Source: Methanoregula sp. PtaB.Bin085
GTDB lineage: Archaea; Halobacteriota; Methanomicrobia; Methanomicrobiales; Methanospirillaceae
Reading direction: 5' to 3'
Length of the DNA stretch: 45,426 nucleotides
Assembly: GCF_002067035.1 (NCBI RefSeq)
Contig: NZ_MVQB01000041.1
Span: 1 to 45,426, forward strand
Made by a program: the position numbers and the translations under genes. The notes beneath the pieces were generated by a model that ran no database searches, was not told the DNA's origin, and saw only the letters and a list, made by a program, of their open reading frames with translations. Each line of letters opens with the position of its first letter. Within the stretch, counting starts at the first letter, position 1. This document shows positions 1 to 45,426 of the stretch, one piece after another.

Positions 1-83
1 GTATCATCTTTTCTCTTGATCGTTTCCTGAAAAATCAAAGGGTGTTCAATGTTCTTTGAGCATTTCAACAGGGCCGTAATTCG

Positions 84-800
84 TTATAATCCGAGTAATT
101 CTTTTTTCTTTCTTTCGAAATCATCCCTTGAAATAATTCCATCATCTAGTAATTGTTTGAATTTTCTTATCTCGTCAGCATTACTAGCTGCCTGACCACC
201 ACCTGTGTTCAGCCTCATTTTTTGGACTAGTTCTTCGATTTTTTCTTTTAACCGTATTGCGTCTTCATTTTGCGAACGTTCGAAGGTCACTGTATTCTCA
301 TCATAAGCAGCATTAATAACTCCCTTTTTACTTTCGATTCCTCCGGGTAAGGTGAATTGTATGTAGCCGACTATCAAGCCAGCTTGTCGAAATTGAATTC
401 CTGTAATTTGATTTAGATAAATTGTTTTATCACCTTTTGTAAAACCATGTGATAAAACAGCTAAAAAACCTTCACGTCTGATTACAAGTTTATCTTTGTA
501 TAATTCAATTTGACCATTTGAGCCATAAAAATCCATAATAATTCCAGCAGTCTTTGAGAAGGGATCTGGTGGTAATGGTTTGATTGAATCCCAATTTATG
601 AGAACAAGGCATTTAGGACAAAAGCGGGCTTTTAAATTTGATATTCTTGTTCCACAGGATGGACAGTGGTAATTTAATTGTGTAGATGGAATGGTTTGAG
701 TTTTTTGATTCTGATTATTTTGAATTACTACTTTTTTCCCACAATGTTGGCAGAAAATACTATCATCTGGATTCGGTTTACCACATTTATTACAAAACAT
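84..800 (-). CDS. Zinc-ribbon protein with SHOCT tail
   Basis: The 238-aa protein opens with a CxxC...CxxC zinc ribbon (FCNKCGKPN, FCQHCGKK) and has a second ribbon at about residues 45-65 (HCPSCG, FCPKC). A central beta-rich stretch (about 90-190) resembles the PH-like domains often joined to such ribbons. The C-terminal 30 residues (DEIRKFKQLLDDGIIS, then DDFERKKKELL) are a SHOCT domain, a short helical module thought to mediate oligomerisation. No membrane segment is seen. The reading frame is AT-rich compared with everything after about 1.2 kb, which suggests acquired DNA. On the minus strand a TATA-like CTTATAAC lies about 30 bp before the ATG, so the message may be leaderless. Exact function is unknown. 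Confidence 0.85.
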   Translation of the reverse strand: MFCNKCGKPNPDDSIFCQHCGKKVVIQNNQNQKTQTIPSTQLNYHCPSCGTRISNLKARFCPKCLVLINWDSIKPLPPDPFSKTAGIIMDFYGSNGQIELYKDKLVIRREGFLAVLSHGFTKGDKTIYLNQITGIQFRQAGLIVGYIQFTLPGGIESKKGVINAAYDENTVTFERSQNEDAIRLKEKIEELVQKMRLNTGGGQAASNADEIRKFKQLLDDGIISRDDFERKKKELLGL

Positions 801-934
801 GATTTATCGCTTACGGTAGTTTTCTGTTATAAGACTTTGAATATTCTGATTTGATGCTAGAATTTAACTATTGCATCGTCTATCCTCACGACTATTAATA
901 AAAAAAATAAGCTCTCCGATTGTGATTTATACTC

Positions 935-1315
935 ATGGATTCGATATGTCATACAACTTTTAAGAAACTCCATCCAAAAAAGGGATTCATCGCACCGTAT
1001 ATTAGATTCCCTTGGGGCTATGATGAATCACTTATCGGCAAAGAGGTTAATATTTACAAGACCGATACAGGTTTTATAATCCAGTTTAAACAAGACTCTT
1101 CAATACAGAAAGTCTATGACGTAAAACCAATCCAAAAACCTGATTACGAATCAGCCGCTATACCGCTAAGCCACGGCGGCGCGATACCTCACAATATCGG
1201 TGTATGCGCTAATAAAATGTACGGCCGGAAGGGTTACGAGTACCCGCTCAGCGCGGTAACGTTCTCCTTTCCCGGATTCTCCTTTGAAGCAATGGTCCCG
1301 AACTTGGCCTCGTAA
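935..1315 (+). CDS. Hypothetical protein, possibly with altered C-terminus
   Basis: I do not recognise this 126-aa protein. The first 85 or so residues look like a real small basic protein, with a beta-type core around IGKEVNIYKTDTGFIIQF that recalls short archaeal proteins of unknown role. From about residue 85 the DNA changes from AT-rich to GC-rich and the last 27 codons run antisense through the 3' end of the DUF3467 gene. The present C-terminus may therefore be read-through into chromosomal sequence after an insertion or deletion. It is divergent from the zinc-ribbon gene. The A/T-rich ATTAATAAAAAA stretch before the ATG may hold the promoter. Confidence 0.5.
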   Translation: MDSICHTTFKKLHPKKGFIAPYIRFPWGYDESLIGKEVNIYKTDTGFIIQFKQDSSIQKVYDVKPIQKPDYESAAIPLSHGGAIPHNIGVCANKMYGRKGYEYPLSAVTFSFPGFSFEAMVPNLAS

Positions 1316-1527
1316 TCCGCTACGGTTTTGGTCAGGACACCAAGGAGGTTCTTGGCATGGGAGGGGGTGATCGATACAATGGCCTTTGCCCGGGCCTGGT
1401 TCACCTGCGGGAGCTGGTGGAGGAACAGGAACGTGAATTCATCGTCCTTGTACGCGATCTGGATCATGTTGCTGTACACGGGATCGAGGGCAGGGGGAAT
1501 ATTGACCGATATTTCCTGGGCAGTCAT
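1234..1527 (-). CDS. DUF3467 family protein
   Basis: A 97-aa protein starting MTAQEISVNI, with the family pattern of DUF3467: a short beta strand (VYSNMIQIAY), an FTFLFLHQLP segment, then an SITPSHAKNLLGVLTKTVADYEAKFG helix near the C-terminus. The role of the family is not established. The reading frame stays open upstream to 1899, but that extension is Arg-rich, low-complexity shadow sequence. The start at 1527 has an AGGATC ribosome site just before it. Its 3' end overlaps the convergent hypothetical gene by about 80 bp at the edge of the AT-rich patch, so its last residues may also have been changed. It is divergent from the Cas4-like gene. Confidence 0.8.
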   Translation of the reverse strand: MTAQEISVNIPPALDPVYSNMIQIAYKDDEFTFLFLHQLPQVNQARAKAIVSITPSHAKNLLGVLTKTVADYEAKFGTIASKENPGKENVTALSGYS

Positions 1528-1640
1528 GCTGATCCTGTAGGATGCCGGGGTAGAAAATGTTTGATGTTCCCCCGTGCGGCAGGAGGAATTCCGCAAGTAT
1601 AATTTAGGCGCTCCCCCAAGGATAGTTACAGGAAATACCC

Positions 1641-2315
1641 ATGCCGGAGCCTCCGAAATTCTATACTGTCTCGGACCTCGTCCGGGTCCATACCTGCCCG
1701 GTGCGGTATTACTACGAACGCAATGAACCGTTTGCCGAGTCAGACCGGTACGCGGTCTGCAAGCAGATCTCCTACCATCTTGGCGACCCGCTCGATGCCG
1801 AGGTGATCTGGGCCGAAGTGCTCGTTGTCCGGCCGAAGATCGATCCTTCCCTGCGCGAGTTTCTCGATATCTGTATTGCGGCCTGCAACAAGGGGACATG
1901 GCAGCCGGCAGAGGAGACCGACGTGATGGTGCGATCGGAGAAGCAGGGGCTGACCGGGATGATCGACCGGGTCCTCCCCGATGGTTCTTTTTCTATTGTC
2001 CGCTCTGCACGTGCCATGCCGATCGGTACCTTTGCGGCCGACCGGCTGCGGGTAGCGGCCATTGCCCTCTGCCTCGGGGAGATGACCGGTGAACCCGTTC
2101 AGGGCGGGCACGTGGAGTACATCCCCGACGGGGTGTCGCGCTACCATACCGTCCAGCCCCGCGACCTGCGCCAGCTGATCACGACCCTGTACAAGATCCG
2201 GTTCATGCGGGACGGGGAGGTACCGAAACACCCGCTGAACGCTCCCTGCGTCCGCTGCAGGCACATGGAGAAGTGCGAGAGTACCCGCGGGCGCCGGCTC
2301 TCGGACCTGTTATGA
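1641..2315 (+). CDS. Cas4/RecB-like Fe-S protein, apparently nuclease-dead
   Basis: The 224-aa protein follows the Cas4/Dna2-like PD-(D/E)XK layout. It has an N-terminal Cys (HTCPVRYYYER, about residue 19), a GMIDRV motif near 110, the helix DRLRVAAIALCLGE near 140, and a C-terminal CVRCRHMEKC cluster. The four Cys are those that hold a 4Fe-4S cluster in Cas4. The usual E-x-K of the active site, which should follow GMIDRVLPDG, reads IVRSAR, so the acidic residue and lysine appear lost. No CRISPR array or other cas gene is nearby. This suggests a DNA-binding or scaffold role rather than spacer processing. AGGAAAT precedes the ATG, and a TATA-like AGTATAATTTAG lies at about 1596-1608. Confidence 0.75.
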   Translation: MPEPPKFYTVSDLVRVHTCPVRYYYERNEPFAESDRYAVCKQISYHLGDPLDAEVIWAEVLVVRPKIDPSLREFLDICIAACNKGTWQPAEETDVMVRSEKQGLTGMIDRVLPDGSFSIVRSARAMPIGTFAADRLRVAAIALCLGEMTGEPVQGGHVEYIPDGVSRYHTVQPRDLRQLITTLYKIRFMRDGEVPKHPLNAPCVRCRHMEKCESTRGRRLSDLL

Positions 2316-2490
2316 TATCACTCCTGCCCCAACCGTGCCGGATTTCCTTCGAGATTCCCCGGCTGTTTTTCGGATTGAACGCAAATCATAAATGATCCCT
2401 GCATAAAAAAAAGTACTATTACGAATCCTGCGACCGGCCTGTGGACACGCCGCCAGGCAGCGGGCGCACTATAGTTCTTCGAGGTACACC

Positions 2491-3213
2491 ATGGAACGTT
2501 CTTCCAATCCGGCACTCCGGGACGAGATATTCTACCGCTCCCTCCTCAACGGCACCGAAGACCTGATGACCGTCCAGGGCACGATCAACAAGACCCTGGT
2601 CCTCCTTTGTATCGTGCTGGTCACCGCTGCACTCGTCTGGAACAGTTATTCCATCGTGTTCCCGATCATCATCCCCGCCATGATCGGCGGCCTGATCGTA
2701 GCGCTCGTGACGATCTTCCGGCAGCAGTGGTCACCGTATACTGCGCCGGTATACGCCCTCTTTGAGGGCATCATCCTCGGAGGGATCTCCGGGTACATGG
2801 ACGCCCTGTATCCGGGTATCGTTGTCCAGGCTGTTGCCCTCACGTTCGGGGTATTCTTCCTGCTCCTGATCGTCTTCTCGACGCGCCTGATCCAGGTCAC
2901 GGAGAAGTTCCGGCTTGTTGTGATCGCGGCAACGGGTGCCATCGCGCTCCTGTATATTGCGGACATCGTGCTCGGGTTCTTTGGCAGGCCGGTCGGATTC
3001 GTCCACGAGAGCGGGATCTTCGGTATCGGCTTCTCTCTCGTTGTCATCGTGATCGCGTCCCTCAACCTGATCCTTGACTTCGATTACATCGAGAAGGGCG
3101 TTGAGCACGGTGCGCCGCGATACCTTGAGTGGTATGGTGCGTTTGCCCTGCTCGTAACCCTTGTCTGGCTCTATCTGGAGATCCTGCGGCTGCTTGGCAA
3201 GATGCGGCGATAA
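2491..3213 (+). CDS. Bax inhibitor-1/YccA family membrane protein
   Basis: A 240-aa integral membrane protein with about seven hydrophobic segments. The N-terminal helper region (residues 1-30) is followed by two TM helices, then FEGIILGGISGYMDALYPGIVVQAVALT, which matches the conserved G-rich TM3-TM4 region of BI-1/YccA proteins. The C-terminal half has the NLILDFDYIEKGVE motif typical of the family, including the paired aspartates proposed to sense pH in bacterial homologues. These proteins are linked to ion leak and membrane stress; the archaeal role is not known. GAGGT precedes the ATG. A run of eight T (3229-3236) after the stop is a likely terminator. Confidence 0.9.
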   Translation: MERSSNPALRDEIFYRSLLNGTEDLMTVQGTINKTLVLLCIVLVTAALVWNSYSIVFPIIIPAMIGGLIVALVTIFRQQWSPYTAPVYALFEGIILGGISGYMDALYPGIVVQAVALTFGVFFLLLIVFSTRLIQVTEKFRLVVIAATGAIALLYIADIVLGFFGRPVGFVHESGIFGIGFSLVVIVIASLNLILDFDYIEKGVEHGAPRYLEWYGAFALLVTLVWLYLEILRLLGKMRR

Positions 3214-3228
3214 CCGTCAGGCTGTACC

Positions 3229-3236
3229 TTTTTTTT
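3229..3236 (+). terminator. T-tract after BI-1 gene
   Basis: Eight consecutive T residues begin 15 bp after the BI-1 stop codon. Archaeal RNA polymerase commonly ends at U-rich tracts without a stable hairpin. Confidence 0.5.
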
Positions 3237-3275
3237 ATCCTTCCTTCAGGGCGCGATGCAGCAGGACCGGGATCG

Positions 3276-3673
3276 TTATTCCGGCACCCTGCCGCATCCT
3301 GAACACCGGTAATGATGGACATCGATCGTGCCGGAGCATTCCCTGCAGGTCCAGCGCTCCCTCTCGTGCTTCACGAATGCACGGATGCCGTCTTTTCTGA
3401 TTGCGGCAAGGTTGTCGAGCATGCTCATACGGTACTTCGTGCGGTACCGCCTGTCGGGCTGCTTCAGCCGCCGGTACGGGAACCTCCTGCAGTCATGGGA
3501 ATATTTTCCCTTCAGGTGTTCACAGGCTGCAATCGCACAGTTCCTGCGGCAGCTGCAGTGTGCATCAGAGCAGCCCCGCACCGGTTCTTCTCCCGCAGAA
3601 AAGCAGAACAGAATGCGCAGTGCATGCCGCACGGGGCGATCAGCGTTGTCCTGATCGGATTCTTTGGTGCCAT
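3276..3673 (-). pseudogene. DUF3795 family gene broken by a frameshift
   Basis: Two overlapping minus-strand frames together make one DUF3795 protein. The N-terminal part (start ATG at 3673) reads LIAPCGMHCAFCSAFLREKNRC. The continuation, in another frame, reads GCSDAHCSCRRNCAIAACEHL and runs to CSGCGRVPE at 3276. Adding one base near 3574-3580, inside a C/G run, restores NRC-x-GC-SDAHC and gives a normal-length protein of about 132 aa rich in Cys pairs. DUF3795 proteins are small Cys-rich, probably metal-binding proteins. Either the gene is a recent pseudogene or a base was missed in the sequence. The Cys pairs on both sides of the break are intact, so any inactivation is recent. Confidence 0.75.
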
Positions 3674-3763
3674 GCCGGAGCATGGATTTCCGACCAGCAA
3701 ATACCGGGCGAACGGGAGGTGTCGTACCCGGGACCGATCCTGCCTGACCCGGGTTCCGGAATT

Positions 3764-3989
3764 AATTAAATTCGACCCCCCCCATAACACTTTTACGGAT
3801 TTTTCCGGATTCTCTCCCCGTAAAAACTCCAATAATTCTCGGATCCTGCAGTGCCTTCCCGCAGGGGTCGGATTTAATTTTCTGTCCGGATCCGTCCGTC
3901 TCCGAACGGGAAAATACCTGGTTTTACGGTGATGGATGTGGTTTTTCTGCTTTGCCGGACCGCTGGTAAAAAAATAAATCCGACCCCCC
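3764..3989. repeat. Three-copy CGACCCC element, locus A
   Basis: This fills most of the gene-free stretch 3674-4097. Three motif copies occur: + at 3764-3783 (AATTAAATTCGACCCC), - at 3864-3879 (GGGGTCGGATTTAATT) and + at 3972-3989 (AAATAAATCCGACCCC). Copies 1 and 2 pair at 15 of 16 positions; copies 2 and 3 share TAAATCCGACCCC exactly. Between copies 1 and 2 an inner hairpin TTTTACGG/CCGTAAAA is visible, and TTTTACGG recurs between 2 and 3. Related elements lie at 23032-23254 and 40837-41083. Confidence 0.75.
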
Positions 3990-4097
3990 GCATCCCCATG
4001 AATCGTTCCCTTCCTGCACTTTCACTCCGCGTCCTCCCGTTGTTTAAAAAGGGAATTTTGCAACCATCCTGATTGCAGTATACGGACGTGAAGAACC

Positions 4098-4463
4098 ATG
4101 ACCACACAGCGTATCGAAACCGGGACAGCTGAGGGAGACGCACTGGGTTTTTCTGCAAACTTATTCTCCGGCTGGCTCGAGCTGAAGACCGGCAGCAGGC
4201 TCTACCTTCATTATATCATCTCCCGCTGCCGCGACAACGGGAACACGCAGGCCCTGATCCGCAGCTGGCTGGACAGGGGGTACGATGTCCGGGTTGTCAT
4301 GCCCCGGCCGATCATGCAGCATATCCTGGAAAAACTGGGATTCATCCCCCTGCACGAGTACCTCCCGGACCAGTACGAGGATACCGTCGAGGTCTGGTAC
4401 CGGCCGGCCAGCCGGGTCATATCGCGGCTCCGGCCTCCCGGAACCCCGCGCCTGGTTTCATGA
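4098..4463 (+). CDS. Small protein resembling a GNAT C-terminal half
   Basis: A 121-aa soluble protein that I do not firmly recognise. The region about residues 50-108 (ALIRSWLDRGYDVRVVMPRP, then a helix ending in EKLGFIPLHEYL and DTVEVWYRP) has the feel of the last strand-helix-strand part of a GNAT fold, where a helix is followed by GF and a beta strand. The acetyl-CoA loop (Q/RxxGxG/A) is not visible, so it may be a truncated or diverged acetyltransferase. A GTGAAG lies just before the ATG and a TATA-like TTTAAAAAG is at about 4043-4052. Confidence 0.6.
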   Translation: MTTQRIETGTAEGDALGFSANLFSGWLELKTGSRLYLHYIISRCRDNGNTQALIRSWLDRGYDVRVVMPRPIMQHILEKLGFIPLHEYLPDQYEDTVEVWYRPASRVISRLRPPGTPRLVS

Positions 4464-4628
4464 TCCTGGATATTCCTCCGGAGCGGTCACCGGGAGTCAG
4501 AACGACTGGCGGTCGTGACCGGTCCCGGACCGGCAGGGTCAGCGGCTTTATGTAGGTACAGACCAATTTTTTTCCGGCAGTTCATACGATATGTTTCCGG
4601 TGTTCTTTTATCCGGTTCGGGAGGAATC

Positions 4629-7232
4629 ATGCCGCAGAGTGAATGGATGAATTACAGGAAATACGGTATTGCTGCGCTTGTCGTGGTTTTTGCGCTCTTT
4701 GCCCTCTGGATCCGGCTTCTCCCCATGGCCAATCTGGGATCTGCCGATATTCTCGACATGCCTGCCATGGACGACCCGATGTACAACCTGCGGCAGGTTG
4801 AGGTCATGCTTGCACAGTTCCCCGGGTACGCATGGTTCGAGCCGATGACGCTGTATCCGACGGGAGCGCAGATCTACTGGGGACCCCTGTTTCCGACCAT
4901 TATCGCGACAATCTGTATGCTGACCGGGGCTGCAACCCGCCCCGGGATCGTCTCGGTAGCCCTCCTTGTCCCGCCCTTCCTTGCTGCAGCCACGGTTGCT
5001 GTCATGTATTTCACCGGCAGGGTGTTCGGTGACTGGAAGACGGGTGTCCTTGCATCGGGATTTACCGCAATAATCGCCGGACAGTTCCTCGCGGTTTCGT
5101 TCTACGGGTATATCGACCACCATATCGCGGAGGTTCTCTTCTCGACGATCTTCTGCCTGCTCTACGGGTACACCCTGCTGTCTGAAAAGGACCGGAAGAT
5201 CGACCTCAGGGATCCTGCAGGTTACCGTCAGACCGCATTCCTCGCGATCGCGTGCGGCACAGCCTACCTCCTGGGTCTCTTCGTCATGCCGACGATGATC
5301 CTGTTTGCCATGATCGTTGCGATCTTCACCATCATCCAGTTTGTCATCGATTTCCACCGCAACCGGTCCAGTGATTATCTTCTCGTTCTCAACTGCGGGA
5401 CATTTGTTGTTGCCGCTATCGGCCTCCTCGCGTTCGGGTTCAAGAGCACCGATTTCAACCTTTCCAATTATTCTGCAGGCCACATCTTCGCATATGCCGG
5501 GCTGACAGGCGGGACCATCCTGCTCTGGTATCTCGCACGAATTCTCCGGGGAAGACCCTGGTATTACTATCCCGGCTCCATCGCGGGCATCGGGCTTGCG
5601 TCGGCAGTGGCACTCTTTGTTGTCAGCCAGCCGCTCTTCACCCTGTTTGTCTACGGGCTGTACGCCTTCTTCGGGCAGCAGGCAATCACGGAGACGGTGC
5701 TGGAGGCCATGGGATGGTCGGCTGAACGTGCATGGTACTCCTTCAACTACGGCCTCCTCCTGATGGGTGGCGGGATCCTTGTTATCCTGTACCGCAACAT
5801 CCGCGAGGAACACCCCCACCATATTTTTGCCCTTACCTGGGCACTCGTCATGCTCGTCTCTACATGGCAGCATATCCGGTACGAATATTATCTTGCAATC
5901 TGCATCGCACTGCTTGCGGCGATCTGCGTCTCCTTTGTCATCGACCTTGTCTGGCGGGATATTCCCGTTCTGGCACGGGGCACGTCCCCTGACCGTGATG
6001 CAGAAGGAACAGATGGTCACGAAACCGGAACTGCATCCCGGAAGAAAAAGCAGAAACAGGTCCGGAAGAAATCCGGTTCTTCGGACCTGGCAGCATACTG
6101 GCACATCGCTCCCGGTGTTCTTGTCATCGGGCTCTCCCTGCTGTTCGTGTATACGTCAGTATCGATGTCCTATTCCTTCATGTCCGCATTCGGTCCCCAG
6201 ATGGATGGCGACTGGAAAGAGTCGCTGCTCTGGATGGGCAACAACACGCCGGACCCCGGAGTCGGCTATCTCGCGATCCATGACCAGAAAACCTTCCGGT
6301 ATCCGGCGCAGTCGTACGGTGTCATGTCATGGTGGGATTACGGCCACGTTATCACGTACATCGCGAAGAGGATCCCCAATGCAAACCCGTTCCAGCAGGG
6401 CGTGGCGGGGCCCAACGGGTCTGCCGCCTATTTCGTGGCTAACGACGAGGAGGCCGCCAACCGAATCCTCGATGCTGTCGGAACGCGGTATGTCGTTACC
6501 GATTATGCGATGGATGATATCGTGACCGGCAAGTTCCACGCCATGGCGACCTGGTACAACAGTTCTGCAGGGAGGGCGCCGTTCATCGGGATGTTCCTTA
6601 TCCCAAGCCGGCAGAACCCGGGCCGCTACGAACCTGCCACGTTCCTCCGCCAGGCGTATTACCTGACCATGGTCTCGCGGCTGCACAATTTTGACGGGTC
6701 GATGACAGACCCGCAGAAGGTGTACTACATCGAATATGATGAATCCGCGGCTGCACGGTTCGGCATACCGGCAATCACGAGTGGCAGTCTGCTCAACTAT
6801 ACTGAAGCAGCAGAAAAAGCTGCAGTATATAATGCCAATGCAACGGCCGGCAGGCATGCCGGTATCTTCAACCGCGACCTGACCAGCCCGGTCGAGACCG
6901 TCCCCGCCCTGCGCCATTACCGGCTGGTTCACGAGTCCCCGACGATTGTCAATAACCCTGCCGCAGCAGATGTGCGGACAGTCAAGGTCTTCGAGTACGT
7001 GAAGGGTGCGCATATCAAAGGCGAGGGTATCATCAGCGTGCCGATGGTGGCCAATACCGGCCGCCACTTCACCTACCGCCAGCAGAGCGTCAACGGGGAA
7101 TTCATCGTCCCCTTTTCGACCACCGGAAATCCCTATGACGTAAAGGCAGAGGGCCAGTACCGTATCGAGGGGACGGGTAAGACATTCGATGTTCCGGAGA
7201 GCGCCGTGATGAGCGGGGCAGCAATCAACTGA
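4629..7232 (+). CDS. aglB: Dolichyl-phosphooligosaccharide-protein glycotransferase (STT3/AglB)
   Basis: This enzyme moves the lipid-linked glycan to Asn in N-x-S/T sequons of exported proteins, at the outer face of the membrane. The 867-aa protein has about 13 TM helices in residues 10-510, then a soluble domain. Visible motifs are the first acidic motif AMDDPMYN (D48/D49), the YIDHH motif (D163), and the signature WWDYG at residues 568-572 followed by GHVITYIAKRIPNANPFQ. A Lys-rich loop at about 460-480 precedes the last TM. The frame is open further upstream, but GGGAGG before the ATG at 4629 and the TM start favour this start. Heavily sequon-rich surface proteins lie in the same window (10.1, 41.5 kb) and are likely substrates. 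A T6 tract follows the stop. Confidence 0.95.
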   Translation: MPQSEWMNYRKYGIAALVVVFALFALWIRLLPMANLGSADILDMPAMDDPMYNLRQVEVMLAQFPGYAWFEPMTLYPTGAQIYWGPLFPTIIATICMLTGAATRPGIVSVALLVPPFLAAATVAVMYFTGRVFGDWKTGVLASGFTAIIAGQFLAVSFYGYIDHHIAEVLFSTIFCLLYGYTLLSEKDRKIDLRDPAGYRQTAFLAIACGTAYLLGLFVMPTMILFAMIVAIFTIIQFVIDFHRNRSSDYLLVLNCGTFVVAAIGLLAFGFKSTDFNLSNYSAGHIFAYAGLTGGTILLWYLARILRGRPWYYYPGSIAGIGLASAVALFVVSQPLFTLFVYGLYAFFGQQAITETVLEAMGWSAERAWYSFNYGLLLMGGGILVILYRNIREEHPHHIFALTWALVMLVSTWQHIRYEYYLAICIALLAAICVSFVIDLVWRDIPVLARGTSPDRDAEGTDGHETGTASRKKKQKQVRKKSGSSDLAAYWHIAPGVLVIGLSLLFVYTSVSMSYSFMSAFGPQMDGDWKESLLWMGNNTPDPGVGYLAIHDQKTFRYPAQSYGVMSWWDYGHVITYIAKRIPNANPFQQGVAGPNGSAAYFVANDEEAANRILDAVGTRYVVTDYAMDDIVTGKFHAMATWYNSSAGRAPFIGMFLIPSRQNPGRYEPATFLRQAYYLTMVSRLHNFDGSMTDPQKVYYIEYDESAAARFGIPAITSGSLLNYTEAAEKAAVYNANATAGRHAGIFNRDLTSPVETVPALRHYRLVHESPTIVNNPAAADVRTVKVFEYVKGAHIKGEGIISVPMVANTGRHFTYRQQSVNGEFIVPFSTTGNPYDVKAEGQYRIEGTGKTFDVPESAVMSGAAIN

Positions 7233-7283
7233 TTTTTTCGCTCTGTTGAAAACCTGATCACGATAGTATTGAGTAGTGACGGA

Positions 7284-7480
7284 GCCACGGGTGCCCGGGG
7301 GCTGTCGACCCTCGCCCCGTGGAGCATGGCCGTATATCGGCATGAAAAAGAAGATCCTACCAGGGGGTCAAGGGGGCTTGCCCCCCTGGCTGCCTCCGCC
7401 TCGGGGGACCGAACGCAGGGAGGTCAGGAAGAATGCGGATTATTCTTGGAAAAGTGAGGGGGGCACCGTCGCAATTCTCC
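7284..7480 (+). repeat. Hairpin-rich interspersed repeat, copy 1
   Basis: The stretch between aglB and the convergent nucleotidyltransferase gene (7233-7565) holds a repeat also present at 24683-24834. Shared blocks are GCCACGGG-GCCCG, TCGACCCTCGC, GTGGAGCAT, GTCAAGGGGGCTTGCCCCC, GGCTGCCTCC and TCGCAA-TTC. CCACGGG pairs with CCCGTGG; inside it CGGGG pairs with CCTCG. A second hairpin is AGGGGG-CTTG-CCCCCT. Confidence 0.75.
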
Positions 7481-7565
7481 TTCACGCATTAGGGAAAAGA
7501 TCTCACCACAGCCGATTTTTTGAATTTTCAGGGATGACACACTGCCTCTCCCTCAGAAAAAGCCG

Positions 7566-8489
7566 TTACTGCCCGAGCAGCGTCTTCGACACGATATACT
7601 CGCCGCGGGCTTCCCTTGTTGTGCCGACGATGAGCCAGCGTTCGCTGCCATGCTGCTCCAGGACACCGCAGGCCTCGATGATCTCTCCCGCGAGAGCCTG
7701 TCCGCTGTAGGTGTGGGTGAACGAGAGCACCCGCGATACGGATTCATGGTCGATCCCGTAGAGCGCAGGGTTGTCGAACGCAAGCGAGGCGTCGTTTACC
7801 CGTGCCTCGATTGTTGCCTTCCCAAGGACGATCCCCCTGCCAGAGGGTGCTGATTCGATCTCATCGTAGGAGCGGGTGTAGAGGATGTCGAAATACGTCC
7901 CGTCGATCTGGCCCCGGTTCCATTTCCGCTGCTCGTGGAGAACGAACTGGTCGTACGGGATCTCGGGTTTGCGCTTGTCGTACACCCTGCGCCACATGTC
8001 CCGCGACAGCCCCTCGATCTTCCCCTCTCTGATGCCCCGCTCCACAAGATTCTGGGCGGTGAACCAGTGCTTCCCGTACACGACCATATCGATGTCCGAA
8101 CTCTCGTCGGCCAGGCCGCAGAGGAGGGAGCCGGTGCAGCCGACCGTGCCTTCGGGCAGCCGGAAGATGCCGAGAAGCTTCTTCACCCGGGGATGGTCCC
8201 GCGCTATGCGGCCGATCTCCAGGTCGGGTTTGAGTACCCGGACAATATCGTCGCGGGGTACGCGGTGGATAAGGCCGGCATAGTGCGGCTTCTTCCGCTG
8301 CACGAGATCATATGCCTCCTCGAAATCGTACTTGGTGTACCGCTGCCCTGAAGCATGGATCCTTGCACCCTTTTCATCCGGCACGTACCGGAGCACGCAG
8401 CCAACCGGCCCGGCATTGTCGTACGTGGAGACGGCATAGAGCCATCCGTCCCTGTCCTCGATAAAATCCCGAAGGCGAACCGGCATCAT
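7566..8489 (-). CDS. Predicted nucleotidyltransferase (COG2413-like)
   Basis: A 307-aa protein with a minimal nucleotidyltransferase core. The motif GSLLCGLADESSDIDMVVYG (about residues 120-139) has the GS loop and the D-x-D metal pair of DNA polymerase beta-type transferases. An N-terminal domain of about 100 residues starts RLRDFIEDRDGWLYAV and is typical of the archaeal COG2413 group; its substrate is unknown. It is last in a minus-strand operon after the ACT protein and Sua5/YrdC, 9 bp from the latter. GAGGA precedes the start; ATG at 8489 or 8486 are both possible. Confidence 0.85.
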   Translation of the reverse strand: MMPVRLRDFIEDRDGWLYAVSTYDNAGPVGCVLRYVPDEKGARIHASGQRYTKYDFEEAYDLVQRKKPHYAGLIHRVPRDDIVRVLKPDLEIGRIARDHPRVKKLLGIFRLPEGTVGCTGSLLCGLADESSDIDMVVYGKHWFTAQNLVERGIREGKIEGLSRDMWRRVYDKRKPEIPYDQFVLHEQRKWNRGQIDGTYFDILYTRSYDEIESAPSGRGIVLGKATIEARVNDASLAFDNPALYGIDHESVSRVLSFTHTYSGQALAGEIIEACGVLEQHGSERWLIVGTTREARGEYIVSKTLLGQ

Positions 8490-8498
8490 GAAAAATCC

Positions 8499-9071
8499 TC
8501 ACATGTCCAGGAGGAACCTGGCCACCCGGTCGATATCCGCACCGGCCCGGATGACCTTCTTATCCGCCAGGTCGACAACCGTGCTCGGGATACCGGCCAG
8601 CCTGCCGCCATCAATGAGGAACTCGTACGGGACGGTACATTCGGAAGGGATGACCGGATCTTTTGCCCCGTGAAGGTTGGCGCTGGTTGCCGTTATCGGC
8701 CCGTCGAACCTCACTATCAGTTCACGGGCCAGGTCATGCGCCGGCATCCGGATCCCAATGAGGCCGGTCCCGCCGGTCAGTATCGCAGGGATCATCCTTC
8801 GGGCCGGGAGCACCACCGTGACCGGCCCCGGCAGGAACGCAGCAAGGAACGGCTCCTGCGCCGGTTCAACGCGGGCAACGGCATGGAGCATCTCGAAGTC
8901 AGCAACAGCGATCGAGACCGGCATGGCAAGCGGCCGTTTCTTGGCCTCGTACACGTGTGCGATCGCCTCATCGGAGAGAGCGTCGGCGCCAAGCCCGTAT
9001 ACGGTTTCTGTCGGATAGACAACGAGGCCGTCATGCGAGAGGACGGCAACGGCCTTTTCGAGCCGGTCCAT
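8499..9071 (-). CDS. L-threonylcarbamoyladenylate synthase (Sua5/YciO/YrdC)
   Basis: Makes threonylcarbamoyl-AMP from threonine, bicarbonate and ATP, the donor for the t6A37 modification of ANN-decoding tRNAs. The 190-aa protein has the YrdC signature VVYPTETVYGLGADA near the N-terminus, the KKRP element (AKKRPLAMPVSI), the LPGPVTVVLPA motif and SANLHG. It is the short, single-domain YrdC form without the Sua5 C-terminal domain. The frame extends 12 codons upstream into the previous gene; the start at 9071 (MDRLEKAVAVL) sits 1 bp from the preceding stop and fits the family better. It is translationally close to the ACT gene and lies downstream of a tRNA gene. Confidence 0.92.
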   Translation of the reverse strand: MDRLEKAVAVLSHDGLVVYPTETVYGLGADALSDEAIAHVYEAKKRPLAMPVSIAVADFEMLHAVARVEPAQEPFLAAFLPGPVTVVLPARRMIPAILTGGTGLIGIRMPAHDLARELIVRFDGPITATSANLHGAKDPVIPSECTVPYEFLIDGGRLAGIPSTVVDLADKKVIRAGADIDRVARFLLDM

Positions 9072-9072
9072 C

Positions 9073-9756
9073 CTAGAACTCACGCCCGCGGACCCGGTTG
9101 ATATCAAAGACTGCTTTCGAGCTGATATGCATCACGGCAAACACCCCTGCCTGTACAGGGTCGGTCACGACAAGGTCGGCATGTTCGGGGACGGTTCCCG
9201 CCATTTTAAGGGCGATGACCGGGATCCCTGCCTCCCGCACACGATCGACCGCTTTCGAGATGTTGCCGCCCATCAGCGAACCGGCAAGGACAAGGATGGA
9301 TGCCCGGGGAAGGCGGGTGACCGCGTCCACCGCGAGGGCGAGGTTCTGCTCGCCCACGAGCGGGATGGTATCCACCGAGATCCGCTCCCCGCGGATGTTG
9401 TGGCGGTCTGCCTCGTTGACGGCTCCCACTGCCACCTGCGCGACCTGCGCACCTCCCCCGATGATGATCACCCGCGAGCCGAAGATATGGCCGAAGGGCC
9501 GGTAGGCTTTCACATCCTTTACCGACGGGATGTTGTTCAGGTCCTCCAGCAGCTGGTCGTGGTCGTCAGCAGGACCGCAGTCATACTCAAAATAGAGTTC
9601 TGCCATCCCGGCATACGGCCCGGTATCGAACAGCTCCTGGTTGATCAGAACGATATTACCCTCGTGATCGGCAACAACGGCTGCAATGTCCCGCAGGACT
9701 CCGCGCCGGTTCTCCGCGATGATCCGTATTGCCGAGCGTTCAGGTTCAGCATCCAT
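9073..9756 (-). CDS. ACT domain / DUF5612 protein
   Basis: A 227-aa protein. Residues 6-75 form an ACT domain (AIRIIAENRRGVLRDIAAVVADHEGNI), a small ligand-binding regulatory fold. Residues 85-215 are the DUF5612 region, with a nucleotide-fold look (RVIIIGGGAQVAQVAVGA; ASILVLAGSLMGGNISKAV; IPVIALKMAG). It is widespread in methanogens but its ligand and target are not established; amino-acid sensing is a reasonable guess from the ACT domain. It starts 14 bp after the tRNA-Gly gene on the same strand, so co-transcription is likely, and its stop almost touches the Sua5/YrdC start. Confidence 0.85.
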   Translation of the reverse strand: MDAEPERSAIRIIAENRRGVLRDIAAVVADHEGNIVLINQELFDTGPYAGMAELYFEYDCGPADDHDQLLEDLNNIPSVKDVKAYRPFGHIFGSRVIIIGGGAQVAQVAVGAVNEADRHNIRGERISVDTIPLVGEQNLALAVDAVTRLPRASILVLAGSLMGGNISKAVDRVREAGIPVIALKMAGTVPEHADLVVTDPVQAGVFAVMHISSKAVFDINRVRGREF

Positions 9757-9769
9757 AGACAGGCCGTGA

Positions 9770-9840
9770 TGCGATAACCGGGGATCGAACCCGGGTTAGA
9801 AGCTTGGGAAGCTCCTGTCCTACCGCTAGACTATTATCGC
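9770..9840 (-). tRNA. tRNA-Gly (anticodon CCC)
   Basis: On the minus strand the sequence folds as a full cloverleaf: acceptor GCGATAA/TTATCGC, D stem GTCT/GGAC with a short AGCGGTA loop, anticodon stem GGAGC/GCTTC with loop TTCCCAA (anticodon CCC, reading GGG), T stem CCGGG/CCCGG with loop TTCGATC. The discriminator is A. CCA is not encoded and no intron is seen. A TATA-like TTTATTTATG lies about 40 bp upstream. Confidence 0.95.
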
Positions 9841-9889
9841 GCACTGTTCGTGTGTTCTCTAATACTACGTGATTTTCACATAAATAAAG

Positions 9890-9942
9890 TGCTTATCCCC
9901 CAACGGGTGGCGGCCGTTGCCGCAGGACAAAGGGGATATCAT
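9890..9942. other. Inverted repeat between tRNA and surface-protein gene
   Basis: TATCCCC (9892-9898) pairs with GGGGATA (9934-9940), and inside it AACGG pairs with CCGTT, so the region can form a two-part hairpin. It lies between divergent genes and could be a binding site or leader structure. No further meaning is clear. Confidence 0.35.
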
Positions 9943-10087
9943 GGGAACAGTTCCATGTTTTTAAACCGGGCCGATCCATGTACGTATACGACACCCGGTC
10001 GTCCCGTACTGACATCCTGTTCCTGGCTCAGGCAGCCCGCCACCGGATCCATGCGGGAGACCGGGTTATCAACCGGAGTAATAACCC

Positions 10088-11035
10088 ATGTCGCTTCGAA
10101 CCGCGTGTATTCATCTCCTTGCAGCCGTATTCCTGGCTGCGGTCGTCATCCCTGTCCTTGCCGAGACTGACATCTCCCAGAATACGAAAGTCATCTACCA
10201 GACCCCCTTCTCTTCGGATCCCCGCTGGGAGACGAACAGCCCCTCCTCCGATTACTGGGACCCGGCAACCGGACGGTACCATTTCTCGATCGAACCGAGC
10301 ACCCAGAATTACGCGTGGAAGGAGATCCCCCGGACTGACGGCTCCTTTACCTTCGAGTACGATGTGACGTTTGACCGGGTCGACGACGGCGCAACGTTCC
10401 GGTTCGGCCTCACCAGCAGTGAGATGGACTTCAACAAGGGTCCCAACGTCATCACCATGTTCTCGAACGGTAAGCACGGTAAGATCATGTCGCTGCACCT
10501 GGTCACGGTGGCAAGCAAGCAGATGGTGGTGAACAGCAAGAACGAAGATTACGAGACGAGCGGTAATATCGCGTACAAGGGCCCCACGGTCCGGTACGAG
10601 CTGAACAAGACTTACCACGTGGTCCTTGAGTACGATGACGATATCACCACGGCGACCATGCGGGTCAGTGACAAGGCGAGCGGGAAGGAGGTCTGGGTAT
10701 ACTACCTGAAAACGGTGGAAAAATTCCGTGGGATGACCCGTATCTTCCTTGGCTCCAAAGGCGATTACGGGCAGATGTACACGTATGCCCGCGGGTATAT
10801 CGATAATGTCCGGCTCACCGTGCCCGGCCCGGCACCGACACCTGTTGAGACTGCCGCGGTTGTCACAACAGAGACCACGGTGCCGGTGACAACGAAAACC
10901 ATAACACTCCCGACAGCACTCCCGAAAGATACCGCAACCCCGACACCCGAATCCCCCGCGGGCGTCCATACGGTTTTCATGGCCATCGGGATCATCACAG
11001 CCTGCATGCTTCTTTCCGGTATGAAGAAGTCCTGA
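10088..11035 (+). CDS. Membrane-anchored surface protein with lectin-like domain
   Basis: The 315-aa protein has a signal peptide (hydrophobic residues 8-24, ending PVLAETD), an extracellular beta-rich domain (about 35-235), a Thr/Pro-rich stalk (PTPVETAAVVTTETTVPVTT onward) and a C-terminal TM anchor (VFMAIGIITACMLLSG) with a KKS tail. The domain holds DGSFTFEYDVTFDRVDDGATFRFGLT and ends GYIDNVRLTVP, the closing strand typical of LamG/concanavalin-A-like jellyroll domains. Ligand unknown; binding of sugar or cell-surface polymers is plausible. The stalk is probably O-glycosylated and the protein is a candidate AglB target (NKT sequon). A TTTTTAAACC promoter-like box is at about 9957-9966 and a T6 tract follows the stop. 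Confidence 0.8.
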   Translation: MSLRTACIHLLAAVFLAAVVIPVLAETDISQNTKVIYQTPFSSDPRWETNSPSSDYWDPATGRYHFSIEPSTQNYAWKEIPRTDGSFTFEYDVTFDRVDDGATFRFGLTSSEMDFNKGPNVITMFSNGKHGKIMSLHLVTVASKQMVVNSKNEDYETSGNIAYKGPTVRYELNKTYHVVLEYDDDITTATMRVSDKASGKEVWVYYLKTVEKFRGMTRIFLGSKGDYGQMYTYARGYIDNVRLTVPGPAPTPVETAAVVTTETTVPVTTKTITLPTALPKDTATPTPESPAGVHTVFMAIGIITACMLLSGMKKS

Positions 11036-11039
11036 TCCC

Positions 11040-11045
11040 TTTTTT
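11040..11045 (+). terminator. T-tract after surface protein
   Basis: Six T residues start 5 bp after the stop codon, a typical archaeal U-rich end. Confidence 0.4.
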
Positions 11046-11394
11046 CAGGGGCTTCCTTCGAAAACCCGGCAGCCCTTTTTCCCGTTCCTGATGGCACACC
11101 GGGCGGGGACCTTTTCATGGAGAACTGATACCTGCAGATCAATAACCGTATGATGGTTCTGCCACGACAGTATCATGGTTTTTTCAGACTATTTAACCCG
11201 CAGCAGAAATTCTGATCCGTCCTGTCAAAGACCAGATGGTCGTTTTCAGCATCAGGACTGGTGACAACCAGTGGTATCCTTCCCAGGATTTTGGTTATCC
11301 GGGTTGTCAGGTGTCGAAGAACGCCGGTGGGTTCTTATCCCCTTCAAGGTTCTGATGAACCTTTCGGGAAAAAAGTATTGGCTTGTATGTATGA
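11046..11394. other. Gene-free stretch
   Basis: I see no convincing gene here on either strand. Open frames lack a ribosome site, domain pattern or coding-like composition. A T-rich GGTTTTTTC and an ATTTAACCC box near 11177-11199 may be promoter debris. Confidence 0.4.
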
Positions 11395-11832
11395 TTACAG
11401 GGAGGATTGCAGCTCCCTGTACTCTGGAGTGAGAGCTGGTCCGGTCCAATACCGCCTGTGGATGAGAGCGGCGCCGGGCCATATCGTGTTGTTGTTCACA
11501 TTCCTGTGTGAGGAGATACCGGGGATGTGCATGGAGTGGTCATCGTTCATACGGGTGCGTGGCTCTTTTCCATGGGAGGCAGGTGAGGACCGGGCAGGTG
11601 GTGTCATGGTGCTTTCATGATCGTGACTGCTCAGGACCGGTGCCAGGTATGCGGCGGGGGTATCCCGCGCCAGAGGTGAGTATGGGGTCACCGTGGCACC
11701 CTGCGGGGAAGATACGCTCCGGCACCCAACCGTGCAGGAGTGCTCGGCCCCGGCTGCTCCGGACGGCGATGCAGGCATGCCGGCCGGGAGTGTGACGAGC
11801 GCGATCCCGGTCATGATTTTTCCCAGATCCAT
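11395..11832 (-). CDS. Possible small secreted protein
   Basis: A tentative 145-aa gene. Starting at 11832 it has a plausible signal peptide (MDLGKIMTGIALVTLPAG, then PASPSGAAGAEHSC), an AGGAG ribosome site 7 bp before the ATG and a TATA-like AATTTATC about 90 bp upstream. The mature part is Ser/Pro/His-rich with no recognised domain and two Cys near the new N-terminus. It would be divergent from the wHTH-FHA gene. The weak composition means it could be chance; the start signals are the main support. Confidence 0.4.
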   Translation of the reverse strand: MDLGKIMTGIALVTLPAGMPASPSGAAGAEHSCTVGCRSVSSPQGATVTPYSPLARDTPAAYLAPVLSSHDHESTMTPPARSSPASHGKEPRTRMNDDHSMHIPGISSHRNVNNNTIWPGAALIHRRYWTGPALTPEYRELQSSL

Positions 11833-12079
11833 CAGACGCTCCTGTGAGGAAATTTGCGTGGGTCGGTGACACGCCGAAACAGAATCGTGTATCACCTGGT
11901 ACCAGAGTCATTGGGAGAGCAGATAAATTCCCCGAATAACCGTGGTTGGAGGGTGTAACTCAGGAGTTAAATGCTGGAACCTGCGGGATGCAAACGGGGA
12001 GAGAATTTAAACCGTAACGACATTATCTTGTGGTGCGAAAACAAGTACCAATGCTACGAGCACATGCTGGTGGAGCGTA

Positions 12080-12868
12080 ATGGCGGACCCTGCAGACAAA
12101 TCCCCTACCCTGATCATCCATGAAGAGTCGGACTCGCTTGAGGAACTCTCGGAATACCTCGATGTCCTTTCAAGCAGCGCCCGGCTCAGGATCCTGAAGT
12201 TCCTTGAGAAGAAACCGCGCGATGCACGTTCGATATCGCGCGAGATCGAGACCAGTTATGAAAATACCAAGAAACATCTCGACAAGCTCCTGAGCATCGG
12301 CGTTATCAAGAAAGAGGCCGGCCTCGGGGCCCCCACGTCAAAAGGGATCCACCCGGTCTGGGAATATTCGCTCGTGCCCGGGGGGCTTGAAGCAATTATC
12401 CGCAACCTCGGGCTCTTTTCCAACACCAAGGTTCAGGTAATGGGAAGCGAGATCGCCAAAAGGCTCGATGAGGTCAAGAGCACGCTCAACCGGGAGGTTC
12501 TCGGTGACGTTCCCGCGGTCATCATCCTTGGCGGATCGGACGATGCCAGGGTTTTCCTCCTGAAGACCGACACGGTCAGTATTGGCAGGGTCGACCCGGC
12601 GAACCGTGCGGCATACCGGGACGGCGAGGACGTGGTACTCTCCGAGAGCTACTCGGCAGTCACCCGCGTCTCCAGGCCCCATGGCAGGATCGTCAGGGAC
12701 AAGGACGCCTGGTATATCGAGGATTGCGGCAGCACGGGAGGCACCCAGCTGAACAACAGGCGCCTCGAGAAGGGTATCCGGACGCTGCTCCACGATGGCG
12801 ACCTCGTGGAACTGGCAAAAGGGGTCACCGGGGTCCGGTTCCTCGTGATCCTTCCAAAGGATCATTGA
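12080..12868 (+). CDS. Winged-helix regulator fused to an FHA domain
   Basis: The 262-aa protein has an ArsR-like winged helix at about 22-80 (SARLRILKFLEKKPRDARSI, then NTKKHLDKLLSIGVIKKE), a coiled linker (about 110-150), and a C-terminal FHA domain (about 155-260). The FHA marks are VSIGR, SRPHGRI and DCGSTGGTQLNN, close to the GR / SRxH / STNGT pattern that reads phospho-threonine. The design suggests DNA binding switched by binding to a phosphorylated partner, or by its own phosphorylation. The receptor-type Ser/Thr kinase starts 81 bp downstream on the same strand, which makes it the obvious partner. GGAG precedes the ATG; GAATTTAAACC at about 12003 is a likely promoter element. Confidence 0.88.
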   Translation: MADPADKSPTLIIHEESDSLEELSEYLDVLSSSARLRILKFLEKKPRDARSISREIETSYENTKKHLDKLLSIGVIKKEAGLGAPTSKGIHPVWEYSLVPGGLEAIIRNLGLFSNTKVQVMGSEIAKRLDEVKSTLNREVLGDVPAVIILGGSDDARVFLLKTDTVSIGRVDPANRAAYRDGEDVVLSESYSAVTRVSRPHGRIVRDKDAWYIEDCGSTGGTQLNNRRLEKGIRTLLHDGDLVELAKGVTGVRFLVILPKDH

Positions 12869-12869
12869 G

Positions 12870-12912
12870 ATATTTTATATTCCTTGTACAGCGAACCTTA
12901 TTTTTAAACATT
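12870..12912 (+). promoter_or_regulatory. Possible promoter for the receptor kinase
   Basis: The gap after the FHA gene has ATATTTTATATTCC (about 12872-12885), a good TATA match about 70 bp before the kinase ATG. The kinase may thus have its own promoter in addition to read-through from the FHA gene. Confidence 0.4.
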
Positions 12913-12949
12913 GGACGCGGGGACAACAGGATCCCCAAAGAACCGGCTC

Positions 12950-15241
12950 ATGATACTGCACTCCCGTTTTATCAGCATGCTGACTCTCGCGGCGCTGCTT
13001 CTTATGAGCGTATGCTGCCTGCCGGCTGCTGCCGCAGAGCACATCGTTGCCCCGTCGGGAGCTGAATTTGTCTCCATCCAGGAAGCGGTCGAGTGGGCCT
13101 CGGCCGGGGATGTCATATTTGTCGAGAGCGGGACCTACTTCGAGACCATAACCCTGAACAAAAAGATCGCCCTTGTCGGTATCGACAGCGGCCGCGGGCT
13201 CCCGGTCATCGATGCCGCCCGGAAAGGCAACGGCGTGGATATCCGGGTGGATAACTGTACCGTCGAGCACTTTGTCATCCAGAACGGGTCGCTCTTCGCC
13301 GGTATCCGTGCCGGATCCAGTGACAATATCCTGCGGAAGAATACGATCCGGGATTTCAGCCAGGGAATCCTCCTCGACTCCTCGAAAGGGAGCCTTGTTA
13401 CCGGCAACAATATTACCCAGAACGGACGGGCGGGGATTGCCCTTGAATCGTCGAATTCCAATGACATCGAATACAACAGCGTATCGAAGAATACCATCGG
13501 GATCACCCTCGATGAGTATTCGCTGTCAAACAGGATCAGCCGGAACAACTTCATCAACAACCAGAACGTGATCTCGAAGAGCGCCACCTCGCGGTGGGTG
13601 TCCCAGGATACGTTTTCCTATACCTACCTCGGCCACCGGCAGCAGAGCCGGATGGGCAACTACTGGAGCGATTACCGGGGGAAGGACCGGAACAGTGACG
13701 GTATCGGTGACACACCCTACACGATCACGCTCGGGGGCAATCCCAAGGCTATCCTCGAATCCAGCCAGAACATCATCGATGCGTATCCTCTCATGGATCC
13801 CACGGATTACTATACCAGTGTATCCGTTGTCCCGCCATCGGCTGTGACAAACCCCGTGTTCCCCGGGACAACGGAATCCGCCCAGACATCGCCTGCAGCC
13901 GCGGTGACAACCCCCCTGCCGCAAACTCCCCGGCAGCCCCTTGTCCGCGGCTTTTCCCTCACCGGCCCGGTTATCCTGTGGGGATCAGTGATTATCCTTG
14001 GCATCGCGATCGTTTCAGGTCTGTACCTGATGCGCCGGAGGAAAACCGGCAGCGGAACACCCCCGGCAGAAGAACCCGCACCCCCCGCACCCTCCGTACC
14101 GCCCGAATCTGCCGCAGAACCGGATAATCTTAACCAGGCCGCAGGAACGGACGGCATATCCTCCCAGGATACCGTGGCCATGCCTGCTCCTCTTGCACAG
14201 CGGGTTACCGACGGACTGAAAACCGCCCTGATTGGCATCACGAAGACCACGACAGAGGTTGCACGGGCTGGCGCTGCAGCAACCATCCCGCTCACCGCCA
14301 GGGCGGCGGAGGTCCTCCGGACCGTGGTTGCCGACCGTTCGCGATCCCCCGCACCGGCAACCGCGGTGCCCCGGACCGCCCACCCTGAGGCTCTTGAATC
14401 CCCCCCGATCGTTCCCGCTCCTGAGCAGAAGAACTATTTCCCGCGGGAGCTTGAGAGCAAGTATACCGATATCACCTACGTGGGAAGGGGCGGCATTGCC
14501 TGGGTCTTCTCAGCAAGGAGAAAGGATAACGGCGTGAAAGTTGCCGTCAAGATCCCCATCAGTTTCGATGAGACGACCGGAAAGTGTTTCCTGAACGAGA
14601 TCGCGGCATGGGAGACCCTGCGCCATGACAATATTGTCGAAGTGACGGCAGTCAATATCCTTCCCGTCCCCTACGTCGAGATGGAGTTCGTGCCCGGTTC
14701 GCTGGAGGCCATGGAAAAACCGCTGCCGGTCTGGAAAGCGGTGCATATCATCCGGGGAGTGACCGCCGGTCTCCAGTACGCCCACGAGCACGGGTTCATC
14801 CACCGCGACATCAAGCCCCACAATATCCTTCTGACGGACGACGTGGTGCCCAAGATCACGGACTGGGGAATGAGCAAGGTGCTTGCCGCAGACGTAAAGA
14901 AGTCGAGCATTGCCGGGTTCTCGCTCTCGTACGCGGCGCCCGAGCAGGTTTCCCCGACGGAGTTTGGCAGGACCGGCGAACGCACGGATATCTACCAGCT
15001 GGGCGTGGTCTTCTACGAGCTGGTGACCGGATCGATCCCGTTCGGCGGCGAGAGTATCGTCGAGGTCGGGAATTCAATCCTGCGCGACGACCCGACCCCG
15101 CCCTCGGAGTACAACCCCGATGCCGAGGCCGTCCAGAAGATCATCCTGAAATGCCTTGAGAAGGACCCGGAACGCCGCTACCAGTCTGCTGCCGAGCTGC
15201 TGGGAGCCCTTGACGGGTACCTTGACGAGGATGACGGATAA
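12950..15241 (+). CDS. Transmembrane Ser/Thr protein kinase with extracellular NosD-like beta-helix
   Basis: The 763-aa protein is a receptor-type kinase. It has a signal peptide (SMLTLAALLLMSVCCLPAAAA), then a parallel beta-helix of PbH1/NosD repeats (about 30-270; NNITQNGRAGIALESSNSND) ending in the GNYWSDYRGKDRNSDGIGDTPY motif common in such proteins, a Thr/Pro stalk, one TM helix (about 340-361), a Pro/Ala-rich linker, and a kinase domain (about 505-760). Catalytic parts are intact: glycine loop GRGGIAWVFSA (about 511), K534 in VAVK, HRD at 618-620 with KPHN, DWG at 638-640 in place of DFG, and YAAPEQ. It probably senses an outside polymer and phosphorylates cytosolic targets such as the adjacent FHA regulator. 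A TTG at 12911 is an alternative start. Confidence 0.9.
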   Translation: MILHSRFISMLTLAALLLMSVCCLPAAAAEHIVAPSGAEFVSIQEAVEWASAGDVIFVESGTYFETITLNKKIALVGIDSGRGLPVIDAARKGNGVDIRVDNCTVEHFVIQNGSLFAGIRAGSSDNILRKNTIRDFSQGILLDSSKGSLVTGNNITQNGRAGIALESSNSNDIEYNSVSKNTIGITLDEYSLSNRISRNNFINNQNVISKSATSRWVSQDTFSYTYLGHRQQSRMGNYWSDYRGKDRNSDGIGDTPYTITLGGNPKAILESSQNIIDAYPLMDPTDYYTSVSVVPPSAVTNPVFPGTTESAQTSPAAAVTTPLPQTPRQPLVRGFSLTGPVILWGSVIILGIAIVSGLYLMRRRKTGSGTPPAEEPAPPAPSVPPESAAEPDNLNQAAGTDGISSQDTVAMPAPLAQRVTDGLKTALIGITKTTTEVARAGAAATIPLTARAAEVLRTVVADRSRSPAPATAVPRTAHPEALESPPIVPAPEQKNYFPRELESKYTDITYVGRGGIAWVFSARRKDNGVKVAVKIPISFDETTGKCFLNEIAAWETLRHDNIVEVTAVNILPVPYVEMEFVPGSLEAMEKPLPVWKAVHIIRGVTAGLQYAHEHGFIHRDIKPHNILLTDDVVPKITDWGMSKVLAADVKKSSIAGFSLSYAAPEQVSPTEFGRTGERTDIYQLGVVFYELVTGSIPFGGESIVEVGNSILRDDPTPPSEYNPDAEAVQKIILKCLEKDPERRYQSAAELLGALDGYLDEDDG

Positions 15242-15289
15242 TCATCGGTAAGGCTTGGTGCCCGTGAAGGAGGATTTGGCTGTTTCATC

Positions 15290-15481
15290 ATGGCAGAACA
15301 GGAAAAGCTCTACGAACCTGCCATCTGTGCCGGCTGCGAAGGTCTCGGCTGTTCCTATTGCCGGGGAACCGGGAGCGTCCTTGTCGAATCCCCGAAGAAA
15401 AAGTGCCCGCACTGCGATGGTGCGGGATGCATCTACTGCGGTTTCACCGGCTGGCACCGCCCCAAAGGGAAGTTCGACTGA
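15290..15481 (+). CDS. Small DnaJ-type zinc-finger protein
   Basis: The 63-aa protein is almost all CxxCxGxG-like modules: CAGCEGLGCSYCRGTG and CPHCDGAGCIYCGFTG. These are the zinc centres of the DnaJ cysteine-rich domain, here without a J domain. Such tiny proteins probably bind zinc and act as folding or redox helpers; the exact role is unknown. It lies 48 bp after the kinase gene. A GGAGG is present but 16 bp before the ATG, which is longer than normal. Confidence 0.8.
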   Translation: MAEQEKLYEPAICAGCEGLGCSYCRGTGSVLVESPKKKCPHCDGAGCIYCGFTGWHRPKGKFD

Positions 15482-15514
15482 AGGTGAATGTGCGGCGCAG
15501 GCTGCAATGAATGA

Positions 15515-16705
15515 TTACCCGAACCGCTGGTCCACCCGGCGCGGGATAACACATTCTCTGAACCGCCGCCCGAAGTACCGGTCGGTCATCCCGGCAATAT
15601 AGTCACGGACCAGCTCTGCCGGAGTCGCAGTATCCAGGTACCTGCTGCTGATCCAGCCGGTCCTGAGGAAATCGGTATAGATACGTGCCGACGTCCGCTC
15701 CTGCTCAAGGTCATCGAGGCAGGTGGCAAAGAGGGTGGCATACATCCGCTCGATCTTCTCCCGCTCGGATGTCAACCGCTCGTTGTCATAGATCTGCCTG
15801 CGGGAGAACCGGCGCAGGGCAATGAGGGCGTTCTCGGTCTCCCTGCTGTAGGAGATGAAGTTATCGCCGGCGGTGTCGCTGTTCTCGAGGAGATCGTAGA
15901 TGAGCGTGTTGATGATCTCGCTGTTGGAGGAGCCAAGGACGGTTGTCGCCTCCTCAGGCAGCGGCGTGTGCTCATCGATCAGGCCGATCTCCCGGGCGTC
16001 CTGCAGGTCCCTGCCGATGTACGCGATTGTGTCGGCGAACTTGACAACGCAGCCCTCGATCGTTGCCGGCCGGATGGGGCGGGTGCCCCCGGAAGCATCC
16101 TGTACCTTCTTATCGAATGCAAGCCAGCCGGGACAGGGCTCCGGACGGATCCTGACATCCTCTGCCTCGCCGTTATGGCAGAGGATCCCGTCCAGCACCT
16201 GGAGGGTGAGGTCGCAGTCTTCAATCCTGTCGAGGAAATGCACGCTCTGGACGTTATGGAAGAACTTCCCGATCCCGTACTGCTCACAGAGCCGCGAGAG
16301 GCACTTCTCACCGAAATGGCCGTAGGGGATATGCCCGATGTCATGGCCGAGGGCGATTGCCTCGATGAGGTCCTCGTTGAGCCGGAGGGACCTGCCGATC
16401 GTGCGGGCGATCCGCGATACCAGCTGGACATGGATGACCCGGTGGGTGATGTGGTCGTTCTCGATCAGGTAGAAGACCTGGGTCTTGTCGATGTACCGGG
16501 AATACGCGCGTGTATGAATGATCCGGTCTGCATCCCGCGAATACGGCGTGCGGATATCGTCCCTGACGCGGTTGTGCCGGCGGAGCGCATCGGCACTGAT
16601 CGTGGCACAGGGCGAGAGCAGTCCTTCCTGCCTGCCAATCTGTGCCCTGATGGATGAGAACATGCCGGGTTCAGGCACCCGACGGTGATCCTGGAGGGGA
16701 CTCAT
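15515..16705 (-). CDS. HD-domain dNTP triphosphohydrolase-like protein
   Basis: The 396-aa protein matches the dGTPase branch of the HD family, which cuts dNTPs to deoxynucleoside and triphosphate. Conserved parts are RTPYSRDADRIIHTRAYSRY (about 52-71), the HITHRVIHVQLVSRIAR helix, LGHDIGHIPYGHFGE (H121, D122), and a later ILCHNGE with the next metal ligands. The C-terminus is helical. Its likely job is control of dNTP pools or defence by nucleotide depletion. Start at 16705 has GAGATGA just before; an inner ATG at 16663 is less well placed. It is convergent with the kinase cluster and follows the PEBP genes on the same strand. Confidence 0.88.
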   Translation of the reverse strand: MSPLQDHRRVPEPGMFSSIRAQIGRQEGLLSPCATISADALRRHNRVRDDIRTPYSRDADRIIHTRAYSRYIDKTQVFYLIENDHITHRVIHVQLVSRIARTIGRSLRLNEDLIEAIALGHDIGHIPYGHFGEKCLSRLCEQYGIGKFFHNVQSVHFLDRIEDCDLTLQVLDGILCHNGEAEDVRIRPEPCPGWLAFDKKVQDASGGTRPIRPATIEGCVVKFADTIAYIGRDLQDAREIGLIDEHTPLPEEATTVLGSSNSEIINTLIYDLLENSDTAGDNFISYSRETENALIALRRFSRRQIYDNERLTSEREKIERMYATLFATCLDDLEQERTSARIYTDFLRTGWISSRYLDTATPAELVRDYIAGMTDRYFGRRFRECVIPRRVDQRFG

Positions 16706-16775
16706 TCATCTCAACGTCTCGTTCATGATCCTATAATCCTGCCGAACCCTGCACACGTTGCAGAATCCGGGGGAA

Positions 16776-17270
16776 TCAGCGGTTCTTTGGCGGGACGGCC
16801 TGAGCAGGAAGGGGGGCTCCCGAGGCATAGGCCTCGGTCTCCCCGTACTGGAGGATATGGCCCTGCAGGGCTGAGAGGAGCGCTGTCTTGCCGGAGCCAC
16901 CGGGGATCTGGAGGAAATCGTCGAGGCCGTAGACCCGGAAGAGGTAGCGGTGCGTCTCGCCGGGCCCGGGACTGGGGCCGGTCCAGCCGATAACACCGGC
17001 ATCGTTCAGACCCTGTATCGCGGAGATTGGATCGGCAATCTTCTTTCCTTCCGGGATGCCAGCGGGGATGGTCCTTGCTGCAGGCATGTCCCAGACAAGC
17101 CATGCACAGTAGGAGAGAACCTCCCTCACCGACGGGTTGAAGACCATGATGGCAAGGGAAGATGATTCATCGATTCCCTCGATGGTAATGGCAGGAGAGA
17201 GGTTTCCTCCGTTGCAGGTATGCTCCGGGGGGAAATCCTGGAATTCCAGACTGACATTCAGTTTTTCCAT
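16776..17270 (-). CDS. YbhB/YbcL-type PEBP protein 1
   Basis: A 164-aa phosphatidylethanolamine-binding/Raf-kinase-inhibitor-like protein. It has the family's CNGGNLSPAITIEG start, VWDMPAARTIPAGIPEG (the D-x-P/H region), GWTGPSPGPGETHRYLFRVYGLD and a C-terminal helix with GHILQYGE. Prokaryotic members have an anion-binding pocket; physiological ligands are uncertain. No signal peptide. It is the second of two tandem paralogues on this strand. A TATA-like GATATTTAAGC lies about 45 bp upstream. Confidence 0.9.
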   Translation of the reverse strand: MEKLNVSLEFQDFPPEHTCNGGNLSPAITIEGIDESSSLAIMVFNPSVREVLSYCAWLVWDMPAARTIPAGIPEGKKIADPISAIQGLNDAGVIGWTGPSPGPGETHRYLFRVYGLDDFLQIPGGSGKTALLSALQGHILQYGETEAYASGAPLPAQAVPPKNR

Positions 17271-17344
17271 AACAATCGCTTTATACCGGAGAAATAATGC
17301 CCCCGGGCTTAAATATCTAGTGGATACCCGGATTTCTGGTGCTG

Positions 17345-17797
17345 CTACCGTGAGCAGACTGCCGCAGTCTCGGCATACTGGATGACGTGCCCCTTCATTG
17401 CTGCGATGAGCGCATGCTTGTCCGAACCTGCCTGCAGGTCAAGCATGGTATCGAGCCCGTAGACCCTGAACTGGTACCGGATCATGCTGCCCGGCGGAGG
17501 ACAGGGACCGGTCCAGCCGATCGTCCCGTAATCGGTGATTCCCTGAACCGCGTTCACCGGCAATGTCGTCCTGCCGTCCCGGGGGATACCGGCCGGGATG
17601 ACGGGAATTGGCGGGAGATTCCAGCAGAGCCACGCGGTGAACGAGCAGCAGGCCTTTTCGAAGGGATTGAAGACCATGACGGCGATCGATGCTGCTGCAA
17701 GACCTTTAAGCCGCAGGGATGGCGAGAGGTTTCCGCCATCACAGGTATGGACGGGCGGGAACTCGAGGAAGTCAAGGGAGACGGTGAGCGGATCCAT
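17345..17797 (-). CDS. YbhB/YbcL-type PEBP protein 2
   Basis: A 150-aa paralogue of the next gene: CDGGNLSPSLRLKG, CWNLPPIPVIPAGIPRDG, GWTGPCPPPGSMIRYQFRVYGLD and GHVIQYAETAAV align position by position with it. The usual pocket Asp in WDMP is changed to Asn (WNLP) here, so the two may differ in ligand. The start at 17797 (MDPLTVSLDFLEF) matches its paralogue's MEKLNVSLEFQDF; an ATG at 17845 would add 16 residues. It follows the zinc-ribbon gene on the same strand and probably shares its transcript. Confidence 0.88.
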   Translation of the reverse strand: MDPLTVSLDFLEFPPVHTCDGGNLSPSLRLKGLAAASIAVMVFNPFEKACCSFTAWLCWNLPPIPVIPAGIPRDGRTTLPVNAVQGITDYGTIGWTGPCPPPGSMIRYQFRVYGLDTMLDLQAGSDKHALIAAMKGHVIQYAETAAVCSR

Positions 17798-17855
17798 TGT
17801 TCTTTCCAAGGGCGGACCGAAAGAAAAAGGCTCCGTTCCTGCCAAACCCTAGGAT

Positions 17856-18548
17856 TTACCTGTATTCCTGCCCTGAGAGCAGGCGATCGAGTCCCCGACG
17901 GTGGTGAAGGTGGTCTTCCATGGTGAGCCGGTCCCCGAGGAGCGGAGCCAGGATGCGGGCGAGGTACGGCCCCTGCGAGTACATGAGGTCGAACGTCTGT
18001 TCCCGGTTCCTGTCCCTGACGTACAGTTTGTCCTGCGTCGATGTCAGGGTCTCGCAGACGATGTTGATATCCGCGATCTCATCGACCGGAATCGTGATCG
18101 TTCCGGGGGCACCGGCAATGATCGCATCTGGGTTCATAGACCGGTACCGCTCCCAGGGTCCGCCGGCCCAGTCTTTCTCCCGGAAATGGGCGATCTCGTC
18201 TTTTGTCCCGCTGATGTCGCACGACTCCTGCATCACGGCATCGTCAGCATCGGACATTGCCTCGTCGCTCTCCGGACTCCACGTGCAGAAGATGAGCCTG
18301 CGGTCGGTGACGATGAGGGTGTAGTGGATGACCGACAGGAGTCCCTGTTCGATGAACGGAACGATGCCGAGGATCCGCTCCCCGCTCCCTCCGACAGCGG
18401 GAGCCACGGGGGCAGCCCGGATGGTTTCCGGGGCCGTTGTGGCGGGCTGGCCCGGCAGTACGACGGGTTGTCCGCACTGTGTGCAGAACCGTTTTCCGGC
18501 AGCAAGCGGAGCACCGCACGCGGTGCAGAATTTCGGGGGAGCAGTCAT
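17856..18548 (-). CDS. Zinc-ribbon protein with PH-like domain
   Basis: The 230-aa protein starts with a double-CxxC ribbon (FCTACGAPLAAGKRFCTQCG), a Pro/Ala linker (about 30-50) and a folded domain of about 170 residues. The part LLSVIHYTLIVTDRRLIFC is the strand pair typical of bacterial PH-like domains, as are the later strands GTITIPVDEIADINIVCE and KLYVRDRNREQTFDL. It is the same general design as the protein at 84-800 but lacks the SHOCT tail. Function unknown; membrane- or protein-surface sensing has been suggested for such domains. Confidence 0.8.
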   Translation of the reverse strand: MTAPPKFCTACGAPLAAGKRFCTQCGQPVVLPGQPATTAPETIRAAPVAPAVGGSGERILGIVPFIEQGLLSVIHYTLIVTDRRLIFCTWSPESDEAMSDADDAVMQESCDISGTKDEIAHFREKDWAGGPWERYRSMNPDAIIAGAPGTITIPVDEIADINIVCETLTSTQDKLYVRDRNREQTFDLMYSQGPYLARILAPLLGDRLTMEDHLHHRRGLDRLLSGQEYR

Positions 18549-18709
18549 TGCTCACCAGTGAGCGGGGATAGGTAAAAAAACCGTCCCCTGTGTGCTCCAT
18601 TACCGGACCGGCTCTCCGGTATGCCGGTGCCACGATCCCTGCATCTTTATTGTCTTCCGTACATAACCTATGAGAATACAGAGCGTAATTTTTCCTTTTG
18701 AGGTATCCC

Positions 18710-19615
18710 ATGGCAAAGAAAGAAACAAAAAAGAAACAGGAACAAGAGGAGTGCAACAGCAACTGCGCGGGATGCGCGAGCGCCTCGACCTGTTCATCGG
18801 TAAAGAAAGAAGGGCAGGCTGCCGGCGGCCTCCCGCCGAAAGTGAAGATGGACGTGAAGCACGTCATCATGGTCCTCTCCGGCAAGGGCGGCGTGGGCAA
18901 GTCCACGGTCTCCGTGAACCTCGCTTACGCCCTCTCGGCGCACGGCAGGAAGGTCGGGCTCCTCGACCTCGACATGCACGGCCCCAACGTGCCCAAGATG
19001 CTGGGGATCGAGGACCATAAGCTCGGCGTGATGGGCCAGCAGATCGAGCCGGTCCGGATCACGGGTAACCTCTCGGTCATCTCGATGGCCTTCCTCCTCC
19101 CCGACACGAGCACGCCCATCATCTGGCGCGGGCCGATGAAGATGGCGGCCATCCAGCAGTTCCTCGGCGACGTGAACTGGGGGCCGCTCGATTACCTTGT
19201 CGTGGACCTCCCGCCCGGCACCGGTGACGAGGCGCTCACGATTGCCCAGCTCGCCCCCAATGTCCGGGGCGCGGTCATCGTGACCACCCCGCAGGACGTT
19301 GCAACGCTCGACGCCCGCAAGTCGGCGAAGTTCATCGAGAAGCTCGGCCTGCCGGTCATCGGCGTGGTGGAGAACATGAGCGGCATGGTCTGCCCCCACT
19401 GCGGCGTGGAGATCGAGCTCTTCGGGAAGGGTGGCGGCAAGAAGATCGCCGACGAGCTGAAGGTCCCGTTCCTCGGCTCCATCCCTCTTGATATCGAGAT
19501 GCGCAAGGCCGGCGACGAGGGTCGCCCGTTCATCATCCGGCGCAGCAGCGAGAGCCCCACGTGGAAGAGCGTGGACAGGGTCATGGAAGAGCTCATCCGG
19601 GTCACCGGGGGATAA
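18710..19615 (+). CDS. mrp: Mrp/NBP35 family Fe-S carrier ATPase
   Basis: A 301-aa P-loop ATPase that assembles and hands over 4Fe-4S clusters to target proteins in the cytosol. It has an N-terminal Cys-rich tail (ECNSNCAGCASASTC) like eukaryotic NBP35, a deviant Walker A GKGGVGKST at residues 58-66, LLDLDMHGPNVPKMLG, the switch DLPPGTGDEALT, and the CPHC pair (C228/C231) for cluster binding. The extra N-terminal cysteines separate it from short bacterial Mrp. ATG at 18710 follows a GAGG; an in-frame TTG at 18698 is less likely. The 101-aa gene begins 4 bp after its stop. Confidence 0.95.
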   Translation: MAKKETKKKQEQEECNSNCAGCASASTCSSVKKEGQAAGGLPPKVKMDVKHVIMVLSGKGGVGKSTVSVNLAYALSAHGRKVGLLDLDMHGPNVPKMLGIEDHKLGVMGQQIEPVRITGNLSVISMAFLLPDTSTPIIWRGPMKMAAIQQFLGDVNWGPLDYLVVDLPPGTGDEALTIAQLAPNVRGAVIVTTPQDVATLDARKSAKFIEKLGLPVIGVVENMSGMVCPHCGVEIELFGKGGGKKIADELKVPFLGSIPLDIEMRKAGDEGRPFIIRRSSESPTWKSVDRVMEELIRVTGG

Positions 19616-19618
19616 GCC

Positions 19619-19924
19619 ATGGACTACCTGCGGATTCTCACCGGGAAGGAAAAATCCCTTCCCGTGTACACGAATGTCGTAGCAGCACTCGAGAACCCGC
19701 TTGCCTTCCCTGACCTCCTGGAACCCATTTACCGGGAGGCCATGAAACTCGACGACGAGACGCTCGACCGCTTCCGCTTCTCCCTGATGCGTCTCCAGAT
19801 CTGGGCTGATATCCACCGCAACGAGGACCTCGAGAAAGCGATGCACATCAAGTACGTTGCGCAGGTGCTCGAGAAAGTGGTCTTCGGCTCGCTCATCATG
19901 GAACCGGCCGAACCCGCGGAATAA
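19619..19924 (+). CDS. Small helical protein downstream of mrp
   Basis: A 101-aa, acidic, mostly helical protein with no domain I recognise. It begins MDYLRILTGKEKSLPVYTNV and contains DDETLDRFRFSLMRLQIWADIHRNEDLEKAMHIKYVAQVLEKV. There is no Cys and no TM segment. Its start lies within 4 bp of the mrp stop, so it is probably translated with mrp and could be an accessory to cluster transfer; that is inference from position only. Confidence 0.8.
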   Translation: MDYLRILTGKEKSLPVYTNVVAALENPLAFPDLLEPIYREAMKLDDETLDRFRFSLMRLQIWADIHRNEDLEKAMHIKYVAQVLEKVVFGSLIMEPAEPAE

Positions 19925-20084
19925 GGAATCATCCCCTCCACAATCCTTTTATCGGGGAAGATCGCCCGCAGTGATACGCTTATCACCACGCCCGATCAAT
20001 ACTAGGAACAATCCACAACCCGATACAAAAACCGTTTTCCCCACCGCCCGCTGAATACCCGATATACCCTATAACGGAGCAATA

Positions 20085-20540
20085 ATGACATCACGCATGC
20101 AATCCCCGCACACGACCTGTCCGGGGTGCCAGGAAGAGGTCTTTCTCGACGAGCTCGTGGGCGGGAAGTGCCCGCTCTGCGGCTGCTCGCTCGAGGAGTT
20201 CGACGAGCAGTTCGGGGAGTACGAAGGGATCCTCGACCGCTCGGACCTCTCGTGGCTGATCTTCAACTATTTCGTCTTCAAGAAGTTCGTGGACCTCGGG
20301 GTGCCGCCGCACCAGATCATGGAGTTCGTGGCGGCCTACGAGGAGAACACGGAGAAGCCGCCCGAGGAGTGGACGAAGACCGCGTTCGTCCTCGAGCTCC
20401 CGATGGGCTGGCTCGACCGGATCCGGCCCAAGCGCTGCGCAAAGTGCGGCAAGTGGTTCATCGCCGGCGGCAGCAAGCAGATCTCGGGCGACATGCGCCG
20501 GACGGCGCTGAACGTCGGGTACGTCTGCGACCGGTGCTGA
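20085..20540 (+). CDS. Two-zinc-ribbon protein
   Basis: The 151-aa protein has an N-terminal ribbon (CPGCQEE...CPLCGCS, about 11-34), an acidic helical middle (residues 40-105), and a C-terminal ribbon (CAKCGKWF...CDRC, about 125-151). The last ribbon ends at the very C-terminus. No family is known to me; nucleic-acid or protein binding is likely. GGAG lies 10 bp before the ATG. A T7 tract follows the stop. Confidence 0.8.
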   Translation: MTSRMQSPHTTCPGCQEEVFLDELVGGKCPLCGCSLEEFDEQFGEYEGILDRSDLSWLIFNYFVFKKFVDLGVPPHQIMEFVAAYEENTEKPPEEWTKTAFVLELPMGWLDRIRPKRCAKCGKWFIAGGSKQISGDMRRTALNVGYVCDRC

Positions 20541-20554
20541 TTCGATACTCTCCC

Positions 20555-20561
20555 TTTTTTT
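20555..20561 (+). terminator. T-tract after zinc-ribbon gene
   Basis: Seven T residues 15 bp after the stop codon, before the secreted-protein operon. Confidence 0.45.
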
Positions 20562-20612
20562 CATCGGGTTGCAAATAACAATCCATATATCGGATTGAAT
20601 TTTACGCTGGTT

Positions 20613-21731
20613 ATGAAAGGGGCGGCATTCGGGATTGTAGTTGTCTGTCTGGCGATGGCGGGGTTTCTTGCGGGAACGGTTTCTGCTGATCTAATGCTGC
20701 CGACAATAACTCATGTGTATATTGAACAGAATGGGACTCCTTTTCATGAAAGCGTTAATTACACAGTCACCTGTTTTGGATATCGTACGCAACTCTCGCC
20801 CCCGCCAGTAACTACTCTCGCCCCTGGTTCATATCAACCGGAATCCGTTTACTCGTATTCTGCAACCTGTCCGGATTACGGTTGTGTGATCTATGAGCCA
20901 TATTATACCAAACACAGCCATATTGACTGGTGTGATCTTCAGGTAAATACGAAAGACACTAAATTTATTTTCAGGAATTTTTCCCATAATCCATATTCAA
21001 AATGCACAGACGTACCGTCACCTGAGAAAATATCTCGGAATCGATCTATGGGATTATACTATAAAACCCCGGAATATCTGGCTTGCTGGGCGCACGGTCA
21101 GGGATATATTCAAGAAAAAACGGGTAATTGGCCAACGCGTCACCGTGTTTTTCAAACATGTGATTCGGATTCAGAGCCTGGTTGTATTAAATTATTTTCG
21201 GAAATGAAACCTGTGAAAGAAATCTCATCTGATGAGATACCTACGCCGAAGTCCCGATGGTCTGGGATGAATGATCAGGAATTCCTGTCATTTCTTGAAA
21301 CATGTAATCCCATCTCGGATACTTCATGTGGGGGCTGGATCATTGATGGAAAACCGGTAAAACGAATCCCCGGAATGAGGCCCTTCGCAAATACATCCTC
21401 GGGAAAGTCTTGGATTTGCGACAAATTCCTTATCAATGCGAGTCCTGCAATCATGGTACCTGAAGAAATTATCAACGGAGCATGGGTTGACAACGATTAT
21501 CTTGCAACAGAGGTATGTGAGTTGAGGATTAATCTTCCCCCCGTTAACCGAACATCAAATAAATCTCCTACCTTTATCCAAACCCCGACCCTTTCTGTAA
21601 AGCAGGAACCTCTGATTAAACAGGGTCCGATAATCACAACAGATCCGACAATCGTGCCTGTAAAGGTCCAATCCCCCGTCGAATCCCTCTACTGCAGCCT
21701 TCTCCAGCGTATTGGCAGGATGTGCGAATGA
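20613..21731 (+). CDS. Secreted Cys-rich protein, paralogue 1 of operon
   Basis: A 372-aa exported protein of unknown function. It has a signal peptide (GIVVVCLAMAGFLAGTVSAD), then HVYIEQNGTPFHESVNYTVTC, VYSYSATCPDYGCVIYEPYY and a C-terminal YCSLLQRIGRMCE. These three blocks recur in the next gene, so the two are paralogues from a tandem duplication. Several paired Cys suggest disulfides outside the cell, and N-x-S/T sites are common. This copy is longer and clearly more AT-rich than its neighbour. Start ATG at 20613 is preferred; a TTG at 20595 is in frame. TTGCAAATAACAATCCATATATCGG upstream holds a likely TATA (CATATAT). Confidence 0.8.
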   Translation: MKGAAFGIVVVCLAMAGFLAGTVSADLMLPTITHVYIEQNGTPFHESVNYTVTCFGYRTQLSPPPVTTLAPGSYQPESVYSYSATCPDYGCVIYEPYYTKHSHIDWCDLQVNTKDTKFIFRNFSHNPYSKCTDVPSPEKISRNRSMGLYYKTPEYLACWAHGQGYIQEKTGNWPTRHRVFQTCDSDSEPGCIKLFSEMKPVKEISSDEIPTPKSRWSGMNDQEFLSFLETCNPISDTSCGGWIIDGKPVKRIPGMRPFANTSSGKSWICDKFLINASPAIMVPEEIINGAWVDNDYLATEVCELRINLPPVNRTSNKSPTFIQTPTLSVKQEPLIKQGPIITTDPTIVPVKVQSPVESLYCSLLQRIGRMCE

Positions 21732-22657
21732 GCCGTCTCTCGATCAAGAAAATCCTTGCCTGCAGCATCCTGCTGGTATCGGTAATTGTCTCAATACTGC
21801 CTGCTTCCGCAGACATCATGGTCCCGACGAACACCCGCGTGTATTTCGAGAAAGACGGCGTTCCTTTCAACGGGTCGGTCGATTATACCGTGGACTGCTA
21901 CGGCCACTACGATTACCCGTGGATCCGTGAAACAGCCACCACGCAGGCGAACCCGTCCGGTGAAAAAGGGATCGTCTTCTCCTACTCGGCGTCCTGCCCG
22001 GGATACGGCTGCACCATCTACGAACCCTTCTATCTCAACTACCGGGCAATCGATACCTGCGACATGCAGGGGACCGCGGGGGGAGTACCATTTGTCCTGC
22101 GGAACTTCACCCGGGATCCTACGCCGAAAAACTGCATCAACCTCCGGCAGTTCGATATGTCGAAAGGCGATGAGGGCTATTTCCGTGCAACACCGAAGTA
22201 CCGGGAGTGCGAGAACGAAAGCCTTGAGGCATCGGCGCTCTGTATCCAGTACGTTGTCCCCTGCACCGCGGGCACCGACGCGGACTGCGGGAAGTGGGTC
22301 ATCAACGGCCTTCCGGTGAAGGATACGGAGAAATCCCGTTCGTGCCGGGACGAGGCGGACAAGAAGGAGCGTGCATGCGAAGCGTATCTCGAGAAGGTTG
22401 ATCCTTCATCCATGATCCTCTGGAGGAACAACTGGACCGGGAAGTACGAACCTGCCATGCTGTCCTGCGAGCTGCGGATGACACTGCCTTCGGAGACCGG
22501 AGGAATGTCCGCCGGGCTACAGGTCACACCTGACGGGATCGGTCAGACGCCGGCCATGACGTACGGGCCGCAGGCCGCTGCACCTGCCGGGTCTTCCGGT
22601 CCGGTCAGGACATTCTGGTGCAGCATCCTCTCACTCTTCGGCGGGAAGTGCGAATAG
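21728..22657 (+). CDS. Secreted Cys-rich protein, paralogue 2 of operon
   Basis: A 309-aa exported protein. The signal peptide (ILACSILLVSVIVSILPASAD) is followed by RVYFEKDGVPFNGSVDYTVDC, VFSYSASCPGYGCTIYEPFY and DTCDM, matching paralogue 1, and it ends FWCSILSLFGGKCE. The start codon overlaps the previous stop as ATGA, so translation is coupled. GC content is that of the general chromosome, unlike paralogue 1. No known domain. The conserved Cys-Tyr-Gly-Cys motif (CPxYGCxIYEP) marks the family. Confidence 0.8.
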   Translation: MSRLSIKKILACSILLVSVIVSILPASADIMVPTNTRVYFEKDGVPFNGSVDYTVDCYGHYDYPWIRETATTQANPSGEKGIVFSYSASCPGYGCTIYEPFYLNYRAIDTCDMQGTAGGVPFVLRNFTRDPTPKNCINLRQFDMSKGDEGYFRATPKYRECENESLEASALCIQYVVPCTAGTDADCGKWVINGLPVKDTEKSRSCRDEADKKERACEAYLEKVDPSSMILWRNNWTGKYEPAMLSCELRMTLPSETGGMSAGLQVTPDGIGQTPAMTYGPQAAAPAGSSGPVRTFWCSILSLFGGKCE

Positions 22658-23001
22658 TGCTCTACGAGACCCGCTTCCTCCTCGCCCTCGTCACAACCTG
22701 GTGCATCGAGATACCAATCCTCTTTGCCCTCATCCGGTTCGTTCTCCGCGACAAAACACAGCCGGCCATCAGGATTGCAGGAGTGGGGGCGCTCTGCACC
22801 GCCCTGACCCTTCCTTACCTCTGGTTCATCCTGCCGCCGTATGTCGATGCGGCGCAGTATATCGTTGTCGGGGAGACGCTCGTTTTCCTTACCGAGGCAT
22901 TCATCCTCAACCGGCTGCTTGGCCTGAAACCGGCCGCTGCCCTTGCCTGTTCGTTCGCGATGAACCTGGCTTCGTTCCTGCTCGGGCTGGTCCTGCTCTG
23001 A
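22657..23001 (+). CDS. Small four-TM membrane protein
   Basis: A 114-aa membrane protein that starts with GTG overlapping the previous stop (TAGTG), so coupled translation again. It is almost entirely hydrophobic: FLLALVTTWCIEIPILFALI, IAGVGALCTALTLPYLWFIL, YIVVGETLVFLTEAFILNRLL and ALACSFAMNLASFLLGLVLL. An open frame extends upstream to 22618 but lies in the preceding gene. The three-gene overlap suggests a membrane partner for the two secreted proteins. No family recognised. Confidence 0.75.
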   Translation: MLYETRFLLALVTTWCIEIPILFALIRFVLRDKTQPAIRIAGVGALCTALTLPYLWFILPPYVDAAQYIVVGETLVFLTEAFILNRLLGLKPAAALACSFAMNLASFLLGLVLL

Positions 23002-23031
23002 AGATTGCCGGTACACTCGATGCGGATGATT

Positions 23032-23254
23032 TTATCCCCAGCGACCCCCCCTACCCCGTTTTGAAAGCCCATGCTGGAATTATCGTCACTACAACAGGGA
23101 AAAAGCCATACCGGAAACCCGGGCTGTTGGGGGGGGTCAGTGGGGATAATGTACTGCAGGGAACCCTATCAGGCAATGATAAAGCGTTCTTTTACGGGGT
23201 AATCCAGAAGCCCGCTGCCGGAGTGCCGGATCCCGGATATCCCCGCTGACCCCC
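23032..23254. repeat. Three-copy CGACCCC element, locus B
   Basis: This fills the gene-free gap 23002-23303 between convergent genes. Copy 1 (+, 23032-23051) reads TTATCCCCAGCGACCCCCCC; copy 2 (-, 23130-23149) is its reverse complement at 18 of 20 positions; copy 3 (+, about 23238-23254) reads TATCCCCGCTGACCCCC and matches copy 2 at 16 of 17. TTTTACGGGG lies between copies 2 and 3, as in locus A. Confidence 0.8.
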
Positions 23255-23303
23255 TGGCACTGGTAAACAGATGATATTGTTGGTAAAAGGAATGACGGGG
23301 AGA

Positions 23304-24521
23304 TCAGTGCGGGTACGAGATATCGATAATTTCCCCGGTATAGGTATCCACCCAGCCGACACCCGGCTTCAGGATATCCGGGTTTGCCCGGATGGTTTCG
23401 TCGGTGAAGACCACCTTCCACGCCAGCGGGATGGAAGACGGCCGCGGGGTGACACCCGGTGCATGTCCGTCCTTCCAGACCCGTTCTGCCGAGACGACCT
23501 GCAGTGACGAGATCGAGGACGGATAGATGGTCTTGGCCTTTGCCTGTACTGCATAGATGGCATCGTACTTGGGCACGGTCGGGGTGTCGAGGATCATGAA
23601 TGCATTGTCGGGGGATTCCCAGCGCTGTTCCCACTCCGTGACCGCACCGGAGACGGAATCGATCGAGACGATGAACCCGTCATTGTCGCAGGGGTAGTCC
23701 TGGATGATGCGGTCGAAGACGAACCGGTAGGTCCCGGCAACATTGCCCCCCGGGGTGGAGAGCGGGATATACCTGCCGTCGCTCATGTTGATCGAGAGGA
23801 TACCGGTGTTCCGGTCGTTTATCGTGCTGTCGGCAATCTGGCGGGCGTTCCCCATGGTGAGCACGGGGTTCTGCGGCCGCCCTCCCGGGTGGATCGTGCG
23901 GTTGAAGGCAACGACCGTTCCGGACTGCGCATCGATGAGGCCGGAGGCTTCCGTTGTTGTGCCGGCCTGCAGCGTGAACTTCCAGACCTGCCCGAACACG
24001 GGATCGGTTGCCAGGTCAACAGAAGTCCGTCCGGCCGGAAGGTTGGGGAAAGCGACGACGGCTATGGCCTGTGCCTCTTTCTCGGTAATTTTCGGCCCGT
24101 CTGTTTTCTGGGTTGTGATGACGGCAGCGCGTGCGGTCAGGATCGGTTCCGGTGTCTCGGTTGTGGTGATGATTGCGACCGTGTCCGGCTTTAAAATGGC
24201 CGTTGTCGGGACTGGTGTCTTCATCGTTGCCGGGGCTGCGATCGTGGTCTGTATCACCTGTGCTGCAGTTGTCGTTGTTTTCGTTGCGGAGGGTGTGGTA
24301 ACGAGGGTTGCCTCTGGTGAGGGACTGGTTGTGGGTGCGGGGGACGGTTGCGGGGATCCCCCGAATATCCCGCTTGCGAGAATAAATACCACGATGATTG
24401 CAATGACGGCAATTGCAAGTATCGCGATCTTTTTGAGCAGGCGGCGCTGCTTCTTTTTCCGGACAACTTCCTTGTATCGTGCAGGAAGGTATGGCTCGTT
24501 GAATTCGTCATCGTCTCTCAC
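23304..24521 (-). CDS. Membrane-anchored protein with PepSY-like domains
   Basis: A 405-aa protein with a short cytosolic Lys/Arg-rich start, one TM helix (about 31-52; IAILAIAVIAIIVVFILASGIF), a long Thr/Pro stalk (55-150) and an extracellular domain (150-405). The domain shows repeats with KITEKEAQAIAVVAFPNLPAG, WKFTLQAGTTTEASGLIDAQSGTV and a closing WKVVFTDE...GWVDTYTGEIIDISY. This helix-strand-strand pattern ending in a D-x-x-TGEI turn resembles PepSY/YcdB-type modules, which often bind or inhibit proteases. The upstream gap holds the second repeat type. Function is inference. Confidence 0.7.
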   Translation of the reverse strand: MRDDDEFNEPYLPARYKEVVRKKKQRRLLKKIAILAIAVIAIIVVFILASGIFGGSPQPSPAPTTSPSPEATLVTTPSATKTTTTAAQVIQTTIAAPATMKTPVPTTAILKPDTVAIITTTETPEPILTARAAVITTQKTDGPKITEKEAQAIAVVAFPNLPAGRTSVDLATDPVFGQVWKFTLQAGTTTEASGLIDAQSGTVVAFNRTIHPGGRPQNPVLTMGNARQIADSTINDRNTGILSINMSDGRYIPLSTPGGNVAGTYRFVFDRIIQDYPCDNDGFIVSIDSVSGAVTEWEQRWESPDNAFMILDTPTVPKYDAIYAVQAKAKTIYPSSISSLQVVSAERVWKDGHAPGVTPRPSSIPLAWKVVFTDETIRANPDILKPGVGWVDTYTGEIIDISYPH

Positions 24522-24682
24522 GGGTGCCGCCTCAGAAGTATCTAATTATCTATCTCTTCTGTTAATAAAAATGACCGGGGTATATCCGGGGTGATTCTCC
24601 GGCTTTTCCTGAATGAAAAAAAGGTTTTTCAATCAGTGTTCTGTAAAAAACCTCCTGAGAGATCGCTGAAAATTATGACAGG

Positions 24683-24834
24683 GCCACGGGCGCCCGAGGT
24701 CTATCGACCCTCGCTCTGTGGAGCATTACCTTTTCCGGACATCTTAAAAAAATCGAATATGGGGATCAAGGGGGCTTGCCCCCTTGGGCTGCCTCCCCCT
24801 CTGGGGGAGAGAGGGGGTCACCTTCGCAAATTCC
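24683..24834 (+). repeat. Hairpin-rich interspersed repeat, copy 2
   Basis: The gap between proS and the PepSY-like gene (24522-24871) holds a second copy of the 7284-7480 repeat, in the same orientation. Here CGAGG pairs with CCTCG, CAAGGGGG-CTTG... pairs as CAAGGGGGC/GCCCCCTTG, and CTCCCCC pairs with GGGGGAG. Differences from copy 1 keep the stems or change G-C to G-T pairs. Confidence 0.75.
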
Positions 24835-24871
24835 GCTGAGTGTTTCTTTAAGGATTTCTACAGAGCCTCAA

Positions 24872-26308
24872 TCAGTACGTCCTTCCGACAAGCGTTGCCC
24901 TGCCGGGCTTCCCGCAGATGATGCACTTCCCGTCCGATGCATCAACATACGGGGAGCGCACTTCGGTGCCGAGGATGGACGAGTTCGCCTTCTCCTCGAT
25001 GGCATCCCCGCAGCCCCGCTCCCGGCACCAGTGGACGACCGCGACCTTGCCCTCGTTGAGGGCGGTGTTGAGTGCATCCGTTGAGTCAACGGCGCAGAGG
25101 TGGGATTTCGTGTGCTCTTCGGCACGGGCCCGGATCGCTTCCGTGATCTCCGCAAAGACCGTTGTTATACCGTCAATGATGGTTGCACGTTCAAGGGACG
25201 TCTTCTCTCCCGTCCTCTTCACTGCCATGACCTTGCCGGCATCGATATCCCGGGGGCCGAGTTCGAGCCGGAGCGGGACGCCCCGGAGTTCCCACCAGTA
25301 ATATTTGGCGCCCGGCCGCATGTCGCGGGTATCCATCTTCACGCGGAACCCGGCGGCTTTCAGGTCAGCCTCAAGCTTCGTGGCTGCAGCGAGCACATCC
25401 TCGTGCCGCTTCCCGATCGTGATCGGGACGATGACCGCCTGGACCGGTGCAACCGCCGGCGGGAGGATGAGGCCCTTGTCGTCGCCGTGCATGGAGATGA
25501 GAGCTGCGATGGACCGCTCCGAGATCCCGTAGCAGGTCTGGTTTGCCAGCTGTGCTTTCCCGTCCTTGTCCTCATACTGTATCCCAAAGGTCTTCGAGAA
25601 GTGCGTGCCGAGGTGGTGGACCGTGCCGATCTGGAGTGTTTTCCCGTTCGGCATGATCGCGTCAACGGCGATCGTATAGTCGGCGCCGGGGAACTTGTCC
25701 CAGTCCGGCCGTTTCGAGATGGTGACGGGGATGCAGAGGCCGTCGTAGAACTCCTTGGTGAGGCCGAGCTCATACTCGCACTGGGCCTCTGCCTCGTCCC
25801 ATGTGGCATGGACCGTGTGGGACTCCATGAACGAGGTGATCTCGCGGAGACGGATGAGCGGCCGGGTCTGCTTGGTCTCGTACCGGAATGTGTTCACGAT
25901 CTGGTAGTACTTCATCGGCAGGTCGGCGTGGGAGCGGAGCCAGAGGGCGTACATCGGGTAGATTGCGGTTTCGCTCGTCGGGCGGAGTGCAAGCTTCACG
26001 TCGAGCGGGGTCGTGCCCCCGTGGGTCACCCAGTAGACCTCATCCTCGAAACCCTTGATGTGCTCGGCCTCCTTCATGAACTCCTGTTCGGGGATGAGGA
26101 GCGGGAAGAGGGTCTCCTGGTGGTCCCGGTCAAGGAGTTCGCGGAGCCGGTTGTACACGAACTTGCGGATCGCAAACCCGTACGGGTACCAGACGTACAG
26201 CCCCTTGACGGGGTAGCGGACATCCATGATCTCGGCCCGCCAGAGAATATCGTTGAACCATCCTGAAAAGTCCTGCCGGGGCGGCAGGGTGCCACTGTCG
26301 TCGTCCAT
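24872..26308 (-). CDS. proS: Prolyl-tRNA synthetase, archaeal/eukaryotic type
   Basis: A class II aminoacyl-tRNA synthetase that charges tRNA-Pro. The 478-aa length and layout fit the archaeal type: catalytic core with [10 protein letters not shown] and [18 protein letters not shown], motif 2 [17 protein letters not shown], motif with [16 protein letters not shown], an anticodon-binding domain (about 280-390; [15 protein letters not shown]) and the C-terminal zinc-binding part (CRERGCGD...CIICGKPG) ending in the conserved Tyr. The start [22 protein letters not shown] is of normal length. The SpoIIM-like gene ends 10 bp upstream on the same strand. Confidence 0.97.
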
Positions 26309-26318
26309 GGGGTGTCCT

Positions 26319-26885
26319 CTACGCTACTAAATGTATGACCACCGGCGTAATAAAAGCCTCGACCACGGCTGCAGTTGCGACGAGCGGCAGCACCACGGCA
26401 AGGAACAGGCGGGCGAACGTGTGTGCGGCGACCGCGGAGTCCCCGCCCCCGTACCATTCCGCGATCAGCGACTGGGCAAGGAGGATCCCGAGCGCTCCCG
26501 AGATGATGAACGCGGGGATCTCGAAGATGCCGTGCGGAACGATGGCGGCTGCAACAAACAGCGCCGTGTGCTCCTTGCTCACCATCTCCATGATGGCCCC
26601 GATGACGATGCCGTTCAGGCTCATGATGAAGATCGTGAGGATCCCGAACGTTGCACCGCCCAAAAAGAGCAGGATGCAGGCCTGGAAGTTATTGAAGAAG
26701 AGCTTGACGCACATATCCGCGGGATTGTTGCCGTCTATCTGGCCGGCCACCTCCTTTGCGAAGAGTTTCAGGAGTTCTTCACCAATGGCCGGGTTCTGGG
26801 CCGATCCCACCCACCCCATGGTGACCGTGGCCAGAAAGAGAAGGAAGACCACAATGATTGCATTGGTGAGCGGGGCATCAGACAT
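26319..26885 (-). CDS. Stage II sporulation protein M-like (DUF95) membrane protein
   Basis: A 188-aa protein with about five TM helices. The block [37 protein letters not shown] followed by [20 protein letters not shown] is the SpoIIM/DUF95 signature (N-N-x-x-A and PHG-x-x-E). In bacteria SpoIIM aids membrane remodelling; archaeal homologues have no known role. The start at 26885 ([11 protein letters not shown]) overlaps the DUF63 stop by 8 bp. An in-frame ATG at 26924 lies inside the DUF63 gene and is unlikely. Confidence 0.9.
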
Positions 26886-27744
26886 AGAGAACCATCCGGA
26901 CCATATCGCGGACGCCCGGTGCAAACCCGACCACGATCATGGCGAGCAGCACGAGATGCCAGAACGCCGGACTTGCCTCTTTCCGGTACAGCTGCATGAC
27001 GTAGACCGCCGGAAAGAGCACGATCAGCTTGAGGGGGAACATCACAAACGCTGTCCCGGTCATGGCGATTAGCGTTGAGCCGACGACGTGCTGTTCCACA
27101 TACTGGACATGGGGGTGCAGGTCGATGCCGTAGCTGGTGGCGCTGGCGTCCAGCAGCTGGCCGAAGATGAGGGTCAGGTACACCGGGTCAGAAACATAGC
27201 TCCATCCGAGGGCATACCGCATGACCCCCCAGACGACAGCGGTGGCCGTTACCGCCATGAGCGGGATGACCGACAGGATGACGAGGTCAATGCCGTTGTG
27301 GGCCATGCCGAACCCGAGCAGGACAAGGGAGGCGATGACCATCGCCGCAATGCCGGCGAAGGCGTAGAACTGGATGAAATTTTTCGTGATCCCCCGGACT
27401 GCCAGTTCCCGTGCCAGGAACATCATGCCGATGACAAAAAAGAAGAGCGTGAAGTAGATGAGGGGCGTGATCAGCAGGAACCGCCAGTCACTTTCGATCA
27501 TCCCGGTATCCTCGACCACCCGGAGGAGCCCGCCGAGAATGACGTAGGGAACGGTTGCGAGGATGAATGTGCCGTCGAACCGGAAACCGGCATCAGACAG
27601 GTACGTGGAGGCGGACAGCCAGCGGTACAGGATATAGACACCGATGACGAGGATGATCGCGTAGGTCAGGGTGTCGACGACATTATAGGCTTCGCCGTAT
27701 CTGATGGGATCGATGTAGTATTTGTATATGAAATCACTAATCAT
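26878..27744 (-). CDS. DUF63 family membrane protein
   Basis: A 288-aa protein with about eight TM helices. It begins FIYKYYIDPIRYGEAYNVVDTLTYAIIL, the typical DUF63 N-terminus, and keeps the DGTFILATVPYVILGGLLRVVEDTG and FGQLLDASATSYGID motifs with charged residues within the membrane region. The family is confined largely to archaea and has no known activity. It starts 12 bp from egsA on the other strand and overlaps the SpoIIM-like gene at its 3' end. Confidence 0.92.
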   Translation of the reverse strand: MISDFIYKYYIDPIRYGEAYNVVDTLTYAIILVIGVYILYRWLSASTYLSDAGFRFDGTFILATVPYVILGGLLRVVEDTGMIESDWRFLLITPLIYFTLFFFVIGMMFLARELAVRGITKNFIQFYAFAGIAAMVIASLVLLGFGMAHNGIDLVILSVIPLMAVTATAVVWGVMRYALGWSYVSDPVYLTLIFGQLLDASATSYGIDLHPHVQYVEQHVVGSTLIAMTGTAFVMFPLKLIVLFPAVYVMQLYRKEASPAFWHLVLLAMIVVGFAPGVRDMVRMVLYV

Positions 27745-27780
27745 CCTTGATCAGAATGAGCGCAGATGCAATAAAATTAC
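27720..27780. promoter_or_regulatory. Overlapping divergent promoters of DUF63 gene and egsA
   Basis: The two ATG codons are 11 bp apart (27744 minus, 27756 plus). A plus-strand TATA-like TTTGTATATG is centred about 30 bp before the egsA ATG, inside the DUF63 coding start. A minus-strand TATA-like TAATTTTATT is centred about 30 bp before the DUF63 ATG, inside egsA. Both spacings predict leaderless transcripts. Confidence 0.6.
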
Positions 27781-28835
27781 TCAAACCCCGGGTCTTTGAC
27801 AAGTCCAAGTGGATGCAGCTCCCCCGCGACGTGGTGATCGGCCACGACGTGCTCGGGCAGCTGCCTGCTGTCTGCGGGGATCTCAAGCTCGGCGGCACTG
27901 CGCTCCTCGTCTCCGGCAGGGGGACCATGGATCTTGCCGGCGGCACCGTGCAGGAGATCCTTTCCCGGGAATACACGGTGAAGCCGTTCATTGCCGAAGA
28001 GATCACGGCTCCCGTCATCAAGAAGGGCGAGAAGGCCGCAAAGGGTGTGGATTTCCTCATCGGTGTCGGGGGCGGGCGGGTGATCGATACCGCGAAGATC
28101 GTCTCGTTCAACCTTGACCTGCCCTTCATCTCGGTCCCTACAGCCGCGTCCCACGACGGGATCGCATCCGCCCGTGCCTCGGTTGCCATGGAGGGCGGCC
28201 ATTCATCGCTTGAAGCCCACCCGCCGGTTGCGATCGTTGCTGACACCGGCATCATCGCCTCCGCCCCGCACCGCCTCCTCGCTGCCGGCTGCGCCGATGT
28301 CATCTCCAATTATACGGCAATCCTTGACTGGGAACTCGCCCACCGGGTCAAGGGAGAGCCCATGAGCGAATACGCCATCACGCTCTCGAAGATGACCGCG
28401 GAGATTCTGGTGAAGGATGCCCATCTCATCAAACCGCACAACGAGCAGTCTGCGTGGATCGTGGTGAAGGCGCTTGTCTCGAGCGGGGTTGCGATGAGCA
28501 TCGCAGGATCGTCACGGCCTGCGAGCGGTGGTGAACACAAGTTCTCCCATGCCCTCGACAGGCTGGCGCCCGGCAAGGCCCTCCACGGGGAGAGCTGCGG
28601 GATCGGCACGATCATCTCGATGTACCTCCATGGCGGTGACTGGCGGGGTATCCGCTCGTCGCTGAAGATGATCGGCGCCCCGGTGACGCCGGCGGAGGTC
28701 GGGATCGATGACGCGGTCGCGGTCGATGCCCTGCTGATGGCAAAGACTATCCGTCCCGAGCGCTTTACCATATTCGATATGGGGCTGACCCGGGAATCGG
28801 CAGAGAAACTCGTACACATGCTGTACGAGGAGTGA
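27756..28835 (+). CDS. egsA: sn-Glycerol-1-phosphate dehydrogenase
   Basis: Reduces dihydroxyacetone phosphate to sn-glycerol-1-phosphate with NAD(P)H, the committed stereochemical step of archaeal lipids. The 359-aa protein has the GVGGGRVIDTAK nucleotide motif, the FISVPTAASHDGIASARASV segment with the Asp metal ligand, and GGEHKFSHALD and GESCGIG with the two His/Glu-type zinc-site residues. The ATG at 27756 fits the family length; a TTG at 27747 is in frame. Its 3' end is followed closely by UPF0179. The transcript seems leaderless. Confidence 0.97.
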   Translation: MSADAIKLLKPRVFDKSKWMQLPRDVVIGHDVLGQLPAVCGDLKLGGTALLVSGRGTMDLAGGTVQEILSREYTVKPFIAEEITAPVIKKGEKAAKGVDFLIGVGGGRVIDTAKIVSFNLDLPFISVPTAASHDGIASARASVAMEGGHSSLEAHPPVAIVADTGIIASAPHRLLAAGCADVISNYTAILDWELAHRVKGEPMSEYAITLSKMTAEILVKDAHLIKPHNEQSAWIVVKALVSSGVAMSIAGSSRPASGGEHKFSHALDRLAPGKALHGESCGIGTIISMYLHGGDWRGIRSSLKMIGAPVTPAEVGIDDAVAVDALLMAKTIRPERFTIFDMGLTRESAEKLVHMLYEE

Positions 28836-28840
28836 GGATC

Positions 28841-29287
28841 ATGACAGAGGCAAAGACGAAAGTGACGCTGATCGGAACGGTGCTTGCAAAACCGGGCATC
28901 GAGTTCATCTACGAGGGGGAGACGGCTGCCTGCGACACCTGCAAGGTGAAGAAGGCCTGCAACAACCTGGTGAAAGGGCGGAAGTACCGCATCGTCTCCG
29001 TACGATCAACGCACCACGACTGCTCCGTCCACCTCAACGGGGCGACCGCGGTCGAGGTCACCGACGCCCCCATCACCATGCTCATCAGCCCCGAAATGGC
29101 TATCGTCAACTCAAAGATAAAAGCAGAGCTCTCCTGCAACAAGAGCGACTGTAAAAGTTTCCCGCTCTGCCGCCCGGATGGCGTCGTCGACGGCGAGAAG
29201 TATGTTGTCACTGACATTATCGGGAATGCCTCCGATATCTGCGAAAAGGGCCGGTCGCTGAAGCTCGTGGAGATCCGGCCGGCGTAA
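28841..29287 (+). CDS. UPF0179 family protein
   Basis: A 148-aa archaeal protein of unknown function. It has four Cys in a CDTCKVKKACNNL arrangement (about 30) and a later CNKSDCKSFPLC and CEKGRS, so eight or so Cys that could bind an iron-sulfur cluster or zinc. It begins about 5 bp after egsA; GAGGATC precedes ATG 28841. An upstream in-frame codon at 28832 overlaps the egsA end. Confidence 0.92.
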   Translation: MTEAKTKVTLIGTVLAKPGIEFIYEGETAACDTCKVKKACNNLVKGRKYRIVSVRSTHHDCSVHLNGATAVEVTDAPITMLISPEMAIVNSKIKAELSCNKSDCKSFPLCRPDGVVDGEKYVVTDIIGNASDICEKGRSLKLVEIRPA

Positions 29288-29309
29288 CCCCCTCTCAGGT
29301 ATTCCGGAT

Positions 29310-31034
29310 CTACCGGGTTCCCGTTCCCGGTGGATACGTACCTGTCTGCCGCATCCGGTACTTGCCAGCCGGCACAATAATCTCGAACCGGGCCCCCTTC
29401 CCTTCCTCACCGGTCTCCCGGATGGTAATGCCGGTAATGGAGAGGATCCTGCGGATGAGGAAAAGCCCGAGGCCCGTCTGGCTGCCAAACCCGCGGGTGA
29501 ATATCCTTTCCTTGTCGGCAGCCGGGATCCCGCAGCCATCATCCGCGAAGACGATTATAAGCCCGTCGTCCGTCTCTTCAGCAGTAACCATACAGCGGGT
29601 CACGTGATCCCCATGGGTGAACGCGTTGTCGATGAGGTTGTAGAAGACCTTCGCGATGAGCGGGTCGGCATAGATCTCTGTCTCACCGCTGTCGAGCCGG
29701 ACCTTTACCTCCCGGAAGGAGTGGGCTGCCGCTGCCTCAAGAACCACGGTGCGGAGGTCAAACCATGCGGGTTCCTTGCCCCCGGTCTCCTCGTAGTACT
29801 GCATGAACTCGATATGGGTGCGGATCGTCTGGGATGTTTCCTGCAGGTGCTGGAAATAGCCGAGTGCGGACGGGTCCGGTACCCTCTGGCGGCAGAGATC
29901 GAGATACATATCCAGTGCTGTAAGGTTATTGAGGATATCATGCCTCGTGACTGAGGAGAGTATGGTGAGCTTGCTGTGCGCTTCCTGAAGGTCCTCCTGT
30001 GCTTTCCTGCAGGTGGTGATGTCGTGGAAGATAACGAGTTTCCCGTACGGCCGGCTGGAATAATCCTTCAGCAGCGATATGCGGGCGCCAAACCATTTCC
30101 TGTCCGGCTGTTCGCCGACAGAAAACTCGTACTGCCTGCCGGTATCGGTCTCGGCAGTCCTGATGAGTTCAGCAAGCGCTGGTGCTGAGGTCTCGAGGGG
30201 AGAATCACCGGCCGTCCCTGCGAGGGAGAGGTACTGGCGGGCAGCGGGATTGCATTCTATGATACTCCCCTGGTTGTCCACGGCGATGACCCCTGTCTGC
30301 ATGGCGGAATACATCTCATGGTACACGATGGGAGCGATGTCGAGCAGCCGGTAGCGTATGGCTCCTTCGAAGACGATGATGCCACAGATACCGAGTGCGA
30401 GCGGATCGAGATCCAGCCCGGGAACCGGGCTGAGGCTGAAGATATCGATAAGATCTGAGATGAGGAAGATGCCGGTACACAGGATGAGCAGCCAGATCTG
30501 CCTCCGGTAGATCTCTGAGCACTGGACCAGCGTGAAGATCAGCATCGAAACAGAGGCGACAGCGAGGATATACGAATATCCCGTGGAAGCGAGTGCCGCA
30601 GGGCCGTTGGCATACACCATGACGAAGGTACCACGGGTAACCGCCGGCACGATCTCCGGCCAGACCAGGCCGTGCATCTCGTTGGTGAAGACCAGGATAA
30701 CGGTGAGTGCCGGGACGACCCAGAGCAGGAGGGCTTTTTTATCCCTCGTCCAGCTGTCGTTGCGGGTATACCCGGCAACGAACAGGAGCATGAGCGGGGC
30801 GATACAAACAATGCCGAGGTACTGGAACTTCCCGATCAACACCTTCAGCGAAGGATCGGCGACGAGCAGCTCGAGCGAGAAGGTGAGGCACCACTCCGCA
30901 GCAGCGAGCATCAGGAGGGAGAACCAGAACGTGCCCGGGACCGCCCGGCGTTTCCATGAGTAGATGGCAAGGAGCAGGGTGATGATTCCCGTGGTGAAAT
31001 AAACAAAAGCGTAGACAGAGAGCTGCATGGCCAT
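29310..31034 (-). CDS. Sensor histidine kinase (7TM-PAS-HATPase)
   Basis: A 574-aa membrane kinase. Residues 1-225 form the seven-TM histidine-kinase N-terminal sensor region (FVAGYTRNDSW, NEMHGLVWP). A PAS domain follows (about 235-350; GVIAVDNQGSIIECNPAARQYL, and the FHDITTCRKAQEDL end), then the phospho-acceptor H365 in VTRHDILNNL and the ATPase with NLIDNAFTHGD, DDGCGIP and GLGLFLIRRIL. The HDILNNL H-box is common in methanogen kinases. No response regulator is present in this window, so the partner is elsewhere or it acts through its own output. It is convergent with UPF0179 (22 bp gap). Confidence 0.93.
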   Translation of the reverse strand: MAMQLSVYAFVYFTTGIITLLLAIYSWKRRAVPGTFWFSLLMLAAAEWCLTFSLELLVADPSLKVLIGKFQYLGIVCIAPLMLLFVAGYTRNDSWTRDKKALLLWVVPALTVILVFTNEMHGLVWPEIVPAVTRGTFVMVYANGPAALASTGYSYILAVASVSMLIFTLVQCSEIYRRQIWLLILCTGIFLISDLIDIFSLSPVPGLDLDPLALGICGIIVFEGAIRYRLLDIAPIVYHEMYSAMQTGVIAVDNQGSIIECNPAARQYLSLAGTAGDSPLETSAPALAELIRTAETDTGRQYEFSVGEQPDRKWFGARISLLKDYSSRPYGKLVIFHDITTCRKAQEDLQEAHSKLTILSSVTRHDILNNLTALDMYLDLCRQRVPDPSALGYFQHLQETSQTIRTHIEFMQYYEETGGKEPAWFDLRTVVLEAAAAHSFREVKVRLDSGETEIYADPLIAKVFYNLIDNAFTHGDHVTRCMVTAEETDDGLIIVFADDGCGIPAADKERIFTRGFGSQTGLGLFLIRRILSITGITIRETGEEGKGARFEIIVPAGKYRMRQTGTYPPGTGTR

Positions 31035-31080
31035 CGGACGGATTCAGATTATAAAGATTATAACCGGGGAACAATAAAGG

Positions 31081-31099
31081 GTGCGATTTTGATCCGGGA
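31081..31099 (+). repeat. 19-bp direct repeat, left copy
   Basis: GTGCGATTTTGATCCGGGA occurs here and again at 32038-32056, on either side of the 6-TM gene. The left copy follows AATAAAGG, the right AATAATGAAGA, so similarity extends weakly upstream. Confidence 0.7.
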
Positions 31100-31329
31100 G
31101 GATGACCCCCTTTGAGCTGTTTTCGTGAATTCGTATCCTCCGTTCAACAATGGTCGTACGATGGGACAGGTGGTATGGTACCAGGATAACGTGGATCTCC
31201 AGAATAATATTCCATCCCACGTCAAATTTCAGTCTTTCCCTGATTCAATGGGCCGGCTGATGAACTCTCCTGACGGAAATCCTGGGGACGATTAAATATT
31301 ATCTTATCAAATAATTTTTTCTGATACAC

Positions 31330-32004
31330 ATGAGAACAAAACTGGAAAAAGCGACCATTGGCGTCATCCTCCGGTTTCTCATCCTTGTTCTCCTAATCCT
31401 ATCCCTGGTTTTAATCGGGTCCTTCCATGGTGAACGTGACGCCTATATCGGCCCGGTAATCGTGACGCTTCTTGCACTGGCAGTTGTCTGTTCTCATCTA
31501 ATCTATAACAAAATCATGCATCCGGCACCGGATGATCTGATGTATGCACGAAATCAGGATTATATCATCGCAATTATCTGGTGCGGTATTTTTTTCTGTT
31601 ATCTTGAAGCGCTCGCATGTATCCAGTATGCAATCCTGCCGAACGCATTTCCTTCGGTGGTTGTGTCCCCGGTTGTCTTCCAGGGCCTGGTACTCGTTCC
31701 GATGGCAATCTCTGTGACCTGGTATGTCCTTTGGGAGATCCTGATTAACCTGGTTTCGTTGAAGAATATTACACTTGAATACTACCGTCAGAATCCAAAA
31801 TCCTTCTGGGGCTTTGGAGTATTTATCATCATCAATGGTGCGATATTCTACTCCGTTATGAGTATTGTTGCGGCGTTCAGGGAAGGACAGATCGATAAAG
31901 CAACGGCCAATCAGATCTTCAGTGTTATTCTCTGGGTTATGATACTGATGAGTATTGGCACACTGGTCTACACCTGGATAATTAATAACCGGGACAGTTG
32001 CTGA
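31330..32004 (+). CDS. Six-TM membrane protein, unknown
   Basis: A 224-aa protein with six hydrophobic segments at about 10-30, 36-56, 76-100, 110-140, 157-182 and 197-219. No family motif is recognised. The gene is more AT-rich than its neighbours and lies between two direct 19-bp repeats, which suggests that it arrived or was lost-and-regained as a unit. The upstream 300 bp (31035-31329) is AT-rich, with AAATATTATCTTATC near 31295 as a likely promoter. The DNA between the repeats has no transposase. Confidence 0.75.
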   Translation: MRTKLEKATIGVILRFLILVLLILSLVLIGSFHGERDAYIGPVIVTLLALAVVCSHLIYNKIMHPAPDDLMYARNQDYIIAIIWCGIFFCYLEALACIQYAILPNAFPSVVVSPVVFQGLVLVPMAISVTWYVLWEILINLVSLKNITLEYYRQNPKSFWGFGVFIIINGAIFYSVMSIVAAFREGQIDKATANQIFSVILWVMILMSIGTLVYTWIINNRDSC

Positions 32005-32037
32005 AGGGACAGGCAGAATCAGGGAGAATAATGAAGA

Positions 32038-32056
32038 GTGCGATTTTGATCCGGGA
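32038..32056 (+). repeat. 19-bp direct repeat, right copy
   Basis: Second copy of the repeat at 31081-31099. It lies just beyond the stop of the minus-strand ADP-ribosylglycohydrolase gene. Confidence 0.7.
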
Positions 32057-32070
32057 TAGAACAGAGAGGA

Positions 32071-32937
32071 TTACCTGTCCGCCCGCAGCTCCCACACCCG
32101 CTCCGCCAGCTGCACGAGCTCATCGTACTTCTCAAGACCGGCAAGCCACCGCCGGGGCAGCGCCTCAAGCCCCCAGTATGCTCCTGCAAGGGCCCCGGTA
32201 CATGCTCCCACCGTATCCGCATCCCCGCCCATGTTGACCGCAGAAAGTATTGCCATCTCAGCGGACTTCGCGTGCATGAATGAGTACAGCGCCGCATGCG
32301 AACAAAGTACACTATCTAAGGAAGGATCCGGTCTGTGCTCATTATAATTAGCCAGCACTTCATGCACTTCCGGATTAGTACAGAGCGACCGTGCATGCCG
32401 GAACGCGTATGCCCGCGACTGCCCGCGAACCATGTCGCTCACCATCGCGTTCAGGAACGCTGAGCAGTGGCCGGCAACAGGATCATGGTGCGTGAGCTGC
32501 GAGCAGGTTACGCTGACACCATAAACCTGCGGTGCCGGGTAGAAGATGGCGAGGGGAAATCCCCGCATTACGCTGCCGTTCGTCCGGCTGCCGCCACGGC
32601 GGCGGTGCACGATGCGTGCGGCACGGTGCGGCACGGTCCCGGATCGCACGAGATCAAAGAACAGGGATGAGGTGGGACCGAACCATTCCGGTTTTTGAAT
32701 ATAGGAACAAGATAATTTTTCAACAACGTCATTTTCACAAAAGCCCCTGCATGCCACGAGCGATTCCGCGATCGCTTCTGCCTGAAGAGTGTCGTCGGTG
32801 ACGTCTCCCTTTTTCCGGAAATGGCGCCCTCCGGGACGGTATTCTGCCAGCCAGCGTTCAGGCTTTCGAGATCCTTCAAGGGGCGCACCCAACGCGTCCC
32901 CAATTGCGAGCGCAACAAGCGATCCCACGTGCCGCAT
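32071..32937 (-). CDS. ADP-ribosylglycohydrolase family protein
   Basis: A 288-aa enzyme of the ADPRH/DraG fold, which removes ADP-ribose from proteins or small molecules using two Mg ions. Motifs are complete: ALAIGDALGAPLEGS, VTDDTLQAEAIAESL (first metal group), and NMGGDADTVGACTGALAGAYWGLEALP (second metal group). The start at 32937 (MRHVGSLVALAIGDALG) is preferred; a GTG at 32958 is in frame. It is divergent from the UPF0058 gene, with shared promoter DNA holding GATATAAACC and GGTATATC. Substrate not predictable. Confidence 0.92.
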   Translation of the reverse strand: MRHVGSLVALAIGDALGAPLEGSRKPERWLAEYRPGGRHFRKKGDVTDDTLQAEAIAESLVACRGFCENDVVEKLSCSYIQKPEWFGPTSSLFFDLVRSGTVPHRAARIVHRRRGGSRTNGSVMRGFPLAIFYPAPQVYGVSVTCSQLTHHDPVAGHCSAFLNAMVSDMVRGQSRAYAFRHARSLCTNPEVHEVLANYNEHRPDPSLDSVLCSHAALYSFMHAKSAEMAILSAVNMGGDADTVGACTGALAGAYWGLEALPRRWLAGLEKYDELVQLAERVWELRADR

Positions 32938-33013
32938 GGTACCTGATATAAACCTCACCAGTAAGGTATATCAGTGCCCCAGAAAAAAGGATCTTTTTGG
33001 AAAAGGTGATAGT

Positions 33014-33280
33014 GTGCAAAAGGAAGAGCTGCTCCATCTCCACATGCTGATGATTCACATCAAGAAGTACTATGAAGGAATCTCCCACGAAGAAATCCAC
33101 ACCGACCGTTACAACTCCCTTGAAATCTCTCCTGTCCATATCCATAAAGATAAGAAAGCCCATAAGGATGCACTTCTCACGCTCGGCGATGAGATAGTCT
33201 CCCAGATCCACGGCAGGCATGTGCCCGTGGTGACCTATTCTCCCGATGCTGCCTCCCAGAAAGTTGCAGCAGAACATTAA
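33014..33280 (+). CDS. UPF0058 family protein
   Basis: An 88-aa archaeal protein of unknown function, starting with GTG at 33014 (VQKEELLHLHMLMIHIKKYYE) after a GGTGAT ribosome site. It has the family's His-rich first helix and the middle SLEISPVHIHKDKKAHKDALLTLGDEI. The frame is open upstream to 32789, but that part lies inside the divergent gene. Elp3 begins 6 bp downstream. Confidence 0.88.
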   Translation: MQKEELLHLHMLMIHIKKYYEGISHEEIHTDRYNSLEISPVHIHKDKKAHKDALLTLGDEIVSQIHGRHVPVVTYSPDAASQKVAAEH

Positions 33281-33286
33281 CCCGTC

Positions 33287-34867
33287 ATGGATGAGGTGAC
33301 CGCATACCGGGAGATCATCTCCCGCATCCTCTCCCTTTCAGAAACCGGTGAGGAGGCTGTCCGTTCTGCCAAGATCGCGGTCTGCCGGAAGTATTCGCTG
33401 CCCGCCGTGCCAAAGAACTCCGCCATCCTTGCCGCCGCATTGCCGGAGGAGCGCGAGATCCTGCGGAGGGTGCTGATGGTCAAGCCCTCCCGGACGCTCT
33501 CCGGTGTTGCCCCGGTTGCGGTCATGACCTCCCCGTACCCCTGCCCCCATGGCAAATGCCTCCCCTGCCCCGGGGGGCCGGATCACCCGTTCCACTCTCC
33601 GCAGAGCTACACCGGAGAGGAACCGGCGGCAAAGCGGGCCCGCGAGCATGACTTTGACCCGTTCCGGCAGGTGCAGGCCCGGCTCGGCCAGTTCGAGACG
33701 CTCGGGCACCGGGTGGAGAAGGTGGAGCTGATCGTGATGGGCGGGACGATGACCGCCAGGCCGGCGGAGTACCAGCAGGAGTTTGTTGCCCGCTGCATCG
33801 AGGCGATGAACACCTATCCCTGCGGGACGCCGGCGACGGAAGCTCCTGCAGTCCGCGAAGTCGGGGATGCCAACGAACAGGCGGATATCCGCTGCGTTGC
33901 GATCACCTTCGAGACCCGCCCCGACTGGTGCAGGAGGGAGCATATCGACCGGATGCTGGACCTTGGCGTGACGAAGGTGGAGCTTGGCGTCCAGCATGTG
34001 GACGATGCGATCCTCTCCTTCAACCGGAGGGGCTGCACGGTCGCAGACACCGTCGAGGCCAACACCCTGCTCCGCGATGCCGGGCTCAAGGTCGGGTTCC
34101 ACATGATGCCCAACCTGCCCGGCTCGGACATGGCATCCGACCGGAGGATGTTCGAAACGCTCTTTGATGATCCCCGGTTCCGGCCGGACTTCCTCAAGCT
34201 GTACCCGACGCTTGTCACCCCCGGGACAGAAATCGAGGCGCTCTGGAAGGAAGGGAAATATTCTCCGTACGCGGAGGACGAATTGGTCGATCTCATCGCG
34301 TACGCCAAGTCGCTTATACCGGAATACACCCGGCTCCAGCGGATCCAGCGGGATATCCCGGCAAAGCTGATCGTCGCAGGATCGAAGCATTCCAACTTCC
34401 GGCAGCTGGCAAAGAACCGGCTCCTTGCATCCGGGAAACGGTGCCGGTGCATCCGCTGCAGGGAGATCGGCAGGGCGCCGTCACCTGCAGAATCGCGGAT
34501 CCGGGACCTGCAGTACGAAGCCTGCAAAGGGACGGAGCACTTCGTCTCCGCAGTCTCGGGCGACTCCCTGATCGGGTTCGCCCGGCTCCGCTTCCCCTCG
34601 TCCGTGTACCGGGAAGAGCTGGAGAACGCGGCGGTGATGAGGGAGCTCCACGTGTACGGCAGTCTCGTGCCGGTGGGCAAAGACGCAGAAACCGAGGAGT
34701 GGCAGCACCGCGAGTACGGGAAGGCGCTCCTTGGCCGGGCCGAGGAGATCGCCCGGGACGCAGGGTTCCGGCGCCTTGCGATCATGAGCGGGATCGGGGT
34801 CCGGCCGTATTACAGGCGGCAGGGATATGAGCGCAGGGGCCCCTATATGGGTAAGGAGTTGTCATGA
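33287..34867 (+). CDS. Elp3-type radical SAM/GNAT tRNA-modifying enzyme
   Basis: The catalytic subunit of Elongator-type tRNA wobble-uridine modification (cm5U). The 526-aa protein has an N-terminal helical part, the radical-SAM cluster motif CPHGKCLPCPGG (C86, C91, C94), VELIVMGGTMTARP, TFETRPDWC and VELGVQHVDDAIL, then a C-terminal GNAT domain (about 385-526) with ELHVYGSLVPVG and YGKALLGRAEEIARDAG. As in other archaea no Elp1/2 genes are next to it. Its stop overlaps the priS start (ATGA). It begins the information-processing run. Confidence 0.95.
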   Translation: MDEVTAYREIISRILSLSETGEEAVRSAKIAVCRKYSLPAVPKNSAILAAALPEEREILRRVLMVKPSRTLSGVAPVAVMTSPYPCPHGKCLPCPGGPDHPFHSPQSYTGEEPAAKRAREHDFDPFRQVQARLGQFETLGHRVEKVELIVMGGTMTARPAEYQQEFVARCIEAMNTYPCGTPATEAPAVREVGDANEQADIRCVAITFETRPDWCRREHIDRMLDLGVTKVELGVQHVDDAILSFNRRGCTVADTVEANTLLRDAGLKVGFHMMPNLPGSDMASDRRMFETLFDDPRFRPDFLKLYPTLVTPGTEIEALWKEGKYSPYAEDELVDLIAYAKSLIPEYTRLQRIQRDIPAKLIVAGSKHSNFRQLAKNRLLASGKRCRCIRCREIGRAPSPAESRIRDLQYEACKGTEHFVSAVSGDSLIGFARLRFPSSVYREELENAAVMRELHVYGSLVPVGKDAETEEWQHREYGKALLGRAEEIARDAGFRRLAIMSGIGVRPYYRRQGYERRGPYMGKELS

Positions 34868-35994
34868 ACCCGGCGACTACAGAGTTCCTCCGGCAGCGGT
34901 TCACCGAGTATTATAAAAAAGCCGTGCTCGTCCCGCCCCCCTCGCTCCCCCAGCGGGAATGGGGCTTCATCCTCTTCAACCCCGCCGGGGGCGACACGCA
35001 CATGCGCCGGCACATCGGTTTCTCCGGACGCGAGGAGATGGCCGACTACATCAGGAACCTCGTGCCCCAGCACACCTACTTTTCAACGGCATATTACGAG
35101 AAACCGGATGCCGGCACCATGGCGGACAAGGGCTGGTGCGGAGCCGACCTGATCTTCGACCTCGATGCCGACCATATCGTGCGGGGCCCGTACGACCAGA
35201 TGCTTGCCCGGGTCAAGGAGGAGACAGAGAAACTGCTTTCCATCCTGACCGAAGAGTTCGGCATGGACAAAAAAGCGATCGCGCTCGTCTTCTCCGGCGG
35301 TCGCGGGTACCATGTCCACGTGCGTGACCTCGCGTTCCGCTCGTGGGGGAGTTCCGAACGACGGGAACTGATCGACTATGTCTGCGGGATCGGGATCGAC
35401 CCGGCCGCGATGCTGGCCGGGAAGAACGTTCCATCCACCGGCTGGCACCGGCGGTACCGCGAGGCGCTTCTCGGGTACCTCCGGTGGATAGGCAGCCTTC
35501 CGGAAGAAGAAGCGATGGCTCACCTGACCGCGATGGAGGGGATCGGGAAGGAGTCCGCAACCCAGTTCCTGAAGAAGCGGGAGGAGATTATCAGCGACAT
35601 CGAAAACCGTCCTTCGGGCATGATCATGAAGAACCGGGTCCTTGGGATCATCACCGGCCAGCAGGAAGGGGAGTTCAGGAAACGGCTGAACGAACAGGCC
35701 GCCCTTGCGGACGAACCGGTCACGACCGATACCAAGCGGCTGATCCGGATGCCGGCATCCCTGCATGGCGGGAGCGGGATGCTGGTGCGGGCGCTTGAGC
35801 TCCGCGACCTCCATGACTTCGATCCCCTGACCGACGCCGTCGTGTTCGGCACCCGGGACGTGAAGGTGGACCAGAGGTTCCCGGTGAAGATGCCGATGCT
35901 CGGAAGCACTTATGAGCTCAAAAAAGGTATCAATACAGTACCGGAAGCGGTGGCGGTCTTCCTCTGCTGCCGCGGCATGGCGGAGATTGCCTGA
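34864..35994 (+). CDS. priS: DNA primase small (catalytic) subunit
   Basis: Makes RNA primers at the replication fork with PriL. The 376-aa protein carries the FDLDADHI motif, whose D99 and D101 bind the metal, the FSGGRGYHVHVRD motif that holds nucleotide, and the C-terminal RMPASLHGGSGM and FGTRDVKVDQRF. Start ATG at 34864 overlaps the elp3 stop. The primase large subunit is not in this window. The GINS gene follows directly. Confidence 0.95.
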   Translation: MNPATTEFLRQRFTEYYKKAVLVPPPSLPQREWGFILFNPAGGDTHMRRHIGFSGREEMADYIRNLVPQHTYFSTAYYEKPDAGTMADKGWCGADLIFDLDADHIVRGPYDQMLARVKEETEKLLSILTEEFGMDKKAIALVFSGGRGYHVHVRDLAFRSWGSSERRELIDYVCGIGIDPAAMLAGKNVPSTGWHRRYREALLGYLRWIGSLPEEEAMAHLTAMEGIGKESATQFLKKREEIISDIENRPSGMIMKNRVLGIITGQQEGEFRKRLNEQAALADEPVTTDTKRLIRMPASLHGGSGMLVRALELRDLHDFDPLTDAVVFGTRDVKVDQRFPVKMPMLGSTYELKKGINTVPEAVAVFLCCRGMAEIA

Positions 35995-36009
35995 TGGCTG
36001 GTGCATACC

Positions 36010-36678
36010 GTGAAGCTTGACGACCTGCGCAGCATCCTGTTGTCGGAGCGGGAGACCGGCAGGCTCACGGCCGTTGCACCGGATATCTACGAGAAGGGGC
36101 ATGCCGAACTTGCATCCATAACAAAGAAGGTCTATGCCTTCGATGACCCGTTCTCGGACGAAGCCCGGGCGCTCATCGATGAGACCCTTGCGATCCGCGA
36201 AACGATCCAGGACCTCTTTGCCATCCGCTCCCGCAAGATCCTCGCCCTCACCATCCTGCATGCCGAGGGTAACTATTATGACCGCGAGGAGGTGAAGCGG
36301 ATGATCCCGGCCGAAAAGGAGATGTTCGACCAGATGACCGCGAGCGTTGAACAGTGCCGGGGCATCCTGCTGCACAACAACCCGCCGGGCCTCGTCTCCC
36401 CCCGCCCGGCAGCGCCTGCGGTTCCGGCAGGCTCCTCCCTGGAAGAAGTGTCCGGTGAGGACGAACCGGACGGCGAACCCGTCACGGTACAGGAGCCGGC
36501 CGGGCCGGTGTCGCACCCCTGCGTGCTCGTCCACGTGCTGCAGGACATGGACTCCTTCATGGGCGTGGATGGGAGAATTTATACCCTCTCAAAAGGAGAT
36601 ATAGTGACGCTTCCCGAGCGGAATGCTGCGGTCCTCTCCGAGCGCAACATAGTCTTAAATATCAATGTCTGTAAATGA
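36010..36678 (+). CDS. GINS complex subunit (Gins51/Sld5-Psf1 type)
   Basis: GINS joins MCM and GAN/RecJ at the archaeal replication fork. The 222-aa protein begins VKLDDLRSILLSERETGRLTAV, has the A-domain helices to about residue 125 (FAIRSRKILALTILHA), a Pro/Glu linker, and a C-terminal B domain (about 170-222) with HVLQDMDSFMGVDGRIYTLSKGDIVTLPE. The A-then-B order is the Gins51 form. Starts at GTG 36001 or 36010 are possible; a GGTG at 35999-36002 favours 36010. It is placed right after priS, a common archaeal pairing. Confidence 0.9.
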   Translation: MKLDDLRSILLSERETGRLTAVAPDIYEKGHAELASITKKVYAFDDPFSDEARALIDETLAIRETIQDLFAIRSRKILALTILHAEGNYYDREEVKRMIPAEKEMFDQMTASVEQCRGILLHNNPPGLVSPRPAAPAVPAGSSLEEVSGEDEPDGEPVTVQEPAGPVSHPCVLVHVLQDMDSFMGVDGRIYTLSKGDIVTLPERNAAVLSERNIVLNINVCK

Positions 36679-36715
36679 TATAGGTATTCGTAGTCAGGAT
36701 TATCGGTGAAATTTC

Positions 36716-36994
36716 ATGAAAATGCCAGCAAAATTTACAACCTACTGCCCCTTCTGCAGGACTCACACGGTGCACGAGGTTGAGAAGGTAAAGAAGGGCA
36801 AGACGACCGGCCTCCACTGGATCGACCGTCAGAAAGCCCGCCGGGGCAAGATCGGCAACATGGGCAAGTTCTCGAAAGTGCCCGGTGGCGACAAGCCCAC
36901 GAAGAAGATCAATGTCCGGTACCGCTGCGTGACCTGCAAGAAGGCACACCTGCGCAAGGGTTACCGTGTAGCAAAATTCGAACTGACGGAGTGA
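36716..36994 (+). CDS. rpl44e: 50S ribosomal protein L44e
   Basis: A 92-aa large-subunit protein found in archaea and eukaryotes. It begins [29 protein letters not shown] and has the second [20 protein letters not shown] zinc pair, giving CxxC...CxxC. It binds near the E site of the ribosome. It lies 7 bp before S27e. Confidence 0.97.
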
Positions 36995-37001
36995 AGTGTT
37001 C

Positions 37002-37190
37002 ATGGTAAGCCAGATACGGGAGAACCGGAGCAAGTTTTACAAGGTAAAATGCCCGGACTGCGAGAACGAGCAGACCATCTTTGAGAAGGCAAGCACGACA
37101 GTCAAGTGCGTTGTCTGCGGGCACGACCTTGCAACCCCCACCGGCGGCAAGGCCAGTCTGAAGGCCGAGATCGTCCAGGAACTCAGGTAA
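37002..37190 (+). CDS. rps27e: 30S ribosomal protein S27e
   Basis: A 62-aa zinc-ribbon ribosomal protein: FYKVKCPDCENEQTIFEKASTTVKCVVCG. Start ATG at 37002 (MVSQIRENRSKF) matches the family; ATG 36996 adds two residues. L44e-S27e-aIF2-alpha is a classic archaeal order. Confidence 0.97.
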   Translation: MVSQIRENRSKFYKVKCPDCENEQTIFEKASTTVKCVVCGHDLATPTGGKASLKAEIVQELR

Positions 37191-37201
37191 TACGGAAAGC
37201 C

Positions 37202-37996
37202 ATGCAGGACAGAGAGTGGCCCCAGGAAGCGGAACTGGTCGTCTGCACCGTCGAGAACGTCAAGGACTTCGTTGCTTTTGTCTCGCTCGACGAGTACGGC
37301 GGCAGGCAGGGGCTCATCCCCATCTCTGAGATTGCAACCGGCTGGATCAAGTACATTCGCGACCACATCCGCGAGGGCCAGAAGATCGTCTGCAAGGTCC
37401 TCAACGTTGACCGGAGCCGCGGCCATATTGACCTCTCATTAAAAGACGTCAACGAACACCAGCGCCGCGAGAAGATCCGCGAGTGGAAGAACGAGAGCAA
37501 GGCAAGGAAGTGGCTCGGGTTCGTGGCGGAACAGACCGGCACACCGGCAGCCGAGATCGAGGACGTCCTGTTCAAAAAATACGGGTCGCTCTATCCCGTT
37601 TTCGAAGACCTTGTCGTGGAGTCCGATGCAACACTCAAAAAACTCGGTTTTTCAAAGAAAGTGTCCGAGACGCTCCTGAAAGTTGCGCAGGAGAGTGTCA
37701 AGGTCCCGCGTGTCGAGGTGACCGGCCACCTGCACCTGACCTCCAATGATCCCGATGGCATCACCGTGATCAGGAACGCCCTCAAGAAGGCCGGCGCCGA
37801 GCAGAAGGGCTCCGGTGTCGATATCGAGCTGCTCTACCTCGGTGCACCCACGTACCGGATCAAGGTAACCGCTCCTGATTACAAGAAAGCGGAGAAGGCC
37901 ATCGAGAAGGCGGCACATGCTGCCATTGCCGTGGTGGAAAAGTCCGGCGGCGAGGGCAAGCTCGTCAAGAAACCGAAGTCCGGGAAGAGCCAATGA
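37202..37996 (+). CDS. eif2a: Translation initiation factor 2 alpha subunit
   Basis: The alpha subunit of aIF2, which with beta and gamma brings Met-tRNAi to the ribosome. The 264-aa protein starts [34 protein letters not shown], the S1 domain, with [13 protein letters not shown], then the helical domain (about 90-175) and a C-terminal alpha-beta domain ([20 protein letters not shown]). The frame is open upstream into S27e; ATG 37202 fits the family. Its stop overlaps the nop10 start (ATGA). Confidence 0.97.
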
Positions 37997-38148
37997 GCGG
38001 CAGGATCCGGCGCTGCCCGGTTGACAACATCTATACTCTTTCCCTGACCTGTCCCGCGTGCGGGACGGCAACAGCCATCGCACACCCGGCACGGTTCTCT
38101 CCTGAAGACAAATATGGCAGGTACCGCAGGCTGGCAAAACATGATTGA
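37993..38148 (+). CDS. nop10: Nop10 RNA-guided pseudouridylation protein
   Basis: A 51-aa protein: [20 protein letters not shown], then [28 protein letters not shown]. It has the zinc-knuckle Cys at 8, 20 and 23 and the DKYGRYR motif of Nop10, an H/ACA RNP part that binds Cbf5. It is too short for many gene finders but overlaps the aIF2-alpha stop (ATGA) and the next gene's start. The fourth usual zinc-ligand Cys is not seen, as in some archaeal forms. Confidence 0.93.
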
Positions 38149-38896
38149 GGAGATCAGTATCCGGTTCCTCGAGGATTTCAGGGACAGGCAGCTGAAGGAT
38201 CCTGTCCTGATCGAGGGCCTTCCCGGGATCGGGCAGGTAGGAAAGCTCGTGGCAGAGTACATGATCCACCAGCTCAAGGCCGAAAAGATCGGCGAGATTC
38301 ATTCCATCTACTTCCCGCCGCAGGTCATCCTCGACGAGAACGGCCTTGCCCGGATGGTCCGGAACGAGTTCTGGCTCTATCATACCGAAGAACGGGATTT
38401 TCTCTTCCTGGTCGGCGACCACCAGAGCACCTCCAACGAGGGGCATTACCTTCTGGCCGACCAGTACTGCGAGATCGCCAAAGAGCTCGGGGTCCGGCGC
38501 ATCTACACGCTCGGCGGCTTCGGTGTCGGCCATCTCGTGAACGAACCCCGTGTCCTCGGGGCGATCAACCGGGCTGAACTCAGGGAGGAGATCGAGGCTG
38601 CCGGCGTCACGTTCGCCCGCGACGAGCCGGGCGGCGGGATCGTCGGGGCTGCCGGGCTCATGCTGGGGCTCTCTGCCGAACGGGGCATCGATGCTGTCTG
38701 CCTGATGGGCGAGACGAGCGGGTATATCGTCGACCCGATGGCTGCCTCGGGTGTCCTTGCCGTGCTCTCGAAACTGACCGGCATCCCGGTTGACGCAACC
38801 CGGCTCAACGACCGTGCCGCCGAGATGGAGAAGGTCATCGAGAGCATGGTCGAGGGCGAAAAGGGCAGGGACGAGGAACTGAACTATATCGGGTGA
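38141..38896 (+). CDS. PAC2 family proteasome-assembly-chaperone-like protein
   Basis: A 251-aa protein of the PAC2/archaeal PbaA-PbaB group. Motifs are [31 protein letters not shown] and [23 protein letters not shown], and [32 protein letters not shown]. In archaea such proteins form ATP-independent complexes linked to proteasomes. The ATG at 38141 overlaps the nop10 stop by 8 bp; the frame also opens at 38114 inside nop10. Confidence 0.92.
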
Positions 38897-38995
38897 CCAG
38901 CTCCCGGCCCCTGTTTTTCGGGCACTTTCTGATCACGGTGCCTTCCGAAGCCACATTTCACACTCTTTATTTTATCCCGCCCCGATCCTTTTCCC

Positions 38996-39499
38996 ATGAC
39001 CCTTCCGGCTGCTGATGATGAGGGCTGTGTCCGCCTTGCAACACCCGGGGATATCCCTCTTCTGGAGACGCATCACCGGATCATGTTCGAGGAGATCCGG
39101 AGGAAGAGCGGAGATGCAGCGGACCCGGCCGTTCTGGGGGTGGTCGGGATAGAGTATGCAAAGAAGCTCGCCCGCGAGATCCCTGCCGGTGACTGCGTCG
39201 CATGGATCCTGCAGATCGGGGACCGCGGGGTATCGAGCGGTGCGATCAGTATCGTATCCTATGTCCCGGTCCCCCACGATCCCCACTCCCGGATCGCGTT
39301 CCTCCACAGCATTTACACGGAAGAGGAGTACCGGCACCGGCACTTTGCCTGCCGGATTACGCAGGCAGCGGCAGACTACTGCAGGACCCTGGGCATCAGG
39401 CGCATGTACGTGTTTACCAACGATGCCGGAAGACCGGTGTACACGCGAACCGGTTTCGTTCCGGTACCGAATATGATGATTCTGTCATTCGGGACCTGA
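38996..39499 (+). CDS. GNAT family N-acetyltransferase
   Basis: A 167-aa acetyltransferase. It begins CVRLATPGDIPLLETHHRIMFEEI, a common GNAT N-terminal strand-helix, has beta-4 RIAFLHSIYTEEEYRHRHFACRITQAAADYCRTLGI and the end VFTNDAGRPVYTRTGFVPV. The acetyl-CoA loop reads YRHRHFA instead of Q/RxxGxG/A, so binding may be unusual. Substrate unknown. Confidence 0.88.
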   Translation: MTLPAADDEGCVRLATPGDIPLLETHHRIMFEEIRRKSGDAADPAVLGVVGIEYAKKLAREIPAGDCVAWILQIGDRGVSSGAISIVSYVPVPHDPHSRIAFLHSIYTEEEYRHRHFACRITQAAADYCRTLGIRRMYVFTNDAGRPVYTRTGFVPVPNMMILSFGT

Positions 39500-39522
39500 C
39501 CGGGCAGGAAAAAGGAAGAACC

Positions 39523-39915
39523 TTACAAGGACTTTCTTCTCAGTGCAAGGAGACAGAGAGCGAGTCCGCCAATAATGACCAGCGGCTCACCGGCCGAAGG
39601 GGGTGTTGTCGGTGTAACGCAGACCATGCCGCATCCTCCCGGGCAGCCGTTACCTGCCGGGGGGCAGGTGAGGGTTCCCCCTGTCGGGCAGGGTGGCGGC
39701 GTACAGACAATGGTCGGGGTGGCGCAGACCACCCCGCATCCTCCCGGACATCCGTTTCCAGCCGGCGGGCACGTGTACGTTCCGGAGGAACAGGGCGGGG
39801 GTGTGCAGACGATCGACACTGACGGGGACGGTGAGAGAACCGCCACCGCTGCTGCCGGGGCAGCGGCGATAACAAGGATACCAGTCAGGAGGGCTATGGC
39901 GAATCGTTTTTCCAT
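39523..39915 (-). CDS. Cys/Pro-rich surface protein with tandem repeats
   Basis: A 130-aa exported protein. It has a signal peptide (FAIALLTGILVIAAAPAAAVA), two near-identical 36-residue modules built as VCTPPPC...TCPPAGNGCPGGCGxVCxTPT, and a C-terminal TM anchor (PLVIIGGLALCLLALRR) with a basic tail. Each module has six Cys, so a disulfide- or metal-bound rod is likely. The repeat and the anchor resemble short surface proteins of methanogens; function is unknown. The start at 39915 (MEKRFAIALL) is preferred over 39924. Confidence 0.82.
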   Translation of the reverse strand: MEKRFAIALLTGILVIAAAPAAAVAVLSPSPSVSIVCTPPPCSSGTYTCPPAGNGCPGGCGVVCATPTIVCTPPPCPTGGTLTCPPAGNGCPGGCGMVCVTPTTPPSAGEPLVIIGGLALCLLALRRKSL

Positions 39916-39996
39916 ACACTTCATTTCGTATGATTTTATAAAAAAATGTGGCAGCAGATCGACCGGTCCTTCCGGTATGCCGCCAGGCCATCCTGC

Positions 39997-40470
39997 TTAT
40001 CCTGTCTGCTGCAAAAACGACAGGATCTCCCGGATGTCCGGCACCGAGTGTACCGGGTACACCTTCACGAAGACGACCCGCTGCTTCCCGTCAACGATGA
40101 TGTTTGCCCGTTCGGAGAACCCGTTCTCGTCCCGGAAGATCCCGTACTTCATGGCAGCTGCCCCGTGCGGCCAGAAGTCGCACAGGAGCGGGGTGTGGGT
40201 GATATTCAGGGATTTTGCCCACTCCTTCTTGCAGGGCTTCGAGTCAACGCTGATGCCGGCTGCGACACAGTTCAGTGCTGCGAACTTCTCCCGGTTCTCC
40301 TCAAGCGACTTCATCTGGGCGGCGCAGAACTCCGTCCAGGCAAGCGGGTGGAAGGAGAGGAGCACGCGTTTCCCTGCCTGCTCGTACAGGTCAAAGGTTT
40401 TGTCGTTCTGGTCTTTCAGCGAGAAATTCCGGGCCGGGTCGCCCGGCTGGACAATGGGTGCCTGCATCAT
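39997..40470 (-). CDS. Peroxiredoxin
   Basis: A 157-aa thiol peroxidase of the AhpC/TSA fold. The peroxidatic site is PLAWTEFCAAQM (T-x-x-C), with the Arg/Pro environment and a second Cys in SKPCKKEW that could resolve the disulfide. It begins MQAPIVQPGDPARNFSLKDQND, typical of the family. It protects the cell from H2O2 and organic peroxides, useful for a strict anaerobe. ATG 40470 or 40467; the longer frame to 40641 is not supported. Confidence 0.9.
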   Translation of the reverse strand: MMQAPIVQPGDPARNFSLKDQNDKTFDLYEQAGKRVLLSFHPLAWTEFCAAQMKSLEENREKFAALNCVAAGISVDSKPCKKEWAKSLNITHTPLLCDFWPHGAAAMKYGIFRDENGFSERANIIVDGKQRVVFVKVYPVHSVPDIREILSFLQQTG

Positions 40471-40836
40471 GGGATCACCATGGGCTTTCTGTTGTCCCGG
40501 GACGTGATGATGGTTTGGATGGTGGCAGGACCGGCAATCTGTTCCGTACGACAGGGAATGGGGCGGATTTCCGTCGCCTCTGGAGGCGAAACGGATTGGA
40601 TTGCAGGTGCGGGATTCCTGCCATCGGCATGGATCAGACACGTATTCCAGGATCTTTGCCGTGATATGGCCGGGAGGGAACGGATCAAACGCGGGGTCCT
40701 CTGCCAGCGAATGGGATCGGATTGCCGTTTTTGATCATTGCCGGAGGGATTGGACTGCTGTTCCAGGATCTTCAGCAGTGGTACCGGCCACGCTGCAGCA
40801 GCGGTAATTTCCGCTGCCCGGGCCGGCCTTCAAATC

Positions 40837-41083
40837 TGCCCCTGCCCGACCCCCCTCAATCACTTTTTCCAGATTTATGACGTAAAATGGTACGTTTTCC
40901 ACGCGAAGAGCAGGGGGGTCGGGCAGGGGCAATTGTGTTTTTGGCTCCCCGAATCGTGCGATTATTGCTGCGAAAAGGCAATCCGGGATCTGCGAATCTC
41001 TCCTGAAGTGCCCCATGACGCCTGTCACATATGGCGGTCCGCGAAACCTGTTTCGTGACCCATGTCCCTTCCCCGACCCCCCC
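40837..41083. repeat. Three-copy CGACCCC element, locus C
   Basis: Copy 1 (+, 40837-40856) and copy 2 (-, 40912-40931) are perfect 20-bp reverse complements (GCCCCTGCCCGACCCCCC core). Copy 3 (+, about 41063-41083) reads CCCTTCCCCGACCCCCCC. The rest of the 40471-41495 gap shows no gene that I can support. CACTTTT and CGTAAAA words lie between copies 1 and 2, as in locus A. Confidence 0.8.
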
Positions 41084-41321
41084 ATACCTGTCGACCGGAC
41101 AGAAAAGGCCGTTGGTAATGCAGTGTGTCACTGCACATGCTGACCGCAGGATATTTTGGCACATAAAAACCCAACGAGATTCGCTCATCGCGTTCCTGAA
41201 GGAAACGTGATATTGGTTCAGGATTATCCAGCGCGCTGCTATTCTCTCGTTGTGGATTATTCAGGATAAAAAAAGAAAGTTTAATAGGTCGGTTCAATTT
41301 CGTAAAAGTTAAAAAATAACG

Positions 41322-41330
41322 CTTATATAA
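41322..41330 (+). promoter_or_regulatory. TATA box of the PKD-protein gene
   Basis: CTTATATAA in an A/T-rich setting, about 170 bp before the ATG. It implies a long leader of about 140 nt, which contains strong hairpins. Confidence 0.6.
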
Positions 41331-41398
41331 AATGAATCGAAAAACTTCCGGCACCAGTCAGAAATCGTTTCACGCGGGGCGTATGGCGTATCGGGTTC

Positions 41399-41444
41399 CT
41401 GTTCCCGGCGGGAACAGACCCCGACGGGCAGGAGAATCCCTGCC
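41399..41444 (+). promoter_or_regulatory. Two hairpins in the PKD gene leader
   Basis: CTGTTCCC pairs with GGGAACAG (41399-41417) and GGCAGG pairs with CCTGCC (41427-41444). Both lie between the predicted start of transcription and the ATG at 41496, so they could control the level of this very large protein. Confidence 0.5.
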
Positions 41445-41495
41445 AGGTTTATTCCGGTCAGCCTTGGCTGTGTACGGTTTTTACGGTGGTTTCCC

Positions 41496-44400
41496 ATGAA
41501 GACATCATGCTTACAGTTTCCTGTTCTTGTTGCACTGATCATCGGACTCCTTTTCACCGGATTTGCGTCTGCTGCCGGGGAAGAGACAGAAATGCCGAAT
41601 CTGACCCTGGAGGTTACACCGGAAATTACCCCGGCAGAGACCCCGGACATCTCTATTGACGATATCGCGGAGGTAATTCCGGATACAATACCTGAGAAAA
41701 TTCCGGAGACAACGACGGACCTTTTCACCGCTGAGATACTATCAGCAGACGATCTGCCGGCCCTGGATGCCGAAGACGGTTCCCTTGAAGCAAACTATAC
41801 CCAGAACCGGACCTCTGGCCCGGTCCCGCTTGCAATCCGGTTCTATGACCGGTCCAGCGGCACCGTGACAAACTGGAGCTGGGACTTCGGCGACGGGGAA
41901 ACCTCGGACCTGAAAAATCCCGTCCACACGTTTGCATCAGCCGGGACTTACACGGTGAGGCTCACGGTGAGCGACGGGATCATTTCCGATACATACGAGG
42001 TTATCGATCGGATCCGCGCGGACACGCCGGAAGCGCCGGTTGCCGCGATCTCGGCAAACAAGACCTCGTGGTCATCCCCGGCTGTAGTGCAATTCTATGA
42101 CCGGTCAACCGGGTACCCGACTTCGTGGGCATGGGACTTTGGCGACGGAACGACCTCGAACGTGAAGAACCCTGTCCACACGTACGAATCAACCGGGAAC
42201 TACACCATAACGCTGATCGTGACCAACAATCTTGGCACAGATACGATTACCAAAGATGAATATTTCCATGCATACGATCCGTCATCTCCTGTTGCTGCAT
42301 TGTCGGCAAACAAGACCTCGTGGTCATCCCCGGCGGTCGTGCAGTTCTACGACCGGTCGACGGGTTTCCCGACATCGTGGAGCTGGGACTTCGGAGACGG
42401 GACAACGGCGAACGTAAAGAACCCTGTCCATACCTATGCAGCGACCGGGAATTACACGGTCACGCTCACGGTTACCAATGACCTTGGTACGGACACGATT
42501 ACCAAAGATGAATATTTCCATGCATACGATCCGTCATCTCCTGTTGCTGCATTGTCGGCAAACAAGACCTCGTGGTCATCCCCGGCGGTCGTGCAGTTCT
42601 ACGACCGGTCGACGGGTTTCCCGACATCGTGGAGCTGGGACTTTGGTGATGGTGAAACAGCGAACGTAAAGAACCCTGTCCATACCTATACAGCAGCCGG
42701 GAATTATACGGTAACACTCACGGTCACCAATGACCTTGGTACGGACACGATAACACAGACCGAGTACTTCCATACGTATGATCCCAGAGCCCCGGCAGCA
42801 GCGATCTCTGCGAACAAGACGGCCTGGTCAGCGCCTGCAGTTATCCAGTTCTACGACCGGTCAACCGGTTTCCCGACATCGTGGGCGTGGGACTTCGGTG
42901 ACGGTGAAACAGCGAATGTGAAGAATCCGGTCCATACCTATGCAGCAACCGGCAATTACACGATCACGCTCACCGTGATCAACGATCTTGGATCCGACAC
43001 AAAGACTGCAACCGATTACATTATTGTGAGCGGTTCATCTGCCCCGGTCGCAGCGATCTCTGCGAACAAGACCTCGTGGTCGGCCCCGGCAGCGATACAG
43101 TTCTACGATCGGTCGGCCGGTTTCCCGACCTCATGGACATGGGACTTCGGTGACGGCACGACCTCGAACCTGAAAAACCCGGTCCACACGTATACCGCCA
43201 CCGGGAACTACACGGTCAACCTTACTGTGACGAACGAGGTTGGATCTGACACGAAGGTTGCGGTCGATTACATTAAGATCAGTAATTCCGCAGCCCCGGT
43301 CGCAGCGATCTCTGCGAACAAGACCTCGTGGTCAGCACCGGCAGCGATCCAGTTCTACGACCGGTCAACCGGTTTCCCGACCGAATGGCTCTGGGACTTT
43401 GGCGATGGTAACACGTCAACGCTGAAAAACCCGGTCCATACGTATACCGGTACAGGGAATTATACGGTCACCCTTACGGTATCGAACGACCTGGGAAGCG
43501 ACACAGCAGTCCAGACGGATTATATAAAAACAAGCCTTCCGGAGGCCCCGGCAGCATCTCTCTCGGCTAACAGGACGAGCGGCACTGCTCCCGTGGCAAT
43601 CCAGTTTTACGACCGGTCGGCCGGCTTCCCGACCGCATGGGTATGGGATTTCGGTGACGGAACGACTGCATCTGTCAGGAACCCGGTCCATACGTATATG
43701 ACGGCGGGGAACTACACGGTCAGCCTGATCGCAACCAACGATCTCGGCAGTAATACAACAACCCGGGCGGATTACATCAGGTTGACCGGGACACCCGCGC
43801 CGCTCCCGGTCCCGTACATCTGGTTTGATCCCGGTTCCGGAACGGCTCCCCTGTCGGTTATGTTCATGGGCAGTTCAGATGGATCACCGCTCAGCTGGAA
43901 CTGGAGTTTCGGTGACGGATCGTTCTCGGACCTCCAGAACCTGAACCACACGTACCAGGACCCCGGCCAGTATACTGTAAGCCTGACCGTAGGATATGCC
44001 GGAGGCACGAACACGAGCACCTTCCCCGGGGTCATTAACGTCACGGTTCCGGAGGAACCGCTGGCTGCCAACTTCACCGGGGACGTAACGGAAGGCCCTG
44101 CTCCGCTGACTGTCAATTTCACCGACATCTCGACCGGTTCCCCGACAAGCTGGAACTGGAGTTTCGGTGACGGCACGTTTGCGGAGGTGCAGAACCCGAA
44201 GCACACGTACGCTGCTGCCGGGAATTATTCCGTGTCGCTCGCGGTATCCAACGCGGGATCGTCGGACAGCCGGACAAGGACGGATTATATTGCTGCACTG
44301 CCGTCCGGGCCGGAATTTGATGCTGAAATTATCCTGAATTCAATGCCGACCACCATGTTCCAGGGCGAACATTATATTGTCGACATCAAGGTGAACAATA

Positions 44401-45426
44401 CCGGAACTGAGACATGGTATGCAGATCCGGCAAGCACCAATCTGGTCTACCTGCAGGGTCTTGGGGGTCCCTCCGGTAATGCATCACAATTCAACATCAC
44501 ACACATCCCGATGATCTTCCAGAACGAGACGGTGGCGCCTGGCGAGAGTTACGACTTCTTCTTCTACGTGAAGGCACCGGACACCATCGGCACCTACACG
44601 CCGGAATACCAGGTCAGCTCTGCCAGTGGCACGTTCGGGCCTGTGGCGAATGCGACCGTGAACGTCATCAAGAACCCGTTCCACCCGGTACTGCAGCCGG
44701 ACGGCTCGAAACTCTACACAACCACGTTTGGCAACACCAGTTCCGGCGTCAGCGTGAACATTGTCGGGCCGCGGGTGTATATTGACGACATCAAGGCTTC
44801 AAGTTTCGATGACCCGCGGTTCCTGATCAATCCCGCGCTGAAGAGCGGGGTTTTCAACCTGGAACTGAATGAATCGTTCAACTACGCAGATATCTCAATA
44901 AGGTACGACCCGGCAAAGACTACAACGCCATCCAACCTTGCGCTCGGTTACTTCAACTACACAACCGGTAATTATACCTTTATCCCGTCGACCGTTGACA
45001 CGACCAACCATACCGTCACATCCCGTGTGACGCCCGGGGATCTCGCCATGCGCGGCAGCAGCATCGGGGCTCTCGACCCCGTCCAGTACCATGCCCTTCC
45101 CGCCAACGCCCAGAACGAGATGGGGTACATGGATATCGGCGCGAATGACAACTGGACGATCTATCCGCCGGTTGATTCGTATGCTACAACGTCCTTTGCC
45201 AATGGTGCGAGTTTCCCGCCCGGGAACTATACCATCCTCACCAGCGGGTCGTACACCAGTTACTACGTCCAGTATATCGGCTGTGTCGGATGGGTCACCG
45301 CCGATAGTAATCCCGACAACACATACGGGTATTATGTTAACTTCAACAATCCGGCCGGCGGGTACAAGCAGGTCCAGAAACTCCGCGTAGCAAGCGGGAC
45401 CCTGAAGGTCGATCATAAAGGCGGCC
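41496..45426 (+). CDS. Giant PKD-repeat surface protein (partial, runs off window)
   Basis: The frame is open from ATG 41496 (GGTGGT before it) to the window end, at least 1310 residues. After a signal peptide (FPVLVALIIGLLFTGFASAA) and a Pro/Thr/Glu stalk come ten PKD domains, each with W-x-W-D/S-FGDG near its middle (at about 41880, 42132, 42384, 42636, 42888, 43140, 43392, 43644, 43902 and 44157). The first eight are spaced exactly 252 bp (84 aa). Each carries ANKTSW and GNYT sequons. After the PKDs come a NEW3-like beta domain (DIKVNNTGTETWY) and further unknown beta-rich parts with more N-x-T sites. It is most likely a glycosylated, wall- or S-layer-linked adhesion or spacer protein. Confidence 0.92.
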   Translation, partial: MKTSCLQFPVLVALIIGLLFTGFASAAGEETEMPNLTLEVTPEITPAETPDISIDDIAEVIPDTIPEKIPETTTDLFTAEILSADDLPALDAEDGSLEANYTQNRTSGPVPLAIRFYDRSSGTVTNWSWDFGDGETSDLKNPVHTFASAGTYTVRLTVSDGIISDTYEVIDRIRADTPEAPVAAISANKTSWSSPAVVQFYDRSTGYPTSWAWDFGDGTTSNVKNPVHTYESTGNYTITLIVTNNLGTDTITKDEYFHAYDPSSPVAALSANKTSWSSPAVVQFYDRSTGFPTSWSWDFGDGTTANVKNPVHTYAATGNYTVTLTVTNDLGTDTITKDEYFHAYDPSSPVAALSANKTSWSSPAVVQFYDRSTGFPTSWSWDFGDGETANVKNPVHTYTAAGNYTVTLTVTNDLGTDTITQTEYFHTYDPRAPAAAISANKTAWSAPAVIQFYDRSTGFPTSWAWDFGDGETANVKNPVHTYAATGNYTITLTVINDLGSDTKTATDYIIVSGSSAPVAAISANKTSWSAPAAIQFYDRSAGFPTSWTWDFGDGTTSNLKNPVHTYTATGNYTVNLTVTNEVGSDTKVAVDYIKISNSAAPVAAISANKTSWSAPAAIQFYDRSTGFPTEWLWDFGDGNTSTLKNPVHTYTGTGNYTVTLTVSNDLGSDTAVQTDYIKTSLPEAPAASLSANRTSGTAPVAIQFYDRSAGFPTAWVWDFGDGTTASVRNPVHTYMTAGNYTVSLIATNDLGSNTTTRADYIRLTGTPAPLPVPYIWFDPGSGTAPLSVMFMGSSDGSPLSWNWSFGDGSFSDLQNLNHTYQDPGQYTVSLTVGYAGGTNTSTFPGVINVTVPEEPLAANFTGDVTEGPAPLTVNFTDISTGSPTSWNWSFGDGTFAEVQNPKHTYAAAGNYSVSLAVSNAGSSDSRTRTDYIAALPSGPEFDAEIILNSMPTTMFQGEHYIVDIKVNNTGTETWYADPASTNLVYLQGLGGPSGNASQFNITHIPMIFQNETVAPGESYDFFFYVKAPDTIGTYTPEYQVSSASGTFGPVANATVNVIKNPFHPVLQPDGSKLYTTTFGNTSSGVSVNIVGPRVYIDDIKASSFDDPRFLINPALKSGVFNLELNESFNYADISIRYDPAKTTTPSNLALGYFNYTTGNYTFIPSTVDTTNHTVTSRVTPGDLAMRGSSIGALDPVQYHALPANAQNEMGYMDIGANDNWTIYPPVDSYATTSFANGASFPPGNYTILTSGSYTSYYVQYIGCVGWVTADSNPDNTYGYYVNFNNPAGGYKQVQKLRVASGTLKVDHKGG

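Follow-up and report, generated by a model that had tools for sequence, protein, structure and literature searches.

A wHTH-FHA regulator and an adjacent receptor Ser/Thr kinase form a candidate phospho-signalling pair in Methanomicrobiales

Gene organisation of the locus

The window, i.e. the whole stretch of DNA analysed, is the 45,426-nt contig NZ_MVQB01000041.1 (GCF_002067035.1) of Methanoregula sp. PtaB.Bin085, which belongs to the order Methanomicrobiales. It carries a gene for a regulator composed of a winged helix-turn-helix (wHTH) and an FHA domain, followed by a gene for a receptor Ser/Thr kinase (Table 1). Pfam searches and structure models confirmed the gene pair as described in the initial annotation: a wHTH fused to an FHA domain, and then a membrane kinase with a NosD-like beta-helix. 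The residue K534 named there is the lysine of the VAVK motif (numbering from the ATG at 12950; codon 14549-14551). An upstream TTG at 12911 is a possible alternative start of the kinase gene. Since a TATA-like TTTTTAAAC is present in the gap between the two genes (window 12890-12910), the kinase gene might have its own promoter too.

Directly 3' of the kinase gene, a 63-aa protein with repeated CxxC/CxG motifs is encoded (window 15290-15481), for which Pfam and NCBIfam searches returned no match. It was considered as a conserved third gene and rejected, as the strict motif occurred at one of 88 loci, the window itself. Elsewhere in the window are an AglB/STT3-type oligosaccharyltransferase gene (4515-7232), two neighbouring phosphatidylethanolamine-binding-protein (PEBP) genes on the minus strand that represent a tandem duplication (16776-17845), and a gene for a very large PKD-repeat protein that extends past the window end (41496-45426).

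Table 1 Features of the regulator-kinase locus (window coordinates; kinase model residues are numbered from 12911)
Feature	Position	Strand	Basis
Candidate operator, tandem dyad GGTT-N9-AACT-N4-AGTT-N9-AACC, 21 bp dyad to dyad	11944..11981	.	Upstream alignment, shuffles
BRE/TATA-like element GGGGAGAG-AA-TTTAAACC	11996..12013	+	Sequence
wHTH-FHA regulator gene, 262 aa	12080..12868	+	ORF list, Pfam, structure model
Thr10 codon, N-terminal tail, candidate phosphoacceptor	12107..12109	+	T in 114/114; hydrophobic +1, +3; pLDDT < 50
ArsR-like winged helix-turn-helix	12125..12373	+	HTH_5 5e-6; model residues 16-98
Linker helices, wHTH to FHA	12383..12502	+	Model helices 102-115, 123-141
FHA domain; Arg170, Ser198, His201 retained, canonical SxNGT Asn = Gly220	12515..12850	+	PF00498 9e-13; Foldseek; residue counts
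Receptor Ser/Thr kinase gene, 763 aa counted from ATG 12950	12950..15241	+	ORF, Pfam, structure model
Signal peptide / N-terminal hydrophobic helix	12950..13015	+	Model helix 14-35
Extracytoplasmic NosD-type right-handed beta-helix	13037..13828	+	NosD 1.5e-24, Beta_helix 7e-14; all-beta, pLDDT about 95
Transmembrane helix	13967..14041	+	Model helix 353-377; hydropathy of homologues
Juxtamembrane linker, disordered, Ala/Pro/Thr-rich	14042..14437	+	pLDDT < 50 across most of 378-504
Hanks-type kinase domain: GxGG, VAVK, HRDIKPHN, DWG, APE	14462..15184	+	PF00069 3.8e-41; residues invariant in homologues

Domain structures of the regulator and the kinase

The regulator matched the Pfam families FHA (PF00498, 9e-13; 48.9 bits, above the cut-off of 20.7) and HTH_5 (ArsR, 5e-6). 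A profile search likewise gave an HTH_5/HTH_20 match and detected no BTAD domain in the regulator. In the structure model, a disordered N-terminal tail precedes the wHTH (residues 16-98), helices (102-141) and the FHA domain (146-257), and these helices between the two domains are a possible dimerisation segment. FHA structures headed the list when the regulator was searched with Foldseek, and the matches included GarA, OdhI and EmbR. In the regulator, identity with the closest named relatives was 79-87%.

The kinase gene product matched Pkinase (3.8e-41), NosD (1.5e-24) and Beta_helix (7e-14), and its model consisted of a beta-helix (residues about 43-306, pLDDT about 95), a transmembrane helix (353-377), a disordered linker and a kinase fold (about 510-773). 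The catalytic residues were intact in 48 of 48 homologues, among which the Hanks-type Lys, the Glu of alpha C, HRDxKxxN, DxG and APE are invariant or nearly so; DWG replaces DFG. A NosD copper protein was considered for the outer part and rejected, since the product reached 126.6 bits against an NCBIfam NosD cut-off of 300 and has the beta-helix fold alone in common with NosD; no nos genes were seen near the kinase locus.

In a simple hydropathy scan, the kinase domain was preceded by a hydrophobic segment in all 101 kinases compared, 57 of which appeared to be single-pass proteins with a signal sequence and about 41 polytopic. NosD/beta-helix domains were found in 15 and PEGA domains in 16 of the 48 kinases scanned for outer domains. 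The outer part is thus exchangeable across the family (beta-helix, PEGA, S-layer-like, short or polytopic), and the linker varies in both length and sequence. Because of this exchangeability, the earlier proposal that the kinase senses an outside polymer was a guess and is unsupported; the types of outer domain suggest an envelope-related stimulus.

Pairing and co-divergence of the regulator and kinase genes

The genome of Methanoregula sp. PtaB.Bin085 has exactly three FHA genes, all of the wHTH-FHA type, and three receptor-type kinases, one adjoining each FHA gene. The three pairs differ in the outer part of the kinase, which is a beta-helix, a domain like the S-layer glycoprotein MEMAR_RS02690 (199 bits on part of the model, under the full-protein cut-off) or a short one. 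The genes of the pair with the MEMAR_RS02690-like kinase (L010 5807-7972, contig C63) are convergent, not collinear, and the same arrangement was found in another Methanoregula genome (L113). Two PEGA/PKD membrane proteins are encoded near this kinase (L010 9283-10533 and 12547-13809).

In 61 genomes of the family, there were 67 full-size wHTH-FHA genes, and a kinase gene was nearby for 60 of them: immediately downstream in 58, convergent in one, and about 5 kb on in one, separated from the regulator gene by a phosphatase gene and another FHA gene. The seven unpaired genes were all near contig ends (five from contig extents and two from coordinates), which rules out chance or misassembled adjacency. 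At 80 loci from named species representatives, the kinase was present in 72, and the contig breaks off at the remaining eight. The adjacency of regulator and kinase is far beyond chance, and its conservation, proposed at the outset as a check on the pairing, holds across Methanomicrobiales.

Across 296 sampled genomes of the phylum, full-length regulator matches were confined to Methanomicrobiales, with E-values dropping from about 1e-25 in the order to 1e-9 for wHTH-only matches; one family of the order (f3) had no wHTH-FHA regulator in this sample. FHA domains were found in 56 of the 296 genomes, and 50 of these 56 belong to Methanomicrobiales. The view that archaea rarely show such a chain is accordingly valid for archaea in general, as also reported (PMC6509490), but not for Methanomicrobiales, in which it is nearly standard.

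The distance matrices of regulators and kinases were correlated over 100 pairs (r = 0.87), though part of this correlation comes from common species history. As a stricter test, we compared quartets made up of two paralogues per genome in pairs of genomes, taken as resolved when the regulator margin exceeded 0.1. Regulator and kinase topologies were the same in 34 of 34 resolved quartets, and in 80 of 121 when unresolved ones were included; a genome may contribute to more than one quartet, so these are not independent observations. The agreement of all resolved quartets indicates that paralogous regulators and kinases diverged together. That the wHTH-FHA regulator and the receptor kinase are a real, order-wide cognate pair is strongly supported by these comparisons of genes and sequences.

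Two other arrangements were noticed. In genus g12 only, genes for short FHA proteins (174-198 aa) lie downstream of a large kinase gene and close to PP2C genes (G012, G024, G032, G039, G046, G052 and G058), constituting another phospho-signalling cluster. At L150/L204, there are two wHTH-FHA genes, the first followed directly by a PP2C gene and the second by a kinase gene, and the second regulator is divergent.

PP2C_2 genes were present in 46 of the 61 family genomes. In six (G002, G007, G013, G026, G034 and G057), a PP2C-type phosphatase gene is directly 3' of the kinase gene, indicating that writer, reader and eraser share an operon in some genera. PP2C was rejected as a fixed eraser, since it adjoins the kinase in those genera and yet a genome search found no PP2C_2 in Methanoregula sp. 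PtaB.Bin085, where SpoIIE-type and metallophosphatase genes are present.

Conservation of the FHA pocket and an N-terminal threonine

Residues were counted over 114 distinct aligned members of the wHTH-FHA family. The pocket Arg in the GR motif (G169 R170) and His201 of the Ser-x-x-His motif were kept in all 114, and Ser or Thr was at position 198 in 112. In well-studied FHA domains, the Asn of the SxNGT loop contacts the phosphopeptide. At this position, Gly was found in 109 members and Asn in two, and pThr binding by the regulators may therefore be weak, altered or lost.

Thr10 was invariant in all 114 members. It is situated in residues 1-17, which are predicted to be disordered (pLDDT < 50), and is followed by a hydrophobic residue at +1 and in most members by I, L or V at +3. 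In GarA and OdhI, a phosphorylated Thr in the tail is captured internally by the protein's own FHA domain. Thr10 is a candidate acceptor in a layout resembling this internal phospho-switch, and its invariance could also have another cause. Thr58, Ser59 and Thr63, which lie beside the recognition helix of the wHTH, were nearly invariant as well.

A tandem dyad upstream of the regulator gene

Alignment of the upstream regions of Methanoregula orthologues revealed the pattern GTT-N9-AAC-N6-GTT-N9-AAC, and all 12 half-site bases are present at 11944-11981 and in most of these orthologues. The half-site columns were 92-100% identical and most spacer columns far less so. This contrast is better evidence for the putative dyad than the shuffle count, in which all 12 bases were found in 20 of 110 upstream regions, while no mononucleotide shuffle reached 12 and at most 0.1% reached 11; since the upstream regions are related sequences, the 20 are not independent events. 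The distance from the end of the putative operator to the TATA-like element was 25-26 bp in most Methanoregula orthologues. The location of the dyad before the regulator gene suggests autoregulation, and its position just upstream of the BRE/TATA element suggests activation.

The dyad was clear only in Methanoregula and partial in some relatives. Several Methanolinea-type loci have the inner AACC-N4-GGTT core, and the Methanoculleus upstream regions among the 110 scored showed no dyad. A variant with N8 spacers was found upstream of the C63 paralogue and of its orthologue in another genome.

The best full-score match in the genome was the 11944-11981 site itself. A regulon prediction from the dyad was rejected, as the other matches carry one or two mismatches. 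A site before a GH18 gene (L255) and one before the gene for a PAS/receiver protein (L254) are no more than suggestive as targets, and others are inside genes. The former site, a two-mismatch copy (L255 2731-2768, contig C27), is upstream of a TATA-like element and of a secreted GH18 glycosidase gene (2869-4827), which is a possible but weak candidate target.

Discussion

Based on these results, we propose that the regulator and the kinase probably act as a one-to-one pair that works like PknH-EmbR. The receptor kinase, whose sensor (here the beta-helix) is outside the cell and whose kinase domain is inside it, would phosphorylate the wHTH-FHA regulator encoded next to it, most likely at Thr10 in the flexible tail. 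The regulator's own FHA domain would then bind pThr10 either in cis or, within a dimer, in trans, and this capture would alter DNA binding. Through binding of the wHTH to the tandem dyad upstream of the BRE/TATA element, the regulator would control its own operon, and presumably other genes too.

Other readings of the pair have to be weighed. The FHA domain may dock on the autophosphorylated kinase, at its activation loop or juxtamembrane linker, and the regulator may be phosphorylated at another site, as proposed for PknH-EmbR. Docking would then retain the regulator at the membrane or release it, and Thr10 would not be the switch. The long, disordered and Thr-rich linker of the window kinase and the conserved Arg170, Ser/Thr198 and His201 would fit such docking, and the FHA domain of EmbR is needed for both interaction and phosphorylation (PMC9239209). 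We nevertheless regard docking as unlikely, since the linker is conserved in neither length nor sequence, while Thr10 never varies. The replacement of the SxNGT Asn by Gly would fit an FHA domain that has ceased to bind pThr and only mediates dimerisation, with the kinase phosphorylating the wHTH, for example at the nearly invariant Thr58, Ser59 or Thr63, and thereby blocking DNA binding. However, the remaining pocket residues vary little or not at all throughout the order, which would not be expected had binding gone, and the Thr and Ser residues of the wHTH may be kept for DNA contact. This explanation thus appears improbable.

It is also conceivable that the two genes are adjacent and co-inherited while the main substrate of the kinase is elsewhere, the regulator merely controlling expression of the kinase operon. 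A dyad upstream of the operon would suit such a purely autoregulatory role, yet most of the other archaea sampled from the phylum have no FHA domain, those found here are almost only beside kinases, and the paralogues co-diverge; we therefore consider this very improbable. Returning to the Thr10 switch, it may be extended to an order-wide archaeal class, in which the EmbR layout is combined with a GarA-like internal pThr10 switch that controls DNA binding at a dedicated tandem-dyad operator, and exchangeable outer domains of envelope type monitor the cell surface. We put this extension forward tentatively, as a plausible rather than a probable reading.

Most archaeal genomes have been reported to be without FHA proteins, and those studied belong to one Thermoprotei family; the described archaeal case of Ser/Thr signalling from outside to a promoter is the archaellum network of Sulfolobales (PMC6509490). 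No report of a wHTH-FHA/kinase pair in methanogens was found in the open-access literature searched. Such signalling is poorly known in archaea. In this methanogen order, the compact two-gene chain, present as one to several paralogues, is nearly standard, and its candidate phosphosite and operator can be named. Archaeal transmembrane phospho-signalling thereby becomes testable with purified proteins.

In Mycobacterium tuberculosis, the regulator gene embR is upstream of the kinase gene pknH in the same operon (PMC9239209). The methanogen pair likewise has a membrane Ser/Thr receptor kinase gene directly downstream of the gene for a regulator that combines a DNA-binding domain and a C-terminal FHA domain, and EmbR was found as a relative by both Foldseek and profile search. 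EmbR, however, combines an OmpR/PhoB-like domain with BTAD (SARP family), whereas the methanogen regulator has an ArsR-like wHTH; since the DNA-binding and BTAD domains of EmbR are absent, the regulator would work like EmbR without being EmbR. The sensor domains, the archaeal promoter and the invariant N-terminal Thr also distinguish the two. As far as domains show, the methanogen pair was apparently built independently and adds an instance of the mycobacterial receptor-kinase/FHA-regulator design.

The regulator shares with the actinobacterial GarA and OdhI, whose structures (2kb3 and 2kfu) were matched, an FHA domain and a flexible N-terminal tail containing a Thr. Those proteins bind enzymes, have no DNA-binding domain and carry an ETTS motif, unlike the x-T-[ILV]-x-[ILV] context of the candidate site here. 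The ArnA-ArnB-ArnC network and ST0829 of Sulfolobales are similar in that an archaeal FHA protein and Hanks-type kinases act together in gene regulation (PMC6509490, PMC12852372). ArnA, which matched only weakly in sequence (5a8i, E = 0.007), differs in being restricted to Thermoprotei, in having a vWA protein as its partner and in not being a wHTH-FHA protein encoded with a receptor kinase. Finally, the pair resembles two-component systems in its one sensor kinase gene and one DNA-binding response gene, its exchangeable sensors and its co-diverging paralogous pairs, with a Ser/Thr kinase and an FHA domain in place of a histidine kinase and a receiver domain.
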